64,000 nucleotides of DNA, from the NCBI GenBank assembly GCA_017462015.1, contig JAFTRX010000026.1, forward strand, positions 1 to 64,000, read 5' to 3'. Positions 1 to 64,000 of the stretch are shown here, in pieces. Position numbers and translations under genes: made by a program. Under the pieces are notes generated by a model. It did no database searches and had not been told where the DNA came from. It saw only the letters and a list, made by a program, of their open reading frames with translations. This DNA is from Lentisphaeria bacterium. Lineage in GTDB: Bacteria; Verrucomicrobiota; Lentisphaeria; Victivallales; Victivallaceae. How positions within the stretch are numbered: the first letter of the stretch is position 1; the number at the start of each line of letters is the position of its first letter.

Positions 1-134
1 TCGCTTCCTGGCAGAAGCATTACAGAACGCGAATAGGAGCAAGACAAAAGCAGCTTTTTAGAATCATCTTTCGCTGATTATCAACTTTTTTACGATTTTT
101 TTGCAAATAAAACTTGACAAATAGTCTCTCATAG

Positions 135-268
135 GAGTACAATCGTACACTCCCCTCGCTTCTCGCTTGCAAAACCCGACCTTGCCTCGCACTGCATCCG
201 CCGACTGGAAACAGGCAGTTTCGAGCGCAACTGCTTCGGGCAGGGAAATCTGACAAAATCACTTTTTC
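135..268 (-). repeat. Dispersed intergenic repeat family B, copy 1
   Basis: Read on the minus strand this shares three blocks with the copy at 38480-38712: a block containing AAAAAGTGATTTTGTCAG, a CGGCGGATG block, and the block GAGTGTACGAYTGTACTC. Positions 135-170 match 46706-46741 at 34 of 36 bases. The translated stretch RSEGSVRLYS is common to the copies simply because the DNA is conserved. No terminal repeats or transposase are visible. Confidence 0.75.
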
Positions 269-541
269 AAAAATCAAATTTTTCACGCTCAAAAACAGAG
301 GAAATACCTGTTTTTTGATAAATTATGGGATATCTGTGGTTCTTCGTAATAAAAATATAGTTATTTATTTAATCCCAGCTGATGTGTGCATCTGAATAAA
401 TGCGGCAATCGGGACAGGAAAAATAAAGTTGTTCTTCGCCTCCGCAGCCAGTAAAGATGTGTTTTTTCAACATCCGTTTGCGATTTTCTTTTATTTACAA
501 CAAATTTGCAAGGATGATGCCAACGGGATGCTTCATCCGGC

Positions 542-608
542 TTTTGCCATAACCGCTATGACACGCCCCTTAAAACGCAAAAAAGGCGGCAAGATAATTC
601 CAGCCGCC
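542..608 (-). repeat. Direct repeat flanking tetR-hcp, left copy
   Basis: This ~67-bp sequence is closely matched by 2905-2971 in the same orientation, with the best match in the last 35 bp. It contains the hcp terminator. The two copies bracket the tetR-hcp unit. Confidence 0.7.
579..608 (-). terminator. Rho-independent terminator of hcp
   Basis: On the minus strand, 15 bases after the hcp stop codon, GGCGGC and GCCGCC form a 6-bp stem around a 12-base loop, directly followed by TTTTTT. This is a standard intrinsic terminator. An almost identical one lies at 2943-2971. Confidence 0.85.
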
Positions 609-623
609 AATCTCTTGGGAAAA

Positions 624-2168
624 TTATTTTCCAGCCATCATTGCTTTGATATCTGTTTGCGGATCAGTGATCCCTTTGATATCAAAAGTTTCGACCAGGA
701 TCTTTGCAACATTGGGAGAGAGAAACGCCGGAAGCGTTGGTCCCAATCGGAGATTTTTAAATCCAAGATGCAATAACGCCAGCAATACCGCAACAGCTTT
801 CTGTTCATACCACGAAATATCAAAGGATATGGGCAGCTCGTTGATATCTTTGACTCCGAAAACTTCCTTGAGCTTCAAAGCTATGACAGCCAACGAATAA
901 CAGTCATTACACTGTCCGGCATCCAGAACTCTGGGAATACCAGCGATATCATTGGTCACAAGTTTATTGTAACGGTACTTGGCACATCCGGCAGTCAGAA
1001 TGACGGCATCTTCAGGCAGATTTTCTGCCACATCGGAATAATATTGCCGCTCTTTCTGTCTGCCGTCACAGCCAGCCATTACCACAAAGCGTCTGATTGC
1101 TCCGGACTTGACGGCTTCCACAACTTTATCGGCAAGGGCAAAGAGCTGTGCATGAGCAAAACCGCCGGTGATCGTACCGTTTTCCAATGCTTCCGGAGCT
1201 TTGCATTTTTTGGCAAGTTCGATGATTTCTGAAAAATCTTTCTGCTTGCCAGCCTTGCGGTCAGCAATATGCGGTACACCCGGATAACCAGCAGACCCAG
1301 TCGTAAAAATCCGATTTTTGTAAGCATCCTGAACCGGGGTAATGCAGTTGGTAGTCATCAAAATCGGACCGTTGAATGATGTAAATTCCTTATTCTGCAA
1401 GTGCCATGCGTTTCCGTAATTGCCGTAAAGATGCGGATATTTTTTCAGCTCCGGATAATAGTGCGCGGGAAGCATTTCACAGTGGGTATAAATATCGATA
1501 CCGGCATCATTGCTTTGTTCCAGAAGTTCCTTGAGGTCAAGCAGATCGTGTCCGGAAATCAAAATTCCGGGACGGTCGCCGACTCCGGTTTTGACCGTCG
1601 TTACTTGCGGATTTCCAAATGTTTCTGTATTGGCGTTATCCAACAATGCCATTGTTTTGACAGCGATTTCGCCCGCTTCCAGAATAACTGCAAGCAGTTT
1701 GTCAGAATCCGTTTCCGTTGCCGCAGTCTGCAACGCTTTGAAGCAAAAGGCGTAAATGCTGTCATCTTCTTTGCCCAAAACAGCGGCATGTTCAGCATAA
1801 GCAGCTATACCTTTCAAACCGTAACTAAGCAATTCCCGCAGGGAGCGGATATCCTCATTTTCGCAAGCAAGCACGCCGATTGGGAGTTTTGCCTGATTTT
1901 CTCCGGCAAGTTTTATTGCCTCATCCAGCTGTCTTTGGAGCGCGGCATTGTTAAAATTGGCATTGGTGATGGTCATAAAAAGAGACTTGGTCACAAAACG
2001 TCCAAGTTCGCGATCGACTTTCCTGGTCAACGCAATAAGTTTGAGTTGACGGATGATTTCATCCATCAAATTGGCGGTTTCAGCTTTTTTGCCACACATT
2101 CCGGCAAATGTGCATCCGGTGTTTCGACAAGCTTCCTGACATTGAAAACAGAACATTTTTTCTTCCAT
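624..2168 (-). CDS. hcp: Hybrid-cluster protein (hydroxylamine/NO reductase)
   Basis: This encodes a cytoplasmic iron-sulfur protein of 514 residues, close to the usual Hcp length. The N-terminus has four cysteines spaced C7-X2-C10-X8-C19-X5-C25, as expected for the [4Fe-4S] cubane site of class I enzymes. Later motifs fit ligands of the hybrid Fe-S-O cluster: [28 protein letters not shown] and DAGQCND. Hcp enzymes reduce hydroxylamine and/or nitric oxide in anaerobes. The start at 2168 has a strong AGGAGG site 7 bases upstream. The gene follows a TetR-type regulator by 28 bases, so the two are probably co-transcribed. No separate Hcr reductase gene is adjacent. The family assignment is secure; the physiological substrate is inference. 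Confidence 0.96.
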
Positions 2169-2196
2169 TTCATACCTCCTGGTTGGACATTGACGG

Positions 2197-2766
2197 TTAT
2201 TTTACCTTAAAAAGCAAATCCCATGTATCAAACAAAATAGTACTTTCAGAACATAAATCAAATGCATTACCGCTCATTCCATACTGTTTTATCAACAAAC
2301 GCAAGGAACCGGCAAGCATACGGAAAATCATTTCCGGAGCAATGTCATTTCTGATGACTCCATTCTTTGATGCAATGACAATATTTTCCATTATCATGTT
2401 CCGGTGCTTGTGCATCATCTCTTTCATAAGATCGGCATGATCGCTGTTGTGGATAAATAATTCTTCAGAATAGATCATGTTCGCCAATGCCGGTTCGGTT
2501 TTTACTTGTTCAATGCGATGAGCAAAAAAAGCCTTGATGAATTGCCATCCGCGTTGTGTATTCTTTAAATTTTCCACGTCATCATCGAAACACCCGATCA
2601 CCGCCTGGACGATTTCGGATTTATTAGAAAAATGCCGATACAAAGCCGGTTCAGAAATCCCAACGGCTGCAGCAAGGGCTTTTGTTGTCAAACCTTCGAT
2701 CCCATTTTGGGCAATCAGGGAAATTGCCGCCTCAATAATCTCTTTCTGCCGTTTGCTCCAATCCAT
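2197..2766 (-). CDS. TetR/AcrR-family transcriptional regulator
   Basis: This encodes a 189-residue regulator. Residues ~8-55 form the TetR DNA-binding domain: a helix-turn-helix containing [21 protein letters not shown], then SNKSEIV. The remainder is a helical ligand-binding domain without recognisable ligand residues. The start has an AGGAGA site 6 bases upstream. The gene lies immediately upstream of hcp on the same strand. A dyad, GTTAGT-N8-ACTAAC, lies 24 bases upstream of the start, so autoregulation and control of hcp are likely. This is unusual because hcp is more often under NsrR, FNR or HcpR control. The ligand is unknown. Confidence 0.93.
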
Positions 2767-2789
2767 GATCTTCTCCTGTTTTGGCTTCT

Positions 2790-2809
2790 GTTAGTTATCG
2801 TTCACTAAC
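2790..2809. promoter_or_regulatory. Dyad operator upstream of tetR-hcp
   Basis: GTTAGT and ACTAAC form a perfect 6-bp inverted repeat separated by 8 bases, 24 bases upstream of the tetR start. It overlaps the probable promoter, which has a TTGCAA box and an AT-rich -10 region. Size and position fit a TetR-family operator. No second copy was seen upstream of the RND genes, so control of the pump by this regulator is not supported. Confidence 0.6.
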
Positions 2810-2904
2810 TTAATATAATTGCAAAAATCCGGAATACAAGTGCAGAATAAAAGTTTTTTGAGAAAATCTGACAAAGTTCTCGGTATACCATGATTCACCT
2901 TGCC

Positions 2905-2971
2905 CTTTGCCGCAACCGCCGCGGCACGCCGTGCGTAAACGCAAAAAGGCGGCAGGATAATTCCAGCCGCC
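2905..2971 (-). repeat. Direct repeat flanking tetR-hcp, right copy
   Basis: This is the second copy of the ~67-bp sequence at 542-608, in the same orientation. It includes a GGCGGC/GCCGCC stem followed on the minus strand by TTTTT (2943-2971), so it could terminate a minus-strand transcript. No intact gene precedes it, only a short remnant. Confidence 0.7.
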
Positions 2972-2984
2972 GGGGTTCGGTTGG

Positions 2985-3140
2985 TTACCGTTCCGGGAAT
3001 CCGAGAGACTTGCGCTGTTCGTTCCAGTCTTCCGGGATGTTTTTCATAATTTGTGCGATGGATAACCCATCGGGTTCTGCTCCGGCAACGATTGCTGAAA
3101 AAGGAATACGACAGAGGTCGTTTTTTACCTGTGCATGAAA
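2985..3140 (-). pseudogene. Possible 3' remnant of a lost gene
   Basis: On the minus strand an open frame ends at 2985, just before the terminator at 2943-2971. Its last ~45 residues (ending in a segment such as IMKNIPEDWNEQRKSLGFPER, here broken into AQIMKNIPEDWN and EQRKSLGFPER) look like real protein. The upstream part of the frame overlaps the RND promoter and looks random. The layout fits the 3' end of a gene whose 5' part was deleted while its terminator stayed. The family is not recognised. The left boundary of the real coding part is an estimate. Confidence 0.35.
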
Positions 3141-3228
3141 AAAATCAAAAAAATTTTTCAAGTTGTAACTATTCGAGTTTTTGAACAACTTACAACGTTT
3201 CACCGCGCCGATGTACATGCTCAAGTAC

Positions 3229-3257
3229 TTGAAAATACAGCATTTATATGTTATATT
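3229..3257 (+). promoter_or_regulatory. Promoter of RND efflux operon
   Basis: TTGAAA (3229-3234) and TATATT (3252-3257) are separated by 17 bases, about 50 bases before the GTG start of the adaptor gene. Confidence 0.7.
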
Positions 3258-3306
3258 AGAAAGCTGTACACAATAAATAAACAAAAAAAATCATAGAGGG
3301 TATATC

Positions 3307-4434
3307 GTGAAAAGATTTTTTGCAATAACTGGTACTGTAATTTTCGGAATGTTGAACACAGAGGTTTTATCGGCGGATGAACAACCGAAAATGCCTGCAC
3401 CTGCAGTTGTTGTCGAAAAAGCAATTCCACCATCATCAAAGGCATTCCACCGTTATGTCGGTATCGTAGAAGCAATCAACAACGTACAGATCATGCCCCG
3501 TATCAACGGTGAACTGCGAAAAATCCATTTCACCGAAGGATCTCTGGTTGAAGCCGGACAACTGCTTTATGAAATTGAAGATACAACTTACCAAGCCGCA
3601 GTTCAGGGACTTGAAGCACAACTTGAAGCTCAAAGAGCAACTTTGGCTTATGCCGCCAGTGAACATGCCAGAAAAAGCAAACTTCTGAAAAGCAACGCTG
3701 TATCAGCATCTTCTCACGAGTTTTCCGTAATGGAAATCAATGTGGCAAAAGCCAACATCAAAAGGCTTGAAGCGGCTCTTATCGATGCAAAAAATACTCT
3801 CTCCTACACCCGGATCACAGCTCCGATATCCGGACGGATCGGAAAAAGCATTGCTTCTGTCGGCGATCTTCTTACTCCGCAAATGGGAGCTTTGACTGAT
3901 ATTCAGCAGCTTGCCCCGATTTATGTGAAATTCAGTATCAGCGAAAAAGCCTTGCGTCGTGATTTCGGCGGAGTTGAAAATATAAAGAAAAATGCCAAAG
4001 TCCGCGTCGTGCTTGCTGACGGTAAAGTATTTGAAGAGACTGCTCTGATAACTCTGGTTGATAATAAGATAAATCAGAAAAGCAATACCATAACGATGTG
4101 GGCGACATTCCCGAATAAAAATCTTGAACTGATGCCTGGTGGTTTTGTGACGGTTCAACTCTTTGCGGTTAATACTCCCGGTGAACAATCTACGGTTCTT
4201 CCATCCGCGCTGATAATGGAAAACGGAAAATGTTTCGTATGGGTCCTGAACACTCAAAACAATATTCCCGTACGGAAAGAGGTGAAAATCGGCGAAACGG
4301 TTGCGGGCAGGCTTATCATTCTTAACGGAGTGAAAAATGGAGAAACGGTTGTCGTGGACGGTACCCACAAGATCCGTGCCAATGCTCCTGTCGTGCCTGT
4401 CGATGCCGAAAAGGTTTTCAAGCAGGGGAGATAA
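3307..4434 (+). CDS. RND efflux periplasmic adaptor (AcrA/MexA type)
   Basis: This encodes a 375-residue membrane fusion protein linking an RND pump to an outer-membrane channel. An N-terminal signal segment (~1-23) is followed by the lipoyl/barrel-sandwich half motif (QIMPRINGELRKIHFTEG), an alpha-hairpin rich in A, E and K (~100-165), the second lipoyl half (TRITAPISGRIGKS), and beta-barrel and membrane-proximal domains. There is no lipobox cysteine, so it is probably not a lipoprotein, unlike E. coli AcrA. Translation starts at GTG 3307 with GAGGG a few bases upstream. The pump gene follows after 3 bases. No tolC-like gene is in the window. Confidence 0.95.
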   Translation: MKRFFAITGTVIFGMLNTEVLSADEQPKMPAPAVVVEKAIPPSSKAFHRYVGIVEAINNVQIMPRINGELRKIHFTEGSLVEAGQLLYEIEDTTYQAAVQGLEAQLEAQRATLAYAASEHARKSKLLKSNAVSASSHEFSVMEINVAKANIKRLEAALIDAKNTLSYTRITAPISGRIGKSIASVGDLLTPQMGALTDIQQLAPIYVKFSISEKALRRDFGGVENIKKNAKVRVVLADGKVFEETALITLVDNKINQKSNTITMWATFPNKNLELMPGGFVTVQLFAVNTPGEQSTVLPSALIMENGKCFVWVLNTQNNIPVRKEVKIGETVAGRLIILNGVKNGETVVVDGTHKIRANAPVVPVDAEKVFKQGR

Positions 4435-4437
4435 CCG

Positions 4438-7400
4438 ATGTTTGCTGCATTTTTTATTGACCGACCTAAATTTGCTTTTGTCATAAGCATTGTGACAGCT
4501 TTGATCGGTGTTATCTGTCTGTTTCAGCTGCCGATTGCCGAATATCCGGAAATCGCTCCGCCTACGGTCAAAGTTACGGCGATGTATCCCGGAGCGACCT
4601 CACAGGTTATTGCCGAAACAGTAGCCGGAGTCATTGAAGAACAGGTCAATGGTATCGAAGATCTGCTCTACTTCAAAAGCGAAAGTGATAATAACGGCAA
4701 CTACACTCTCACTTTGACCTTTAAGCCGGGAATTGATTCTGACATTGCTCAGGTCAATGTGCAGAATGCGGTCCAACGCGCGGAAGCACAGCTGCCGGAT
4801 ATTGTAAAGCAGATCGGTGTAACCACCAAAAAGCAATCCACGGATATGATCGGTGTGTATGTATTCCGCACCACAGGCGAGGAGTTGGATCATCTTGATC
4901 TGGCAAATTATGTCCGCATGAATGTCAAAGATACCTTCGCCCGTTTGCCGGGAATGGGGTATGTGGAAATTCTCGGTGAACGCAATTACAGTATGCGTAT
5001 CTGGCTTGATCCCATAAAGATGGCGGCTTTGAAACTTGCACCGGAAGTGGTTATGGGCAAGCTTGCCAGTCAGAACATCCCGGTAGCCGCCGGAAGTCTC
5101 GGAGCTGAAAAATCCAATAACTATCTGCAGTTGAAACTTGACCTTACCGGACGATTGAAAACTGTTGAAGAGTTTGCTTCCATTATCATTGCCACCGGTG
5201 AACGCGGCGAACAGATCAAACTCGGCGATATCGCCCGTTTGGAACTTGGTGCAGAACGCTACACCGATGAAGGTTTTTTCAATGGCGAAAGCTGTATTGC
5301 CCTTGCCATTTACCGGCAGGATGGTGCTAATGCTGTCAATTTGGTTAAAAGTGCCAATGAAACTCTGGAAGATTTGAAGACACGCTTCCCGAAAGGTGTA
5401 ACCGCACATCTTTCTTATGATCCTACTCACTACATTATGGTCAACGTCAAAGAAATTGCCGTGACATTGATCATAACATTGATATTGGTGGTTGCTATTA
5501 CCTATATTTTTCTGCAGGATTTCCGGGCAACGCTGGTTCCGGCGCTGGCGATCCCGGTATCGCTGCTGGGAACATTTTTCTTTATGTCGATCTTGGGATA
5601 CAGTATCAATGTATTGACAATGTTCGGTCTTATTCTGGTGATCGGCTCGCTGGTCGATAATGCGATCGTGGTGGTGGAAAATACCATGCGTATCATTGAA
5701 GAAGAAAAACTTTCTCCGAAAGAGGCGACCCGTAAAAGTATGGCACAGATCACCGGGCCGGTGATTGCCGCAACACTTGTATCGGCGGCGATCTATGCGC
5801 CGATTGCCTTCTATGGCGGTATTGTCGGCACGATCTATATGCAGTTTGCAGTAACGATGTGTATTGCATTGTGTATTTCTGCTTTTAACGCGTTGACCTT
5901 GAGTCCGGCTCTGTGTGCGTTGATCCTGCGTCCGGCAGATCAGATGAAGAAGAAAAAATTCATTTTGTTCCGCTGGTTTGATATTTCTCTGAACGCAACA
6001 AAAAATGGATTTCTGTGTTTCAGCCGGATAATGATACGCCGTCTTCTGCTGGCAGCAGTTCTTATGCTGGGAGCTTTGATTGCAACCTGTTTTATTTCTC
6101 AAAACCTCAACGGCGGATTTCTGCCTGACGAAGACAAAGGGGTATTGATGTGTGAAGTTGAACTTCCTCCCGGGGCAGCATTGCCGCGTACAAACAATGC
6201 AATGCTGGAATTCAGTGAAAAAGTTCAGAAAATCAAAGGTGTAAGAGAAGTAATTGCCGTATCCGGTTTTTCCATTATGTCAGGAGCAAGTGAAAACCTG
6301 GGCTTTGCTATTGTTACGCTGGATGACTGGAGCAAACGTACCACACCGGATTTATCCATTTCTGCCATTCGCGGCAAAATCATGGAAATGGGTTCCACTA
6401 TTCCGCAGGGAGAAGTCCGTGCTTTTCAGCCGCCAGCAATTATGGGATTGGGGGTTACCGGCGGTGTGACTTTTGCATTCCGTACTGCTGGTGGTGAAAC
6501 TCCGCAGGAATTTGAACAGCAAATGGGGAAACTGCTGGGAATGCTCAACAATAAACAACAGATGCCGGAGGTTGCTTTCGCGTTCAGTGGATTCAACGCC
6601 CGCACGCCGCAGGTGTTTTTGGATATCGACCGTGAAAAGGCTGAAGCTCTCGGAATTCCGACTGATCGCATCATGACTTTTATGCAGAGCAGTTTTGCCA
6701 GTTTGTATGTCAATGATTTCAATCTGAAAGGCTATTCTTTCAAGGTAAAGATCCAGTTGGAAGGTAATGAGCGTTCCACTTTTAGTGCTCTGGAAGAAAC
6801 CATGGTGCAGAATAATAACGGTGATATGGTTCCATTATCTGCCTTTATGACCCCGAAAATCATGCTGGGCGCCCGTAAAATCGAACGTTTTGACCAGAAT
6901 ATGTCCGCGGCAATAACGGTAATTCCTGTTCCCGGAGCTTCGTCAGCAGAGATTATGGATAAAATTGAAGCAATGGTAAAAAATAATTTCCCGAATCATT
7001 ATACTGTCGGTTGGACTGATATGAGTTATCAGGAAAAAAATAATGACGGCCGGATCCTTATTCTGATGACATTGGCGGTTATTTTCGGTTATCTCTTTCT
7101 GGTTGCACAATATGAGTCTTGGACAGTACCGCTGCCGGTCATTCTTTCAGTCACATTCGCTATGCTCGGCGGAGTTGCCGCATTGTGGCTGACGGGTATG
7201 TTACTGGATATTTATGCGCAGCTTGGTTTGATCATGCTTATCGGTTTGTGTGCCAAGAGTACGATTTTGATGGTGGAATTTTCAATGCAGGAGCGTGCGG
7301 CCGGCAAGTCCGTGGTCAGAGCTGCCCTTAACGGAGCAAATTACCGTTACCGTGCGGTGCTGATGACGGCGTGGAGTTTTATTTTCGGGGTACTGCCGCT

Positions 7401-7557
7401 GCTGTTTGCTTCCGGAGCAGGCGCGGAAAGCCGAAGGGTGATAGGAACAACGACGTTCTGGGGGATGTTAGGTGCAACCATTCTCGGAGTGGCGTTTATC
7501 CCGCCGTTATATACACTTTTCCAGAAAGCCCGTGAAAAGGTGAAAAATAAACATTGA
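4438..7557 (+). CDS. RND multidrug efflux pump, HAE1 family (AcrB-like)
   Basis: This encodes a 1039-residue inner-membrane proton-driven transporter of full AcrB length, with an N-terminal transmembrane helix (~10-28), a large periplasmic domain, six helices (~340-560), a second periplasmic domain and a final helix bundle (~865-1030). Motifs include FFIDRPKFA at the N-terminus, GSLVDNAIVVVEN in TM4 and GLCAKSTILMVEF in TM10. The first proton-relay Asp and the TM10 Lys are present. The second TM4 Asp of AcrB (D408) is Asn, as in many non-proteobacterial RND pumps. It forms an operon with the adaptor. Substrates cannot be read from the sequence. Confidence 0.96.
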   Translation: MFAAFFIDRPKFAFVISIVTALIGVICLFQLPIAEYPEIAPPTVKVTAMYPGATSQVIAETVAGVIEEQVNGIEDLLYFKSESDNNGNYTLTLTFKPGIDSDIAQVNVQNAVQRAEAQLPDIVKQIGVTTKKQSTDMIGVYVFRTTGEELDHLDLANYVRMNVKDTFARLPGMGYVEILGERNYSMRIWLDPIKMAALKLAPEVVMGKLASQNIPVAAGSLGAEKSNNYLQLKLDLTGRLKTVEEFASIIIATGERGEQIKLGDIARLELGAERYTDEGFFNGESCIALAIYRQDGANAVNLVKSANETLEDLKTRFPKGVTAHLSYDPTHYIMVNVKEIAVTLIITLILVVAITYIFLQDFRATLVPALAIPVSLLGTFFFMSILGYSINVLTMFGLILVIGSLVDNAIVVVENTMRIIEEEKLSPKEATRKSMAQITGPVIAATLVSAAIYAPIAFYGGIVGTIYMQFAVTMCIALCISAFNALTLSPALCALILRPADQMKKKKFILFRWFDISLNATKNGFLCFSRIMIRRLLLAAVLMLGALIATCFISQNLNGGFLPDEDKGVLMCEVELPPGAALPRTNNAMLEFSEKVQKIKGVREVIAVSGFSIMSGASENLGFAIVTLDDWSKRTTPDLSISAIRGKIMEMGSTIPQGEVRAFQPPAIMGLGVTGGVTFAFRTAGGETPQEFEQQMGKLLGMLNNKQQMPEVAFAFSGFNARTPQVFLDIDREKAEALGIPTDRIMTFMQSSFASLYVNDFNLKGYSFKVKIQLEGNERSTFSALEETMVQNNNGDMVPLSAFMTPKIMLGARKIERFDQNMSAAITVIPVPGASSAEIMDKIEAMVKNNFPNHYTVGWTDMSYQEKNNDGRILILMTLAVIFGYLFLVAQYESWTVPLPVILSVTFAMLGGVAALWLTGMLLDIYAQLGLIMLIGLCAKSTILMVEFSMQERAAGKSVVRAALNGANYRYRAVLMTAWSFIFGVLPLLFASGAGAESRRVIGTTTFWGMLGATILGVAFIPPLYTLFQKAREKVKNKH

Positions 7558-7604
7558 TCGAGGTGAAAATTTATCAAAGGCGATCTGAGTTTTTCTAAAC
7601 AAAA

Positions 7605-7655
7605 GTGAAACGGTTTTCAGAATTTCATTTCGCAGCGAAATTCTGACGTTTTCAC
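7605..7655. terminator. Long hairpin between convergent genes
   Basis: Nested inverted repeats lie between the RND pump and the converging ATP-cone gene: GTGAAACG with CGTTTTCAC outside, and CAGAATTTC with GAAATTCTG inside (7618-7626/7637-7645). There is no clear U-run on either side, so a bidirectional terminator role is only probable. Confidence 0.45.
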
Positions 7656-7699
7656 CATCAAAAAGCTTTGGAGGATAAGCGCAAGATCACCTGTTTCTG

Positions 7700-8632
7700 T
7701 TACTCAAAAGACAGCTGATAAACTTCCGCTTTCAGCTCGCTGCAAAGAATTCCTGCCAGTTCTGCCGCTAATTTGTCAGCTTTGGTACAGCCAGCCTGTG
7801 TGGTCAGAAATTCAAACATGTCCGGTATCGAAATCAGACAGGGCAGGGGGGCATCCCCGGAAAAGTGTTTCTGGATCTCGATTCTTGCTTCTTCCAACGC
7901 TCGTCCCGCCCGGTACAGCGCCGGATGCAATTCCAATTCCGTGACCGGCTGGCTGAATTGGTTCAATTCGGCAAACTTTTCCATCTTGAACTGAAATCTG
8001 ATCCCCGGGAAGACCGCTGATATTCCGCCGGTTTCCAGTACTCCTGCATGCATCAGCTGTGCCGCAGCTTCCGGCAGCAGTTTGGCTATTTCCTGCCGGG
8101 ATAATCCGGCTCCGCTTCCCACATTTGCTGTGTTTCTCAAATCATCTTCCGCAAGTTCCCGTTCATAGTGCCGCGCCAATTCGATGAGCAAGTGCGGCGA
8201 TGCACCGGGTATCTTCAATGTTTCCAGCGCCTGAACACATTTTTCTGCGATCCGGTGCAGCCGTTCCAGAGAACAGCCCAGATGTGCGGTCAGGAACTCT
8301 TCCACAGTCTCCAAACCGGCAGCTAACTGTACCAGTTGTTCGCTTGCGGACTCCCGGAAACGGTGTGCGGCATCCGGAAAACCGGAACTTTCCAAAATCC
8401 GGATAACCGCAGAATCGATCTCGCCACGGTTGAAAACAAGTTCCTTTTTCGGCACCCGCTTCAAGGTGTAAACCAGTGCCGTGACAATATCGTCGGAAAC
8501 GTAACTTTCGCTCTCCTGCCCGGAGCTGCGGAATGCGTTTTCGATACGGGTCTGCAATTCAGCCGGGTCAAACGGAACTGCTCCGCCTTCTTGGTCGCGG
8601 ATCATTATTTGTTGCCAGGATACGGGGAACAT
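7700..8632 (-). CDS. ATP-cone domain protein of unknown function
   Basis: This encodes a 310-residue protein. Residues ~10-100 match the ATP-cone fold (IRDQEGGAVPFDPAEL near the start, then AFRSSGQ and ALVYTLKR), the nucleotide-sensing domain found in ribonucleotide reductases and NrdR. The remaining ~200 residues are mostly helical and not recognised; no reductase catalytic domain or zinc ribbon follows. The start at 8632 lies 6 bases after the mgtC stop; a second ATG at 8605 is possible and neither has a clear ribosome site. It probably shares a transcript with mgtC. A nucleotide-responsive role is inference. Confidence 0.75.
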   Translation of the reverse strand: MFPVSWQQIMIRDQEGGAVPFDPAELQTRIENAFRSSGQESESYVSDDIVTALVYTLKRVPKKELVFNRGEIDSAVIRILESSGFPDAAHRFRESASEQLVQLAAGLETVEEFLTAHLGCSLERLHRIAEKCVQALETLKIPGASPHLLIELARHYERELAEDDLRNTANVGSGAGLSRQEIAKLLPEAAAQLMHAGVLETGGISAVFPGIRFQFKMEKFAELNQFSQPVTELELHPALYRAGRALEEARIEIQKHFSGDAPLPCLISIPDMFEFLTTQAGCTKADKLAAELAGILCSELKAEVYQLSFE

Positions 8633-8638
8633 CGTGTG

Positions 8639-9322
8639 TTATTCAAATTTTTCCAGTTTCAATCCGGAAACTTTTTCCAGACGCCGCAGTACGGCACTTG
8701 CATCACTCTTTCTTGCCCGGTAACGGATGACCATATTGACCTTCAAGTTGCCGTCGGAATCTTTCCGGAATGAGTAGTTGCCGACCCGGAATCCCTTGAT
8801 GTTCAATGTCTCGATGGTTTTTTCCAGAGTATTTTCGCTCTTGGTGTGGAACGTTACATGGACATTGCGGCTTATCAATCCCAGATGACTGGAGCTTAAC
8901 CGCAGCAGCTCGAAACAGACAAGAGCCAATACGGTTGCCGCCATTCCCAGAACGTACATTCCTCCGCCGACCGCCATACCGATACCGGCGGCGACCCACA
9001 ATCCGGCGGCTGTGGTCAAGCCCTGAACTGCTTCTTTTTTGAAGATAATAATACCGGCACCCAGAAAACCGATGCCGCTGACGATCTGGGCGGCGACACG
9101 GCCCGGATCAAATTTTCCGTAACCGATAAGCGGCATCAAATCGCCGAAGCCGTGCTGGGAAACTATCATCATCAGCGAACTGCCAAGGGCCACCAGAAAG
9201 TGGGTACGGATACCCGCTTCTTTTGCCCGCAGTTCCCGCTCCAAACCGATACATGCACCCAACATTCCTGCGGTGCACAGCCTGATTATAAAGTCCAGAT
9301 CCGGACATTCCGGAAAAATCAT
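8639..9322 (-). CDS. MgtC/SapB family membrane protein
   Basis: This encodes a 227-residue protein with a hydrophobic N-terminal half of four to five transmembrane segments, including the family motif IGLERELRAKEAGIRTHFLVALGSS (quoted only as IGLERELRAK and GIRTHFLVALG). A cytoplasmic ACT-like C-terminal domain (~145-227) follows. MgtC proteins modulate Mg2+ homeostasis and F-type ATP synthase in pathogens; in other bacteria the role is poorly known. The start at 9322 was chosen over 9373 because GGAGGGA sits 7 bases upstream. A TATTGT/ACAATA dyad at 9346-9362 lies in the 5' region. Confidence 0.9.
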   Translation of the reverse strand: MIFPECPDLDFIIRLCTAGMLGACIGLERELRAKEAGIRTHFLVALGSSLMMIVSQHGFGDLMPLIGYGKFDPGRVAAQIVSGIGFLGAGIIIFKKEAVQGLTTAAGLWVAAGIGMAVGGGMYVLGMAATVLALVCFELLRLSSSHLGLISRNVHVTFHTKSENTLEKTIETLNIKGFRVGNYSFRKDSDGNLKVNMVIRYRARKSDASAVLRRLEKVSGLKLEKFE

Positions 9323-9448
9323 TTTGTCTCCCTCCATGAGTTTAATATTGTTCCGGACAATACTATACCCCATTTTTCATGATTTTTCAACTGATTTCTT
9401 CAAAAATCGCTTGAAAAGCATCCGTTTGCAGGGTAAATTTATCCCATT

Positions 9449-10282
9449 ATGAAATTAAATGCTTTGATTGAAAAATATGCAGAGAAGCTGAAATCTGCCG
9501 GGATCGAGAATTTTCAGAACGAAGCCCGTTGGCTGGTGCTGGAAACACTTGATCTCTCTTCGTCTGCCCTTTTTACCGGTCACACCGTAGATGCCGGAGC
9601 GTGTGCGGCGTTGGATGAACTGGTTTTGCGCCGTTGTCACCATGAACCTTTGCAGTATATTCTCGGGAATGCTCCATTCGGGGAGCTTGACTTGAAAGTT
9701 TCTCCTGCGGTACTGATCCCCCGCAGTGAGACTGAAGTTCTGGTGGAGTATGTGGTGAAGCATCTGCCGGAAGGCGGTTCGCTTTTGGATGTCGGTTGCG
9801 GCAGCGGCGCGATCGGTTTGCTTTCGGCGTACCGGCGGCGCGATATTACGGTGACAGCTCTGGATAAAAGCCCTGCTGCGCTGGAAGTTGCCGGAACAAA
9901 TGCCCGGCAATTATCTCTTGATGACAGGATGATCTTCAAAGAGAGTGATTTGCTCTCCGTCTTGGAAAAAGAAAAATTCAATATCATAGCCGCCAACTTG
10001 CCTTATGTCACTTTTGATGAGTATAAAACTCTTGCTCCGGAGGTGCGCGATTTTGAACCGCAGCTGGCTCTGACCGCCTGTGATGAAGGGATGGCATTGA
10101 TTTTTGAATTGATAAGAACAGCTCCGGGTTTTCTGTTTTCCGGCGGGCGGATCGTATTGGAGATGTCTCCGCATCAGACTTCAAGGGCAGAGGCGGCGTT
10201 GACGGAGAACGGTTTTTCCGGAATTGAAGTTATCCCTGACCAGTTTGGTAAAATGCGCTTTGTGGCGGCAATACTCCAGTGA
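9449..10282 (+). CDS. prmC: Release factor glutamine methyltransferase PrmC
   Basis: This encodes a 277-residue SAM-dependent methyltransferase that modifies the GGQ glutamine of release factors. The N-terminal helical domain is followed by the SAM-binding LLDVGCGSGAIGL motif (~112-124) and by NLPYV, the NPPY-type active-site motif with Leu at position 2. Length is typical. It is divergent from mgtC and probably transcribed alone, since a strong promoter for the next operon lies right after it. The substrate gene prfB is present in this window at 28425-29519. Confidence 0.95.
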   Translation: MKLNALIEKYAEKLKSAGIENFQNEARWLVLETLDLSSSALFTGHTVDAGACAALDELVLRRCHHEPLQYILGNAPFGELDLKVSPAVLIPRSETEVLVEYVVKHLPEGGSLLDVGCGSGAIGLLSAYRRRDITVTALDKSPAALEVAGTNARQLSLDDRMIFKESDLLSVLEKEKFNIIAANLPYVTFDEYKTLAPEVRDFEPQLALTACDEGMALIFELIRTAPGFLFSGGRIVLEMSPHQTSRAEAALTENGFSGIEVIPDQFGKMRFVAAILQ

Positions 10283-10298
10283 AAAGACACCTGCATTC

Positions 10299-10327
10299 TT
10301 GACAAAGATGCTTGATGGTGTTATATT
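10299..10327 (+). promoter_or_regulatory. Promoter of rfbFGH-pepD
   Basis: A consensus TTGACA (10299-10304), a 17-base spacer and TATATT (10322-10327) lie 57 bases before the rfbF start. The spacer ends in TGGTGT, giving an extended -10-like context. Confidence 0.8.
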
Positions 10328-10384
10328 CTCTATATGATATAGTATGATGACAATGTCCTGAATTTTGGAGCATAGTATAAACTT

Positions 10385-11206
10385 ATGAGTTGTGAAAATT
10401 CCAAGATGCCGCCGGTGATGATATTGTGCGGCGGACGCGGCACCCGTTTGCGGGAAGTCACTGAATTGCTGCCGAAACCGATGGTTCCCATCGGTGATTT
10501 TCCGGTAGTGTGGCATATCATGAAAAGTTACGCTGCGTTCGGCGTGCGGCGTTTTATCCTTTGTCTGGGGTACAAACGGGAGGAGTTTGTGAACTTTTTT
10601 CTCAACTACCGAGCCCGGACAAGTGATATTACTTTGACTTTGGGAAATGAACCGCAGATGACCTTTCACCGGGGAGATGATGAAGCGGATTGGCAGGTTA
10701 CTCTTGCTTCGACAGGACTGGATACGATGACCGGAGGGCGGGTGTTGAAAGCTTCCCGCTATCTGGCTCCGGAGGATGAAAACTTCTTTCTCACCTACGG
10801 CGATGGAGTAGCTGATATCGACCTCGGAGAATTGTATCAGCACCACCTTGCCGGCGGCAAAATGCTGACCATCAGCGCCGTGCATCCGGAGGGACGTTTC
10901 GGCGAACTGGAGTTTGACGGCGATACGGTGTTGGCGTTCAATGAAAAACCGTTGCGCCGCGCCGGATTTATCAATGGCGGATTCATGGTCGCCAGACGTG
11001 AAGTTGTGGAACGTTATCTGGCGGGGAAGCCGGATCGCTTCTTTGAAGCTGAACCAATGGGACAGATCGCCGCCGACGGTGAAATGCGTTTGTTCCGGCA
11101 TGAAGGATTCTGGCAGTGTATGGATAATCCCCGGGAATACAAGATGCTCAACGAATTGTGGGAAAGCGGCAGTGCGCCGTGGACCCGTTTCTGGAAAAAG
11201 AGTTGA
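10385..11206 (+). CDS. rfbF: Glucose-1-phosphate cytidylyltransferase
   Basis: This encodes a 273-residue nucleotidyltransferase making CDP-glucose from CTP and glucose-1-phosphate, the first step to CDP-3,6-dideoxyhexoses. The N-terminal signature is MILCGGRGTRLRE followed by LPKPMVPIG. Later motifs include TYGDGVADID and FINGGFMV, typical of RfbF. It is the first gene after a strong promoter, and the rfbG ATG lies 2 bases after its stop, so coupling is likely. Confidence 0.95.
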   Translation: MSCENSKMPPVMILCGGRGTRLREVTELLPKPMVPIGDFPVVWHIMKSYAAFGVRRFILCLGYKREEFVNFFLNYRARTSDITLTLGNEPQMTFHRGDDEADWQVTLASTGLDTMTGGRVLKASRYLAPEDENFFLTYGDGVADIDLGELYQHHLAGGKMLTISAVHPEGRFGELEFDGDTVLAFNEKPLRRAGFINGGFMVARREVVERYLAGKPDRFFEAEPMGQIAADGEMRLFRHEGFWQCMDNPREYKMLNELWESGSAPWTRFWKKS

Positions 11207-11208
11207 TT

Positions 11209-12282
11209 ATGTTTGACAACATTTATGCCGGACGGCGGGTGCTGGTAACCGGTGACAGCGGTTTCAAAGGGTCATTCCTTGCATTGTGGCTGCAGCAGCT
11301 TGGCGCTGAAATTTGTGGAATATCCCTGCCGATGCCGGGAGAACTCTCTCACTTTGCCGTATTGAAAGAGCGCCGCTGGAACCATGTTGATTGCGATATC
11401 CGTGACCGGGAAAAGCTGGCGGCAGTGGTTCGTGATTTTGCTCCGGAAGTGGTCTTTCATCTGGCGGCACAACCGCTGGTGCGGTTGAGTTACAGAGAAA
11501 GTGCCGCGACATTCGACACCAATGTTATTGGTACGCTGAATCTGCTTGAGGCGTTGCGGCAGACTCCGGAAGTGCGGGCGGCTGTGATCGTGACCAGCGA
11601 CAAATGCTACGAGAACCGCGAGGATGGCATCCCCTGCGTTGAAAGTGATCCTATGGGCGGTTTTGATCCGTACAGCGCCTCCAAAGGGTGTGCTGAACTT
11701 GTTGTCAGCTGTTATCGCAACAGCTTTTTTGCCGATGGGAAATGTCTGATTGCCAGTGCGCGCGCCGGAAACGTTATCGGCGGCGGAGATTGGGCGGATG
11801 ACCGGTTGATACCTGATTTGATGCGCGGTGCGGCTTCCGGCGTGGAAGCAGTGATCCGGCATCCGGAAGCGGTACGCCCCTGGCAGCATGTTTTTGAGCC
11901 GTTGTCCGGTTATTTGCTGTTGGGCGCCCGACTGTATCAGGGGCGTTCTGAATTTGCCGGAGGGTGGAACTTCGGTCCGCTGGATGATGAATCGTTGCCG
12001 GTGGGAGAGGTGGTACAGATAATGCAGCGTTTCTGGGAAAAATTAAAGTACCGCATTGAAGCTGATCCAGAGGCGCTGCACGAGGCAAAACTTCTCCGTT
12101 TGAACTGCCGCAAGAGCCGGGACGTTCTGGCGTGGCACGGAGTGTGGAATATTGAAACTGCGCTGGAGATGACGGCGAGGTGGTATGCTGCATTTTACGA
12201 AGAGCAGAAAGTTTTGAGTTTGCCGATGCTTGAAGAGTATATCTGTGCGGCACAGAAAAAGGGTTTGATATGGACAAAGTGA
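11209..12282 (+). CDS. rfbG: CDP-glucose 4,6-dehydratase
   Basis: This encodes a 357-residue short-chain dehydrogenase/reductase of the extended type. It converts CDP-glucose to CDP-4-keto-6-deoxyglucose. The NAD-binding motif VTGDSGFKGSFL lies near residue 13; FDTNVIGT and YSASKGCAEL (catalytic Tyr and Lys) follow. The start at 11209 was chosen because it lies just after the rfbF stop and aligns with the family N-terminus. It overlaps rfbH by 13 bases. Confidence 0.95.
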   Translation: MFDNIYAGRRVLVTGDSGFKGSFLALWLQQLGAEICGISLPMPGELSHFAVLKERRWNHVDCDIRDREKLAAVVRDFAPEVVFHLAAQPLVRLSYRESAATFDTNVIGTLNLLEALRQTPEVRAAVIVTSDKCYENREDGIPCVESDPMGGFDPYSASKGCAELVVSCYRNSFFADGKCLIASARAGNVIGGGDWADDRLIPDLMRGAASGVEAVIRHPEAVRPWQHVFEPLSGYLLLGARLYQGRSEFAGGWNFGPLDDESLPVGEVVQIMQRFWEKLKYRIEADPEALHEAKLLRLNCRKSRDVLAWHGVWNIETALEMTARWYAAFYEEQKVLSLPMLEEYICAAQKKGLIWTK

Positions 12283-13592
12283 AAGAATTGCACGATGAGA
12301 TCATCGCCAAAGTGGGAGAGTATTACCGTCTGGTGCATGGCAAAAGCAAAGATTTTGTTCCCGGCGTGGATAAAGTAAATTATGCCGGACGGGTCTTCGA
12401 TGAGAGCGAAATGAAAAATCTTGCCGACTCGGCACTGGAATTCTGGCTCACTGCCGGACGGTATGCCGCCATGTTTGAGCGGAAACTTGCGGAGTTGCTG
12501 AAGGTGAAATATGCGTTGCTGGTCAACTCCGGATCATCGGCAAATTTGTTGGCATTTATGGCGCTGACCAGTCCGCTTCTTGGAGAAAGGCGCATCCGGA
12601 GAGGAGATGAAGTCATCACGGTTGCGTGCGGTTTTCCCACGACTGTCGCTCCCGTTATTCAGTATGGAGCAGTGCCGGTGTTTGTCGATGTGGAACTGGG
12701 AAGTGCCAATATCATTTGTGAACAATTGGAAAGTGCCCGTTCTGAAAAGACCCGTGCAGTCATGCTGGCGCATACACTGGGTAATCCCTTTGATCTGGAA
12801 AAAGTTGCCGCATTCTGCCGGAAGTACGGTTTGTTTCTTATTGAAGATAATTGCGATGCTCTGGGCTCAGCTTACAAGGGGAAAGCCACCGGAAGCTGGG
12901 GCGACATCGGTACATCAAGTTTTTATCCGCCGCACCATTTGACCATGGGGGAGGGGGGAGCAGTTTATACCTCTGATCCGCTGTTGCACCGGATCCTGAA
13001 ATCGATGCGGGATTGGGGACGGGACTGTCATTGTGATTCCGGGCGGGATAATGCCTGCGGCTGCCGTTTCAACGGGCAGTTCGGAACTCTGCCGTTCGGG
13101 TATGACCACAAGTATGTCTACAGTCACTTCGGCTACAATTTGAAAGCAACGGATCTGCAGGCGGCGATCGGTGTGGCGCAGTTGGACAAGGTTGCCGGAT
13201 TTACCGCCAGACGGAAAGAGAATTTTGAGTATCTGTATGCGCATCTTGCGGATATCAAAGAGTTGCAGTTGTTTGAAAAATTGCCGGAAGCTGATCCCTC
13301 ATGGTTCGGATTTTTGATGACCCTCCGTCCGGGGTGCGGCTGTGAACGCAACGATTTTTCCAAATATCTGGAAGACAACAAAATCCAGACCCGCAACCTC
13401 TTTGCCGGAAATCTTACCCGTCATCCCTGTTTTGACGGTTTGGTCGAAGGGGAGGATTTCCGCATCGTTGGGGAGTTGAAAAACACTGATATATTGATGA
13501 ATAATGCAGTGTGGATCGGTGTTTACCCGGGAATGGGAACCGCGCAGCTGGATTATATGATTGAAAAAATACGGAAATTTTTCAATAAGTAA
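12270..13592 (+). CDS. rfbH: CDP-4-keto-6-deoxyglucose-3-dehydrase (E1)
   Basis: This encodes a 440-residue PMP and [2Fe-2S] enzyme that removes the C3 hydroxyl in 3,6-dideoxyhexose synthesis. The PLP lysine of aminotransferases is replaced by His in PPHHLTMGEGG (His222/223). The cluster ligands match the E1 pattern C-X57-C-X1-C-X7-C exactly (Cys195, Cys253, Cys255, Cys263). The start overlaps rfbG. Known E1 enzymes need a partner reductase (E3, ascD/rfbI), which is not in this cluster. The final sugar (paratose, abequose, ascarylose or other) cannot be told. Confidence 0.96.
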   Translation: MDKVKELHDEIIAKVGEYYRLVHGKSKDFVPGVDKVNYAGRVFDESEMKNLADSALEFWLTAGRYAAMFERKLAELLKVKYALLVNSGSSANLLAFMALTSPLLGERRIRRGDEVITVACGFPTTVAPVIQYGAVPVFVDVELGSANIICEQLESARSEKTRAVMLAHTLGNPFDLEKVAAFCRKYGLFLIEDNCDALGSAYKGKATGSWGDIGTSSFYPPHHLTMGEGGAVYTSDPLLHRILKSMRDWGRDCHCDSGRDNACGCRFNGQFGTLPFGYDHKYVYSHFGYNLKATDLQAAIGVAQLDKVAGFTARRKENFEYLYAHLADIKELQLFEKLPEADPSWFGFLMTLRPGCGCERNDFSKYLEDNKIQTRNLFAGNLTRHPCFDGLVEGEDFRIVGELKNTDILMNNAVWIGVYPGMGTAQLDYMIEKIRKFFNK

Positions 13593-13607
13593 GAATGGTA
13601 AATAAAA

Positions 13608-15035
13608 ATGAGTGAAATAGCATCTCTTTCTCCTTCCGCAGTGTGGGAGGTTTTTGATTTGGTTTGTTCTGTACCGCATCCGTCCGGGCACGAAGCGGCT
13701 TTGGCGGACGCGCTGATCAAATATGCTGAACAAAGAAGTTTGCATTGCCGGAAAGATGCTGCAGGCAATTTGCGTATCGACCGGGATGCCGCCCCGGGAT
13801 TTGAAGATGTGCCGCGGATAATTTTTCAGGCGCATTTGGATATGGTTCCGGTTGCGGATGATGAGAGTTTCGATTTTCTCACCCAGGCAATTGAACCATA
13901 TATCGACGGCGATGTGGTGCGTGCAAGAGGAACCACTTTGGGCGGTGATGACGGCTCCGGGATAGCGATCGCCATGGCGCTTCTGTGTGATAAAAATTTG
14001 CAATGCGGCGCCATCAGTGCTGTGTTTACCGTCAGCGAGGAGACCGGATTGATTGGAGCTGCGGCATTGGAAGAGGATATGTTGGACGGCAAATATCTGA
14101 TAAACCTTGACTGCGGTCCGGTGGGAAGGGCAACTATCGGTTGTGCCGGCGGTGCGCGGCAGGAGTTTGTCATTGTTCCGGAACGGGAAAAGTCTGCCGC
14201 AGAAGGGAACGCGTTTAAAGTCGTGCTGGATGGCTTGCCCGGTGGACACTCCGGGGATTGCATCGACAAGAATCGCGGTAATGCGATCAAGTCGCTTGCC
14301 GGTTTTCTGCTGGCGCAAAAACAGCTCAAATTGTGTTCGTTCAACTCCGGAAATGCCGACAATGCCATTCCGCACGAAGCCCGGGCGGAAATCATTTTCA
14401 GCGGCGATATCGAACAGTTGAAGAGTGCGGCGACCGTTTTCTCCGGTATCCTCAATGGCGAATTGCAGCGCAAGAGCGTGACGATAGAGATCATTCCGTG
14501 TGAACGTCCGGCAATGCAGTTCAGCGACAGATTTCAAGAGGAGCTGCTTACCGCATTGGCGCTTGCTCCCAATGGCGCATTTGAACGGGATGAAGAGCTT
14601 GGCATTGTCAAAACCAGTTCCAATCTGGCGGCGGTTTTTACTGAAGCGGAACAACTGCGCATCCGTACCAGTCAGCGCAGTTTGGCCGATGAGTGCCGGG
14701 AACAGGCAAGCGCGATGCTGGCAGCTCATTTCGGCACATTCGGAGCTGTTGGCACAGTGAGCAGTTCATATCCCGGCTGGACGCCGCGTCCTGATTGCAA
14801 GCTGGTCAGTGTCTGCCGGAACTTGTGGGAAAAATACGCCGGAAGTGCGTTGCAGCTGGAAGCTATACATGCCGGTTTGGAGTGCGGCATGTTCGGGCGC
14901 AAAAATCCGGAGTTGGAACTTATTTCCCTGGGCCCCGGGGCGCCGGGATGTCACACGACCAAAGAGTATGTGAAGATCGACAATGTGAAAATCCTTTACG
15001 GATTTTTGCAGCAGTTGGTATGCGAATTGAAGTAA
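13608..15035 (+). CDS. pepD: Xaa-His dipeptidase (aminoacyl-histidine dipeptidase, M20)
   Basis: This encodes a 475-residue dizinc peptidase of the PepD/M20C family. Recognisable metal and catalytic motifs are VCSVPHPSGHE, IFQAHLDMVP (zinc His and catalytic Asp), LGGDDGSGIA (bridging Asp), FTVSEETGLIGA (catalytic Glu and zinc Glu) and a C-terminal HAGLECG. There is no signal peptide, so it acts on cytoplasmic dipeptides. It lies 15 bases after rfbH and probably shares its transcript, but there is no evident functional link. Confidence 0.95.
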   Translation: MSEIASLSPSAVWEVFDLVCSVPHPSGHEAALADALIKYAEQRSLHCRKDAAGNLRIDRDAAPGFEDVPRIIFQAHLDMVPVADDESFDFLTQAIEPYIDGDVVRARGTTLGGDDGSGIAIAMALLCDKNLQCGAISAVFTVSEETGLIGAAALEEDMLDGKYLINLDCGPVGRATIGCAGGARQEFVIVPEREKSAAEGNAFKVVLDGLPGGHSGDCIDKNRGNAIKSLAGFLLAQKQLKLCSFNSGNADNAIPHEARAEIIFSGDIEQLKSAATVFSGILNGELQRKSVTIEIIPCERPAMQFSDRFQEELLTALALAPNGAFERDEELGIVKTSSNLAAVFTEAEQLRIRTSQRSLADECREQASAMLAAHFGTFGAVGTVSSSYPGWTPRPDCKLVSVCRNLWEKYAGSALQLEAIHAGLECGMFGRKNPELELISLGPGAPGCHTTKEYVKIDNVKILYGFLQQLVCELK

Positions 15036-15104
15036 GATGAGGTAAAAAAGCTCTGTTGAAGCCGGTTTGGATGGTGTTTTTTTCCAGTAACAGCTTTTTC
15101 TGGT

Positions 15105-15132
15105 TTGAATTTGATATTTTTTATGTTATATT
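15105..15132 (+). promoter_or_regulatory. Promoter upstream of structured RNA
   Basis: TTGAAT (15105-15110), a 16-base spacer and TATATT (15127-15132). The expected start near 15139 leads into a small ACCGG/CCGGT hairpin (15144-15160) and seven T (15170-15176), before the second -10-like TATATT at 15183-15188. Confidence 0.6.
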
Positions 15133-15182
15133 ATTAGCTGAATAACCGGTAACTTGCCGGTCATTGGGCTTTTTTTAACCGT

Positions 15183-15362
15183 TATATTTCCGCAAACATA
15201 CCAGAAACCGACCAAATAAACTGCTTGTTTTTGCGAACCATAGGTGGAATGTATCCGGTAGGATTGTGTCCTTATCACATCTTGCCGGACGTTCTCTGGC
15301 ATCGGTTCGCAGGCTCTTGGTCGGGCCTCTGGTATAGTGTCCGGGGCGTTCGGTCTTTTTTA
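15183..15362 (+). ncRNA. Rod-shaped structured RNA candidate, 6S-like architecture
   Basis: A -10-like TATATT (15183-15188) would start RNA near 15195. From there a long imperfect hairpin is evident: ATACCAGA with TCTGGTAT and CCGACCAA with TTGGTCGG (left arm 15198-15215, right arm 15317-15335); an internal bubble of 16 and 5 bases; TGCGAACC (15232-15239) with GGTTCGCA (15304-15311); a large symmetric bubble; and a terminal stem beginning TCCGG (15254-15258) with CCGGA (15285-15289). A T-rich run ends it (15355-15365). A closing stem, a central bubble and a terminal stem at about 145-165 nt fit 6S RNA, but I cannot match conserved 6S sequence. A leader element of the following gene is the alternative. 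Confidence 0.5.
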
Positions 15363-15412
15363 TTTTCACAGCTCCGCTGTCCCCGGAGAATTTAAGAGCA
15401 AAGGGAGGACAG

Positions 15413-15931
15413 GTGAGAACATGGGTTGAACCGCGGGATATCAAACTTCTGTTGTGGGAGAAGTTGAATACATTGCGAGGATTTGCAGAAGACATTGCGA
15501 CGATGGCAGAGTTGCCGCAAGGAGAATTGCAATCTTTTCATGCCGAATTGGTTATGGTCTCTGCACATCCGGCCGGAGAACGGGATTTGTTTTTCTTTTG
15601 CACCATAGACGGGAAAGAGTATGTGACACTGCTTGAATTGGGGGTGAGGCAAACGGTGGAGCGGCCCATCTTCTGCCGGAACAAAGTCCGGACACTTATG
15701 AGAAATTACGGCAAAGTTTTCAAGGGATGCTTTTATGCTCTCATTGCTGCTGATGCAACATTGGCGTGCAACGATATTGCCGGGGAATATCCCAGAAAAA
15801 TCTCATTCAGTACTCTGCTCCGGAGTCTGGAAAAATTGACACCGGAACAGAAAAATTTCTATTCCGGTGTTTTTGACAATGTCGTCATCCGTGATAACTA
15901 TATCCCCAGCGGCTTTATGCTGTTGAAGTGA
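15413..15931 (+). CDS. Protein of unknown function (172 aa)
   Basis: I do not recognise this soluble 172-residue protein. It has no signal peptide or membrane segment. The N-terminal third is acidic and helical, a beta-rich middle (ERDLFFFCTIDGKEYVTLLELG) is visible in part, and the C-terminus ends GFMLLK. The only in-frame start near a ribosome site is GTG 15413, with GGGAGG 4 bases upstream. It follows the structured RNA candidate by about 50 bases and converges on the beta-helix gene, whose stop is 13 bases away. It may be read from the promoters at 15105 and 15183. Confidence 0.6.
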   Translation: MRTWVEPRDIKLLLWEKLNTLRGFAEDIATMAELPQGELQSFHAELVMVSAHPAGERDLFFFCTIDGKEYVTLLELGVRQTVERPIFCRNKVRTLMRNYGKVFKGCFYALIAADATLACNDIAGEYPRKISFSTLLRSLEKLTPEQKNFYSGVFDNVVIRDNYIPSGFMLLK

Positions 15932-15944
15932 AGCGCGCCGGAGT

Positions 15945-18344
15945 TCACTGCGCCAGTTTGAACAGTGCCATTTTGTTCACCTTTTGGATTGTGCCAGCCG
16001 GAGTCATGGGCAGCCAGAATTGAAGTTGAACCGTTTCCGCATTATTTGTGGTGGTAAACTCTACCGTCTGACCGCTGTCGGCTTTGACCATTTTTCCTGA
16101 TGCCGGAATGACTCTGATGGCGCATCCCGGAGGGAGTGCTGCGGAAAACTGCCATTTGCCGGGGGCGGCAAGTTTAACTTTTCCGGTCAGCATGATGGCA
16201 CCGTCTTTGGTGGTGGCGATTTCCAGATTTTCTTTGCCTGCGGCAGTGATTTTACAATTTACTGCCCGCCAGGAGAGTTTTTCCGGCATTTGGTTGCTGC
16301 CGACGGTTTTTACTGCCGTTTTTTCAGGAACAGAGGGCATTGTGCCATCTTCGCGCGAAAGTTCTCTGACTGAAATCGAGTCTATCCAGGTGCTGTAATT
16401 GGGCGGAACTTTGCCGCAAGATAAGCCGACGGAAGCTGTCATTGAGTTGGCAGGCTGGACAAAATCAACCGTAATCGTCTGCCAGTTGGTGTTGGTTTCG
16501 TCATTGCGGACTTGCTTGCCTTCCGCGCCTGAGGGGAGGGCAAAGAGCGACAATCTGGTTCCCTTATCCGCTTTGACCACAGCGGTTGCCCGGTAGCGGC
16601 GGCGCGGAATGAGTTTCAGGTCGTGCTTGATGCTCCACGTTGCGGTGGTGGCGGGGAAATTGAATTTCAAGGATTGTTTTCCGGAATGGAAAACCTGTTT
16701 GTCGTAAGCAATATTCCGGTCTTTGGCGGCAATTTCTCCTTCGCGGGCATTCTGACACCACAGCGACCAGTTCTGCAAAACATTCTTTTCGTTTGCCGTG
16801 GCGAAGTTGCCGTTGGCGACCATCTCTTTTCCACTGACGGTATATTTTACCGGCGGAATGATCTTTCCCTGAAGTTCCATCCAGAAATAATTGTTGTTTT
16901 CGCCCAGACAGATATAAAGTTTTTTTCCGCGTACCAGCTGCCGTCCATACCACGCTTTTCCCGCTTCCGGCAAATCCGCATCCGGAGAAATTGCCACGGT
17001 TGATGGCAGATGGATATCATTTCCCATGCCCGGTTTTCCTTTGGCATCTACGGGGTTCTTGACATTAATGAAGCGGTTGGTGGAGATCAATTCGCCGACA
17101 CCGGGGGCGCGTCCGGTCATACCGAAACCGATTTCACAATCGATGAGCAGATTGCCGATAAAGGTGTTTTCATATCCGCTGCGTACGGCAAACGCCTGAT
17201 ACGGCATGTTGTAAACGATATTTCCCTGCCACATCGACCTGCCGGAGTTACATTCAAAGCCGTAACTGTCTTCAATGGCAAGCGCACTGCCGTCAACGAT
17301 GTTGTTGTTGACCGAAACAAAGTGTTCTCTGCCGCCGGTTTTGATCTCAATCACCGAGCGCCAGCCGGAGTTGGTACAGATGTTGCTGCTGACAATGGCG
17401 CGGTTGGCTTTGAGATAAATCGCGGCACCGGCAAGACGGTGACGTTTGTTGTTGATAAAATGCCACTTTCCTTTGAGGACGGTTCCGTTTTTCAACCGTA
17501 TCTGCTGACCGTATGCTCTGCCGGGGATCGGTTCGCCGCGGTTGACGTTGCGGACGATGTTGCCCTGCACGGAAACGTTGTTGCCGTAGATGAGGATGCC
17601 GTGGATGTAGGCATCGCGTTCCGTGGCGGTTCTGCCGCCGCCGATAAGACGGTTGTCGTGGACGATGGTGTCGGTAAGATGGGTGGTACAACCTTCGGTT
17701 ATTTGTCCGGCTTTGCCGATCTTGATCCCGGCAACGCCGAAATCTTTCAGGTAGTTACTGCGAATGATCATACCGCGTTCCGTTGCGGTATTGAGATAGA
17801 TCGGGTTGGTGCCGCCGGTAAAGAAACAGTGTTCGACCTTTGCTTCACCGAGCTTGACACTGCGCAATCCCAGGGCGATACCTTTGGTTTTGAAGCGGCA
17901 GTTGTTTACATGGAAATATTCCACGCGGGGTTCGTTCTTGGAGAACGCGTAACCGTCAACACCGTTGAAACTGTTGATTTTCACGTTGTTGAGATACAAA
18001 CTTGCGCTTGTTTTGATGTTGTTCATCGAAATTGCCGCTGTACGCACGCGGGGAGAGTATTCGATCCCGCCTTTGACCGGACCGTTGATTACCCCGCCTT
18101 TGCCTTCGCCGCAAATACGCAGTGTGCCGTTGACAAGATTGAATACCGGATTGGCGGAAGAGGATATTTCAGCTCCGTCCTTCATGATGACGGTCAAGTC
18201 GCGTGTAACTTCTATTGTCCGGGAGAAGGTGTGTTTCCCCGGCGGGATGATGACCTCTTTTTCACTCATTAATTTATCTTCCAGCTCGGCGGCGGTACAA
18301 ATCAATGCCGCAATACTGATAAAAAACGTTAAAATTTGTTTCAT
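15945..18344 (-). CDS. Secreted right-handed beta-helix protein
   Basis: This encodes a 799-residue exported protein. Residues 1-19 form a signal peptide. Residues ~30-470 are a parallel beta-helix with repeated N-rich turns (for example GNIVRNVNR, NNNIVDGSA, GNLLIDCE), as in NosD, pectate lyases and polysaccharide lyases. A carbohydrate-binding-like region follows (~510-650, VVKADKGTRLSLF), then a C-terminal beta domain. The catalytic residues cannot be identified, so a lyase or glycosidase role on a polysaccharide is inference. The start at 18344 has GGAGG 8 bases upstream. It is the third gene of an operon, 16 bases after the pseudopilin. Confidence 0.85.
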   Translation of the reverse strand: MKQILTFFISIAALICTAAELEDKLMSEKEVIIPPGKHTFSRTIEVTRDLTVIMKDGAEISSSANPVFNLVNGTLRICGEGKGGVINGPVKGGIEYSPRVRTAAISMNNIKTSASLYLNNVKINSFNGVDGYAFSKNEPRVEYFHVNNCRFKTKGIALGLRSVKLGEAKVEHCFFTGGTNPIYLNTATERGMIIRSNYLKDFGVAGIKIGKAGQITEGCTTHLTDTIVHDNRLIGGGRTATERDAYIHGILIYGNNVSVQGNIVRNVNRGEPIPGRAYGQQIRLKNGTVLKGKWHFINNKRHRLAGAAIYLKANRAIVSSNICTNSGWRSVIEIKTGGREHFVSVNNNIVDGSALAIEDSYGFECNSGRSMWQGNIVYNMPYQAFAVRSGYENTFIGNLLIDCEIGFGMTGRAPGVGELISTNRFINVKNPVDAKGKPGMGNDIHLPSTVAISPDADLPEAGKAWYGRQLVRGKKLYICLGENNNYFWMELQGKIIPPVKYTVSGKEMVANGNFATANEKNVLQNWSLWCQNAREGEIAAKDRNIAYDKQVFHSGKQSLKFNFPATTATWSIKHDLKLIPRRRYRATAVVKADKGTRLSLFALPSGAEGKQVRNDETNTNWQTITVDFVQPANSMTASVGLSCGKVPPNYSTWIDSISVRELSREDGTMPSVPEKTAVKTVGSNQMPEKLSWRAVNCKITAAGKENLEIATTKDGAIMLTGKVKLAAPGKWQFSAALPPGCAIRVIPASGKMVKADSGQTVEFTTTNNAETVQLQFWLPMTPAGTIQKVNKMALFKLAQ

Positions 18345-18360
18345 AACAATTCCTCCGGTT

Positions 18361-19227
18361 TTAATGTACCGTTTCGTTTGCATAAGTCAAGTAAGTTTCA
18401 TCATTTATTTCTTCTTTACTTATAGGGGCAACGTGACCGTCGATGTAAAAAACGTTAGCTTTTTTACTGTGGCGCAGATGCAGTGTACGGTTGCCGCCAA
18501 TACCTTTGGCACGCTCTTCGCCGGGGCGGGCATTGGAAATATATGGAGCCTGATACCGGTCGCGGGTGTGGATACTGTCACCGCCGAGCGGAACTTTTTT
18601 GTATTCAGCTTTCATCATGGTGCGCCGGTGGATGTGATATATGCTTTCGTTGGGATAAGTTCCGCGCGGACCGAATTCCTCAAGACCGCGTATCACTCCG
18701 TATGTGCCATAGGAACCACGATAGTTCCACGCATACGAACTGGATATGTCCGGGTTCCAGGTCGGACAGCGCGATGCCGCACCTTGAGATTTCAAGTTGC
18801 GGGGCAACTCTCCGGCGAGAGATAAAATCCCTGCCCAGCCGTAGTTGATATCCTTGCCGCTGGAACTTTTGCCGTAAACGTTGAACGCCGCCGGGAAAAG
18901 GTCTTTGTTGTTGTCGGCATACATGTTCATCGCCACTGCCACACTTTTCATATTGCTGACACAACCGGTCGATTTGCCACGCTCCCGGGCGCTTTGCAGC
19001 GCCGGAAGCAAAATCGCCGCCAGTATCGCAATAATGGCAATCACGACCAGCAATTCTATTAAAGTGAAACGGGCATGTGCGGGGGACAAAGGAAACTTTT
19101 TTTCACGGGAAAAAAAGTTTCCTCTTTCCCCCGCGCCCCCTTTCTCCTTCAAAAAAAGCGGGGTGTTTTGCTGCTCCAGTTTGTCGCCGCGCTTGAAAAA
19201 ACGCGTTGTTCCGGCTGAATATTTCAT
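18361..19227 (-). CDS. Pseudopilin-like protein with H-X9-DG motif
   Basis: This encodes a 288-residue prepilin-type protein. [16 protein letters not shown] starts at residue 54 and is the type IV/type II secretion pilin helix with Glu at +5. Near the C-terminus, [14 protein letters not shown] fits the processing-associated H-X9-DG motif common in Lentisphaerota and Planctomycetota. Two features are odd. The leader is 53 residues long, far above normal, because residues ~13-50 are encoded by a palindromic repeat element (19081-19190). The residue before Phe54 is Arg, not the Gly that prepilin peptidase prefers. The start at 19227 has AAGGGA upstream. It sits between an FAD oxidoreductase and a beta-helix gene. 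It may be a surface or secretion accessory rather than a pilus subunit. Confidence 0.9.
19081..19190 (-). repeat. Palindromic element A, copy 1 (inside a coding region)
   Basis: This ~110-bp element is aligned with 22111-22217 and 50951-51060. Its 3' half is an inverted repeat with 23-base arms (19081-19103 and 19110-19132, two mismatches) around CACGGG. Its 5' half carries the shared CAAAAC...CGCTTTT block. It is read in frame in the pseudopilin gene and encodes [10 protein letters not shown]...[13 protein letters not shown]. Confidence 0.85.
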
Positions 19228-19240
19228 GGTATTTCCCTTT

Positions 19241-20422
19241 TCAAATATTGCATTTTTGTCTTTGCAATTCAGTTTTTACTTTGCTGTACTCCGGAATTCC
19301 CAGCGCTGCGGCAACTCCGGCGGCCTGTCCGGTCGCCATGCAGACCGGCATCAGACGGACAGCGGTCACTGCTCTGGTCTCAATGCTGATACAACGTCCC
19401 CCCACACAGAGGTTCTCCAACTTTTCCGGAAGCAATGCACCATAAGGTATCGCCCGCGAACCGCCATTGGACTTGCGCCATGGCGAGTTGAAGCTGTGGA
19501 TGTAATGCTCTCCGTATGATCTGCTGCCCCGGGCAACCGGTTCGGTGACCGGAGTATTGTTGTCCAGATCGTCGCAGGTGATGACCTCTTTCCCTTTTAT
19601 GTTACACGAGGAACGCACCCCGATCATCGGGGCAACTGCCGACAGGCGGCAATTTTCAAATCCCGGAAGTTTTTCTTTCATCCATTGGAGTATCACCGGT
19701 ATCTGTTCCCGCAGTTCAATATCCATGCGTGTCAACTCAAATGCATCCAGAGCATCGCCGCTTACAGCGGTCAAGTTGAGCAGTATCTCCTGACCGTCTC
19801 CGACGATGGTTCCCATGAAACGATCCTGATAACTGAAGGGAAAATCAAGTTTCGGGAAAAGTTCCATCAGCTTGGGTTTGTCAAACTCTTTTACCCCGGA
19901 GACCCGGAACAATACCGTTTTGGTCATCGTTTCTTCAACGCGGTACGGCAGTATCTCCACTCCGGAGAGTCTCGATAATACGGCATCTCCGGTGGCATCA
20001 ACAAAATTGTCCGCACTGAAGGTGTAATTTTTGCCGCAGGCGCTGACTGTGATCTCTTTTATCCGGCTTCCCTGCACGTCAACGGCATGCAAGGTCGCGT
20101 AGAAAAGCATATCCACACCGGAATTTTTCAACATTCCTGTCATGGCAAGCCCGATGGCAAACTCTGAACTGTTCATCGTAATATTATTGACGATGAAAGC
20201 ATCTTTTTCCATCGCTTGAGCGAACTCTCCGGCGATTCCGCCCCGGGTGGCGGCATTGAAATCTCTTATTCCGGAAAAGACCGGACAGCCGCAGTAAACG
20301 GCAACGCCGCCCGGACCGGAATTTTTATCCAGAAGCAAAACTTTTTTCCCGGTACGCACTGCTCCGATGGCTGCCCCGAAACCGGCAGGTCCTCCACCGC
20401 AGACGATGACATCATAATGCAT
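19241..20422 (-). CDS. FAD-dependent oxidoreductase
   Basis: This encodes a 393-residue flavoprotein. The N-terminal dinucleotide-binding motif is [18 protein letters not shown], followed by [23 protein letters not shown] is the second FAD contact, and CVGGRCIS with [10 protein letters not shown] forms the C-terminal FAD motif. This is the FAD_oxidored (PF12831-like) arrangement, often found beside glycoside hydrolases and sugar regulators in Lentisphaerota and Planctomycetota. The substrate is unknown; a sugar or sugar acid is a guess. The start at 20422 was chosen for the GGAGAAAG site upstream. It is the first gene of the operon with the pseudopilin (13-base gap) and beta-helix protein, divergent from an AraC-type regulator. 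Confidence 0.9.
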
Positions 20423-20464
20423 GATTCTTTCTCCATGTGATCGTGTTTTTCTCAACACGGTTAA

Positions 20465-20493
20465 AATATACTGCCAAAAAAGCGGTTATACAA
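20465..20493 (-). promoter_or_regulatory. Promoter of FAD oxidoreductase operon
   Basis: On the minus strand TTGTAT, 17 bases, then TATATT (20470 down to 20465), about 43 bases before the start. A CGTGTT/AACACG hairpin (20442-20459) lies in the untranslated leader. The regulator promoter starts just 13 bases away on the other strand, so shared operators are likely. Confidence 0.55.
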
Positions 20494-20505
20494 TTTGTTA
20501 TAATC

Positions 20506-20533
20506 TTGATTTTTTATAAAATCATGCTATATT
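20506..20533 (+). promoter_or_regulatory. Promoter of PocR/AraC-type regulator
   Basis: TTGATT, a 16-base spacer ending in ATGC, and TATATT (20528-20533), about 43 bases before the start. Confidence 0.6.
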
Positions 20534-20575
20534 TTAATGTATTTTGTAAAAATATTTTCAAGTGGGAATAAGATT

Positions 20576-21421
20576 ATGGGTGACTCTTCAAAAATTTCTG
20601 TGGAAAAAATCCAGTCATTATGGGAAGAGCAGGAACGCATTCACCATATCCATTTGACCTTGCATGACCATATCGGCTGCTTTTATCTTTCGGATGAACC
20701 GCATATACTTTCCGGAGTGAATATCCATCAGGCAAATTGCTGCACTTTTCCCGGAAAAATCCGGAAAAAGTGTCTCGCTCATTGCCGGGATAAAGCTATG
20801 GAAAGGGCGGCAAAGGAGAAAAAAATCTTTACCATGACCTGTTGGCGCGGGATAAAAGAGGCGGTCATGCCGCTGTACCACAATGATATCCATGCCGCAA
20901 CGATCTTTGCCGGTTCTTTCCGGGTGCCTGATTTTGATTTATCGGGATTTTCCCGGAAATATCAGGAAGAGTATTTGAGCATGCCGCTTTGGGATGACTC
21001 CCGAATGGCTGAGCTTGAAACGATCCTGATGACTACCGGTTATGCATTGCTTCAGCTTGCTGAAAATTTGCGCAGTAATATTGAACACGAACCCGGCCGC
21101 AAGGGGATGATCTGCAACTTTCTGCGCCAGCACTTCAAAGAAGCGGTCGGAGTAGGGGATCTTGCAGCGCATCTGGAACTTTCTGAATCGCGGACACTGC
21201 ATGTGTTGCATGAGCTTTTTGGCAGAGGATTTTCCTGTTTGCTCAACGAAGAGCGTATCCATCATGTGACGGAGTATTTGCTCAACACGGAACTGACTTT
21301 GCATGAAATAGCCCGTTTGACCGGGTTCCGCAATGAATATTATTTAAGTTCTGTGTTCAAGAAAATGCGTGGTCGATCTCCCGGAGAACTGCGCCGCCGG
21401 GCATGGAAGAACCGGCTGTAG
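20576..21421 (+). CDS. AraC-family regulator with PocR sensory domain
   Basis: This encodes a 281-residue regulator. Residues ~10-165 resemble the PocR domain, a ligand sensor with conserved cysteines seen here as NCCTFPGK, KKCLAHCRDK and TMTCWRGIKE. Residues ~185-281 hold the two AraC helix-turn-helix motifs (VGDLAAHLELSESRTLHVL and LTLHEIARLTGFRNEYYLS) and end GRSPGELRRR. The start at 20576 has GTGGGA upstream. It is divergent from the FAD oxidoreductase-pseudopilin-beta-helix operon, which it probably controls in response to a small molecule such as a sugar. Confidence 0.9.
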   Translation: MGDSSKISVEKIQSLWEEQERIHHIHLTLHDHIGCFYLSDEPHILSGVNIHQANCCTFPGKIRKKCLAHCRDKAMERAAKEKKIFTMTCWRGIKEAVMPLYHNDIHAATIFAGSFRVPDFDLSGFSRKYQEEYLSMPLWDDSRMAELETILMTTGYALLQLAENLRSNIEHEPGRKGMICNFLRQHFKEAVGVGDLAAHLELSESRTLHVLHELFGRGFSCLLNEERIHHVTEYLLNTELTLHEIARLTGFRNEYYLSSVFKKMRGRSPGELRRRAWKNRL

Positions 21422-21426
21422 GGGTG

Positions 21427-21608
21427 TTGATTTGCTGTAAGAGCAAATCAACGTGAAGCGCAGGATAAATCCTGCATGAAGCATTGCTTCGCAATGTGAA
21501 GCGTTTGCCATTCGGCAAACATGAAGCGCTCGCGTTGCGAGTAAGGACATGATAAGTTTATGGGGAGGTTTGCCGTTGGCAAACCGTGAAGAGCAGGATA
21601 TAAATCCT
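21427..21608 (+). repeat. Array of short hairpins with RTGAAGM spacers
   Basis: Seven small hairpins follow one another: TTGATTTGCT/AGCAAATCAA (21427-21451), GCAGGA/TCCTGC, ATTGC/GCAAT, GTTTGCC/GGCAAAC, CTCGC/GCGAG, GGTTTGCC/GGCAAACC, and AGGAT/ATCCT. Most are joined by the same seven bases, GTGAAGC or ATGAAGC (21453, 21476, 21496 and 21521; GTGAAGA at 21586). Stems differ in sequence, loops are 3-6 bases and spacers are constant. There are no direct repeats of CRISPR type. It lies between the regulator gene and a phage-like remnant. Confidence 0.8.
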
Positions 21609-21629
21609 AGTATTAAATTTTAAGTTGGA

Positions 21630-21857
21630 TTATTCAGCGGATGGAGCTTCTTGCTGCGCTTTTTCTTTGCGCCACTCTTCAAGGTCTTTTTGCTCTTCGG
21701 CGGTGGGCGCATACCCAAGTTTAACGCGCTGATTGAGACATTGCATTGCATAATCGTGAAATTCCTGAGCCATCTTTTTTCCCCATGGGGTTCGCTCAAA
21801 GGCTTCCGCCCTCAATATGTCTCTCGGGGTAGCTTCCCAAAGTTCGCCCTGCGGCAT
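21630..21857 (-). CDS. Small charged protein next to phage-like remnant
   Basis: This encodes a 75-residue, soluble, helical, charged protein (TPWGKKMAQEFHDYAMQCLNQR, quoted in part as KKMAQEFHDYAMQ). I do not recognise it. It has a strong GGAGGT site 5 bases before its ATG, located inside the end of the preceding ADP-ribosyltransferase-like frame, so translation was coupled to that gene. Association with a prophage head-protein remnant suggests phage origin. It may no longer be expressed, since the upstream gene is truncated. Confidence 0.5.
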   Translation of the reverse strand: MPQGELWEATPRDILRAEAFERTPWGKKMAQEFHDYAMQCLNQRVKLGYAPTAEEQKDLEEWRKEKAQQEAPSAE

Positions 21858-21858
21858 A

Positions 21859-22224
21859 TCAAACCTCCGTTATTGCAATGTGGAATATACCTTTTTCATC
21901 AACCGTTGGTTTAATATAGCCCGTTTCTCCGGATTTTAAAGCCCTGAATTTGATTTTTCTGTCAAAAAGTACCTCCTCGTCAGATCCTATCCAGCTGTGA
22001 TCGCCGATGTAAACACCGTTTCTTCCGTGGACATGCAGCATGATCTTATGTTTTCTGTTGTTGTCAAGGTACGCCGCGGTTGCAAGTTCGGATGTGATAA
22101 GTGCATCGTTTTGCGACCAACGGGAGCAAAACACACTCCGCTTTTCTCGGAAAGGGGTGGGGTGTGGGGAGGGGAAAACCCTCTTTTCTCGTGAAAAGAG
22201 GGTTTTCCCCTCCCCACAAATCAA
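21859..22224 (-). pseudogene. Truncated phage-type ADP-ribosyltransferase-like protein
   Basis: The frame of 121 residues has two parts. Residues 1 to ~35 are encoded by palindromic element copy 2 (KTLFSREKRVFPSP). Residues ~38-121 resemble the C-terminal half of mono-ADP-ribosyltransferase domains attached to phage minor head proteins: KIMLHVHGRNGVYIGDHSW, then GSDEEVLFDRKIKFRAL, which looks like the acidic D/E-x-E motif. The N-terminal NAD-binding half is missing. I read this as a prophage gene truncated at the element boundary. The family assignment rests on motif resemblance only. Confidence 0.5.
22111..22217 (+). repeat. Palindromic element A, copy 2
   Basis: The element has perfect 24-base inverted-repeat arms (22164-22187 and 22194-22217) around CTCGTG. 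The 5' part (22111-22163) aligns with copies 1 and 3. The plus-strand frame encodes QNTLRFSRK...TLFSREKRVFPSP. It abuts the stop codon of tcdA and may act as its terminator. Confidence 0.9.
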
Positions 22225-22922
22225 CTCTTTTTGATCAAAGAGTTGGCTGCTTCTGCTGCGCAGAAGCAGCCGAAGATGGCGGGGATGAAGCTGATGGAGC
22301 CGATTTTGCGGTTGGCAAAAGTTTTCAGCGGGGGTTCGGGTGAGTAGACGGTTTTCACGCCTTTGGAAATTCCGTGTTCGCGGAGTGCTTTCCGAACATT
22401 GCGTGCCAGCGGGCAGCCGGAAGTTTTGGAAATATCGGCGATTTTTATCTGTGACGGGTCAAGTTTTCCGCCTGCGCCCATAGCGCTGATAAAGGGGATT
22501 TTCCGCCGTTTGAGTTCCAGAAGGAACCAGATTTTTGGAGCAAATTCATCAATGGCATCAATGGCAAAATCAAACGGTGTTTCCAGCAGAGTTTTTATCT
22601 CATCTTCCGAGCGCAGGAATTGATAACGGGCATCTATTTCGGCATCGGGATTGATAAGTTGGATACGTTCTTTCCAAACCTCCACTTTGGGTTGTCCCAC
22701 GGTGTTTTGCAGTGCGGAAAGCTGGCGGTTGCAGTTGGTGATATCCACGGTGTCGCCGTCGATGATGGTGAGTTTGCCGATACCGGCGCGGGCGAGGTTT
22801 TCCACCGCGTAACCGCCGACACCGCCGACACCCAGTATCAGAATATGGGCATTGCGTATTTTGCGGCATTGGGCATCATCCAGCAACAGCCGGGTACGCT
22901 CAAAAATAAAGTCATTGTTCAC
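22221..22922 (-). CDS. tcdA: tRNA threonylcarbamoyladenosine dehydratase (ThiF/E1-like)
   Basis: This encodes a 233-residue member of the ThiF/MoeB/HesA E1-like superfamily. The ATP-binding motif ILGVGGVGGYAVENLARAG (~30-48) is followed by the conserved TIIDGDTVDITNCNRQ. Length and sequence fit TcdA (CsdL/YgdL), which cyclises t6A37 in tRNA to ct6A. This would tie in with tsaD, the t6A synthesis gene at 47793-48869. It overlaps the end of tatD by 11 bases and is the last gene of the pfp operon. Its stop is immediately followed by palindromic element copy 2. Confidence 0.88.
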   Translation of the reverse strand: MNNDFIFERTRLLLDDAQCRKIRNAHILILGVGGVGGYAVENLARAGIGKLTIIDGDTVDITNCNRQLSALQNTVGQPKVEVWKERIQLINPDAEIDARYQFLRSEDEIKTLLETPFDFAIDAIDEFAPKIWFLLELKRRKIPFISAMGAGGKLDPSQIKIADISKTSGCPLARNVRKALREHGISKGVKTVYSPEPPLKTFANRKIGSISFIPAIFGCFCAAEAANSLIKKS

Positions 22923-23532
22923 TTGTTATTTCTCCAAATGCGGCGGCGGCAAGCTGCGGCAGATCGCAATTGCCGCTGCGGTCAGCAGCCATTGTTATCA
23001 CATGTTCCAAATCGATATCCGCGTTATCATCGCTTTCAAACCCGAACTTTCCATTGGGAGCTGCAAGTTTTTCCATCAAATCGCGCCGTTCAACCGCCTG
23101 CGGGTGAAACGAAACGATACCGCCGTGCTGCCAGATCGCCTCCAGCGCATTTGCTTTGCCCCGGAAGCCGTGGATCACCCATTGCAACTTGTGTTTTTTC
23201 AATAACGAAAACAGCTCCGGCAACGCGCGCACCACATGGAGTATCACCGGTTTTCTGCAATCCTGCGCCAGCGAGAGCAACGCGGAAAGATATTGCATTT
23301 GAACCGGGAGTTCCGGCCCGCGCAGACGGTCAAGTCCGACTTCTCCCAGTGCGGTGAAGTCCGGCAGTGTATTTCCGATATGTTCAGGCAGAGGCGAAAA
23401 ACTTTCCGGCAGATACCATGGGTGATATTCCAGAGAACGGTAAGGCGCAACCGACGGAAAGGGAGTGGATAGCAGTTCCGGATATTTTCCAGTTATGGTA
23501 TGGGTGTGAAAATCACAGCACGGGATCATCAT
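22912..23532 (-). CDS. TatD-family metal-dependent hydrolase
   Basis: This encodes a 206-residue TIM-barrel hydrolase. Metal-binding motifs are visible in order: DFHTHT (His-x-His), GEVGLDR (Glu), VILHVVRA (His), WVIHGFRG (His) and FGFESDDNAD (acidic site). It is shorter than typical TatD (about 255 residues), with compact loops. TatD proteins are DNases or RNases of uncertain role. The start at 23532 was chosen because ATG overlaps the ruvC stop (ATGA). It lies between ruvC and tcdA in one operon. Confidence 0.88.
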   Translation of the reverse strand: MMIPCCDFHTHTITGKYPELLSTPFPSVAPYRSLEYHPWYLPESFSPLPEHIGNTLPDFTALGEVGLDRLRGPELPVQMQYLSALLSLAQDCRKPVILHVVRALPELFSLLKKHKLQWVIHGFRGKANALEAIWQHGGIVSFHPQAVERRDLMEKLAAPNGKFGFESDDNADIDLEHVITMAADRSGNCDLPQLAAAAFGEITSEQ

Positions 23533-24038
23533 AACTGCTTTCCGATACCGGGGCCGAGTTCCGGGTGCTGCAGACGTTGGATGTGGCACAGTGCCAATGC
23601 CAGAGCATCGGTACTGTCGAGCGGGATATTTTCCACGCCGATGCCGAATTCAGCGGCGAGAATAAAAGCAATGCGCTCTTTATCCGCACTGCCGCTGCCG
23701 GTTGCGGCGCGTTTGGCAACGCTGGGTGTGTAGGCAAATGCCGGTATCTGATTGTTGGCAAGCGCGGCGAGGATGCCGCCGCGTGCCATGCCGAGAATGA
23801 TGGCTGTTTTGGAATTTTTTCCGACAAATGGCTCTTCCAATACGGCACACTCCGGATGCCACAGCGAAACCAGCTCACTGATGCCGCCGTAGAGACGGCG
23901 GAGACATTCGGTGTGCGGGAGCCGGGGAGAATTGGCGATCACCCCGCAGTCGAGTATTTTGCACTTTCCGGCTGGGGTGAGTTCGATCACCCCGTAGCCG
24001 GTAGTGCGGATAGCCGGGTCAATACCGAGTACGACCAT
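23529..24038 (-). CDS. ruvC: Holliday junction endonuclease RuvC
   Basis: This encodes a 169-residue resolvase of standard length. Active-site acidic residues lie in VLGIDPAIRTTGYG, in CAVLEEPFVGKNSKTAI and in the C-terminal STDALALALCH; SADKERIAFIL also matches the family. The start at 24038 was preferred over upstream codons because it fits the RuvC N-terminus and follows GGGATA. It lies 13 bases after gatA. No ruvA or ruvB is adjacent. Confidence 0.95.
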   Translation of the reverse strand: MVVLGIDPAIRTTGYGVIELTPAGKCKILDCGVIANSPRLPHTECLRRLYGGISELVSLWHPECAVLEEPFVGKNSKTAIILGMARGGILAALANNQIPAFAYTPSVAKRAATGSGSADKERIAFILAAEFGIGVENIPLDSTDALALALCHIQRLQHPELGPGIGKQL

Positions 24039-24051
24039 GGTACTATCCCAA

Positions 24052-25494
24052 TTATGCGCGCATGAAAGCGGCAGTTGCCTGAAGGAGCTTGGCTTCCGCC
24101 ATTGCCGGACCGAGGAGCTGCATCGCCACCGGCATACCGGTGTTTTCGTCAACTCCCGCCGGAACTGCGATACCGCAGCTTCCCGCCAGGTTGAGTGAAA
24201 TGGTGAAGATGTCAGAAAGATACATCTGAAGCGGGTCGGATTTCTCTCCGAATTTGAATGCCACTTGCGGCGCGGCCGGAGTGAGCATCATGTCACACGC
24301 GTTGAATGCATTTTCAAAATCTTTACGGATCAACGTGCGCACCTTCTGCGCCCGCAGATAGTAGGCATCGTAGTAACCGCTGGAGAGAACGTAGGTTCCC
24401 AGCAGGATGCGGCGTTTCACTTCGTCGCCGAAACCGTTACCGCGGGATTTGAAGTAGGTGTCAGTCAAATCACTGCCTTCAATACGGCAGCCGTAACGCA
24501 TACCGTCAAAGCGCGCCAGATTGGCACTGGCTTCGGCAGTGGCGATGATGTAATAGACGGCGATAGCGTACTTGGTGTGCGGCAGAGAGACATCGACAAT
24601 TTCTCCACCGAGGGATTTGACTTTTTCGATCGCCGCATCAAGCACTTTGGCGCTTCCGGCATCGATGCCGCCAGAGTAATACTCTTTGGGCAGACCGAAC
24701 TTCATCCCTTTGAGCGAACCAGTGGCAGCTCCGGCGCGCGCAGCATCGGCAAAGCCGCCTGCGGCATCGGGGAGGGAGGTGGAATCCATCTTGTCAAAAC
24801 CGCAGATGGCATCCAGCAGGATACCGCAATCTTCCGCGTCGCGCGTAAAGGGACCGATCTGATCCAGACTGGAGGCAAATGCCACCAGTCCGTGACGGGA
24901 AACGCGGCCATAGGTCGGCTTCATACCAACAACACCGCAGAACGCCGCCGGCTGACGGATGGAACCGCCGGTGTCACTGCCCAGCGCCGCCGGAGCGAAC
25001 CCGGCGGCAACACAGGCGGCAGAACCGCCGGAAGAACCACCGGGGACGCGGGTGGTGTCCAGCGGGTTGCGGGTCTTTTGGAAGGCACTGTTTTCACAGC
25101 TTGAACCCATGGCGAATTCGTCCATGTTCAATCTGCCGAAGGGGATGAACCCCTGTTTGCGCAACCGTTCGACAGCAGTGGCATCGTAAGGAGATGTCAG
25201 ATTTTCCAGAATCTTTGAGGCGCAGGAGCAGCGTTCACCTTTGACGGAGATGTTGTCCTTGATACCGATGGGGATACCATCGTAATCGCTGAGCGCGTTA
25301 CCGGAAGCGCGGCGTTCATCTGCGGCTTTGGCAGAAGCAAGCACGTTATCCTGATTGATTTCCAGAAACGCACCGATTTCTCCGTCGCGCTGAGCGACAG
25401 CATCCAGACAGCTCTGACAAAGTTCAACAGAACTCAAATTGCCCGCTTTCAACTCAGCGGCAAGTTCATGCAATGTGGCTGTTGAGATATTCAT
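24052..25494 (-). CDS. gatA: Asp/Glu-tRNA amidotransferase subunit A
   Basis: This encodes a 480-residue amidase that releases ammonia from glutamine for transamidation of misacylated Glu-tRNA(Gln) and/or Asp-tRNA(Asn). The Ser-cisSer-Lys triad is present: GIKDNI (Lys), PGGSSGGSAA (cis-Ser) and GSDTGGSIRQPA (nucleophile Ser). It begins immediately after gatC. gatB is not in the window and must lie elsewhere if the complex is complete. Confidence 0.97.
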   Translation of the reverse strand: MNISTATLHELAAELKAGNLSSVELCQSCLDAVAQRDGEIGAFLEINQDNVLASAKAADERRASGNALSDYDGIPIGIKDNISVKGERCSCASKILENLTSPYDATAVERLRKQGFIPFGRLNMDEFAMGSSCENSAFQKTRNPLDTTRVPGGSSGGSAACVAAGFAPAALGSDTGGSIRQPAAFCGVVGMKPTYGRVSRHGLVAFASSLDQIGPFTRDAEDCGILLDAICGFDKMDSTSLPDAAGGFADAARAGAATGSLKGMKFGLPKEYYSGGIDAGSAKVLDAAIEKVKSLGGEIVDVSLPHTKYAIAVYYIIATAEASANLARFDGMRYGCRIEGSDLTDTYFKSRGNGFGDEVKRRILLGTYVLSSGYYDAYYLRAQKVRTLIRKDFENAFNACDMMLTPAAPQVAFKFGEKSDPLQMYLSDIFTISLNLAGSCGIAVPAGVDENTGMPVAMQLLGPAMAEAKLLQATAAFMRA

Positions 25495-25794
25495 TTACGC
25501 TTCCTCCTGAGGCAGGACCCGGGGCAGTTTGATGAGATTATCATTGATGACTCCGGGGGCGTTTTCAAGCATTTCCTGACGGGAGTAAGAAGCGGTCGCT
25601 TCATCTTCGCGCCAGACATTGGACAAAGGTGCCGCGTGGGCGGTGGGTTCGACACCGTCCACGTTCAGCTCTTTGAGCTCGTCGATGTAACCGACAATGC
25701 GTTCCATCTCCTGCTGGAGCTTGGCTGATTGTTCATCCGAGAGCTCCAGACGGGAAAGTTCGGCAATGTATTTGATATTGAGGTCGGATTCCAT
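25495..25794 (-). CDS. gatC: Asp/Glu-tRNA amidotransferase subunit C
   Basis: This encodes a 99-residue protein that joins GatA to GatB. It has typical GatC features: IKYIAELSRLELSDEQ near the start, the central EMERIVGYIDELKELNVDGVEPTAH region, and a C-terminal INDNLIKLPRVL. Its start overlaps the pfp stop codon in a TGATG arrangement and its stop abuts the gatA start, showing tight translational coupling. Confidence 0.95.
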   Translation of the reverse strand: MESDLNIKYIAELSRLELSDEQSAKLQQEMERIVGYIDELKELNVDGVEPTAHAAPLSNVWREDEATASYSRQEMLENAPGVINDNLIKLPRVLPQEEA

Positions 25795-27452
25795 CAGAGA
25801 TTTCCGCCTTTTTCCAGGGTCAGAGTTTTGGTGACCAGGTCGCAGACTTCAGAGGGACCGAAGTACTGGATCGGACCGGGATAGACATAGCTGGTTTCAA
25901 CAGCCCACGTTTCGCGGTTGGCAGTGAAGTATTTGTACGGAGCGCCATCGAGCTCGACCAGCGCCTTGCGGATAACCGGTTTGTCGGCACCGTGGCGGCG
26001 TTCCATGTTGAGCATCATGGTGATGGGAATACCACCGGCGATCCATTCGGAAGCGGGCTTCATGGTGTTGCGGACACTGGACATGTAACCGGTACGTCCG
26101 GCACCGATCAGCGCGGAGGCGTTGTAACCCAAACTGTAGCAGTAGTCGGCATCGTAGTTGGAGGGAGCCGCGCAACGGCCTTCGTAACCGAAGAAGTGGG
26201 TCTGGGTGGAGAACTTGCCGTTGTAAGTGCCCGCAACCTTCATCGCTTTCAGCTTGGTACCGACCATTTCGGCGAGCATCTTTTCAGTTTCGATGAGAGA
26301 AACCTGAACGTTGCCGTGGGGGTCACGGTCGTTGCAGAGCTGCATCTGGATACCGGCGGGCAGAGAAGCAAAGACCTTGGCAGAATCGGCGGAAAGTTTT
26401 CCGGCGGCAAAGGCGACCTTTTCGTTTTTGTCCATCGCTTCGACAGCTTCGGCGTTGGCGGCGAGCAGGTCGTTGAGTTCGGCGATCAGAACTTTGATTT
26501 CCGGAATGAATTCAACCAGACCTTCGGGGATAAGCGCAATACCGAAGTTCATCTTGTTGGCGGCGCGGGCAGCGACGATGGAGGCCATGTAATCGACGAT
26601 CTCACCGAGGGTCTGCTTTTTGGCGGCGACTTCTTCGGAGATGATGGCGATGTTGGGCTGAACCTGAAGCGCACATTCCAGAGCGATGTGACTGGCGCTG
26701 CGGCCCATCAATTTGATGAAGTGCCAATATTTCTTGGCGGAGTTGGCATCGCGGCCGATGTTGCCGATAAGTTCGCTGTAAACGCGGCAGGCGGTATCAA
26801 AACCGAAGCTGGCTTCGATCCATTCGTTTTTGAGGTCGCCGTCGATGGTTTTGGGGCAGCCGATGACCTGGATGCCGATGTTGTTGCTCTTGAAGTATTC
26901 AGCCAGAACGCAGGCGTTGGTGTTGGAGTCGTCACCGCCGATGATGACCAGCGCGGAGATGTCAGCTTTTTCGCAGTTGGCGCGGGCAGCTTTGAACTGT
27001 TCTTCAGTTTCAAGTTTGGTACGGCCGGAACCGATCATATCAAATCCGCCGGTGTTGCGGTGGGCATCGATGATCTCATCGGTAAGCTCGACCATTTCAC
27101 CTTTGACCAGACCATCGGGTCCTTTGAGGAAACCATAGAGACGGTTGGCTTTGTTGAGAGATTTGAGTCCGTCATAGAGACCGGCGATGACGTTGTGACC
27201 GCCGGGGGCCTGACCGCCGGAGAGGATCACGCCGACGTTGCGGGCGGCGGAAGCTTCACCTTTACCGGGGGCAAAGGTCAGCACCGGGCTGCCGAAAGTG
27301 GCGGGGAACAACGCTTTGACTTTTTCCACATCGGCAACGGCGGTGGTGGCGCCGCCTTCGTTGACGGTGACAGCTGCGCCGTTAGCGAGAGCAGCGGGAA
27401 GTTTGGGGGCATAAGCCGCACGGGCTTTCTGCAGAGCTGAGATCTTGTTCAT
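25794..27452 (-). CDS. pfp: PPi-dependent phosphofructokinase
   Basis: This encodes a 552-residue enzyme of the long, plant-like PFP clade, performing reversible phosphorylation of fructose-6-phosphate by pyrophosphate. [11 protein letters not shown] carries the GGDD motif of PPi-dependent enzymes, where ATP enzymes have [14 protein letters not shown] is the catalytic loop, and [13 protein letters not shown] and [20 protein letters not shown] (quoted in part) match the substrate region. Use of PPi saves ATP in fermentative metabolism. It is the first gene of the pfp-gatC-gatA-ruvC-tatD-tcdA operon, with its own promoter. Confidence 0.96.
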
Positions 27453-27494
27453 TTTTCACACTCCTAAAATTGGTTTGTTGTTGGTAATCTATAT

Positions 27495-27523
27495 AAAATA
27501 GCTTGTTTTTCTTACTTTATCAA
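27495..27523 (-). promoter_or_regulatory. Promoter of pfp operon
   Basis: On the minus strand TTGATA (overlapping the epmA stop codon), 17 bases, then TATTTT (27500 down to 27495), 42 bases before the pfp start. A GGAG ribosome site precedes the ATG. Confidence 0.55.
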
Positions 27524-28437
27524 GGGCGTTTTGCTTCAAAAATCACCTCTTCGATGTCGTATGCATCGCAAAATATCATCGCCAGCCGGTCAAACCCGAT
27601 GGCACAACCGGAGGATTCCGGCATACCGTGTTCCAATGCGGAGAGAAACTCTTCCGGCACGGGGTAGGCGAGCATACCGGCATTGGCGCGGAATTTCAAC
27701 GCTTCCAAAAAACGTTTACGTTGTTCGGCGGCATCGGTCAACTCGCCGAATGCATTGCCGAGTTCCACGCCGCGTATGTAAAGTTCCCACCGTTCTGCCA
27801 CCCGGTTATCCTGCGCCGATATCCGGGAAAGCGAGGCGCGGCTGGCGGGGTAGTCAATCAGAAATTCCGGACAATTTTTGCCCAGATTCGGTTCAACATC
27901 CAGCACCATCACTTCGTCAAAAGAACCATCTTTATCGGCATCGAATGCAGATACTCCGGCATACTTTTTAAATGCTTCATCCACGGTGATAAACGTGTGG
28001 CGGCTGAAGTCGATGGAACTTCCCTGATAATCGACTGCACTTGTGCCAAAGATTTTCAATGCGGCACTTTTCAACATCTCTGCGGTAAATTCCGCAAGTT
28101 GACGGTAATCCCAATTTACCGCGTAGTATTCCATGATGGTAAACTCTTCGCGGTGCTTGCGCCCCTTTTCTTCGGCGCGGAACGCAGGGCCTATTTGAAA
28201 AATCTTTTCCATTCCGGCACAGAGCAGCTGCTTCATCGCCAGCTCCGGGCTGGTACGCAGAAATTCTCCGTGACAATCCACTGACTCGATATACTCCTCC
28301 GGCGCCGGGGCAGGGATTTTCACTTCGGTCGCAACTTCAGTAAAGCCACCGGAATAAAACGCATCGCGCAACGCCCGGAGCAGTTCCGAGCGTCGCGTTA
28401 AGTTAGCAATTTTTTTTCCCAGTGTCACCGGTTCCAT
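27520..28437 (-). CDS. epmA: Elongation factor P beta-lysylation protein EpmA
   Basis: This encodes a 305-residue class II lysyl-tRNA synthetase paralogue without the anticodon-binding domain (EpmA/PoxA/GenX). It attaches beta-lysine to EF-P to relieve ribosome stalling at polyproline. Class II motifs are visible: IPAPAPEEYIES, FQIGPAFRAEEKGRKHREEFTIMEYY (motif 2, quoted in part as FQIGPAFRAEE), and SSGCAIGFDRLAMI (motif 3). It overlaps prfB by 13 bases, so the two are coupled. No epmB or efp is present in the window. Confidence 0.93.
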   Translation of the reverse strand: MEPVTLGKKIANLTRRSELLRALRDAFYSGGFTEVATEVKIPAPAPEEYIESVDCHGEFLRTSPELAMKQLLCAGMEKIFQIGPAFRAEEKGRKHREEFTIMEYYAVNWDYRQLAEFTAEMLKSAALKIFGTSAVDYQGSSIDFSRHTFITVDEAFKKYAGVSAFDADKDGSFDEVMVLDVEPNLGKNCPEFLIDYPASRASLSRISAQDNRVAERWELYIRGVELGNAFGELTDAAEQRKRFLEALKFRANAGMLAYPVPEEFLSALEHGMPESSGCAIGFDRLAMIFCDAYDIEEVIFEAKRP

Positions 28438-29519
28438 TTCAAATATGCTTCCACAAAACGGTCGAGTTCACCATCGAGGACACCTGCGGTATCGCTGGTT
28501 TCCACATCGGTACGCAAATCTTTCACCATCTGGTAGGGTTGGAGAACATAGCTGCGGATCTGACTGCCCCAGCCGTTTTCCATCTGCTCACCGCGCTGTG
28601 CGGCGGCGGCATCTTTGCGTTTTCGCTCTTCCATTTCATAAAGTTTTGCTTTCAACATCTTCATTGCCGTGGCACGGTTTTTGTGCTGGGAACGCTCGTT
28701 CTGGCAGGCCACAACCACGCCGGTCGGAATATGGGTGATGCGGACGGCACTGTCCGTGGTGTTAACGTGCTGACCACCGGCACCGCTGGCACGGTAAGTG
28801 TCAACGCGGATGTCGCAGTCATTGACTTCGATGTCGATATCATCATCGATTTCGGGAATGACTTCCACTGAACAGAAACTGGTGTGTCTCCGGGCGTTGC
28901 TGTCAAAGGGAGAGATACGCACCAGACGGTGAACGCCGGTTTCACCTTTGCAGTAACCGTAGGCAAAGTCACCGATAATGCGGAACGTTGCACTGCGGAT
29001 ACCAGCTTCATCACCGGGCTGATAGTCGATCATCTCTTCCTTCCAGTTGTTGCGTTCGGCAAAACGGCGGTACATGCGGAGCAGGATACTGCCCCAGTCG
29101 CACGATTCGGTACCACCGGCACCGGCATGGATGGTAAGGAAGAAGTTGTTCTTATCAAAACGTCCGGAGAGGAAGCTCACGACTTCCAGTTTGTCCATGT
29201 GCGCGGACATTATTTTGGAAGCGGTTTCAGCTTCGGCGAGGAACTCTTCATCTTCACCGGCCAGTTCCAGCGCGGTGTTGAAATCTTCCATTTCGCTCTG
29301 CATCTTGCGGTAAGGAGCAAGGATGTTGCGGCAGCTGGATGCGGCGGCAACGGTGGCTTGAGCTTTTTCCTTGTCATCCCAGAAATCAGCTGAGTTCATC
29401 TTTTCTTCCAGCGCGGCAAGTTCTGCTTCTTTGCCGGGGATGTCGAGAAAGCCGCTCACCTGTTCCATGCGGGCAAGAAGATCGGCTTCTATCTGGCGCA
29501 ATTCGTCAACAGTCATCAT
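28425..29519 (-). CDS. prfB: Peptide chain release factor 2
   Basis: This encodes a 364-residue class I release factor reading UGA and UAA. The discriminator SPF is present in RISPFDSNARRH and the catalytic GGQ in SGAGGQHVN. The reading frame is continuous from the start, so the programmed +1 frameshift that autoregulates RF2 in many bacteria is absent. The start at 29519 overlaps the nifU stop (ATGA) and has CTGGAG upstream. PrmC, which would methylate its GGQ, is at 9449-10282. Confidence 0.96.
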   Translation of the reverse strand: MMTVDELRQIEADLLARMEQVSGFLDIPGKEAELAALEEKMNSADFWDDKEKAQATVAAASSCRNILAPYRKMQSEMEDFNTALELAGEDEEFLAEAETASKIMSAHMDKLEVVSFLSGRFDKNNFFLTIHAGAGGTESCDWGSILLRMYRRFAERNNWKEEMIDYQPGDEAGIRSATFRIIGDFAYGYCKGETGVHRLVRISPFDSNARRHTSFCSVEVIPEIDDDIDIEVNDCDIRVDTYRASGAGGQHVNTTDSAVRITHIPTGVVVACQNERSQHKNRATAMKMLKAKLYEMEERKRKDAAAAQRGEQMENGWGSQIRSYVLQPYQMVKDLRTDVETSDTAGVLDGELDRFVEAYLKWNR

Positions 29520-30106
29520 ATTTTTGCATTCTCCAGTTTCCACATATCATCGAGAATATGCTGGATTTCTCCCAAACATGCGCCGCAGGCACCGCCGGCT
29601 TTGCAGTAGTTGGTGAGTTCTTCAGCTTGAGTGAGTTTGTGTTCGCGCGCGATGGCGATGATTTTCAAATCGGTAACACCGAAGCATTTGCAGACAAGTT
29701 TACCATCGTGGTCGCCGAGCTTTTCAAAGGGATTGGGTTCACCTTTGTAGTTGGCGATGGCCGCCTGAAGAGCTTCCATTCCCATGACGGAGCAGTGGAT
29801 TTTTGCTTCCGGCAGATCGCCCAGCATGGCAACGATGTCATCGTTGGAAACTTTTGCCGCCTCTTCGATGGTCATGCCTTTGATAAGTTCAGTCAACGCT
29901 GAACTTGAAGCAATGGCACTGGCACAGCCGAAAGTTTTGAATTTCACATCGGCAATACGGCCGTTTTCATCCAGTTTGAAGGTGAGTTTCAGCGCATCGC
30001 CGCAGGCGGCATTGCCGACTTCGCCGATACCGTCCGGATTTTCCACTTCGCCCACGTTGCGCGGGTTCATGAAGTGATCCATCACTTTATCAGTATAGTT
30101 CCACAT
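29516..30106 (-). CDS. nifU: NifU-type Fe-S scaffold with BFD-like domain
   Basis: This encodes a 196-residue Fe-S cluster assembly scaffold. Residues ~1-125 are an IscU-like domain with the three cluster cysteines in GNAACGDAL, KTFGCASAIAS and AKIHCSVMG. Residues ~135-190 form a BFD-like [2Fe-2S] domain (LVCKCFGVTD and GGACGACLGEI). The C-terminal Nfu domain of full NifU is missing, an arrangement frequent in anaerobes. No nifS/iscS is adjacent. It is coupled to the preceding hypothetical gene by a TAATG overlap. Confidence 0.92.
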   Translation of the reverse strand: MWNYTDKVMDHFMNPRNVGEVENPDGIGEVGNAACGDALKLTFKLDENGRIADVKFKTFGCASAIASSSALTELIKGMTIEEAAKVSNDDIVAMLGDLPEAKIHCSVMGMEALQAAIANYKGEPNPFEKLGDHDGKLVCKCFGVTDLKIIAIAREHKLTQAEELTNYCKAGGACGACLGEIQHILDDMWKLENAKI

Positions 30107-31305
30107 TATTTTTTATTCCCTTGGGTTGATTTTGCTTCATTTAAAAGTGCCGCAATGATTGCTGCGGATTGTTTATCGGTCTCAACTTTGTTGTTGAGGA
30201 TATATTCAAGGTAGAATCTCAACAGATGGTGCTGGTCTTTGAGGCAACTGCGCAAGGCGATTGCGGTAATTGTGCGCATCAGCCAGTTGCGGAACAATTT
30301 CTGCTGTTCCGGAGAGAGTTTTTTATTACCATCGGTAAGTTTTTTTACTTCATGTATGGAAAGTTCCCGCTTTTTTGTCAAGGTCGCGGTCAAACGTTTT
30401 ACCGCTGCAAATCTGCCGGTGATGAGAAATTCCGACATCAGTATCTCCAGGTGTACCGGGAGCTCCGGTCGTTTGACTTCCATCGGGTTGCGGTAGTTGA
30501 ACTTTTCCATCTGGGCAATGACGTGCGGATTGATCGCCGCCTTGTGTTTGGTGTACATTTGCGGTCCGATGTCGGCAAGGAGAAAGGCGAAGTCAAAGTT
30601 TTTCTGCGGTTCCGTGCCGCTCATATTGGCAAGCTCGTCAAAGAATTGCGGATTGAGCTTGAATGCTTCAGCAAATCCGTGCAAAATGGAACGGGGATCG
30701 TAACGGCGTTTCCGGTTGCGGCGCCGTGCGACCACCTCTTCGGTGAGAAAATAGTTCAGCGCAGCCAGCAGCCGTTCCGGGCGCGGATTGGAGTAGTAGC
30801 GGGCAAAAAACTGATCGAATTCTTTTTTGTCCATCATCCGGAAATCGGTGATGCTTTCGACCAATTCCACTTTGGCTGAAGCGTAAAGAATCCGGTTTTC
30901 ACCATCTTTCAGCGTAAGTTTGAAATGATGGTCACCAAGTTTGTCCTCCGGATCAAAGATAACTTTGATGTAACGCGGCAAAACGATTATTCCGCGCGAA
31001 TTTGCCGGAATCCGGATCTGGTCACTCCACTTCAGGGTAGTCTCTTTGTCGGGGGCGGAGATTACCACGCTTCCGGAAAGGTGCAAATCTTTTTTTAACG
31101 GTTCTTTCAGTACCAGTACCGCATTGAGTGTAAACGGTTGACCGCGTTCCACCTTGGATACCGTGTTTATCTGCAGCGGCCGGTTCCGGGGGACAAAAAT
31201 TGCCTGATCGGTGAGATTCACCATCAGGCTCGGAAGCAGTTTCAATTCCCGTGCGGAGAGCGTAAATATGCAGCTCAAGGTCAGTATGATACCAATGTGT
31301 TTCAT
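30106..31305 (-). CDS. Exported protein of unknown function (399 aa)
   Basis: I do not recognise this family. Residues 1-18 form a signal peptide ending LSARE. Residues ~20-150 look like a beta-sandwich, and residues ~155-399 are helical and basic, with an RRRNRKRRYDP run at ~196-206. It probably acts in the periplasm. It lies between proS and nifU in a translation/Fe-S operon and overlaps nifU by one base, so it is co-expressed with cytoplasmic housekeeping genes, an odd neighbour for an exported protein. Confidence 0.8.
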   Translation of the reverse strand: MKHIGIILTLSCIFTLSARELKLLPSLMVNLTDQAIFVPRNRPLQINTVSKVERGQPFTLNAVLVLKEPLKKDLHLSGSVVISAPDKETTLKWSDQIRIPANSRGIIVLPRYIKVIFDPEDKLGDHHFKLTLKDGENRILYASAKVELVESITDFRMMDKKEFDQFFARYYSNPRPERLLAALNYFLTEEVVARRRNRKRRYDPRSILHGFAEAFKLNPQFFDELANMSGTEPQKNFDFAFLLADIGPQMYTKHKAAINPHVIAQMEKFNYRNPMEVKRPELPVHLEILMSEFLITGRFAAVKRLTATLTKKRELSIHEVKKLTDGNKKLSPEQQKLFRNWLMRTITAIALRSCLKDQHHLLRFYLEYILNNKVETDKQSAAIIAALLNEAKSTQGNKK

Positions 31306-31350
31306 ATTTTTTTACTCTCCTTTCCGGGATTATTTATTGATGCTGGCAGC

Positions 31351-33090
31351 TCAACACTCGAACTTGGCAAGTTCTGCTTTTACCTTGGTGGCGATATCTG
31401 CGGCGGCGGCATCCAGTTTGATCCGGATGCTGTCGCGACAGGCGCGGGTGCGGAATTCAGCTTCGTTTTCAGCCAGCGTCTTCGGAGAGATGACCAACCG
31501 CAGCGGAATACCGAGCAAGTCGGCATCGCTGAACATGCTTCCCGCCTTTTCGCCGCGATCGTCATAGAGGACTTCAATGCCGAGGGCTTCGAGTTCCTGC
31601 ATCAACTTTTCAGCGGCTTCGCCGACGCCCGCCTTTTGCGGATCAAGTGCGCAAATCTGCACCTGATAAGGCGCGATGGACATCGGCCAGATGGGACCGT
31701 AGTTGTCATTGCAGTTTTCAATGACAGAAGCCATGGCACGACCGACACCGATACCGTAGCAACCCATGATCATCGGGTGGCTCTTGCCGTCTTTGTCCAG
31801 ATAGTTGCACGCCATTGATTCGGAATATTTGGTTCCCAGCTGGAAGATATTGCCGACTTCGATGCCGCGCAGCATCTGCAGCGGTTCGCCGGTGATGGGG
31901 CAGGGGTCGCCTTCGCGGACGGTGGCAATATCAACACAGGTGTATTCGACACCTTCGAGGTCACGATCCGCGTTGAAATTTTTATAGTGGTAATCCGGCT
32001 CATTGGCACCGACTACCAGATTGGAGCTGTTCAGCGCGGAGGGGTCGATAAAGACCCGCACTTTTGCACCGGCTTTGAGACCGAGCGGACTGGCATAACC
32101 GGGAACCGCACCGCAGGCGGTGATAGCGGCATCGTCGGCAAACTTGAGTTCGGAGATCTTTGCCGCGTTGGCAAGTTTGCTTTCATTTACTTCAAAGTCG
32201 CCGCGGATCAGACAGAATATCAATTCACCGGTGATGGCATCCTGATAGAAGACCGCTTTGCCGGTCTGTTCGGCAGTCACGCCGAGGAAGGTTGCCACTT
32301 CGTCGATGGTTTTCTGTCCCGGAGTGGCAACCTTTTCCAGCGGGAGCATTTCACCTTTTTCAAACTTCCATGCGGCGGTGGCGATTTCGCGGTTTGCACG
32401 GTAACTGCGGTCAGGAGAGACGAAAATCGTATCTTCGCCGCAATCGGCGATCGCCATGAATTCATGAGAGATCTTTCCGCCCATCATACCGCTGTTGGAT
32501 TCGATGCTGACCACATTGTCCAGACCGATGCGTTTGAAGATGCGTTCATACGCTTCGTGCGCGCGGACATAATACTTTTCCAAATCAGCCTGATCGGTGT
32601 GGAAGCTGTACGCATCCTTCATCGTAAATTCACGGGTGCGGATAAGTCCGGCGCGGGGGCGGGCTTCATCCCGGTACTTGGTCTGAAGCTGATAAAGCAT
32701 CACTGGAAGCTGCTTGTAACTGTTGACCTCTGTCCGGACGAGCGCGGTGATGCACTCTTCATGGGTCATGGCGAGAATCATCGGTTTGTCGTTACGGTCA
32801 TTGAAACGGAGCAGTTCCGCACCGACGGAAGCGTAACGTCCGGACTCTTCCCACAGTGAAGCCGGAAGCACGACCGGCATCAGGACTTCCTGACCGTCGA
32901 TCTTGTTCATCTCTTCACGGATGATCGCTTCGATTTTAGCAACGATGCGTTTTCCAACGGGGAGAATATCGTAAATTCCGGCGGAAACCGGACGGATATA
33001 ACCACCGCGCACCAGGAACTGATGGCTGATGGTTTTAGCATCTTTCGGCACCTCTTTCAGACGGCGGCCGACCATTTTACTCATTTTCAT
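31351..33090 (-). CDS. proS: Prolyl-tRNA synthetase (bacterial type)
   Basis: This encodes a 579-residue class II synthetase. Recognisable motifs are YDILPVGKRI, the motif 2 region TKYRDEARPRAGLIRTREFTMKD (quoted in part as RDEARPRAGLIR), an editing/insertion domain (~225-400), and GCYGIGVGRAMASV (motif 3). A C-terminal anticodon domain follows. The start at 33090 follows GGAGA by 9 bases. It is part of the hom-ask-proS-...-epmA operon, 36 bases after the aspartokinase gene. Confidence 0.97.
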   Translation of the reverse strand: MKMSKMVGRRLKEVPKDAKTISHQFLVRGGYIRPVSAGIYDILPVGKRIVAKIEAIIREEMNKIDGQEVLMPVVLPASLWEESGRYASVGAELLRFNDRNDKPMILAMTHEECITALVRTEVNSYKQLPVMLYQLQTKYRDEARPRAGLIRTREFTMKDAYSFHTDQADLEKYYVRAHEAYERIFKRIGLDNVVSIESNSGMMGGKISHEFMAIADCGEDTIFVSPDRSYRANREIATAAWKFEKGEMLPLEKVATPGQKTIDEVATFLGVTAEQTGKAVFYQDAITGELIFCLIRGDFEVNESKLANAAKISELKFADDAAITACGAVPGYASPLGLKAGAKVRVFIDPSALNSSNLVVGANEPDYHYKNFNADRDLEGVEYTCVDIATVREGDPCPITGEPLQMLRGIEVGNIFQLGTKYSESMACNYLDKDGKSHPMIMGCYGIGVGRAMASVIENCNDNYGPIWPMSIAPYQVQICALDPQKAGVGEAAEKLMQELEALGIEVLYDDRGEKAGSMFSDADLLGIPLRLVISPKTLAENEAEFRTRACRDSIRIKLDAAAADIATKVKAELAKFEC

Positions 33091-33126
33091 AATCGTGTTT
33101 CTCCATATCAATAACAATATACACGC

Positions 33127-34533
33127 TTACTGCATTTCCACAAGCTCGTGATGCAGCGCTTTCTGCGCGGCTTCAAAGTCCTTGCGGTCGATGATGAACT
33201 GCATATTGACCTGGCGCATGCACTGGTCAAGTGCCAATACGTTGATGTCGGCTTCTGCCAGCGCTTTGGCGGCGCGGGAGAGGAAGCCCGGAATCTTCAT
33301 GTTGCTGCCGATAACAGCGATGATCGCCACTTCTCGGGTGAAGATTTTTGCTCCGGGGAAGGTCTGGCGCAAATCTTCCAGACACACCTTGAGATTTTTG
33401 CTTTTTTCGGAAACGTACTGCGTGATGGTATTGGCATTGGTATTTTTGGCGATGTAGCTGACGTTGTGACGGGCAAAGCTGGCAAGCAGATTGTAGTCAT
33501 AACCGCTGGTACCGACCATTTCCGGGTCAAAAACTTCGACGGCGACAATATCTTTTCTGCCGCAGATCATGTCAACTTTCGGTTCGGGAGAGACATAATC
33601 CTGGCTGATGAGCGTACCGGGATGACCGGGATCAAAGGCGTTGTCGATACGGATGTCGATGCCGTTGCGCTCCATCTCTTTGGAGGCTTTGGGGTGGATC
33701 GCTTCCATCGCCATATCCGAGAGCTGGTCGGCGATGTCAAAGTTGGTGTGTCCGATGGTGCGGACTTTGTCCACGCCGATGAGCTTGGGATCGCCGGTGG
33801 AGAGGTGGAATTCTTTGTGGATGACACCTTCGCGCGCAGCGGTGACGACCGCCAGTTTGCTGAAGGTGATTTCGCTGTATCCGCGGTCGAACTTCGCCAT
33901 GACACCTTCGGCGCACTTGGCGTAACCGGTGACGATCGGCATGCTGCTGGCAAAATCAATGCCGTCAAGATGCTGGGCAATGGTCTCCTCCATGGAGCCG
34001 GTTTCGCTGTCCATCCAGCCGGAAAGGTCAACAAACACCGCGTTCACACCGTGTTTCTGCAGGATGAGCGTGGAGTTGTACGCGCTGTGCGCTTCACCGA
34101 TGGAGCTGAGCAGTTCCCGCGCGGCAGGCAGATATGCACCCGGATTGAAGTGACCGAAGCTGCGGAGCTGCATCAGATGGAGCAGACAATCTCTGACTCC
34201 GTCCATGCGTTCATTGACGAAATCATCGGCTTTCTGCTGATCAAGTCCGAGAGCTTCAAAGGAGCGGTTGAGTTCGATGAGTTTGGCGCGGGTAGCTTCC
34301 AGTTTTTCCTGCCACTCCTCGTTGTTTCCGGCGGCAAAGCTGCCGTAAATACCGGGTTCACCGGTCTTTTTGTCTTCAAGGAGCAAATTGGTCACGCCGC
34401 CGTATGCGGAGACGACAAAGATGCGGTTGTAAAGTTCGCTGCCTTTGCGGGAGCCGATGAAGATGTTGTCCATCAACTCGCCGAAGCGGGTCATGCTGGT
34501 TCCGCCGATTTTTTCAACAGTATGAATTCCCAT
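33127..34533 (-). CDS. Aspartokinase, Ask_Ect-like
   Basis: This encodes a 468-residue aspartate kinase that makes aspartyl phosphate for threonine, methionine and lysine synthesis. The N-terminus VEKIGGTSM, instead of the usual KFGGTSV, and the early SAYGGVTNLLLEDKKTGEPG stretch (quoted in part as SAYGGVTNLLLE) match the group best known from ectoine gene clusters (Ask_Ect). Two C-terminal ACT domains follow. The start at 34533 was preferred over TTG 34542. It lies 5 bases after hom, which suggests a threonine/methionine role; no ectABC genes are in the window. Confidence 0.88.
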   Translation of the reverse strand: MGIHTVEKIGGTSMTRFGELMDNIFIGSRKGSELYNRIFVVSAYGGVTNLLLEDKKTGEPGIYGSFAAGNNEEWQEKLEATRAKLIELNRSFEALGLDQQKADDFVNERMDGVRDCLLHLMQLRSFGHFNPGAYLPAARELLSSIGEAHSAYNSTLILQKHGVNAVFVDLSGWMDSETGSMEETIAQHLDGIDFASSMPIVTGYAKCAEGVMAKFDRGYSEITFSKLAVVTAAREGVIHKEFHLSTGDPKLIGVDKVRTIGHTNFDIADQLSDMAMEAIHPKASKEMERNGIDIRIDNAFDPGHPGTLISQDYVSPEPKVDMICGRKDIVAVEVFDPEMVGTSGYDYNLLASFARHNVSYIAKNTNANTITQYVSEKSKNLKVCLEDLRQTFPGAKIFTREVAIIAVIGSNMKIPGFLSRAAKALAEADINVLALDQCMRQVNMQFIIDRKDFEAAQKALHHELVEMQ

Positions 34534-34538
34534 GGTGA

Positions 34539-35834
34539 TCAAATATCCTCAATTCTTAAAAGTTTAACCGGAGAGCTGTTTATAGACAACACGCCGAGTT
34601 CAGACAATGCTGCGCGCATACTGCGCTCCCTGACCGGATGGGTCAATATGACCAACGCTACGGAGTTTGCCGCACCGGACTGGTTTTCGTGCTGGATCAA
34701 ACTGGAGATGTTGATGCCGCGTTCCGCCAGGATCTGGGTGATGGAAGCGATAACTCCCGGAGTATCTTTAACCTGCAAGCGCAGATAGAAGCGGCTGACG
34801 CAATCTTCGATGGCGTTGACTTTGGTGAACTGTTCGCCGTTTTTGAAGTTGGGAACGCGCTGACGGCAGTTGTTGGCATAGTTCAATGCGGCATCGGTGA
34901 TGTCGGCAACCACGGCGCTGGCAGTGGCTTTACGTCCGGCTCCGCGACCGTAGAAGAGGGTCTGTCCGACGGTATCGCCATCGACGACAACACCGTTGAA
35001 GACGTCGGAAATACCTGCCAGCAGTGCGGTTTTGGGAACGAGCGTCGGGTGAACACGCATTTCAACGGCGCCGGTGTTGTTTTTGATGATACCGAGCAGT
35101 TTGATGCGGTAACCGAGTTCATCGGCGTAAGAGAGGTCGGAAAGTTCCAGATCGCGGATACCTTCGACGTAGACATCTTCCTGGGAGAACCACTTGCCAT
35201 AGGCAAGGGATGCCAGAATACTGGTTTTGTGCGCGGTATCGAAACCGTCGATATCCAGAGAGGGATTGGCTTCAGCGTAACCGAGTTTCTGGGCATCGGC
35301 GAGAACCGGAGCAAAGTTGGCTCCTTCGCGCTCCATACGGGTCAGGATATAGTTGCAAGTACCGTTCATAATGCCGTAAATGCGCTCGATACGGTTGGCA
35401 ACCAGACCTTCGCGGAGGGATTTGATGATGGGGATACCACCGGCGACACTGGCTTCATAGCAGAGGTCGGCGCCGGATTTTTCGGCGGCGGCAAAGAGTT
35501 CTTCTCCGTGGTGGGACAACAGTGCCTTGTTGGCGGTGACGACCGATTTGCCTTTGTTGAGAGCTTCAAGGATAAACTTTTTGGCAACAGTGGTTCCGCC
35601 GACGAGTTCGACCACGATGTCGCAAGTATTGATGACCTCGAATGCATCGGTGGTCAGGATCCCGTCAGGAATGGTAACGCCGCGGTCGGAGGTGATGTCA
35701 AGATCGGCAATTTTGGTCAATGCGACCCGCACTCCGGTACGCTTGAATATAACGTCTGAGTTGACAAGCAAATTCTCGGCAACTCCGGCACCGACAGTTC
35801 CGAATCCGATAATTCCTACTTTGTATTCTTTCAC
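34539..35834 (-). CDS. hom: Homoserine dehydrogenase
   Basis: This encodes a 431-residue enzyme reducing aspartate semialdehyde to homoserine. It has the N-terminal NAD(P) motif GIIGFGTVGAGVAE, the catalytic region YEASVAGGIPIIKSLREGL (quoted in part as EASVAGGIPII), NGTCNYILTRM, and a C-terminal ACT domain (~350-431) for feedback control. Translation starts at GTG with AAAGG 9 bases upstream. It is the first gene of a seven-gene operon, and a TGCTATATT -10 lies at 35887-35895. Confidence 0.96.
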   Translation of the reverse strand: MKEYKVGIIGFGTVGAGVAENLLVNSDVIFKRTGVRVALTKIADLDITSDRGVTIPDGILTTDAFEVINTCDIVVELVGGTTVAKKFILEALNKGKSVVTANKALLSHHGEELFAAAEKSGADLCYEASVAGGIPIIKSLREGLVANRIERIYGIMNGTCNYILTRMEREGANFAPVLADAQKLGYAEANPSLDIDGFDTAHKTSILASLAYGKWFSQEDVYVEGIRDLELSDLSYADELGYRIKLLGIIKNNTGAVEMRVHPTLVPKTALLAGISDVFNGVVVDGDTVGQTLFYGRGAGRKATASAVVADITDAALNYANNCRQRVPNFKNGEQFTKVNAIEDCVSRFYLRLQVKDTPGVIASITQILAERGINISSLIQHENQSGAANSVALVILTHPVRERSMRAALSELGVLSINSSPVKLLRIEDI

Positions 35835-35886
35835 GATTCAAACCTTTCTTTGATAAAAGAGTTGTACAATACTATACTTATTACTT

Positions 35887-35895
35887 AATATAGCA
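35887..35895 (-). promoter_or_regulatory. Extended -10 element upstream of hom
   Basis: TGCTATATT on the minus strand, 53 bases before the hom start. No good -35 box is at the right distance (best TGGAAA-like), which is usual for extended -10 promoters. Confidence 0.5.
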
Positions 35896-36011
35896 CGGAA
35901 ATATGTTTATTTCCATAGCCGGAGGGGAAAAGTGCGTTAATTTTTCACAGTTGTCTCATAAAAACAACCAACGGCGGCGCCAAAACGAAGCGGAGCTTGA
36001 CGAAGAGGAAC

Positions 36012-36060
36012 GGACAAGTCGGACTATTCGGACAAGTCGGACAAGTCGGACAAGTCGGAC
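36012..36060 (+). repeat. Tandem 9-bp repeat (GGACAAGTC)
   Basis: Four exact units of GGACAAGTC and one variant (GGACTATTC, second unit) run head to tail, ending in a partial unit. The unit length is a multiple of three. It lies in the 346-base gap between hom and the cupin regulator gene, just before a phage-like remnant. Confidence 0.9.
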
Positions 36061-36078
36061 GGGGACGGTGCACGGTTT

Positions 36079-36177
36079 ATGGCGGTGTCGCAGGTGGAAA
36101 CTGCTGCATTTAAGCACTGGTTTGCTGATTCCAAGGTTGTGGATGCCTACAATGCTGTCCGCGCCGTAAAAGCCCAT
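36079..36177 (+). pseudogene. Possible N-terminal remnant of a phage ART/MuF-type gene
   Basis: The plus-strand frame begins MAVSQVETAAFKHWFADSKVVDA. The stretch FKHWFADSKVVD resembles the FKxWFGDSKVVDxxGxP start of polymorphic-toxin or phage ADP-ribosyltransferase-type domains. After ~30 residues the similarity stops and the frame runs antisense into the cupin regulator gene. I read it as a short decayed fragment. The match rests on memory of the motif and needs a search. Confidence 0.35.
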
Positions 36178-36180
36178 TCC

Positions 36181-36756
36181 TCACGGGAAGCGGATGACCA
36201 TGTATACTTTGGCTGGAGTGGTTCCGTAATTGGCAATGGTGTGTTCTATATCGGTTTGGAGAACGATAACATCGCCCGAGTTGAGGTGTGCCTGATTTTC
36301 TCCTGCGGAGACGGTTACCTTGCCTTCAAGGATGGTCAGATACTCTTCCGTTCCCGGAACGTGGGCGTGTGAAGAGTGGACACAACCCGGCGGCAATGTG
36401 ACCAGATGGAGTTCCAGAGAATCCGCCATGCTCAACGGGGAAAGAACCTGAAAGAGAGCATCGGATTGTCCGGTTTTCAAACTGGTGATATTCTCCGCGC
36501 GGGTGATGTCAAACTTTTTGCTCTGAAAGTGTTCACCTTTGAGCAGTGCATCGAAGTCGATATTCAAGGCGCTGACCACCTTCCACAACGTTCCAATGGT
36601 CGGATTGACTTTGTTGGCTTCGATTTGGGAGAGCATCGCCTTGGAAACGCCGCTTGCCAGAGCCAGAGCATCCAATGTCAAATGCTGTTTGCGGCGTTCA
36701 CGTTTCAAGTTGTCCCCGACAAGGGGGACTTCCGGAAGATTATCTTTCTTGTTCAT
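36181..36756 (-). CDS. XRE-family regulator with cupin domain
   Basis: This encodes a 191-residue regulator. Residues ~14-70 form an XRE helix-turn-helix (LTLDALALASGVSKAMLSQIE). Residues ~115-185 form a cupin barrel (VHSSHAHVPGTEEYLTILEG, quoted in part as HAHVPGTEEYLTILEG). Such proteins often control amino-acid, polyamine or osmolyte genes. The start at 36756 lies 10 bases after the putP stop, so it is in an operon with the sodium/proline symporter and may regulate it. Confidence 0.9.
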   Translation of the reverse strand: MNKKDNLPEVPLVGDNLKRERRKQHLTLDALALASGVSKAMLSQIEANKVNPTIGTLWKVVSALNIDFDALLKGEHFQSKKFDITRAENITSLKTGQSDALFQVLSPLSMADSLELHLVTLPPGCVHSSHAHVPGTEEYLTILEGKVTVSAGENQAHLNSGDVIVLQTDIEHTIANYGTTPAKVYMVIRFP

Positions 36757-36766
36757 TTGCAAGGAC

Positions 36767-38296
36767 TCAATCCTGTTTGTTGCGGGCGGCATCAAAGTCG
36801 TCAAGAACAACTTTGGACGGAGCCGGAGTCAGCAGAGAGACCAAACCCGTAGCAATGATACCGGCGATAAATCCGGGAATAATTTCATAGATTGCGGTCC
36901 AGGACATGAACGCGTACCACAGCGCATCGACGGCAAATCCGGCGATGATACCAGCCATGGCACCGGCGTAGGTCAGGCGTTTCCAGAAGAGCGCCAGCAA
37001 AACCACCGGACCGAACGCCGCACCGAAAGCTCCCCACGCGCAGGCGACCAGTCCCATCAATCCCTGACATTTGGGGCTGGATGCGATGAAAAATGCGACT
37101 GTTGCAATGACCAGAACGATGATACGTCCCGCCCAGAGCATCTCCTTGTCGGAAGCGTTTTTGCGGCAAAGCGGTTTATAGAGGTCAGAGGCAAACGCCG
37201 AAGCTGATGCCAGAAGCTGGGAATCTGCGGTACTCATTGCCGCAGCAAGAATTGCTGAAAGCAGAATTCCGGCGAGGAATGCAGTTATGGCGATGATACC
37301 GAGGTTATTTCCAATCCACGCAAAAACATCGCGAACCATGTTGATGAAGATCAAAGTGTTGGCATCCTGCGGCTGAACCAGTTTATCGCCGAGGAACTTC
37401 CGTCCGACCAGACCGACAGCGCAGGTGGCAATCAGGATAAGAACGAACCAGGAGCAGCCGATGATCTGGGATTTGCGCATCTCTTTTTCGCTCTTGACCG
37501 AGAAGTAACGGATGAGGATGTGCGGCATTCCGAAGTAACCCAGCCCCCAGCCCAGACCGGAGATGATGTCGGAGAAGCTCTTCCAGTCGGCTTTGCCGCT
37601 GGAAAGAAGGTTGTAATAGTTTTCCGGGATAGTTCCGGCAACGGGGACGAAAGCTGCGCTGTTCATCATTATTACCGCCATAATCGGAATCAGCATCAAC
37701 GCTCCCAGCATCAACATGCCCTGAAAGAAGTCCGTCCAGCAGACCGCATTGAAGCCGCCGAGAAAGGTGTAGACCACGATGACGATGCTGGCGATGATCA
37801 TGGCAACGCGGGGATCCATGCCCAGTACGGTATTGAAAAGTGTGCCGCAGGCATAGAGACTTGAGGCAGTGTAAACGCAGTAAGTCAACACAAAAACGAC
37901 TGCTGAAATGACCATGATACCTTTGCGTTCCGTGCGGAAACGCTGCGTCAGAAATTGCGGGATGGTGATGGCATCTCCGGCAACGATGGAGTAACGGCGC
38001 AGCGTGGGAGCAACTTTCACCCATGCCGTGATCGTTCCCAACAGCAGACCCACTGCGATCCACACTTGTCCGACTCCGTAAAGGTAGATCGAACCGGGCA
38101 GTCCCATCAATACCCATGCGCTCATGTCCGACGCTCCGGCAGAGAGTGCGGTCACCCATCCGTTCATCTGTCTGCCGCCGAGGAAATACTCTTTTTCATT
38201 GCTGCCGTGTTTGCGGTCTCTGATAAAGAAGTAGATACCGATGCCGAGTACCAGAAGAAAGTAACAGAGCAATGCGGAAAATTCGGGGATGTTCAT
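36767..38296 (-). CDS. putP: Sodium/proline-type symporter (SSS family)
   Basis: This encodes a 509-residue inner-membrane symporter with about 13 transmembrane helices. Family motifs are visible: EYFLGGRQMNGWVTALSAGASDMSAW (quoted in part as FLGGRQMNGWVTALSAGASD), the Na+ site region ASDMSAWVLMG, VVYTFLGGFNAVCWTDFFQG (in part GGFNAVCWTDF), and AILAAAMSTADSQLL. These best fit PutP, which imports proline with Na+. AGGAG precedes the start. A consensus promoter lies 56 bases upstream. Confidence 0.88.
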   Translation of the reverse strand: MNIPEFSALLCYFLLVLGIGIYFFIRDRKHGSNEKEYFLGGRQMNGWVTALSAGASDMSAWVLMGLPGSIYLYGVGQVWIAVGLLLGTITAWVKVAPTLRRYSIVAGDAITIPQFLTQRFRTERKGIMVISAVVFVLTYCVYTASSLYACGTLFNTVLGMDPRVAMIIASIVIVVYTFLGGFNAVCWTDFFQGMLMLGALMLIPIMAVIMMNSAAFVPVAGTIPENYYNLLSSGKADWKSFSDIISGLGWGLGYFGMPHILIRYFSVKSEKEMRKSQIIGCSWFVLILIATCAVGLVGRKFLGDKLVQPQDANTLIFINMVRDVFAWIGNNLGIIAITAFLAGILLSAILAAAMSTADSQLLASASAFASDLYKPLCRKNASDKEMLWAGRIIVLVIATVAFFIASSPKCQGLMGLVACAWGAFGAAFGPVVLLALFWKRLTYAGAMAGIIAGFAVDALWYAFMSWTAIYEIIPGFIAGIIATGLVSLLTPAPSKVVLDDFDAARNKQD

Positions 38297-38351
38297 TTTT
38301 TATCTCCTTGAAAATTATAACTTGTTAAAAATAATACAAAAACATCTGCAA

Positions 38352-38380
38352 AATATACCATCATTTTAAGCTTTTGTCAA
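38352..38380 (-). promoter_or_regulatory. Promoter of putP
   Basis: A consensus TTGACA, a 17-base spacer and TATATT (38357 down to 38352) on the minus strand. Among the best promoter matches in the window. Confidence 0.8.
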
Positions 38381-38479
38381 GTTGTCGTTTAATTTTTATC
38401 ATTGCAGACCACAGCTATCCCATAAAATCAGCAAAACACTTGTTTTTTAAATTTTTTCAGTGGAAGAAAATTGGAGTTA

Positions 38480-38712
38480 GAAAAAGTGATTTTGTCAGAT
38501 TTTGTTTTGCTCGAGCGCGAGGCACCGCGCCACCAGTTGGGGATGTGTTCAAAATGGTCTGTCGCGACCGGCGGATGGATCGTGGAGCAAGGTTGGGGGT
38601 AAATCAAGGCGAAGCCGAGGGAGTGTACGACTGTACTCGACCGAGGATGAGTCCGCCGATTTGCCCGCAAGATTGCCCGCGAGGCGCCGCCGCAGGTTGT
38701 ATTTTTCACAAA
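38480..38712 (+). repeat. Dispersed intergenic repeat family B, copy 2
   Basis: This is the longest copy. It starts with GAAAAAGTGATTTTGTCAG, contains CGGCGGATG, includes GAGTGTACGACTGTACTC (38621-38638), and ends with CCCGCGAGGCGCC...GCAGGTTGTATTTTT. That tail occurs again at ~47732-47762. A 24-base stretch at 38548-38571 recurs at 43946-43969. No gene is visible in it. Confidence 0.7.
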
Positions 38713-38728
38713 AATGAGACAATACTTA

Positions 38729-38756
38729 TTGTTTTTTCTTTGCATCAATGTATATT
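38729..38756 (+). promoter_or_regulatory. Promoter of QueD-like gene
   Basis: TTGTTT, 16 bases, then TATATT (38751-38756), 61 bases before the start codon. Confidence 0.55.
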
Positions 38757-38817
38757 GTCTTTGCAGGCACTGCTCTCCGCAACGTTATGCTTCAACATAC
38801 AGCAAAAGGAGAATACT

Positions 38818-39387
38818 ATGAGAAGCATTACCCATTTTGACCTTCAGTATGCCCACCGCTTCTACAACTTCAAAGGCGAAGCGCAATATCTGCACGGTCA
38901 CACCGGAAAACTCACCATCGAAGTCGAAGATACCATCAATCCCGGAGTAAACATGGTCTTCCCATGCAACGAAATCAAAAAAACTGCCTGGCATATCCTG
39001 CAAAACTTCGACCACGCTTTGGTTCTGCGCCACGATGATCCGCTTCTTCCGGCGATCCTCGCCGTCTACGAAAAGCAATCCATCCGTAACGGCGCTCCCA
39101 CCAATACCATGAAGGGGCCCGCTTTCAAAACCGACCTCGCCACCGCATATCCTGATTGCCGCCTCGTCGTCACCAAAGAAACCATGACCGTCGAAGGCAT
39201 GATCAAGATCGTTCATGAGCTGCTCCGCGATAAACTCAACATCGTCAAACTCACCTTCGTCAGCGGTGACAACACCGCCAGTTGCTGCTATCCCTCTCCT
39301 GAACGCAGCATTGAGCGTTGCCCCTGCTGCGGCATCGCCCTCAACTCCGCCGGGATCTGCCCCAAGTGCGGCTGCCGGAAAGAATAA
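38818..39387 (+). CDS. QueD/PTPS-like protein with C-terminal zinc ribbon
   Basis: This encodes a 189-residue protein with the fold of 6-pyruvoyl-tetrahydropterin synthase/QueD. Zinc-binding histidines are present (YAHRF and LHGH), as are the Asp-His pair (FDHALVL) and a downstream Glu. The catalytic Cys normally four residues before HGH is Ala (EAQYLHGH), so typical QueD chemistry is doubtful. A C-terminal zinc ribbon (CPCCGIALNSAGICPKCGC) is appended, which is not usual for QueD. AAAGGAG precedes the ATG. No other queuosine genes are nearby. The fold is secure; the reaction is unknown. Confidence 0.85.
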   Translation: MRSITHFDLQYAHRFYNFKGEAQYLHGHTGKLTIEVEDTINPGVNMVFPCNEIKKTAWHILQNFDHALVLRHDDPLLPAILAVYEKQSIRNGAPTNTMKGPAFKTDLATAYPDCRLVVTKETMTVEGMIKIVHELLRDKLNIVKLTFVSGDNTASCCYPSPERSIERCPCCGIALNSAGICPKCGCRKE

Positions 39388-39505
39388 GCGAAATTAGCGC
39401 CAACGCACGATCATCGCGCCGACTGCAGCGGGACAGATTACGGAACAAAGTTATCCGGAGTTTGTGCCGTTGGTCGGCATTTTTCCTGTGTATGCAAAGT
39501 CGCGA

Positions 39506-39534
39506 TTGCTTTTTTGATTTTCACATGCTATATT
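39506..39534 (+). promoter_or_regulatory. Promoter of DUF805 gene
   Basis: TTGCTT, 17 bases ending in ATGC, then TATATT (39529-39534), 60 bases before the start. Confidence 0.6.
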
Positions 39535-39593
39535 AAAGTGTGGTGTGGCAGATACTTGTCTGCTGAAAGTAAATTCAATCGGGAGGAAATAAA

Positions 39594-40055
39594 ATGAATT
39601 GTCCTTATTGCAACAACAACATCGCCGATGGTTACGCCAACTGTCCCGCATGCGGCGCGCAACTTGTGCAGAATCAACAATACTCATTCGGCGGAGAAGA
39701 AAATGTCAACCTGTTCACGCCGTTAAAAAAATATGCCCAGTTCGCCGGTCGTTCCCGGCGCAAGGAGTATTGGCTGTTTGTTCTGCTCAATGCCATTGTT
39801 GGTGTGATATGTTATTTCCTGGGAAATGTCGGAAACATTATTTCCGTTATATGGTCATTGGCGGCACTGATTCCCGGAATTGCCGTGACGGTACGCCGTC
39901 TCCATGATACCGGCCGCAGCGGATGGAACTATTTCTGGGCGTTTATTCCCTTTGTCGGCGGCATCATCATTCTGATTTTCATGCTGCTGGATTCCCAGTA
40001 CGGTCCCAACCAATACGGTTACAACCCCAAAGGCATCGGCAACGATCAATATTGA
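39594..40055 (+). CDS. Zinc-ribbon DUF805 membrane protein
   Basis: This encodes a 153-residue protein. Residues 1-22 form a small zinc ribbon (NCPYCNNNIADGYANCPACG, four Cys). Residues ~45-140 match DUF805: FAGRSRRKEYWLF, two to three hydrophobic segments, then VRRLHDTGRSGW. DUF805 proteins are inner-membrane and of unknown role. It is monocistronic, with its own promoter and terminator. Confidence 0.88.
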   Translation: MNCPYCNNNIADGYANCPACGAQLVQNQQYSFGGEENVNLFTPLKKYAQFAGRSRRKEYWLFVLLNAIVGVICYFLGNVGNIISVIWSLAALIPGIAVTVRRLHDTGRSGWNYFWAFIPFVGGIIILIFMLLDSQYGPNQYGYNPKGIGNDQY

Positions 40056-40108
40056 CTCCGCTCCGGATCCCGGAGTGAGAAATTCTGCATCCGGCGCACT
40101 ATTGCTGA

Positions 40109-40151
40109 GGCTGCTGCAAAACCTCTGTTTTGGCAACAGCCCCATTTTTTT
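40109..40151 (+). terminator. Terminator after DUF805 gene
   Basis: GGCTGCTGCAAAAC pairs with GTTTTGGCAACAGCC (one mismatch, one bulge) around CTCT, followed by CCCATTTTTTT. Confidence 0.75.
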
Positions 40152-40249
40152 GCCTTGATTTATCTCCGACTTTTCCTGCTTTTTGCCATCGCAGGTCATT
40201 CATTTATGGAACATCCGTGATAAAAAACGATGTTTTTTCCGGATTTAAA

Positions 40250-40277
40250 TTTACTTTCCATTTTTTTGTGATATATT
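40250..40277 (+). promoter_or_regulatory. Promoter of secreted phosphoesterase gene
   Basis: TTTACT, 16 bases ending in TGTGA, then TATATT (40272-40277), 36 bases before the start codon. Confidence 0.55.
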
Positions 40278-40313
40278 AGAGTGTTTCCGTTTATAACAAA
40301 TACAGGAGGATAT

Positions 40314-42008
40314 ATGTTGAAAAGAGTTGTGTTGGCGGCAATGGCAGTTGCCGTGCTGAACTGCGGGTATGCGGCAGAGCGCAAGCCGGTAATGCGTGTG
40401 GCGGTCATCTCCGATACCCATGTCAAGGAAAAAGCGCAATCGGCATTTCTGGTTGGCGAAGCGTACAAACTTTTCCGTGCGCTCAATGTCGATGTGGTCA
40501 TTAACTGCGGTGACATCGGAGATCATTATAATGAAAAGGCGTATAAACATTACCGCAATGCGGTGAAAGCTGCATACGGCGAACAGAAGCTGCCGGTGGA
40601 GTTTTTTGCCTACGCCAACCACGATTTGCTCCGGCGCAAGCATAAGGAGAGTCAGGATAAGATTTTTGCCGATGTGAGAAAGCACTTGAATATTTTTCAT
40701 GCGCCGGAATCGATCACCAAGCTGAACGGTTACAACTTCGTTACGGTACGGCAGAGCATCGGCGAAAAGCAGTTTGAGCAGATGATCGCTCAAGCGGTAA
40801 AAGATACTCCCGATAAACCGGTCTTCCTTATCGACCATATCCCCGCGCACAGCACGGTGTGGGACAGTGATACCTGGGGCAGCGCGTGGCGGCGGAAAGT
40901 GTTGGAGAAATACCCGCAAGTGGTGCAGTTTTCCGGACACATCCACGGTACGCTTGCCAATGAGTTGAATATCTGGCAGGGAAAATTTACGGCGGTCAAC
41001 GCCGGCGGATTGGCATATTGGCACGCGGTGCTTATGGGAAATATTGTGGCAACACGCTATTCGGATATGGCACTGGTGATGGATGTGTACAAAGATAAAT
41101 TGGTCATGCGACGCTATTTTACCAAGACCAAAACGGAGTATCAGAAAGATTCTCCGTGGGTGGTCAAACTGCCGTACAAACCGGAAAATGCGGTTTATTC
41201 TCCGGAAAAACGCAATGCCGAGTCCAGTGCGCCGGAGTTTGCCAAAGATTCCAAAGTCACCGTGAGCGTGGAAGCTGACGGCGTCGTAGTGAAGTTCCCG
41301 CGCGCACAGCATAAAGATGGTGTGTTTTACTACAAGCAGGAACTTTTCCGCAAGGAAAACGGCAAGTGGGTGCGCTTTGCGCGCCGGGACATCATGGGTG
41401 ACTTTGATCTCAATCCCCGTCCGGCGGTGGTGGAATCGTTTATCAACATCGGTTATTTTGATGCCGGAAAAGAGTACAAAGTTGCTGTTACGCCGGTGCA
41501 TGCATTTGGAAAAGCCGGAAAAGCCATTGAAGGAACGTTTGCGGTCAAAGATGTGAACATCGGTTCGACGGTGGTTTTTGAAAGCCGCAACCCGATGAAG
41601 GATTGTCCGTTTTTGTGGGGACTTGCCGGCAATAAAGCCGTGGGTAAGGACAAAAACGGTTATTATGATTTCAAAGGGCAGGGCAGAGTGGTTTTCCCGG
41701 ATGAAATCTGGAAGGGACCGACCTATACCCAGTTCCGCATTACGGTGGAAATGCATGCCAAACAGGGGCGCAACCGCTGGACGTTGACCATGCGCAACAT
41801 CAAACCTACCAGCAATGGCAACAACCGCTTCTACACGGAGCCGGGAGATAACGGCGTTCAGCGGTACGTCTTTGATATGTACAAGAGCCATCCTTCATAC
41901 AAATATTGCCTGCTTATCCGTGAAGGTTCTCCCGGAAAAGTGCGGTTTGATTACATCAAAATCGAACGCTTGAAAGAACCGTTCCGGCGCGGGAAGACCC
42001 GGCAGTAA
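40314..42008 (+). CDS. Secreted calcineurin-like metallophosphoesterase
   Basis: This encodes a 564-residue exported protein. Signal peptide ~1-20 ends GYAAE. Residues ~25-260 carry metallophosphoesterase motifs: VISDTHVK (D-x-H), VINCGDIGDH (GD), YANHDLLR (NH[D/E]), DHIPAHS and FSGHIHGT (GHxH). Residues ~300-415 look like a fibronectin-like domain and ~440-560 like a carbohydrate-binding jelly roll. It may remove phosphate from a polysaccharide or glycolipid in the periplasm or outside. AGGAGG precedes the ATG. It stands alone and converges on the lactonase gene (stop codons adjacent). Confidence 0.88.
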   Translation: MLKRVVLAAMAVAVLNCGYAAERKPVMRVAVISDTHVKEKAQSAFLVGEAYKLFRALNVDVVINCGDIGDHYNEKAYKHYRNAVKAAYGEQKLPVEFFAYANHDLLRRKHKESQDKIFADVRKHLNIFHAPESITKLNGYNFVTVRQSIGEKQFEQMIAQAVKDTPDKPVFLIDHIPAHSTVWDSDTWGSAWRRKVLEKYPQVVQFSGHIHGTLANELNIWQGKFTAVNAGGLAYWHAVLMGNIVATRYSDMALVMDVYKDKLVMRRYFTKTKTEYQKDSPWVVKLPYKPENAVYSPEKRNAESSAPEFAKDSKVTVSVEADGVVVKFPRAQHKDGVFYYKQELFRKENGKWVRFARRDIMGDFDLNPRPAVVESFINIGYFDAGKEYKVAVTPVHAFGKAGKAIEGTFAVKDVNIGSTVVFESRNPMKDCPFLWGLAGNKAVGKDKNGYYDFKGQGRVVFPDEIWKGPTYTQFRITVEMHAKQGRNRWTLTMRNIKPTSNGNNRFYTEPGDNGVQRYVFDMYKSHPSYKYCLLIREGSPGKVRFDYIKIERLKEPFRRGKTRQ

Positions 42009-43097
42009 TCATTCGGCAACACATAACCCGATGCCGCGCGGAACAGGAATTTCTCCGGCAACGGGAATCAGATCGGCAGCCGCCTTGTTCAATGTGAACC
42101 GGGCGGCTGTTCCGCTTTTGAGGTTGACGGTCAACAACGTGCGGTCATCGTCCGTAAGCAGAATGTCACTGGGATATTTCCCGCCGGAAGCAACGGTTTT
42201 GACCAGTTTGAATTCTCCGTTGGGCAGTGTGGTAAAAATGGCAATATTATCATCGCCGCGGTTGGTGACAAAGAATAATTTTCCGCAGGAGGTCATCTTG
42301 ATTGCACCGGGATAATTGGGCGTTACCGCATCTCCTTTTCGGGTGGAGGCGGTTTTTATCAGATGCCACTTGCCTTTGCGGTTATGGAAGCTGGTGACGG
42401 TACTGGAAAGTTCATTGGCAACGAAGATGGTCTTCCCATCAGGAGAGAATACCAGATGGCGGGGACCGGAACCCGGCGCGAGGGTGAGCTTTTGGGTACA
42501 AGGCAGAGTTACTCCGTCGGCGGTACGGTCATAGATCCAAATCTCGTCAGTACCGAGGTCGCAGACGAAAAGTTGTTTGGAGACCGGATGGAAACCGACA
42601 AAGTGCGGGTGTGGAGATTTCTGTCTCCGGGTAACACTGTGACCGGTGTGCGGCAGATGACGCGGCGGAGAAACGGGATAACCGTTCTCAAGTTTGAATT
42701 CGCTGATGTCACCGTTGGAGTAATTTGCGGTATAGAGGTGTCTGCCGTCAGGTGAAATCGCCAGGTGGCACGGCGTTTGCCCTTCGGTTGAAACCAGTTT
42801 GCGCAGGATCATCATATCGGAACGCGCTTCGATAAAAGCTACGCCGCCGATACGGCGTTTGCTCCGTCCCGGCATCCGGGCAACCGTTCCGTACAGGAAC
42901 GCGTTATCGGGTGATTTTATCAGATAATTTAACGTCGGCAGGGCAAGTTTTTGTACCGGGGAACCATCGGTCACCTGATAGATGCCTCCGGTCATATTGC
43001 CGGATGAGGATATTGCCAGATAACTGGAGGAGGCACAACCGCAGAGAGCAGTCAGAGACAATGCGGCAAGAAACGGACGGAAAAATTTTTTCTTCAT
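42009..43097 (-). CDS. Lipoprotein of the lactonase (6-phosphogluconolactonase-like) family
   Basis: This encodes a 362-residue protein. Residues 1-20 form a lipoprotein signal with lipobox LCGC (Cys20). The rest is a seven-bladed beta-propeller of the PF10282 type (YbhE-like), with repeats such as CHLAISPDGRHLYTANYSNGDISEF (quoted in part as ISPDGRHLYTANYSNG) and GPRHLVFSPDGKTIFVANELSS (in part FSPDGKTIFVANE). True 6-phosphogluconolactonases are cytoplasmic, so an exported lipoprotein probably acts on another lactone or as a binding protein. A promoter with TTGCAA and TATATT lies just upstream. Confidence 0.87.
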   Translation of the reverse strand: MKKKFFRPFLAALSLTALCGCASSSYLAISSSGNMTGGIYQVTDGSPVQKLALPTLNYLIKSPDNAFLYGTVARMPGRSKRRIGGVAFIEARSDMMILRKLVSTEGQTPCHLAISPDGRHLYTANYSNGDISEFKLENGYPVSPPRHLPHTGHSVTRRQKSPHPHFVGFHPVSKQLFVCDLGTDEIWIYDRTADGVTLPCTQKLTLAPGSGPRHLVFSPDGKTIFVANELSSTVTSFHNRKGKWHLIKTASTRKGDAVTPNYPGAIKMTSCGKLFFVTNRGDDNIAIFTTLPNGEFKLVKTVASGGKYPSDILLTDDDRTLLTVNLKSGTAARFTLNKAAADLIPVAGEIPVPRGIGLCVAE

Positions 43098-43137
43098 ATA
43101 TACCTCCAGGGTGTTGCGGGAACTTCAAACTGGAGGT

Positions 43138-43166
43138 AATATAACATCAGGCGCGGAACATTGCAA
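43138..43166 (-). promoter_or_regulatory. Promoter of lipoprotein lactonase gene
   Basis: On the minus strand TTGCAA, 17 bases ending in TGATGT, then TATATT (43143 down to 43138), 41 bases before the start. Confidence 0.65.
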
Positions 43167-43187
43167 GAAATATTCTGCCGGAGATGG

Positions 43188-43916
43188 TTAAAATTTACCG
43201 TGGATAAAGAATTTTTTTATCAGTGCCGCCGTTTCCGGGTCATACTGCATTTTGACATGGTTTGCCGCCGTGGAGGTGACGTGTTTGGCATCGGGCGCGT
43301 GGGCGGAAGTGAGATCGACCAGACCGTCAGCCTGATCGCTGAGAAAAAGTTTTCCCGGCCAGTGACCGTTGTTGGTACTGGTTATCACTGCAATCTCCAA
43401 GTTCGGAATGTCGGGAGTTGTGAGCTTGGTGCGCGCGGAACACTTCAATGCATGCAGCGGTTTCCATATCCATCCGGCACCGGGGAAGTACAGGGCAATA
43501 TCCGCCAGCTTGGAACCAAAATGCGGAGTCCCGACACAAATCAGCTTCCGGACGTTGGCAGGACGGTGTTTGTGCAGATATTCCCGCGCCAGCAGACCGC
43601 CCATGCTGTGACCGGCAATGTAAATGTGATCGTACTGGTGCGGTTTTGCCGCATTGATGGTGTCGGTCAACTCTTTCAAGCAGGTTTCAAAACTGGAAAA
43701 AGTGGTCGGCAGATCGGGCGTGATGACGTCGGTGAATTCCGGCGCAAGAGCCTTTTTCCAAAATTGCATGTCATCGGCTCCTTTGCAGAAGCCGTGGATG
43801 AGAATGACCAGAGTTTTTTCTTTTTTATGCATGGCAGCGGCGGGTGCGGCAAGCGCTTCTCCTGTTGCAAGAAACAGGAGAAGGAGCAATACCGTCAGAT
43901 GTGAAATTTTGTTCAT
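43188..43916 (-). CDS. Secreted alpha/beta-hydrolase (lipase-like)
   Basis: This encodes a 242-residue exported esterase or lipase. Signal peptide ~1-23 ends EALAAP. LVILIHGFCKGADD carries the oxyanion-hole HG motif, and IAGHSMGGLLAREYL carries the nucleophile Ser in GHSMGG. Asp (QADGLVD) and His (ANHVKM) complete a plausible triad. The start at 43916 gives a clean signal peptide; the in-frame extension up to 43973 is partly encoded by a repeated sequence (43946-43969). No strong ribosome site is visible. The substrate is unknown. Confidence 0.85.
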   Translation of the reverse strand: MNKISHLTVLLLLLFLATGEALAAPAAAMHKKEKTLVILIHGFCKGADDMQFWKKALAPEFTDVITPDLPTTFSSFETCLKELTDTINAAKPHQYDHIYIAGHSMGGLLAREYLHKHRPANVRKLICVGTPHFGSKLADIALYFPGAGWIWKPLHALKCSARTKLTTPDIPNLEIAVITSTNNGHWPGKLFLSDQADGLVDLTSAHAPDAKHVTSTAANHVKMQYDPETAALIKKFFIHGKF

Positions 43917-43971
43917 AAAAAACTTTGTTGTTTCATAAGAAACGACCGGTTGCGACAGACCATTTTGAACC

Positions 43972-43998
43972 AAAAAAAGGCGCTCCCGAAGGAACGCC
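43972..43998 (-). terminator. Terminator of secreted phosphoesterase gene
   Basis: On the minus strand GGCGTTCC and GGAGCGCC form an 8-bp stem (one G-U pair) around a TTCG tetraloop, followed by TTTTTTT. It lies 9 bases after the stop codon at 44007. Confidence 0.9.
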
Positions 43999-44006
43999 GG
44001 AGTTTG

Positions 44007-45221
44007 TTATTCAAGAACGAAGGTGAATTCGTTTTTGGCATCGGTTTTCCATGCCATGTGGTTGGTGGAGGTCGAACCGTAGAAGAAGGGGGAGAAGGTC
44101 GTAGCCTTGACGGTCTTGCGGTCCGGCATGAATTCGAGCAGACGGAGCCAGCCGTCGCCGCCATTGCCGCTGAAGCCGCCGCCGATAGCCTGGGTGTTGA
44201 AGACCAGCTGGGCAACGTTATTGCCGGATTGGTTTTTCGCCCAGGAGAAGCCGACTGCATGTTCCCAGCTGTCGGGTTTGCAGACGTGACCGCAGACGAC
44301 CATGCGGATGTTCTTGGCGGGATAGACCAGCTTCTGGAAGATCTGTTCACCGGGGTTGCCGCCGGCTTTGCTCAGAGCATATTTTTCCTTTTCGATACGG
44401 TTACCGCTGGCGCGCATGTAGCTGTGGGTGACAACGATACCGATGTGGTTTTCAAAGCGTTTCATATCAGCGATCTTCTTTGCCCAGGCCAAATCTTTGT
44501 CAGTCGGGGCGAAGGCGAGGGAGATGACCAGAAATTTTCTGCCGTCGGGGAGGGGGGCGGTGAATTCGTACGCCGCAGTTTCCAGAGTTCTGACACCGAA
44601 GGTGTTGGGAGCGCAGGAGACCAGCTGACGGCGGGTGAGCGGGTTGCGGTCAGTCGGGAAATAATCATTGAGGCGGCAGGCGCGGGTTTCGGCGCTGCTG
44701 ACACCGTAGTCGTGGTTGCCGGTGCAGAGGATGTAGGGAAGTTCGCCGTCCATACGTTCCATGATGCGGGAGAAGGCTTTCCACTGTTCATGGGCGATCA
44801 GGTCACGCAATTTGCCGGAACGGAAGAAACGGGTTTCGGGGATTTGGTCGACATATCCCTGGTCGTTACCGTAGGTCAGGTCTCCAGTGAAAAGAACCTG
44901 CTGGATATTCATCTCTTCACGGCGGCGAACCATCCACGCCATCATCATGTCCATGATACCATGATTTTCGATCTGTTTGATATAGGTCTGGGTGTCCGGC
45001 ACAATGACCATGGTCCAGGAACCGTTGGCAGTGAGTTTGGGGTGTCTGACGACTGGGGTTGCCGCTTTTTTTGCTTTTTGCGGAGCTTTCTTTTCCGTCT
45101 TGACAGCGGGAGCAGCTTTCACTTCCGCTTTTTTCGCCGGAGCGGCAGATGCAGCGGCAGATGTTGACAGCAAAAACGCTGCTGCAACAGCACTCAACAA
45201 CATGGAGGATTTTTTCAACAT
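44007..45221 (-). CDS. Secreted metallophosphoesterase with Lys/Ala linker
   Basis: This encodes a 404-residue exported protein. The signal peptide (~1-26) is followed by a 30-residue basic linker rich in Lys, Ala and Pro (~28-57). Then come metallophosphoesterase motifs: VIVPDTQTY, VLFTGDLTYGND, LCTGNHDYG and VVTHSYMR, with VVCGHVCKPD near the C-terminal part. It lies 90 bases upstream of the lipase-like gene but has its own strong terminator. The substrate is unknown. A similar Lys/Ala linker follows the signal peptide of the hydrolase at 51090-52118. Confidence 0.87.
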   Translation of the reverse strand: MLKKSSMLLSAVAAAFLLSTSAAASAAPAKKAEVKAAPAVKTEKKAPQKAKKAATPVVRHPKLTANGSWTMVIVPDTQTYIKQIENHGIMDMMMAWMVRRREEMNIQQVLFTGDLTYGNDQGYVDQIPETRFFRSGKLRDLIAHEQWKAFSRIMERMDGELPYILCTGNHDYGVSSAETRACRLNDYFPTDRNPLTRRQLVSCAPNTFGVRTLETAAYEFTAPLPDGRKFLVISLAFAPTDKDLAWAKKIADMKRFENHIGIVVTHSYMRASGNRIEKEKYALSKAGGNPGEQIFQKLVYPAKNIRMVVCGHVCKPDSWEHAVGFSWAKNQSGNNVAQLVFNTQAIGGGFSGNGGDGWLRLLEFMPDRKTVKATTFSPFFYGSTSTNHMAWKTDAKNEFTFVLE

Positions 45222-45268
45222 AATAATGCCCTTTCAATAATTTATGACGTGGTTGTTGTCGGTGTTTT

Positions 45269-45297
45269 AAGATACACCGGATTTCATTTTTTTTCAA
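45269..45297 (-). promoter_or_regulatory. Promoter of secreted metallophosphoesterase gene
   Basis: On the minus strand TTGAAA, 17 bases ending in GGTG, then TATCTT (45274 down to 45269), 48 bases before the start. Confidence 0.55.
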
Positions 45298-45339
45298 ATA
45301 ACACGTTGAAAAAATGTGAAAAATCCTTCGTTTGACAGG

Positions 45340-45367
45340 TTGAATTTTGTCTCTTTTGTGTTAAATT
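45340..45367 (+). promoter_or_regulatory. Promoter of proA
   Basis: TTGAAT, 16 bases, TAAATT (45362-45367), 39 bases before the ATG. A TTGACA (45332-45337) overlaps but lacks a matching -10. Confidence 0.45.
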
Positions 45368-45406
45368 ACTTTAATTCCGGTAAATTTATTTTTTTTGAGG
45401 TAAAAT

Positions 45407-46648
45407 ATGGGCATTGCTGAACAAATGGCGCGCCGCGCAAAAGATGCGGCACAAGTTTTGAGAACTGTTACTCCGGCTTGCAGAGCTGAAGCGTTGAACA
45501 AAATGGCTGATAAACTGATCGCTTGCAAGGATGAGGTACTGCGTGCCAACGCCGATGATATTGCCAACGCAGGTGAATTGACTCCCGCATTTAAAAAACG
45601 TTTGACCGTGGATGAAAAGGTTTTCAATTACATGGTAAAACGTCTACAGGAAGCCGCCGCTCTGCCTGATCCTGTCGGCAGAATCATTGAAGCGCGCACC
45701 ATGCCCAGTGGACTTCAGGTTAAAAGAGTTGCGGTTCCCATCGGTGTTATTGCCATGATTTATGAAGCCCGTCCCAATGTGACGACCGATGCGGCGGCAG
45801 TTGCTTTGAAAAGCGGCAATGCCGTCGTCTTGAAAGGCGGTTCGGAATCTCTGCGCACCAATATGGTGCTGGCTCAGGCTATGCGTGAAGCGGCTGTTGA
45901 AGCCGGTTTGCCTGCGGATGCCGTCCAGCTCATCCCCAGTACCGACCGCGCCGATGTCGCGGAACTCTTGAAGCAGGATGAGTTTATCGATCTGATAATC
46001 CCGCGCGGCGGAAAAAGTTTGATCAAAGCTATCGCCGAAGGGACCCGTATCCCTGTTTTGAAGCATTATGACGGTATCTGTCACCAGTTTGTTGCTGCTG
46101 ATGCCGACGTCGATATGGCGGTCAACGTGGTGGTAAATTCCAAGTGCCAGAATGTTGCAGTGTGCAATGCACTGGAAACATTGTTGATAGACTCTGCCGC
46201 TTCAGACGTGCTGGTAAAAAGTATCGCCCGCGCTTTGCAGGAACACGGTGTCGAACTTCGTGGATGCCCCGCCTTCTGTTCGATCGTTCCCGGTTGTATT
46301 CCGGCAACGGATGATGATTGGGACAGCGAATATTTAAGCAGCATTCTTTCCGTGAAAATGGTCGATGGCATCCGTGGCGCAATGAAACATATTGCCGAAC
46401 ACGGTTCCGGTCACACTGACGGAATAATCACCTCTTCCGATGCGCTGGCGGCGGAATTTGTAACCAATGTCGATTCAGCCTCCGTTCTGGTGAACGCTTC
46501 CACCCGCCTTTCCGGGGGAGGGGATTACGGCATGGGGGCGGTCGTCGGTATCAGCACTGATCGTCTGCATGCCCGTGGCCCGGTCGGTCCGGCTGAACTC
46601 TGCACCTACAAATGGGTTGCAGTTGGCACGGGCCAACTCCGCGATTGA
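45407..46648 (+). CDS. proA: Gamma-glutamyl phosphate reductase
   Basis: This encodes a 413-residue NADPH-dependent enzyme of the aldehyde dehydrogenase superfamily, the second step of proline synthesis from glutamate. Motifs include PIGVIAMIYEARPNVTTDAA (quoted in part as IGVIAMIYEARPN), GNAVVLKGGSES, IPRGGKSLI, and the catalytic Cys region SKCQNVAVCNALETLL (in part KCQNVAVCNALE). Length is typical. proB is not adjacent, so the usual proBA pair is split. It converges on yccF across a repeat-rich gap. Confidence 0.96.
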   Translation: MGIAEQMARRAKDAAQVLRTVTPACRAEALNKMADKLIACKDEVLRANADDIANAGELTPAFKKRLTVDEKVFNYMVKRLQEAAALPDPVGRIIEARTMPSGLQVKRVAVPIGVIAMIYEARPNVTTDAAAVALKSGNAVVLKGGSESLRTNMVLAQAMREAAVEAGLPADAVQLIPSTDRADVAELLKQDEFIDLIIPRGGKSLIKAIAEGTRIPVLKHYDGICHQFVAADADVDMAVNVVVNSKCQNVAVCNALETLLIDSAASDVLVKSIARALQEHGVELRGCPAFCSIVPGCIPATDDDWDSEYLSSILSVKMVDGIRGAMKHIAEHGSGHTDGIITSSDALAAEFVTNVDSASVLVNASTRLSGGGDYGMGAVVGISTDRLHARGPVGPAELCTYKWVAVGTGQLRD

Positions 46649-46901
46649 GTCCGGCGGCAATCTCGCTTGCTCCCGCGGACCTTGCGGCGTTCGCCGCTCG
46701 GGTCGAGTACAGTCGTACACTCCCCTCGCTTCTCACTTGCAAAATCCCCGGATAGCGGCGCGATATTGCCGCCGCCTAGAGGAGCGGAGTTGTCTGGCGT
46801 ATGTGTCGCCTTGCGGCGACCAATGCGGTGGTGATGGGCGCCGCCTGACGGCGGCTTATGCAACGCCTTGCGGCGTTTGGTTGACTGGTGCGGCGTTGGG
46901 G
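46649..46901. repeat. Repeat-rich gap: family B copy 3 and GC-rich hairpins
   Basis: The copy of dispersed repeat B contains GAGTACAGTCGTACACTC at 46706-46723. Four GC-rich hairpins accompany it: GCGGCG/CGCCGC (46685-46698), GTCGCC/GGCGAC (46806-46821), GCCGCC/GGCGGC (46841-46856) and AACGCC/GGCGTT (46863-46878). The last three share 6-bp stems and 4-base loops. No gene is visible. Confidence 0.75.
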
Positions 46902-47456
46902 TTAACGCTGGTTGTTGCCGTTGGGCGGGTAATACTGCTGCTGCGGCTGCTGGTAATACTGTTGCGGCGGCTGCTGGTAATACGGTTGCTGCGGCTGCTG
47001 GCAATACGGTTGTCCCTGCGCCATGGCAACGACTCTCTGGGCGTGCTGCATTTTTACCGCCGCGGCGATTTCACTGGAAACAATTCTTTTGCCCAGCGGC
47101 GCAAACGAAACTATCGCCAGTTTGAAATGTGCAAGTCCGAAGGGGATGCCGATGATACTCGTAAAACAGGTAATACCCGCAATAATATTGAACAGCGAAA
47201 GCCAGAATCCGGAGATGATGCACCACAAAATATTCATTATCGTAGTTCCGGGGATGATTTTTTCTCCCAGCATATCTGCCGGAACCAGCTCTTTCCCAAA
47301 AGGGAAGAAGGCAAAATTGGAAATCCGGAAACAGGCGACACCAATGGGAATACCGATGACAGTTATGCACCACAGGCATCCTGAAAGCAGCCACAACAAT
47401 CCCAGAAGCCAGCCTCCTCCGAAAACAAACCACAAAATATTACCGATAAGAGCCAT
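46902..47456 (-). CDS. yccF: YccF-domain membrane protein with Q/Y/P-rich tail
   Basis: This encodes a 184-residue inner-membrane protein with two YccF domains (DUF307): IGNILWFVFGGGW, GIPIGVACFRI, then NILWCIISGFWL and GIPFGLAHFKLA. The last ~40 residues are a low-complexity tail of repeated PYYQQP and QQYYQQP units, encoded by tandem CTG/CGG-rich DNA (46915-47010), a likely length-variable site. The start at 47456 was chosen because the YccF domain begins there. The function of YccF is unknown. Confidence 0.88.
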   Translation of the reverse strand: MALIGNILWFVFGGGWLLGLLWLLSGCLWCITVIGIPIGVACFRISNFAFFPFGKELVPADMLGEKIIPGTTIMNILWCIISGFWLSLFNIIAGITCFTSIIGIPFGLAHFKLAIVSFAPLGKRIVSSEIAAAVKMQHAQRVVAMAQGQPYCQQPQQPYYQQPPQQYYQQPQQQYYPPNGNNQR

Positions 47457-47590
47457 TTTCCTTGTTTTCCTTTTTATTGTTTTTGAAATCCCACACGTCC
47501 CTTTTGAACGCTCCACCCATTAAAATAACACATCTTGTCAACTATTGCAAGTACCAAATAAGAATTTTTACTCTTGTTGCATAATATCGT

Positions 47591-47619
47591 TTGAATTTAA
47601 AGCTCAAATGTGATATATT
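47591..47619 (+). promoter_or_regulatory. Promoter of tsaD-gph-cca
   Basis: TTGAAT, 17 bases ending in TGTGA, then TATATT (47614-47619). The start codon is ~174 bases on, leaving a long leader that includes the tail of repeat family B (~47732-47762). Confidence 0.6.
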
Positions 47620-47792
47620 TCTCAGCGAAACATTATTTACTATCAGGTAATGTCTTGAATTTTGTGAAACGCGCATGACAGGACTTGCTGCACTGAATAT
47701 TATGGTGCAAAAGCCAGAGTAAAACGGCTTACCCGCGAGGCGCCGCAGGTTGTATTTTTACAAAACAGACATGATTACTTTAAGGAGTGTTT

Positions 47793-48869
47793 ATGAGTTT
47801 GATTCTCGGTTTGGAAAGCAGTTGCGATGAGACTGCGGCAGCTGTTGTTCAGGATGGAAATACGGTTCTCGGCAGTGAAGTTGCATCCCAAATCGCGCGG
47901 CATGCTCCGCATGGCGGCGTGGTTCCGGAACTGGCGGCGCGCGAGCATTTGAAAGCACTGCTTCCGGTCACAGAAAGTGCATTGAAAAACGCCGGTGTCA
48001 CCATGGCTGATATCGATGCCGTGGCGGTAACTCAGGGACCCGGTCTGATCCCGGCACTTCTGGTCGGATTGAACTATGCCAAAGGTTTGGCGCAGGCTAA
48101 CCATTTGCCGCTGATCGGAGTGAACCATTTCCTTGCGCACATTTACGGAGCATTTCTTGATGGCGGTGCAGAGATGCTGAAAAATCCGGATACTTACCCG
48201 CTTCTGGCTCTGGTCGTTTCCGGCGGTCATACCTCTTTGCTGCTGGTTGACCGTGACGGTTCCGCCCGTCAGCTCGGCTGTACCATCGACGATGCCGCAG
48301 GTGAAGCCCTCGATAAAGGAGCCAAACTGCTCGGACTTGGTTATCCCGGCGGCCCGATCATGCAGAAAACTGCGGAAAATGGTGACAAAGAACGCTTTGT
48401 ATTTCCCCGTCCTTTGACCGGCGGTGCCGGAAAACCGGTTGCTCCGGAGAACCGTTACAACTTCAGTTTCAGCGGTATCAAGACGGCTTTGCTTTACCAC
48501 GTCCGCAATGCTGCTGAAAGTGATGTTGCTTCCCCCGGCTGGCTGGCGGATACGGTTGCTTCTTATCAGGAAGCGGTGGTGGATGTCCTCGTCCGGAAGA
48601 CTCTTTCGGCGGTTAAAGATTTCCCGGTTCGCACCGTGGTCGTTGCCGGTGGTGTCGCCTGTAATGCCGAACTGCGCCGCCAGATGAGTGAACGTCTGCC
48701 CCGCAAGGTCACTTTGAAGTTGGCTCCTCCGAAATATTGTACGGATAATGCGGCGATGGTGGGCGGCTTGGCGTACCATGCTTTCAAGCGCGGGGAGTTT
48801 TCCGGTTTGTCGATAGACTCTTTTGCCCGTCTGCCCCGGATCGTTTCCGTACCTTTTGTAGAAAAATAA
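47793..48869 (+). CDS. tsaD: tRNA N6-adenosine threonylcarbamoyltransferase TsaD
   Basis: This encodes a 358-residue Kae1/Gcp family protein that transfers threonylcarbamoyl to A37 of ANN-decoding tRNAs. It has ILGLESSCDETAAAVV at the start, the iron-binding HFLAHIYGAF (H-x3-H), the nucleotide site VVSGGHTSLLLV, and VAGGVACNAELR with a C-terminal CTDNAAM. The start at 47793 has AAGGAG upstream. It heads an operon with gph and cca. TcdA at 22221-22922 may process its product. Confidence 0.96.
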   Translation: MSLILGLESSCDETAAAVVQDGNTVLGSEVASQIARHAPHGGVVPELAAREHLKALLPVTESALKNAGVTMADIDAVAVTQGPGLIPALLVGLNYAKGLAQANHLPLIGVNHFLAHIYGAFLDGGAEMLKNPDTYPLLALVVSGGHTSLLLVDRDGSARQLGCTIDDAAGEALDKGAKLLGLGYPGGPIMQKTAENGDKERFVFPRPLTGGAGKPVAPENRYNFSFSGIKTALLYHVRNAAESDVASPGWLADTVASYQEAVVDVLVRKTLSAVKDFPVRTVVVAGGVACNAELRRQMSERLPRKVTLKLAPPKYCTDNAAMVGGLAYHAFKRGEFSGLSIDSFARLPRIVSVPFVEK

Positions 48870-48891
48870 ACAACATCTTTTGAGGTTTTAT

Positions 48892-49530
48892 ATGGCAAAG
48901 CTTTTGGTTTTTGATTTGGATGGAACTTTGATCGATTCCCGGCAAGATTTGGCTGCCGCTGTAAATTTTATGCGTCAGAGCATGGGGCTTGAGCCTTTGG
49001 ATCGTGCGCGTGTCGTCTCCATGATCGGCAACGGAGTCAACAGTCTGGTTCGCCGTGCGGTTGCGGATGCTGATGTCGATTTTGAAACGGCTTTGAAACG
49101 CATGAAACGTTTCTATGCTGATAACCTTCTGGCATCGACGGTGCTCTATCCCGGCGTTGAAGAGGGGTTGAACGTTTTGAAAAACATGTCGCTGAAACTG
49201 GCTGTCGTTACCAATAAACCGGCGGCGGCGACATTGAAGATTCTGGAAGCTCTCGGTGTGGCTAAATATTTTTCCGACATCATCGGCGGAGATGGCGAGT
49301 ATCCGTTGAAGCCGGCTCCGGATGCATTGATTGCGCTTCAGAAAAAGTATAATCTTTCTGCCAGCGACTGCTGGATGATAGGCGATCATTACACCGATCT
49401 GGAGGCCGGACGTCACGCCGGTTTCCGCCGGATTCAGGTGACCTACGGCTTCGGCGAAGCCCGGGAGGAAACGCCGGATTATACGGTCGATAGCTTCAGT
49501 GAAATCGCTGATTTGATCCGGGGATTCTGA
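48892..49530 (+). CDS. gph: HAD-family phosphatase (phosphoglycolate phosphatase-like)
   Basis: This encodes a 212-residue HAD hydrolase. Motif I is VFDLDGTLIDS, motif II is VVTNKP, the Lys is in GEYPLKPAPD, and motif IV is MIGDHYTDLEAGRHAG (quoted in part as MIGDHYTDLEAG). It fits Gph, which removes phosphate from 2-phosphoglycolate, but related HADs differ in substrate. The start at 48892 has TTTGAGG upstream. It lies 22 bases after tsaD and 5 bases before cca. Confidence 0.85.
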   Translation: MAKLLVFDLDGTLIDSRQDLAAAVNFMRQSMGLEPLDRARVVSMIGNGVNSLVRRAVADADVDFETALKRMKRFYADNLLASTVLYPGVEEGLNVLKNMSLKLAVVTNKPAAATLKILEALGVAKYFSDIIGGDGEYPLKPAPDALIALQKKYNLSASDCWMIGDHYTDLEAGRHAGFRRIQVTYGFGEAREETPDYTVDSFSEIADLIRGF

Positions 49531-49535
49531 CCGTT

Positions 49536-50867
49536 ATGGCGGAACTCCATTCCGCCGCACCGGGATTTTACGCGGCATCCGGTATCGCGGATAAGTTGAT
49601 TGCCGCCGGTTTTCAAACTGCGCTGGTCGGAGGTTCAGTCCGGGACTTGCTGTTGTCGCGTACCCCCTCGGACTTTGATCTGGTAACGGTTGCACGTCCG
49701 GAAGAGATAACCAAAGTTTTTCCGGATGCCAAACTGGTCGGCGCAAGTTTCGGAGTGGTCATCATCCGCTATGACGGTATTGATGTGGAAGTTGCTTCTG
49801 CCCGCAGTGAGCGCTCTTATATGGACGGACGCCATCCGGAAGAGGTCAGTTACACCCGCGATCTGGCGCAGGATGCTTTGCGCCGGGATTTTACGGTCAA
49901 CGCTTTGATGTATGACTTTGCTCAGAAGAAGGTGTTGGATTTTACCGGCGGAGTGGCTGATTTGAAACGCGGCATACTGCGGACGGTCGGTGATCCGGGA
50001 GAACGGTTCCGGGAAGATTATTTGCGCATCCTCCGGGCGGTACGCTTTGCTGCCAAACTGGGTTTTGTTCTGGATGATGATTTGGCAGAGGCGTTGAGAT
50101 CGCATGCGCCGCAGGTGGCTGAACTCTCCTGTGAACGGATTTTTTCCGAGCTGGATTCCATGTTGACCGGGCGAGATCCGGAGCGTGCCATCCGTCTGTT
50201 GGAGGAGCTTGGCATTTTGAAACACCTGCTTCCGGAAATCGCTATCCTCCGGACGATGACCCAGCCGCCCCAATTTCATCCGGAAGGTGATGTTTTGGAG
50301 CACACATTGCTGATGCTCCGCCACATGGTTCTGCCCACGCGCTGTTTGGCGTGGAGTGTGCTTTTGCACGATGTCGGCAAGTCGGTCACGCGCAGTGTCG
50401 ATTCTGACGGCAGAATACGTTTTTTCGGTCATGAAGATGCCGGAAGTAAAATTGCGGAAAATATCTGCCGCCGGTTGCGTTTTTCCAATTCGGATATGGA
50501 ATTGTGTCTTCACGCGGTACGCAACCACATGCGTTTTGCCTCGGTGCAGGGGATGAAAGTTGCCAAACTGCGCCGTTTGATCGGAGATCCCGGCTTCGCT
50601 ATGGAGCTGGAGCTTCACCGCCTTGATTGCTTGTGCAGCAACGGTCTGATGGATGGATTTAATTTTCTCATTGACCGCGTGGCTGAGCTTCCCGGGGCAT
50701 CGGTCGAGCTTCCTGAACCGTGGGTGAGGGGACGGGATTTGATAAAAAACGGTATCAAGCCGCAAGTGAAATTCAAGCGCGTACTTGATACCGTTTATGA
50801 GCGCCAGCTCGCCGGAGAGTTCCCCGATGTGGAAACTGCATTATCGGCGGCGCTGGAAATGTTTTAA
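49536..50867 (+). CDS. cca: CCA tRNA nucleotidyltransferase / poly(A) polymerase family
   Basis: This encodes a 443-residue class II nucleotidyltransferase. The polymerase head has LVGGSVRDLLL and the metal-binding SDFDLV; RRDFTVNALMYD and FREDYLRILRAVRFAAKLGF (quoted in part as RILRAVRFAAKLGF) continue the conserved neck. An HD domain follows (LEHTLLMLRHM and LLHDVGKS). The HD domain supports a CCA-adding enzyme with phosphohydrolase activity. It is the last gene of the tsaD-gph-cca transcript, before palindromic element copy 3. Confidence 0.93.
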   Translation: MAELHSAAPGFYAASGIADKLIAAGFQTALVGGSVRDLLLSRTPSDFDLVTVARPEEITKVFPDAKLVGASFGVVIIRYDGIDVEVASARSERSYMDGRHPEEVSYTRDLAQDALRRDFTVNALMYDFAQKKVLDFTGGVADLKRGILRTVGDPGERFREDYLRILRAVRFAAKLGFVLDDDLAEALRSHAPQVAELSCERIFSELDSMLTGRDPERAIRLLEELGILKHLLPEIAILRTMTQPPQFHPEGDVLEHTLLMLRHMVLPTRCLAWSVLLHDVGKSVTRSVDSDGRIRFFGHEDAGSKIAENICRRLRFSNSDMELCLHAVRNHMRFASVQGMKVAKLRRLIGDPGFAMELELHRLDCLCSNGLMDGFNFLIDRVAELPGASVELPEPWVRGRDLIKNGIKPQVKFKRVLDTVYERQLAGEFPDVETALSAALEMF

Positions 50868-50950
50868 AATTTTTTAAGGGGCTGTTGCAAAACCTCGTCT
50901 TGGAATAGTGATGCGAGGCGGTTGTTGCTGATTCGGCTTCATTGCATGAC

Positions 50951-51060
50951 GCTGCGACAACGGAGAAAACAAAATACCTCGCTTTTCTTGAAAAGGGATG
51001 AGGGTTCGGGAGAAGGGAAAAACTTCTTTTCACGTGAAAAGAAGTTTTTCCCTTCTCCCG
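50951..51060 (+). repeat. Palindromic element A, copy 3
   Basis: The element has perfect 24-base inverted-repeat arms (51007-51030 and 51037-51060) around CACGTG. The 5' part (50951-51006) aligns with the other copies. The plus-strand frame encodes QNTSLFLKRD...[13 protein letters not shown]. It sits between convergent genes and could act as a bidirectional terminator. Confidence 0.9.
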
Positions 51061-51089
51061 AGATATCTATCCTTTTTACAAGAGAGAGA

Positions 51090-52118
51090 TCAACGGCCGA
51101 GAGCAGAACTTTTTTCTTTGCTTTTGATGTCGCTGAAATCAGCAGGTTTCCCCTTTTGCTGCTTCAACAGCCACTGGATGCCGATACCGGGCATGATGCT
51201 GTGTCCGGCATGTAAGATGTTGATGCGGACATTGCCGGAGACCCTGCGGACATAGATTTTGGCAGAACCGAATTTTTCCTTGATTTCCGGAAATCCGGCG
51301 GGAGTTTTTTTGGTTTTGATGATGTTTTTGATCGCTTTGATTTCAGCGTCAGTGAAGCGGTCCTTGGGGGCGGCAACTTTGTTGAACGCCCAGATCGCAT
51401 GTTCGACCGGAACGATATTGTCAAAGACACCATGGGAAATATCCAACGGATAGGCGGCGCCTTCAAGCGTATTCACCGGACTGCGGTGAGCGGCTTCAGT
51501 TTTGGCTTTCGCATCAAGTTTCGGGTTGCCGATATTCTTTTCGATATGCGTACCGTAACCCTTTTTTCCGGCAGGCTTGGTATCATAGTAAGCGTGCCAC
51601 GCCACCAGGTCGGAGATCGGACACCAGGAGGATACCGCCGCCCAGATATCGCGGCTGCGGGAGCTGGTCAGAAGCGACATGAAGCCGCCGCCGGAACCGC
51701 CGATAAGATAAATTTTGCTGGAGTCGACGTTATAATTTTTCTGCATGTATTTTACCGCATCAATGATGTCGGATACTGCCGCGTCACTGCCCATTGAGAG
51801 CTTGTTGCCAACAGTGTTTTTACCGCGGAAATTGGGCGCGATAAGATGGACATCCATCTTCGCCAGCCGCCGGGCGTAAGATTGGCACTGTTTGTATTCT
51901 GCACTCCAGGTGTGCAGTGTGACGAATAAGGGACGCGGTTCTTTAGATTTCGCGACCAGCAGCAGTGCGGGCTGCTGCGTGTTGTCAAAACTGCACAAAT
52001 AGGTGATCTCTTTGGCAACTTTGGGAGCTGCTTTCTTTTTGGCTTTGGCTTTTTTAGCGGGCGCGGCATACAGCGCGAAGACGGTCAACAAAGCCAGCAG
52101 AATGGAAATTTTTTTCAT
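51090..52118 (-). CDS. Secreted alpha/beta-hydrolase, prolyl oligopeptidase-like
   Basis: This encodes a 342-residue exported hydrolase. The signal peptide (~1-19) is followed by a Lys/Ala-rich linker (~20-37). The hydrolase core has FVTLHTWSAEY, APNFRGKN and the nucleophile elbow LIGGSGGGFMSLL (Ser in GGSGGG), which resembles prolyl oligopeptidase S9 or acetyl xylan esterase types. The His is probably in LHAGHSIMPG. The substrate is unknown; an esterase acting on polysaccharide is possible. It follows paaK by 30 bases. Confidence 0.85.
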   Translation of the reverse strand: MKKISILLALLTVFALYAAPAKKAKAKKKAAPKVAKEITYLCSFDNTQQPALLLVAKSKEPRPLFVTLHTWSAEYKQCQSYARRLAKMDVHLIAPNFRGKNTVGNKLSMGSDAAVSDIIDAVKYMQKNYNVDSSKIYLIGGSGGGFMSLLTSSRSRDIWAAVSSWCPISDLVAWHAYYDTKPAGKKGYGTHIEKNIGNPKLDAKAKTEAAHRSPVNTLEGAAYPLDISHGVFDNIVPVEHAIWAFNKVAAPKDRFTDAEIKAIKNIIKTKKTPAGFPEIKEKFGSAKIYVRRVSGNVRINILHAGHSIMPGIGIQWLLKQQKGKPADFSDIKSKEKSSALGR

Positions 52119-52148
52119 TTTCCTGTTCCTTTTTTCAAGTAAATATTA

Positions 52149-53462
52149 TCAGCGGATACGGTTATCCAGCACCCGTTTGGCTTTACCTTCGCTTCGGGTG
52201 ATGCTGTTGAACGGAACCACGGTGACTTTGATCCGCAAACCGGTGATGGATTCCACGGATGCGGTGACCATGCGGCGGATCTGTTCGATGATCGCTTCGC
52301 CCTGCGCGTACACATCCTGCGCAAGTTCGATATCCAGCGCGATATTGTCCATGTTTCCGGCGGTGCTGAGTTTGATCATATAGTTGGGGGTCGTACCCTG
52401 AACCATCAGCAATGCGGACTCGATCTGAGAGGGGAAGACATTCACGCCGCGGATGATGAACATATCATCACTGCGGGCGGAGATGCGGTCGATACGGCGC
52501 AGCGTTCTGCCGCAGGCACATTTTTCGGTGATGATGCGGGTGATGTCGCGCGTGCGGTAACGGATCATCGGCATTGCGTATTTGCTCAACGTGGTCAGCA
52601 CCAGTTCACCGGTTTCGCCGTCGGGCAGAACTTCACAGGTGTCCGGATCGATGATTTCGGGGTAGAAGTGATCTTCAAAGATGTGCATACCTTTGTGCTG
52701 ATTACATTCGATAGCCACACCGGGGCCGATGATTTCGGAGAGTCCGTAGATGTCAAACGCTTCGATTCCGGCGCCGCGTTCCAATCTTTCCCGCATACCC
52801 TGCGTCCACGGTTCAGCACCGAAGACACCGGCGCGGATGGGCAGTTCGCGTAGATCGATACCCAGCTCTTTTGCCTGTTCGATCAGGTGGAGGAAGTAGC
52901 TGGGGGTACAACAGATCGCATTGACGCCGAAGTCGCGGATCAGCATGACCTGACGTTTGGTATTGCCGCCGGAAGCGGGAACCACCGTGGCACCGAGAGC
53001 TTCCGCTCCGCCGTGTGCGCCGAGTCCGCCGGTGAAGAGTCCGTAACCGTAAGAGACCTGGATCACGTCGTTTTTGGACAAACCGCAGCAGCAGAGGGCG
53101 CGGCGCATAACATCACCCCAAACCTGAAGGTCTTTCTGAGTGTAGGCGACGACGATAGGTTTGCCGGTGGTACCGCTGGAGGCGTGCAGACGGACGATCT
53201 CGCTCATGGGGACGGCGCACAGACCAAACGGATAGGTGTCGCGCAAATCGGTTTTCTTGCAGAAGGGGAGCAAGCTGATATCTTTGAGTGTTTTGATATC
53301 TTCCGGTTTTACTTTGAGTTCATCCATGCGGGTGCGGAAGAGTTCCACATTGTCATAGCTGTGTTTGACCATTTTTTGCAATCTGGCCAACTGCAGTTCC
53401 CGGAGGAACTCTGTTGAAATATAGTCGTTTCCGCTGAAGTTGTCGTTGATTCTGAGATCCAT
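52149..53462 (-). CDS. paaK: Phenylacetate-CoA ligase family protein
   Basis: This encodes a 437-residue adenylate-forming ligase of the PaaK type. Motifs are LHASSGTTGKPIVVAYT (ATP loop), YGLFTGGLGAHGGAEALGAT (quoted in part as GLFTGGLGAHGGAE), FDIYGLSEIIGPGVA, and the hinge DDMFIIRGVNVFPSQIE. In anaerobes these proteins activate aryl or indole acetates. No phenylacetate pathway genes are near, so the exact acid is uncertain. It lies 9 bases after psd. Confidence 0.92.
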   Translation of the reverse strand: MDLRINDNFSGNDYISTEFLRELQLARLQKMVKHSYDNVELFRTRMDELKVKPEDIKTLKDISLLPFCKKTDLRDTYPFGLCAVPMSEIVRLHASSGTTGKPIVVAYTQKDLQVWGDVMRRALCCCGLSKNDVIQVSYGYGLFTGGLGAHGGAEALGATVVPASGGNTKRQVMLIRDFGVNAICCTPSYFLHLIEQAKELGIDLRELPIRAGVFGAEPWTQGMRERLERGAGIEAFDIYGLSEIIGPGVAIECNQHKGMHIFEDHFYPEIIDPDTCEVLPDGETGELVLTTLSKYAMPMIRYRTRDITRIITEKCACGRTLRRIDRISARSDDMFIIRGVNVFPSQIESALLMVQGTTPNYMIKLSTAGNMDNIALDIELAQDVYAQGEAIIEQIRRMVTASVESITGLRIKVTVVPFNSITRSEGKAKRVLDNRIR

Positions 53463-53471
53463 TTTTCTGTT

Positions 53472-54380
53472 TTAACCTTCCATATTGTCAGTTTTTAAAA
53501 TTGCTATACGCGAACCGCATTTTACCGCTGTTTCCATTCCATTGGCGGATGCGGTTATGAGGTCATTGTCAAAAGTTACTTTTCCTGCTTTGAACACCAG
53601 GATGACGGTGGAACCGCCGAATTTAAAAAAGCCTTTTTCATCCATTTTAGAGAAATGTTTCCCTTCGGCACTGCGGATGATGGAGCCGACTCCGAAAGCG
53701 GCAACTTCGATCATCCGGAAACTTCCGCAAAGCGGATTTTCAAATTCGGTGACGTGGCGGGTGTTTTCCACAAACAAATCCGGATGCCGGAGCAGGGCAA
53801 CGGGATTTACAGAGTGGTATTTCCCGGCAATTACTTGTGTTTCTCCCTTTTGCGTGCAGTCGCAGGGAAAGTGGTAACGGTGGTAATCCACCGGTGCCAG
53901 CCGGATAACCGCGACGGTGACAGGCTCGTCGGGAAGTTTTTTTCCGCACAAATCGTTGATGGAACGCTTGGCGCCTTTTACCGGGATCGGTTCTGCCGGG
54001 GAGAGTTCCGGGTGTACCAGAAGTTTGCCGTCGGCAGGGGAAACCACCGCCGTCGGCTCGTTTGCAACCGGACGGGCACCGGGTTTCAACTTCCGGGAAA
54101 AGTAGTCGTTGAACGATGTGTAATGGTCCGCGGGAAACTCCGCTTCCTCCGGATGGCATCCGGGAATGGCAATAAGTTTGGCGATCACTTTGTGTGAACG
54201 CGGCGAGTCGTAGTATCTGCCCATCAATGCTGATACAAATTTGCCGCCGAAAAGCATCGGCCACAAAGTGCGCCCCAGCAATGTTTCATAGGCAAAGCGC
54301 AAAGCTTTGTCGCCCATCACCGATTCTGTTATGATGTTGCCGGTCTGCCGGTCGATGTATTTGATTTCCCCGTTATTCAT
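53472..54380 (-). CDS. psd: Phosphatidylserine decarboxylase
   Basis: This encodes a 302-residue proenzyme that makes phosphatidylethanolamine. It has DHYTSFNDYFSRKLKPGARP (quoted in part as FNDYFSRKLKPGARP), VSPADGKL (Asp region), VDYHRYHFPCDC (His motif) and the self-cleavage site in FKFGGSTVIL, where GGST replaces the common LGST. Cleavage at this Ser would create the pyruvoyl group. It is downstream of the V-ATPase genes and 11 bases after a DUF1805 gene. No pssA is in the window. Confidence 0.95.
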   Translation of the reverse strand: MNNGEIKYIDRQTGNIITESVMGDKALRFAYETLLGRTLWPMLFGGKFVSALMGRYYDSPRSHKVIAKLIAIPGCHPEEAEFPADHYTSFNDYFSRKLKPGARPVANEPTAVVSPADGKLLVHPELSPAEPIPVKGAKRSINDLCGKKLPDEPVTVAVIRLAPVDYHRYHFPCDCTQKGETQVIAGKYHSVNPVALLRHPDLFVENTRHVTEFENPLCGSFRMIEVAAFGVGSIIRSAEGKHFSKMDEKGFFKFGGSTVILVFKAGKVTFDNDLITASANGMETAVKCGSRIAILKTDNMEG

Positions 54381-54391
54381 ACAGCTGAGAC

Positions 54392-54673
54392 CTATTTCAT
54401 CAAAAGCAGGGCATCTTTGCCGGACATGCCGATGGTGACACCGAATTCCGCTGCGCGGGCAGAGAGTTTCACCACCGGTTGAGTCAGCATGTCATCATAA
54501 CACTTGACTCCGGTGACGATCGCCATGGCGGAGTTGAGTTTATCGGCCGTTTCCACGTTGAAATACCCGCATCCGAGCATTCCGTTTTCACCTTGTATCA
54601 GCAGCAATTTCCCTTGCAGCATTTCAATGGTATTTCCGGTAAATTCCATACCATCAACATTGATTTTGTCCAT
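54392..54673 (-). CDS. DUF1805 family protein
   Basis: This encodes a 93-residue protein of the DUF1805 (YunC-like) family. Typical segments are GKLLLIQGENGMLGCGYFNVETAD (quoted in part as GMLGCGYFNVETAD), AMAIVTGVKCYDDML and GMSGKDALLLM. The function is unknown. It overlaps the subunit D gene by 20 bases and precedes psd, so it is translated with the ATPase operon. Confidence 0.88.
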   Translation of the reverse strand: MDKINVDGMEFTGNTIEMLQGKLLLIQGENGMLGCGYFNVETADKLNSAMAIVTGVKCYDDMLTQPVVKLSARAAEFGVTIGMSGKDALLLMK

Positions 54674-55274
54674 CTCTGGCGGTTCCTTTGTTTTTGGCGA
54701 TTTTGCTCCGGGCGACGGCGCCGGTTTCCTGATCGCTCATATAAATCCGTATGCGGCGGATGTTTTCTTTGCACTCCGGAATCTTTACTTTTTCAAAAAG
54801 ATTGACCCGCTGGGTGGTTGTCACCAGTTCTGCCAGCAAGAGTGCATACTGTTTTTCCAATATTTTTCCTGCGGCACGGAGGGAGATCATCTCCTTGAGT
54901 GCCGAAATACATTCATCCGCGTGCCACGGCGTGGAAAGCAAATCCCACTGCCGCGGCGTAAAATCGACTTTCTCAAAGACCGGAATGGTGATACCGGCGA
55001 TGTTGGCTGAACCGGCAATCACCTCTTTTATCTCAACTTGCGAAGCAAAAAATTCCGCCTCCTGCGGGTCGCCGAAGAAGGTGAACAAATGAGAGAGCTT
55101 CTCCATCAGGATACGCATTTCGTTCTGATTGGCGGAAAGACGTTCCAGACTCAAGCGGACTTCGAGCTGCAGTTGTTGTTTTTTCAACTGTAACGTCGGC
55201 AGGAAGCGTTGAAACTGCTTTAACGCATCCTGCTGATGTTTCTGTTCGGTTTTGGTGAATTTGATCTTTGCCAT
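54654..55274 (-). CDS. V-type ATP synthase subunit D
   Basis: This encodes the 206-residue central-stalk rotor subunit of the V1 sector. It begins AKIKFTKTEQKHQQDALKQF and FLPTLQLKKQQLQLE, characteristic of subunit D in the DUF2764-containing ATPases of Chlamydiae and Bacteroidetes. The rest is a long coiled coil. The start at 55274 fits that N-terminus; it lies 8 bases after the subunit B stop. In related operons, subunits I and K follow; here a DUF1805 gene follows instead. Confidence 0.92.
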   Translation of the reverse strand: MAKIKFTKTEQKHQQDALKQFQRFLPTLQLKKQQLQLEVRLSLERLSANQNEMRILMEKLSHLFTFFGDPQEAEFFASQVEIKEVIAGSANIAGITIPVFEKVDFTPRQWDLLSTPWHADECISALKEMISLRAAGKILEKQYALLLAELVTTTQRVNLFEKVKIPECKENIRRIRIYMSDQETGAVARSKIAKNKGTARDGQNQC

Positions 55275-55282
55275 GCTGCCGT

Positions 55283-56581
55283 TCAACTCTTTTTCGGCCA
55301 ATACTTTTCAATAAGGTCGGTTTTGATGCTGACTTCTGCCGGATCAAAACAATCTGCCAATATCTCCCAACCCAGATCCAGCGCCCGTTCCAGCGGGATA
55401 TTGACGGAAAGATCCATCATCTCCTGCTCGAAACGTTTTCCGTATTTGAGCAGTTTGTTATCCCATGCGGACATGCGGAAACCCATGGATTGTTTTTCCT
55501 GCGTACTGCGGAAGTCGGAGAAAAGTCTTATCATCGCATCCATGATGGCGCGGTGGTCACTGCGGGTGCGGCTGTTGACGTTCTGTTTGAGTCGGGAGAG
55601 CGAACCGAAAGGTTCGATACGGCCGTTTTTCAGATAGAACTGTCCTTCGGTGATGTAACCGGTGTTGTCGGGAACCGGGTGGGTGACATCGTCACCGGGC
55701 ATCGTGGTCACTGCCAGGATGGTGATACTTCCGGCGCTGTCGAAGTCCACTGCTTTTTCGTAACGGCTGGCAAGCTGACTGTACAAGTCGCCGGGATAAC
55801 CGCGGGTAGCCGGGATCTGTTCCATGGTGATGGCGATCTCTTTCAGCGCATCGGCGAAGTTGGTCATATCGGTCAACAGCACCAGCACGCGTTTGCCTTT
55901 GAGCGCATAGGCTTCAGCAACGGCAAGCGACATATCCGGAACCATCAGACATTCCACCACCGGGTCGGCGGCGGTATGGACGAACATTACTGTCCGCGAC
56001 AGTGCGCCGTGTTCATCGAGCGTGCGTTTGAAGGTGAGATAGTCGTCATATTTCAACCCCATACCGCCGAGAACGATGACATCGACTTCCGCCTGCAGTG
56101 CAATGCGGGACAGCAGCTGGTTGTAAGGTTCACCGGCAACGGAGAAAATCGGCAGTTTCTGCGATTCCACCAGCGTGTTGAAGACGTCGATCATCGGGAT
56201 ATTGGTGCGGATCATGTTGCGGGGAATGATACGTTTCGCCGGATTGACCGACGGTGTGCCGATGGGGATAAGTTCATCGGTGATGTCCGGACGGTTGTCC
56301 CGCGCGGAACCACGACCGTTGAATACTCTGCCCAGAAGCGCATCTGAACTGGAAACAGTCATCTCTCTGCCGAGAAAACGCACCTGATCACCGGTTCCGA
56401 TACCCCGGCTTCCGGCAAAGACCTGAAGTGAAACTTTTCTGCCGTCGAGCCGGATCACCTGGGCAAGTGAAGTTCCTCTGGCGCTGGTAACTTCGGCAAG
56501 TTCGTTGTAGGCAACGTTATCGGCTTCGACGGTGATGACGTTGCCGGAAATACGGATTATCTGATGATATACCTTACGCAT
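55283..56581 (-). CDS. V-type ATP synthase subunit B
   Basis: This encodes the 432-residue non-catalytic subunit of V1. It has no P-loop, as expected. Conserved stretches include [40 protein letters not shown] (quoted in part as [13 protein letters not shown]), [14 protein letters not shown] and [17 protein letters not shown]. Its start overlaps the subunit A stop by 8 bases. Confidence 0.96.
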
Positions 56582-58316
56582 TGGCTTTTTTTCCTTCCGC
56601 TATTTTGGCTTTGATCCGGTCACTCAAATTCCGGTAATCATCGCTGTCGGGCTTTTCGTAGTTGCGGTCAAGGAAGAGCTGGCGCAGTTCGAGGAAGTAG
56701 GTGCGGGCACTCTCCTTGTCTTCAAACTGGAAGCTGTCCTTCAAAACTGCCGTCACATCGGCAAACATTATCCGCTGGCGTTCGGCACTGGTGGCTCCGT
56801 CCACGGCATCAAAGGTGTTCTGCTGCAAGTAGACGTAGTCGAGGAATTCACTCTTCAAGTAGATGATGAAATCATCCAGACTGGTTCCTTCTTCACCGAT
56901 GACCTTCATCATCTGGTTGACATCCGCACCCCGGCGGAGGATGTTGCGGGCATAGTTGAGATCACCGGCGTCGACGACACTCGGGTATTTGCTCCATGAA
57001 TCCAGCGGATGGATCGCCGGATAACGGCGGGCGTCGGAACGTTCACGGGAAAGACCGAGGAAGGCGCCGACGACCTTGAGCGTTGCCTGAGTCACCGGTT
57101 CTTCAAAGTTGCCGCCGGCAGGCGAGAGTGAGCCGCCGATGGTGATGGAACCGGTCTCTCCGGTGCGGAGCTGAACCAGACCGGCGCGCTCATAGAAACT
57201 GGCGATCAGCGATTCCAGATAAGCCGGGAACGCTTCTTCGCCGGGAATTTCTTCCAATCGGCCGGACATTTCGCGCAACGCCTGCGCCCAGCGGCTGGTG
57301 GAGTCTGCCAGGAGCAGTGTATTCAATCCCATTTGCCGGTAATATTCCGCCAGGGTCACTGCCGTGTAAACACTCGCTTCCCGGGCGGAGACCGGCATGC
57401 TGCTGGTGTTGCAGATGATGATGGAACGGTCCATCAAACTTCTGCCGGTACGCGGGTCTTTCAAATCGGGATATTCCCGGAGGATTTCAACCACTTCACC
57501 GGCGCGCTCACCGCAGGCGGCAATGATGACCACGTCCGCTTCGGCATACTGACTGATAGCGTGCTGGAGAACCGTTTTTCCGGCACCGAAGGGGCCGGGA
57601 GTACAGAATGTTCCGCCGGTTGCTACCGGGAAAAAGGTGTCAATGGTACGCTGGCAGGTGATAAGCGGCTTTTCCGGAAGGATCTTATCGACATAATCGG
57701 AAATCGGTATCTTGACCGGCCAGAACTGGGTCATGGTGACGTTGCGCTTCTCTCCGGAAGCACTGATTGCGACCGCCATGGTGTCATCAATGGTATAATC
57801 GCCTTCTGCGGCGACGGATTCAACAGTCCATTCCCCTTTCCACGCCAGCGGCAGCATGATGTAATGCTTCACATTCGCTTCCGGAACTGAGCCGATGCGG
57901 TCACCGGCGCGGAGGACGACACCCGGCTGGACAGAGGGGGTGAAGTGCCATTTGGTTTCCCGGTTGAGGGCGCGCAGGTAAATTCCGCGTTGAAGGAAAA
58001 AGCCGGAGTGTTCTGCCAGAAGTTTCAACGGATTCTGCAGACCGTCGTAAACCTGAGCAAGCAGACCGGGGCCGAGTTCAACACTGAGCAGTTCGCCGGT
58101 GAACTCCACCTTATCGCCGACTTTGAGACCGTTGGTACTTTCGAAAGCTTGCAAGTCCGCGTATTTTCCCCGGACCCGGATGACTTCGCATTTGATTTTG
58201 GAGTCACCGACGATCGCAAATGCAACTTCGTTCTGGATCACCTGGCGCGAATATTCAACGGTTATCATGTTGCCGTTGACGCCAACGATCCTTTCAAAGA
58301 TTTTTTCCTGATCCAT
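56574..58316 (-). CDS. V-type ATP synthase subunit A
   Basis: This encodes the 580-residue catalytic subunit of V1, with the Walker A loop [13 protein letters not shown] (~238-250), the non-homologous insert after the N-terminal barrel, the GER region [14 protein letters not shown] and the Walker B-like [20 protein letters not shown] (quoted in part as [11 protein letters not shown]). With the missing membrane subunits supplied elsewhere, the complex would couple ATP to H+ or Na+ movement. It lies 23 bases after DUF2764. Confidence 0.97.
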
Positions 58317-58339
58317 ATTTGTTAAACCTCCATGTAAAA

Positions 58340-58873
58340 TTACATTTTGTCAATGGGAGATGCCAGACGGCTGACGGTTTCTTCAAACACGGTATTGCCG
58401 TCACTGCTGCTGCGTTTGCGGTATTTCTCCAGCATCTGCAGACGCATCCGATAGGCGCATAATGTGGTGAAATCCTGATTGTGGCAGCTCTCAAGGTCAT
58501 CTATTTTCATCCAGCGGATCTTATCCACCAGACGTTCCCGCTCCCGGGGATCATCGGCGCTTGCGGCACCGGGCAGGGCGAAGTCGACATCGGTGTGGTA
58601 CTCTTCCGGCAACGGAAGTTCGGTCACCCGTCCCAGTTTTTCCGCCCGTTTTTCGGCAATGCGCAGTTGGAGAAAACGGTCAAACTTCCGCATTTCCCGA
58701 TATATTTCCGGAAGCTCCTGTTCATCGTCGCTGCCATCCATTGAGCACAGCATGGCAAAGCGTTTGGGAGAAAGCTCATCTTTTGCCAGAGTGTCGAACT
58801 CTTCAAGAGAAAGTTCCGGAGGCACTCCGCAGACAAGTTCCGGTAGTGTTGCACAAAAGAAGCCGTAAAACAT
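58340..58873 (-). CDS. DUF2764 protein of V-ATPase operon
   Basis: This encodes a 177-residue protein that replaces the usual subunit C at this operon position in Chlamydiae, Bacteroidetes, Spirochaetes and relatives. It starts MFYGFFCATLPELVCG, with LSLEEFDTLAKDELS following. It is helical and acidic in the middle (DGSDDEQELPE). It is probably a functional analogue of the stalk adaptor subunit; this follows from operon position, not from motifs. Confidence 0.9.
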   Translation of the reverse strand: MFYGFFCATLPELVCGVPPELSLEEFDTLAKDELSPKRFAMLCSMDGSDDEQELPEIYREMRKFDRFLQLRIAEKRAEKLGRVTELPLPEEYHTDVDFALPGAASADDPRERERLVDKIRWMKIDDLESCHNQDFTTLCAYRMRLQMLEKYRKRSSSDGNTVFEETVSRLASPIDKM

Positions 58874-58879
58874 GGTGTA

Positions 58880-59479
58880 TCACGCCTTGAAAATCTCTGC
58901 CATTTGGGTTCCGGCATAGCTGGTGAGCAGTTCAGCTACAGCTTCCCCGGTGAAATCGAAGCAGGCGTTGTCATCCTTGAACTCGATTTGCATTCCGGAT
59001 GCGATGTGTGCCGCAGCAAAAAGCTCCGGATCTTTTTTGAAGCTCGCCGCAAGAGCGTTTTTCAACGCTGCATCCAATGCTGCGCGATCCTTAACTGCGC
59101 ACTGGACGGTCAATTCAGTATCGGGGGAGGCGGCAAAGGCAACGGTCAACTCTTTTATCAATTCTGCCATGAATTCCGGAGAGAGAGCTTGGGCGGTCGC
59201 GGTACCGATGGCGGCGGCGAGGCGCGAATTCAGTTCGGCACGCAGCTGGAGCATTATATCACGGGCGGACTGCCGGGCGGCAGAGATTGCGCGCTGCCGG
59301 AAATTTTCGGCATTTTCCTGCGCCTGAGCGTTCAACTTTTCGCTTTCGGCTTTTGCGGCGGCGATGATGGCGGCAGCTTCTTTTTCTGCTTCGGCAATGA
59401 TACGGTCGCGTTCTGCTTCAGCTTTCCGGACACCGTCGGCATTGATTTTGTCCAACAGGCTTTGTAATTCCTCGCTCAT
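58880..59479 (-). CDS. V-type ATP synthase subunit E
   Basis: This encodes the 199-residue peripheral stalk subunit. Residues ~1-75 form an Ala/Glu/Lys-rich coiled coil (AEAERDRIIAEAEKEAAAII), followed by a globular C-terminal domain. It is the first gene of the E-DUF2764-A-B-D operon. A divergent promoter region separates it from yhcH. Confidence 0.93.
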   Translation of the reverse strand: MSEELQSLLDKINADGVRKAEAERDRIIAEAEKEAAAIIAAAKAESEKLNAQAQENAENFRQRAISAARQSARDIMLQLRAELNSRLAAAIGTATAQALSPEFMAELIKELTVAFAASPDTELTVQCAVKDRAALDAALKNALAASFKKDPELFAAAHIASGMQIEFKDDNACFDFTGEAVAELLTSYAGTQMAEIFKA

Positions 59480-59532
59480 CGAAAAAACTTCCTTTATATT
59501 ATGTAAGAATTCCTAATAATTGTTTTACTCTT

Positions 59533-59560
59533 AATATAAAATACTTCTTAATCGTTTAAA
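59533..59560 (-). promoter_or_regulatory. Promoter of V-ATPase operon
   Basis: On the minus strand TTTAAA, 16 bases, TATATT (59538 down to 59533), 54 bases before the subunit E start. It overlaps no box of the divergent yhcH promoter but lies within 10 bases of it. Confidence 0.5.
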
Positions 59561-59569
59561 TTTCAAGCC

Positions 59570-59598
59570 TTGAATAGAGATAAATTCAGTGCTATATT
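59570..59598 (+). promoter_or_regulatory. Promoter of yhcH-glycosidase operon
   Basis: TTGAAT, 17 bases ending in GTGC, then TATATT (59593-59598), 44 bases before the ATG. Confidence 0.7.
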
Positions 59599-59641
59599 GA
59601 AAAAAAAGCATCACTGTTGTGTTTTATAAGAGGATTTGGTT

Positions 59642-60106
59642 ATGATTTGTGACAGTATGAGGGCGTTTCACCGGTATGCCGCATTGGCTCCGGAGGTCTG
59701 GAAAAAGCTTGCTGATTTTTTTGCCGCACTTACGGAAGATACTGCTGCGGGCAGTTATGAACTGGATGGCCCTGAACTCCGGGTGAATCTGGTCGATGCC
59801 AAACTTGCACCTGTGGACACGGGAAAATATGAAGCGCACCGGCAGTTTATCGACATTCATATCCCGCTGGATGGGGAGGAGTCCATTTTATGCCGTCCGG
59901 ACAGTTGTGATTTGAAGCAGCTGGGTTCTTACAGTGAGGAAAATGATTGTGTTTTTTATGAAACGGCTGCCGGAATCAATTTTGCACTTGATGTGGGATA
60001 TTTTTTGCTCATCTACCCCGGAGAACCGCATCAGCCGCAAATCGGAAATGCCGGTTCGATCCGGAAAAAGTTGATTGTGAAAATCGATAAGAATTTGATG
60101 AAGTGA
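59642..60106 (+). CDS. YhcH/YjgK/YiaL family protein
   Basis: This encodes a 154-residue cupin-like protein. Conserved residues include KYEAHRQFIDIHIPLDGEES (quoted in part as YEAHRQFIDIH, probable metal-binding His and Glu) and FLLIYPGEPHQPQI. Family members act on sugars linked to sialic acid or galactoside use and are often called anomerases or beta-galactosidase subunit beta. The start at 59642 was chosen over TTG 59636 because AAGAGGA lies 7 bases upstream. It is the first gene of an operon with a GH106-like enzyme, which supports a sugar role. Confidence 0.87.
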   Translation: MICDSMRAFHRYAALAPEVWKKLADFFAALTEDTAAGSYELDGPELRVNLVDAKLAPVDTGKYEAHRQFIDIHIPLDGEESILCRPDSCDLKQLGSYSEENDCVFYETAAGINFALDVGYFLLIYPGEPHQPQIGNAGSIRKKLIVKIDKNLMK

Positions 60107-60115
60107 CGGTATATT

Positions 60116-63100
60116 ATGTTGAAAAAATTGCTCGAAAATTTCCGTTCGCCCGGACATGAGCTGCGCGGCGCGCCGTTCTGGGCATGGAACGCTGTTCTTG
60201 AACCGGAAAAACTCCGGGAACAGATACGGACGATGAAAAAGATGGGCTTCGGCGGATTCTACATGCACTCCCGGACCGGTTTGGATACACCTTATCTCTC
60301 GGAGCGGTGGTTTGAGTGTATTTCCAGCTGCATCGACGAGGCGGAAAAGCTGGATATGGAAGCATGGCTTTACGATGAAGACCGCTGGCCCTCCGGTGCC
60401 GCAGGCGGTATCGTTACCGAAGATGACCGCTTCAAGATGCGGAAGTTGAAGTATTGTCAGGGCGATGCTCCGGAATCCGGAACGGTGCTGGCGCGGTTTG
60501 AGCTTGAAGCTGAGGGCAACCGTCTGCTCCGCTCCCGCAGAATAGCTGAAAATGAGACGCCCGCCGGGGATTATTATACCTTTTACTGGGAGTACATGGA
60601 ACGTTCAAGCTGGTACAATGGAGAAACTTACCTCGACACCCTCGATCCGGAGGCGGTTCAGGAGTTTGTCAACGTCACCCACGAAGAATATTTCAAGCGT
60701 TATGCTGATAAATTCGGCAAGTCGGTTCCGGGAATATTTTCCGACGAACCCTGTTACATCCATGGAGATGTTTTATTAAGTATGCCGTGGACCACGGCAA
60801 TTCCGGCGGAGTTTGAAAAATCTTACGGTTACGATCTGCTTGCTGAGCTTCCGGAACTGTTTTTCTTCCGGGAACATGAAGTTTCCCGTGTCCGTCACGA
60901 CTATTACGACTTGATAACGCGGCTCTTTACTGAAAGTTTCACCGGTGTCATCGGGCGCTGGTGTGGAAAACACAATTTGCCCATGACCGGGCATACGCTG
61001 GCGGAGGATTATCTTTCCGGACAGGTGCTTTACTGCGGCAGTGCCATGCGTTTTTATGAACACATGCAGATCCCCGGTATCGACGTTCTGACCGAACACT
61101 GGAACGTGTTCAATACCGTAAAACAGTGTACCTCCGCCGCCCGGCAGTTCGGGCGGGAACGGGTGATGACTGAAAGTTACGCCTGTACCGGATGGGATTT
61201 CCCGCTTTTCGGGCATAAGGCGCTGTGTGACTGGCAGTTTGCACTCGGGGTGAATCAGCGTTGTCTGCACCTGGCGTGGTACTCGATGGAAGCTGAAGCC
61301 AAACGGGATTATCCGGCAAGCATATCCAAACACTCTCCGTGGTACGAAAAATACTCCATTGTGGAAGATTACTTCGGGCGGTTGAGTGCGGTGCTTGTTC
61401 CCGGCGATGAGATCAGAGACATTCTGGTCATCCATCCGGTGGAATCGGTGTGGTCGGTGCTGGTGAAGGATATTCCCGCAACCGATGCGGAACGGGAACG
61501 CCGCCAGATCAAGCCCGGAACCAAGGCTATGGATGGATTTTATTCCGAACAGGTGGCTCCCCTTGACCGCGCGCACAGCGATCTTACCAATGCGCTGCTG
61601 CGGGAACATCTGGATTTTGATTTCGGTGACGAAGAGCATATTTCCCGCTTCGGGGCGGTGGAAAAAGATAAATTTATTCTGGGAAAAGCTGCCTATTCCA
61701 TGGTGCTGGTTCCGGCGTTGCGGACGATACGTTCAACGACACTGGAGTTGCTGAACAAATTTACAGGAAAAGTGTTCTATCTCGGAACTCCTCCGGAATT
61801 TGTGGATGCAGTTCCTTCGGAGCGGGCAAAAGAGGTTTTCAAAAAGTTTGTGCCCGTTTCGATGGAAGAGTTGGGCAGAGTGATACCGCGCCGGGTCTCC
61901 ATCGTATCCAAAGGAGAAGAGGCGCATGCGGTGCTCTACCGTCTTGCTGAGATCGAGCAGGGGTACACTTTTATGCTGTGCAACACCTCCATGAACTTTA
62001 CCACGGCGATAAAAGATGCGCCAATGGTGCGGGATCGCAACATCGTTTATCCGGAAGTCGATGTGAAATTGACCCTCGCTGACCGGGGAGCGCTTTATGA
62101 ACTTGATCCGGTTTCCGGAGCGATATTTGCCGTCGGTTACAAGTATGAAAACGGCGAATACTGCTTTGCTGTTTCGCTGGATGAACTTCAGAGCCGGGTG
62201 TTTGTTATTTGTCAGGAGAATATAGCCGATGCTCAAGCGCCGGAGGCAGAAACGCCGGCAGACGCATCTCCGGTTCCAAAGTGTCCGATGAGTTACTCTC
62301 TTTCCGAAGAAAACAAACTTGTTCTCGACCATGCTGCATGGAGAATTGACGGCGGAGAGTGGCATGAGAGCAATTACATCCTTCTGGTCGATGATGAGTT
62401 GCGTTCTCTTCTCGGTTCAGCTCCGCGCGGCGGATTGATGGCTCAGCCGTGGCGGTGGGACAAAAATAAAAAGTGGAAGAGCGCGGCACTGGAATTGAAT
62501 TACTCCTTCTTCTGCGAAACGGTTCCGGAACAGGATTGCACACTTTTCCTCGAACACCCGGAGCTTTACACGTTTGAACTCAACGGAACTCCGCTGCCGC
62601 CGGTAAAGAACGGCTTCTGGATGGAAGAGGTTCTGCAGGGCATTCTTGTTCCAGTGTCCATGTTGAAAACGGGAGAGAATGTGTTGAAACTTTTCAGCAC
62701 CTACCATTGCGGTCAGCGCGGCTTGGAGACGATCTATCTTTCCGGAAACTTCGGAGTCCGGGGGACCGATACGATAACTGCTCTGCCGGAAACATTGTTC
62801 TGCGGCGATGTGTGTGAACAGTTTCTTCCCAATTTTGCCGGAAATATCACCTATTATCTGGATGTGGAAAATCCGTCACCTGTCATTTGTAAAATCGGCA
62901 GGTGGCGCGGAGCGCTGCTGGGGGTCAAAGTCAACGGTGAAGCTGAACAGCTTTTGCCGTGGCCGCCGTATCAGGTTAAAGTTCCGGCAGGCAGGAGCCG
63001 CATGGAGATAACGGTTTACGGTCACCGGCGCAACGCGCTCGGACCATTTTATCTCAACGAAAAGTGGCCCGTCCGCACCGGACCGCATCAGCACAAGGTT

Positions 63101-63178
63101 TACGAACACCCGGAGCGGCAGTTGGTTCCATTCGGACTGCTTGCCATGCCGGAAATTTTTATGTTAAAGGAGTTTTAA
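60116..63178 (+). CDS. GH106-like glycoside hydrolase
   Basis: This encodes a 1020-residue protein resembling family 106 (alpha-L-rhamnosidase) enzymes and relatives. The N-terminal part shows GAPFWAWNAVLEPEKLREQI and KKMGFGGFYMHSRTGLDT (a TIM-barrel start), WLYDEDRWPSG, IFSDEPCYIHGD and MTESYACTGWDF, the last two with candidate acidic catalytic residues. The C-terminal ~400 residues are beta-rich and end with a jelly-roll, carbohydrate-binding-like domain. No signal peptide is visible, so it may act on imported oligosaccharides. It follows yhcH by 9 bases and precedes an EEP-family gene by 1 base. Confidence 0.8.
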   Translation: MLKKLLENFRSPGHELRGAPFWAWNAVLEPEKLREQIRTMKKMGFGGFYMHSRTGLDTPYLSERWFECISSCIDEAEKLDMEAWLYDEDRWPSGAAGGIVTEDDRFKMRKLKYCQGDAPESGTVLARFELEAEGNRLLRSRRIAENETPAGDYYTFYWEYMERSSWYNGETYLDTLDPEAVQEFVNVTHEEYFKRYADKFGKSVPGIFSDEPCYIHGDVLLSMPWTTAIPAEFEKSYGYDLLAELPELFFFREHEVSRVRHDYYDLITRLFTESFTGVIGRWCGKHNLPMTGHTLAEDYLSGQVLYCGSAMRFYEHMQIPGIDVLTEHWNVFNTVKQCTSAARQFGRERVMTESYACTGWDFPLFGHKALCDWQFALGVNQRCLHLAWYSMEAEAKRDYPASISKHSPWYEKYSIVEDYFGRLSAVLVPGDEIRDILVIHPVESVWSVLVKDIPATDAERERRQIKPGTKAMDGFYSEQVAPLDRAHSDLTNALLREHLDFDFGDEEHISRFGAVEKDKFILGKAAYSMVLVPALRTIRSTTLELLNKFTGKVFYLGTPPEFVDAVPSERAKEVFKKFVPVSMEELGRVIPRRVSIVSKGEEAHAVLYRLAEIEQGYTFMLCNTSMNFTTAIKDAPMVRDRNIVYPEVDVKLTLADRGALYELDPVSGAIFAVGYKYENGEYCFAVSLDELQSRVFVICQENIADAQAPEAETPADASPVPKCPMSYSLSEENKLVLDHAAWRIDGGEWHESNYILLVDDELRSLLGSAPRGGLMAQPWRWDKNKKWKSAALELNYSFFCETVPEQDCTLFLEHPELYTFELNGTPLPPVKNGFWMEEVLQGILVPVSMLKTGENVLKLFSTYHCGQRGLETIYLSGNFGVRGTDTITALPETLFCGDVCEQFLPNFAGNITYYLDVENPSPVICKIGRWRGALLGVKVNGEAEQLLPWPPYQVKVPAGRSRMEITVYGHRRNALGPFYLNEKWPVRTGPHQHKVYEHPERQLVPFGLLAMPEIFMLKEF

Positions 63179-63179
63179 G

Positions 63180-63959
63180 ATGAAAAAATCACATTGGGCG
63201 ATCCTGATTCTGTCATTGCTGATGTTGAGTTATGCCGGAGCAGAAGATAATACATTCACGGTGGCAAGTTATAACATCCGCTCATTCAGTACCATCAACC
63301 GGCAGAAAGATGTCGGCGGAACCATCCGGGCGCTCGGCAGATTGCAAAGCGATATCTGCGGAGTGCAGGAGGTACGGAAATACGATAACGAAAATCCTTC
63401 ACCGCTGGAAGTTGCCGGACGGCAGCTGGCAATGGATGTCCGCTTCTGCCGCACGTTGCGCCGGAGCAATTTTGAATACGGCATCGGAACGCTTTCCAAA
63501 TTCAAGACCGAACCGGTCGCGGAACTTAAACTTCCCAACGCGGCAAAACAGGAACCCCGCAAGGCAATGGTGCTGAAAGTAAACTCTCCTTACGGAATTT
63601 TTTATTTTGTCAATACTCATCTTGCCCCCATAAGAACCCCGAACGCCGACATCCGGGAAATCCAGTTGAAGTACATTCTTGACTATCTGGAAAAAAACAA
63701 GCTGTATCCGGCAATTTTGACCGGAGACCTCAACGCCACACCCGATTCCGATGCAATAAAACTGCTGGGACAGAAGTGGCGTATCACCGGAGACAACACT
63801 CCGACCTTCCCGGCATCGAAGCCGAAAAAGAGGATCGACTTTATAGCCTTTTCTCCCAAAGATGCCTTTGAAGCAGTCGCGTATGAGGTCGGCAACGAAC
63901 CGGTTGCCTCCGACCACCGCCCGATAAAAGTAAAACTGCGTTTCACCAAATCAAAATAA
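63180..63959 (+). CDS. Secreted endonuclease/exonuclease/phosphatase-family protein
   Basis: This encodes a 259-residue exported protein. Signal peptide ~1-21 ends YAGAED. EEP (PF03372) motifs are present in order: VASYNIRSFS (Asn), CGVQEVR (Glu), VNTHLAP, LTGDLNATPDS (Asp, Asn) and ASDHRPIKV (SDH). It could be a phosphodiesterase, nuclease or phosphatase; the family alone does not decide. It is translated right after the GH106-like gene, with AAAGGAG upstream of the ATG. Confidence 0.9.
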   Translation: MKKSHWAILILSLLMLSYAGAEDNTFTVASYNIRSFSTINRQKDVGGTIRALGRLQSDICGVQEVRKYDNENPSPLEVAGRQLAMDVRFCRTLRRSNFEYGIGTLSKFKTEPVAELKLPNAAKQEPRKAMVLKVNSPYGIFYFVNTHLAPIRTPNADIREIQLKYILDYLEKNKLYPAILTGDLNATPDSDAIKLLGQKWRITGDNTPTFPASKPKKRIDFIAFSPKDAFEAVAYEVGNEPVASDHRPIKVKLRFTKSK

Positions 63960-63972
63960 GGATATTTGTATT

Positions 63973-64000
63973 ATGAAAACTTACCGTCTCAATCTTATTC
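63973..64000 (+). CDS. 5' end of a further gene (cut by window edge)
   Basis: ATG at 63973 preceded by AAGGAT opens a frame beginning MKTYRLNLI, 13 bases after the previous stop. Only nine residues are in the window, so nothing can be said of its function. It probably continues the yhcH operon. Confidence 0.5.

Follow-up and report, generated by a model that had tools for sequence, protein, structure and literature searches.

Among described systems, REPs, RPEs and MITEs are closest in kind to the hairpin array analyzed here, which lacks the test features of REPs. REPs, together with BIMEs, are short palindromes dispersed in groups outside genes, with some copies inside genes, according to the accessible text of one account (PMC3733652). 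RPEs are small palindromic repeats that occur in frame within protein genes, while MITEs such as BOX, RUP and ERIC are non-autonomous, palindromic and interspersed and can insert into each other, as laid out in the accessible part of a review (PMC10969869). Tandem hairpins that invade intergenic regions as well as genes are also on record from mitochondria, as repetitive hairpin-forming or double hairpin elements (PMC2800124, accessible portion).

The array discussed below lies between positions 21426 and 21608 of a 64,000-nucleotide stretch of a Lentisphaeria bacterium contig (JAFTRX010000026.1; hereafter, the window). Like REPs, it belongs to a population of dispersed short palindromes that are grouped outside genes and in some cases intragenic. 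However, the conserved parts of REPs are the stem and a tag, GTAG or CGTC, whereas the present element keeps a linker, RTGAAGC, and varies its stems; its hairpin number is fixed at three, and its own genome has no Y1 gene. With RPEs it shares in-frame insertion. Unlike them, it has one favored target, the prepilin leader, whose motif is duplicated, plus tRNA ends; it also joins several hairpins by constant linkers and occurs in other phyla, the comparison with RPEs being one of descriptions rather than sequences. The likeness to MITEs is that of a short, non-autonomous, palindromic element with many interspersed copies. We saw no parent element and recognized no terminal inverted repeats that would tie the array to a known transposase, and the motif duplications, found at prepilin sites only, measure about 23 or 33 nt. 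The mitochondrial elements carry hairpins in tandem, as here, but no constant 7-base linkers are noted in the accessible portion of that account (PMC2800124). A literature search, with paywalled papers and preprints outside its coverage, returned no paper describing an element of three hairpins and constant linkers.

Whereas the stem is the conserved part of the short palindromic repeats known so far, here the linkers and the number of hairpins are conserved and the stems drift, a combination that offers a natural setting in which to test how DNA mobility is guided by hairpins. We propose that the array is probably a small non-autonomous interspersed mobile element, in which four constant 7-base linkers alternate with three variable hairpins, the whole being bordered by two outer hairpins.

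One full and one truncated copy in the window

Scanning positions 21426 to 21608 of the window for perfect hairpins (stem of at least 5, loop of 3 to 5), we found seven, whereas 500 dinucleotide shuffles contained 0.53 on average and never more than 3. RTGAAGM linkers numbered five; the shuffles averaged 0.19, with at most 2. The folding z-scores were −6.5 for the plus strand and −7.4 for the minus strand. With counts this far above those of shuffled sequence, the array of hairpins and linkers reported in a preliminary description of the locus is real.

Its layout is nevertheless not a uniform string. The first copy opens with an outer hairpin at 21426 to 21452 (11-bp stem, 5-nt loop), followed, with all linkers on the plus strand, by linker 1, GTGAAGC (21453 to 21459), inner hairpin 1 (21460 to 21475), linker 2, ATGAAGC (21476 to 21482), inner hairpin 2 (about 21482 to 21496), whose loop reads GAA on the minus strand, linker 3, GTGAAGC (21496 to 21502), inner hairpin 3 (21503 to 21520), linker 4, ATGAAGC (21521 to 21527), and a second outer hairpin (about 21528 to 21541). 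Next comes a linker-free tail that starts with TAAGGACATGATAA (21542 to 21566); other intergenic copies are likewise followed by similar TRAGGATRTGATAA tails. Beyond it lie the outer hairpin of a truncated second copy (21567 to 21585), that copy's linker, GTGAAGA (21586 to 21592, plus strand), and a decayed hairpin 1 (about 21593 to 21610). With four linkers connecting hairpins one to five, and a linker-free tail and a one-linker partial copy after them, the array comprises an interspersed repeat in one full and one truncated copy. Thus, the earlier notion of seven hairpins joined by linkers holds for the first five and fails at the junction 21542 to 21566, where there is no linker.

Upstream, the array is preceded by a gene for an AraC/PocR-type regulator (20576 to 21421, plus strand), the stop codon of which lies 4 bases ahead of the element. 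Convergent with this gene, a small orphan ORF occupies 21630 to 21857 on the minus strand, which is the GCTTCAY strand. Six neighboring proteins, which besides this regulator include a ThiF-family protein and two small orphans, were compared with PHROGs and gave no sign of the phage-like remnant beside which the array had earlier been placed. In the closest relative, G071, which holds the only close orthologue of the locus, the array is absent and synteny breaks at the same point, so this is not a clean empty site.

A second repeat family is represented 600 bases from the array by a long palindrome at 22163 to 22218. This family also inserts into prepilin leaders; in the window it codes for the leader of a prepilin-like gene at 18361 to 19227 on the minus strand, and other prepilin genes carry it between duplicated FTLIELLV motifs.

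Dispersed copies with a fixed number of hairpins

Copies of the element are directly seen to be dispersed. In its own genome, a two-linker pattern gave 67 matches compared with 1 for a reversed control. BLAST with the array gave 11 matches. Many of them lie at contig ends, the pattern to be expected of an interspersed repeat, which breaks assembly. The stems had been thought unrelated, which proved wrong genome-wide, as identical stems recur in other copies. Within the family, the pattern occurs at least once in 59 of 60 genomes, chance matches being common. Counting as array-rich, by a cut of our own, any genome with 15 or more hits and a threefold or greater excess over the control, we obtained 21 of the 60 genomes, distributed over six of 19 genera, the highest count being 149 against a control of 0. 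One congener, G056, has 0 matches against 8 for the control.

A wider scan with a three-linker pattern and one genome per species yielded at least 117 stretches holding 213 matches. Two hairpin spacers were present in 69 of these 213 matches listed, with a random spacer passing in 1.6%. Among the matches listed, hairpin arrays occur in MAGs of Lentisphaeria, Kiritimatiellae (at least 5 loci) and Clostridia or Oscillospiraceae (at least 13 loci used), mostly from animal guts, in agreement with the earlier mention of similar strings in gut metagenomes. One locus, L252, passed the hairpin filter without having a four-linker run and was left out of later counts. In viral contigs, 166 pattern matches (116 stretches) included 0 hairpin pairs, and BLAST of the window array against phages and plasmids gave no match; on these results we rejected carriage by viruses, phages or plasmids.

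The number of hairpins is fixed. Exactly three hairpins lie between four linkers in 74 of 98 distinct arrays, which are not all independent and in some cases are cut by contig ends; the others have two units (17 arrays), four (6) or six (1). With arrays at locus ends left out, three-hairpin runs account for 53 of 98 in Lentisphaeria, 4 of 6 in Kiritimatiellae and 9 of 18 in Clostridia, making them the commonest class in each group, and only 2 runs are longer. Throughout these surveys the linkers are constant and the units self-complementary, as originally described. The 98 arrays contain 144 distinct units, 25 of which recur in two or more genomes; the units are drawn from a shared pool. Adjacent identical units occur in only two arrays, L154 with four and L233 with two, which together with the fixed number speaks against the suggestion that the array expands hairpin by hairpin and rules out growth one hairpin at a time for most arrays. 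Tandem repetition of whole three-hairpin units was seen in G053 and G055.

Three recurrent settings

The copies recur in three settings, namely, between genes (often convergent ones), directly 3′ of tRNA genes, and in prepilin leaders. The window copy belongs to the first. Presence and absence of the element can be observed directly at one orthologous locus, where 22 bp separate two convergent genes in G049 and where, in G055, tandem units together with a second palindrome occupy this gap, although such a filled and empty pair could also reflect a deletion. In G071, a gene located between these two ends inside an array unit. At this locus (L470:1-2084), the unit supplies the last codons and the stop of the ORF, which we take to be CocE-like.

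For tRNA-associated (type B) copies, we used a search pattern that required CCA and a T tract. Of the 24 copies so found, 17 abut an intact tRNA, beginning directly at its CCA. At two loci, the intact tRNA is separated from the element by a partial tRNA copy: a 43-nt copy of the 3′ end of tRNA-Pro in L104:1541-1960, and a 21-nt copy of the 3′ end of tRNA-Arg in L099:1940-2330, the latter accompanied by an inverted partial copy.

Prepilin motif sites number 62 in the genome of the window (34 rows examined, a few of which repeat one site). Here, insertion between duplicated pieces of the prepilin target is directly visible: at 14 of the 58 distinct prepilin sites, an insert is bordered upstream by further copies of the FTLIELLV motif, 16 in all, and for 15 of these the distance to the prepilin site is divisible by 3, which keeps them in frame. 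The match is exact over 23 nt in 3 of 16, the remainder differing at synonymous positions (the L202 row of this comparison, a self-match, was not counted). With so few exact copies, single-step target duplication is not proven. Nor are all inserts hairpin arrays, some being members of the second long-palindrome family and some of a third, short class. If the element is mobile, then mobile hairpin DNA is the source of certain leader peptides in the pilin-like proteins of these bacteria, and the prepilin leader exemplifies insertion into a protein segment for which removal by cleavage is expected.

Many leaders also mirror the gene into which they lead. At 29 of 64 prepilin sites, the leader pairs with the gene's own first codons in a perfect hairpin of at least 9 bp, compared with 8.5% of 1196 swapped-target controls, and the arms of these hairpins track the synonymous variation of the first codons. 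In one leader class the target-pairing arm reads GTGAAGC, identical to the linker. The linker may derive from the prepilin target or may merely match it; the same linker is found in Clostridia and Kiritimatiellae, where we saw no prepilin link. Several leaders, for example, L182, L187, L192 and L194, carry perfect 14- to 20-bp palindromes just ahead of the hairpin that involves the prepilin codons.

Covarying stems and constrained loops

In 27 aligned intergenic copies, with pairs counted outward from the loop, the stems covary: every slot stays paired while the stems change. One pair is TA in 17 copies and CG in 10, and longer replacements that preserve pairing include CTCGC/GCGAG to CTCAC/GTGAG and TTTTGCC/GGCAAAA to TTTCGCC/GGCGAAA. 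In the last slot, the whole stem is replaced by wholly different ones. Type B copies possess an extra closing stem that exists in two unrelated versions, each of them complementary.

Viewed on the GCTTCAY strand, the loops are mostly GNA or GNNA, sequences that form extraordinarily stable DNA minihairpins according to the accessible text of PMC4686876. Among three-base loops, GNA accounts for 32 of 48 in Lentisphaeria, 15 of 24 in Clostridia and 1 of 11 in Kiritimatiellae; a GNA or TNC loop occurred in 11 of 76 control hairpins. We had also compared GU with AC mismatches as a guide to the folded strand, and dropped this argument when the initial count of 15:2 became 10:4 under stricter rules (p = 0.18). 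As the folded species, RNA and single-stranded DNA fit the data alike.

Covariation of this kind raises the alternative of a host-selected structured RNA, transcribed from the GCTTCAY strand, whose fold would bind a protein or would guard or end transcripts at gene 3′ ends and in tRNA trailers. Judged from sequence, we consider this unlikely. Such an RNA would be consistent with the fixed hairpin number, the constancy of unpaired linkers and loops in the face of covarying stems, and the two unrelated yet complementary closing stems of type B. The orientation of neighboring genes also points this way, the upstream gene running in the GCTTCAY direction at 34 of 63 arrays and against it at 16, with none found at 13 (simple ORF calls, all array types pooled). 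However, template-switch homogenization of hairpin arms can imitate covariation, copy number varies from none to many inside one genus, and copies lie in frame in prepilin genes with a duplicated motif. Furthermore, searches with Rfam 15 above gathering score gave no hit in the window and only tRNAs in 13 Lentisphaeria and 17 other loci, and we discarded a known RNA family as the identity of the element.

A possible mode of spread and its candidate enzymes

For the mobile element that we favor, we infer that whole units are moved or copied while single-stranded. Hairpins of the GCTTCAY strand would be capped by C-GNA-G or C-GNNA-G loops of very high stability, and the four linkers would stay unpaired and serve a putative recombinase. 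Upon insertion, an inverted copy of the target would often become one arm of the first hairpin, suggesting either fold-back DNA synthesis or template-switch homogenization of the arms, during or after insertion. Copies may then persist where the host trims sequence or can spare it, that is, in the cleaved prepilin leader, 3′ of tRNAs and in gaps between convergent genes. The scarcity of GNA loops in Kiritimatiellae (the 1 of 11 given above) counts against the stable-loop part of this model.

We tentatively go one step further and suggest a new class of mobile element, defined by a three-hairpin, four-linker fold of single-stranded DNA or RNA common to gut Lentisphaeria, Kiritimatiellae and Clostridia. 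A putative recombinase would read the unpaired GCTTCAY linkers, and the element would home to prepilin leaders and tRNA 3′ ends and regenerate the target motif, its first hairpin being the target copied backwards. If an enzyme does read the four linkers, it would represent a new kind of hairpin-directed recombinase.

A linked reverse transcriptase or transposase, proposed as a sign of such activity, was not found: the genome of the window (93% complete) has 0 hits each for PF00078 and PF01797, and neither family tracks array number. Reverse transcriptase is present in 8 of 34 congeners and absent from G000 and G049. Integron integrase (TIGR02249) exceeds the cut-off in 0 of 34 genomes. Since none of them tracks the array copies, Y1 transposase, reverse transcriptase and integron integrase were all rejected as movers, and the failure to find a mobilizing enzyme among these three families weighs against a mobile element. 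Ordinary tyrosine recombinases, which hit the TIGR02249 model below the cut-off in 33 of 34 genomes, remain candidate movers.

The distribution of Y1 genes bears on a further reading, in which the array is a REP-type repeat once moved by a Y1 (RAYT/TnpA) transposase that its own genome has since lost. Hairpins with a constant foot sequence would suit such an origin, as would the finding that 11 of 34 congeners have Y1 (PF01797) genes, whole or fragmentary. Yet the array-rich genomes G000, G053 and G055 have no Y1 gene, the array-rich G049 has an interrupted copy only, and the foot is RTGAAGC rather than GTAG; we regard this origin as improbable.

It is, in our view, slightly more improbable still that passive replication errors, with slippage on the 7-base repeat and template switching that perfects inverted repeats, created the arrays without mobility or function. 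Quasi-palindrome template switching has a precedent in E. coli, described in the accessible part of PMC7202029, and the single-unit tandem copies in L154 and L233 as well as the hairpin arms that copy their targets could have arisen in this way. These errors would, however, leave unexplained the identical plan of linkers and three hairpins in three bacterial groups, and the dispersal to tRNA and prepilin sites.

As for systems in which constant and variable parts alternate, the array is no CRISPR, just as the preliminary description had maintained, its spacers being self-complementary hairpins that are three in number and shared between genomes, and an integron attC array is at odds with the integrase result above. 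An integron- or CRISPR-like store that gains units singly is thus extremely improbable despite short constant linkers, variable units and units common to several arrays, given that the number is fixed at three, that no integron integrase exceeded the cut-off, and that the units are palindromes rather than captured DNA.

Other repeats were noted along the way. Tandem palindromes of the form GTGAAGC-ACA-GCTTCAC or GTGAAGC-AGTACT-GCTTCAC, with CCCATGGG-type centers, precede prepilin motifs in L152:256-457 and L153:1465-1692. Elsewhere in the window, a 9-nt unit is repeated 5.6 times at 36011 to 36060 and a 24-nt unit 3.5 times at 46928 to 47012.
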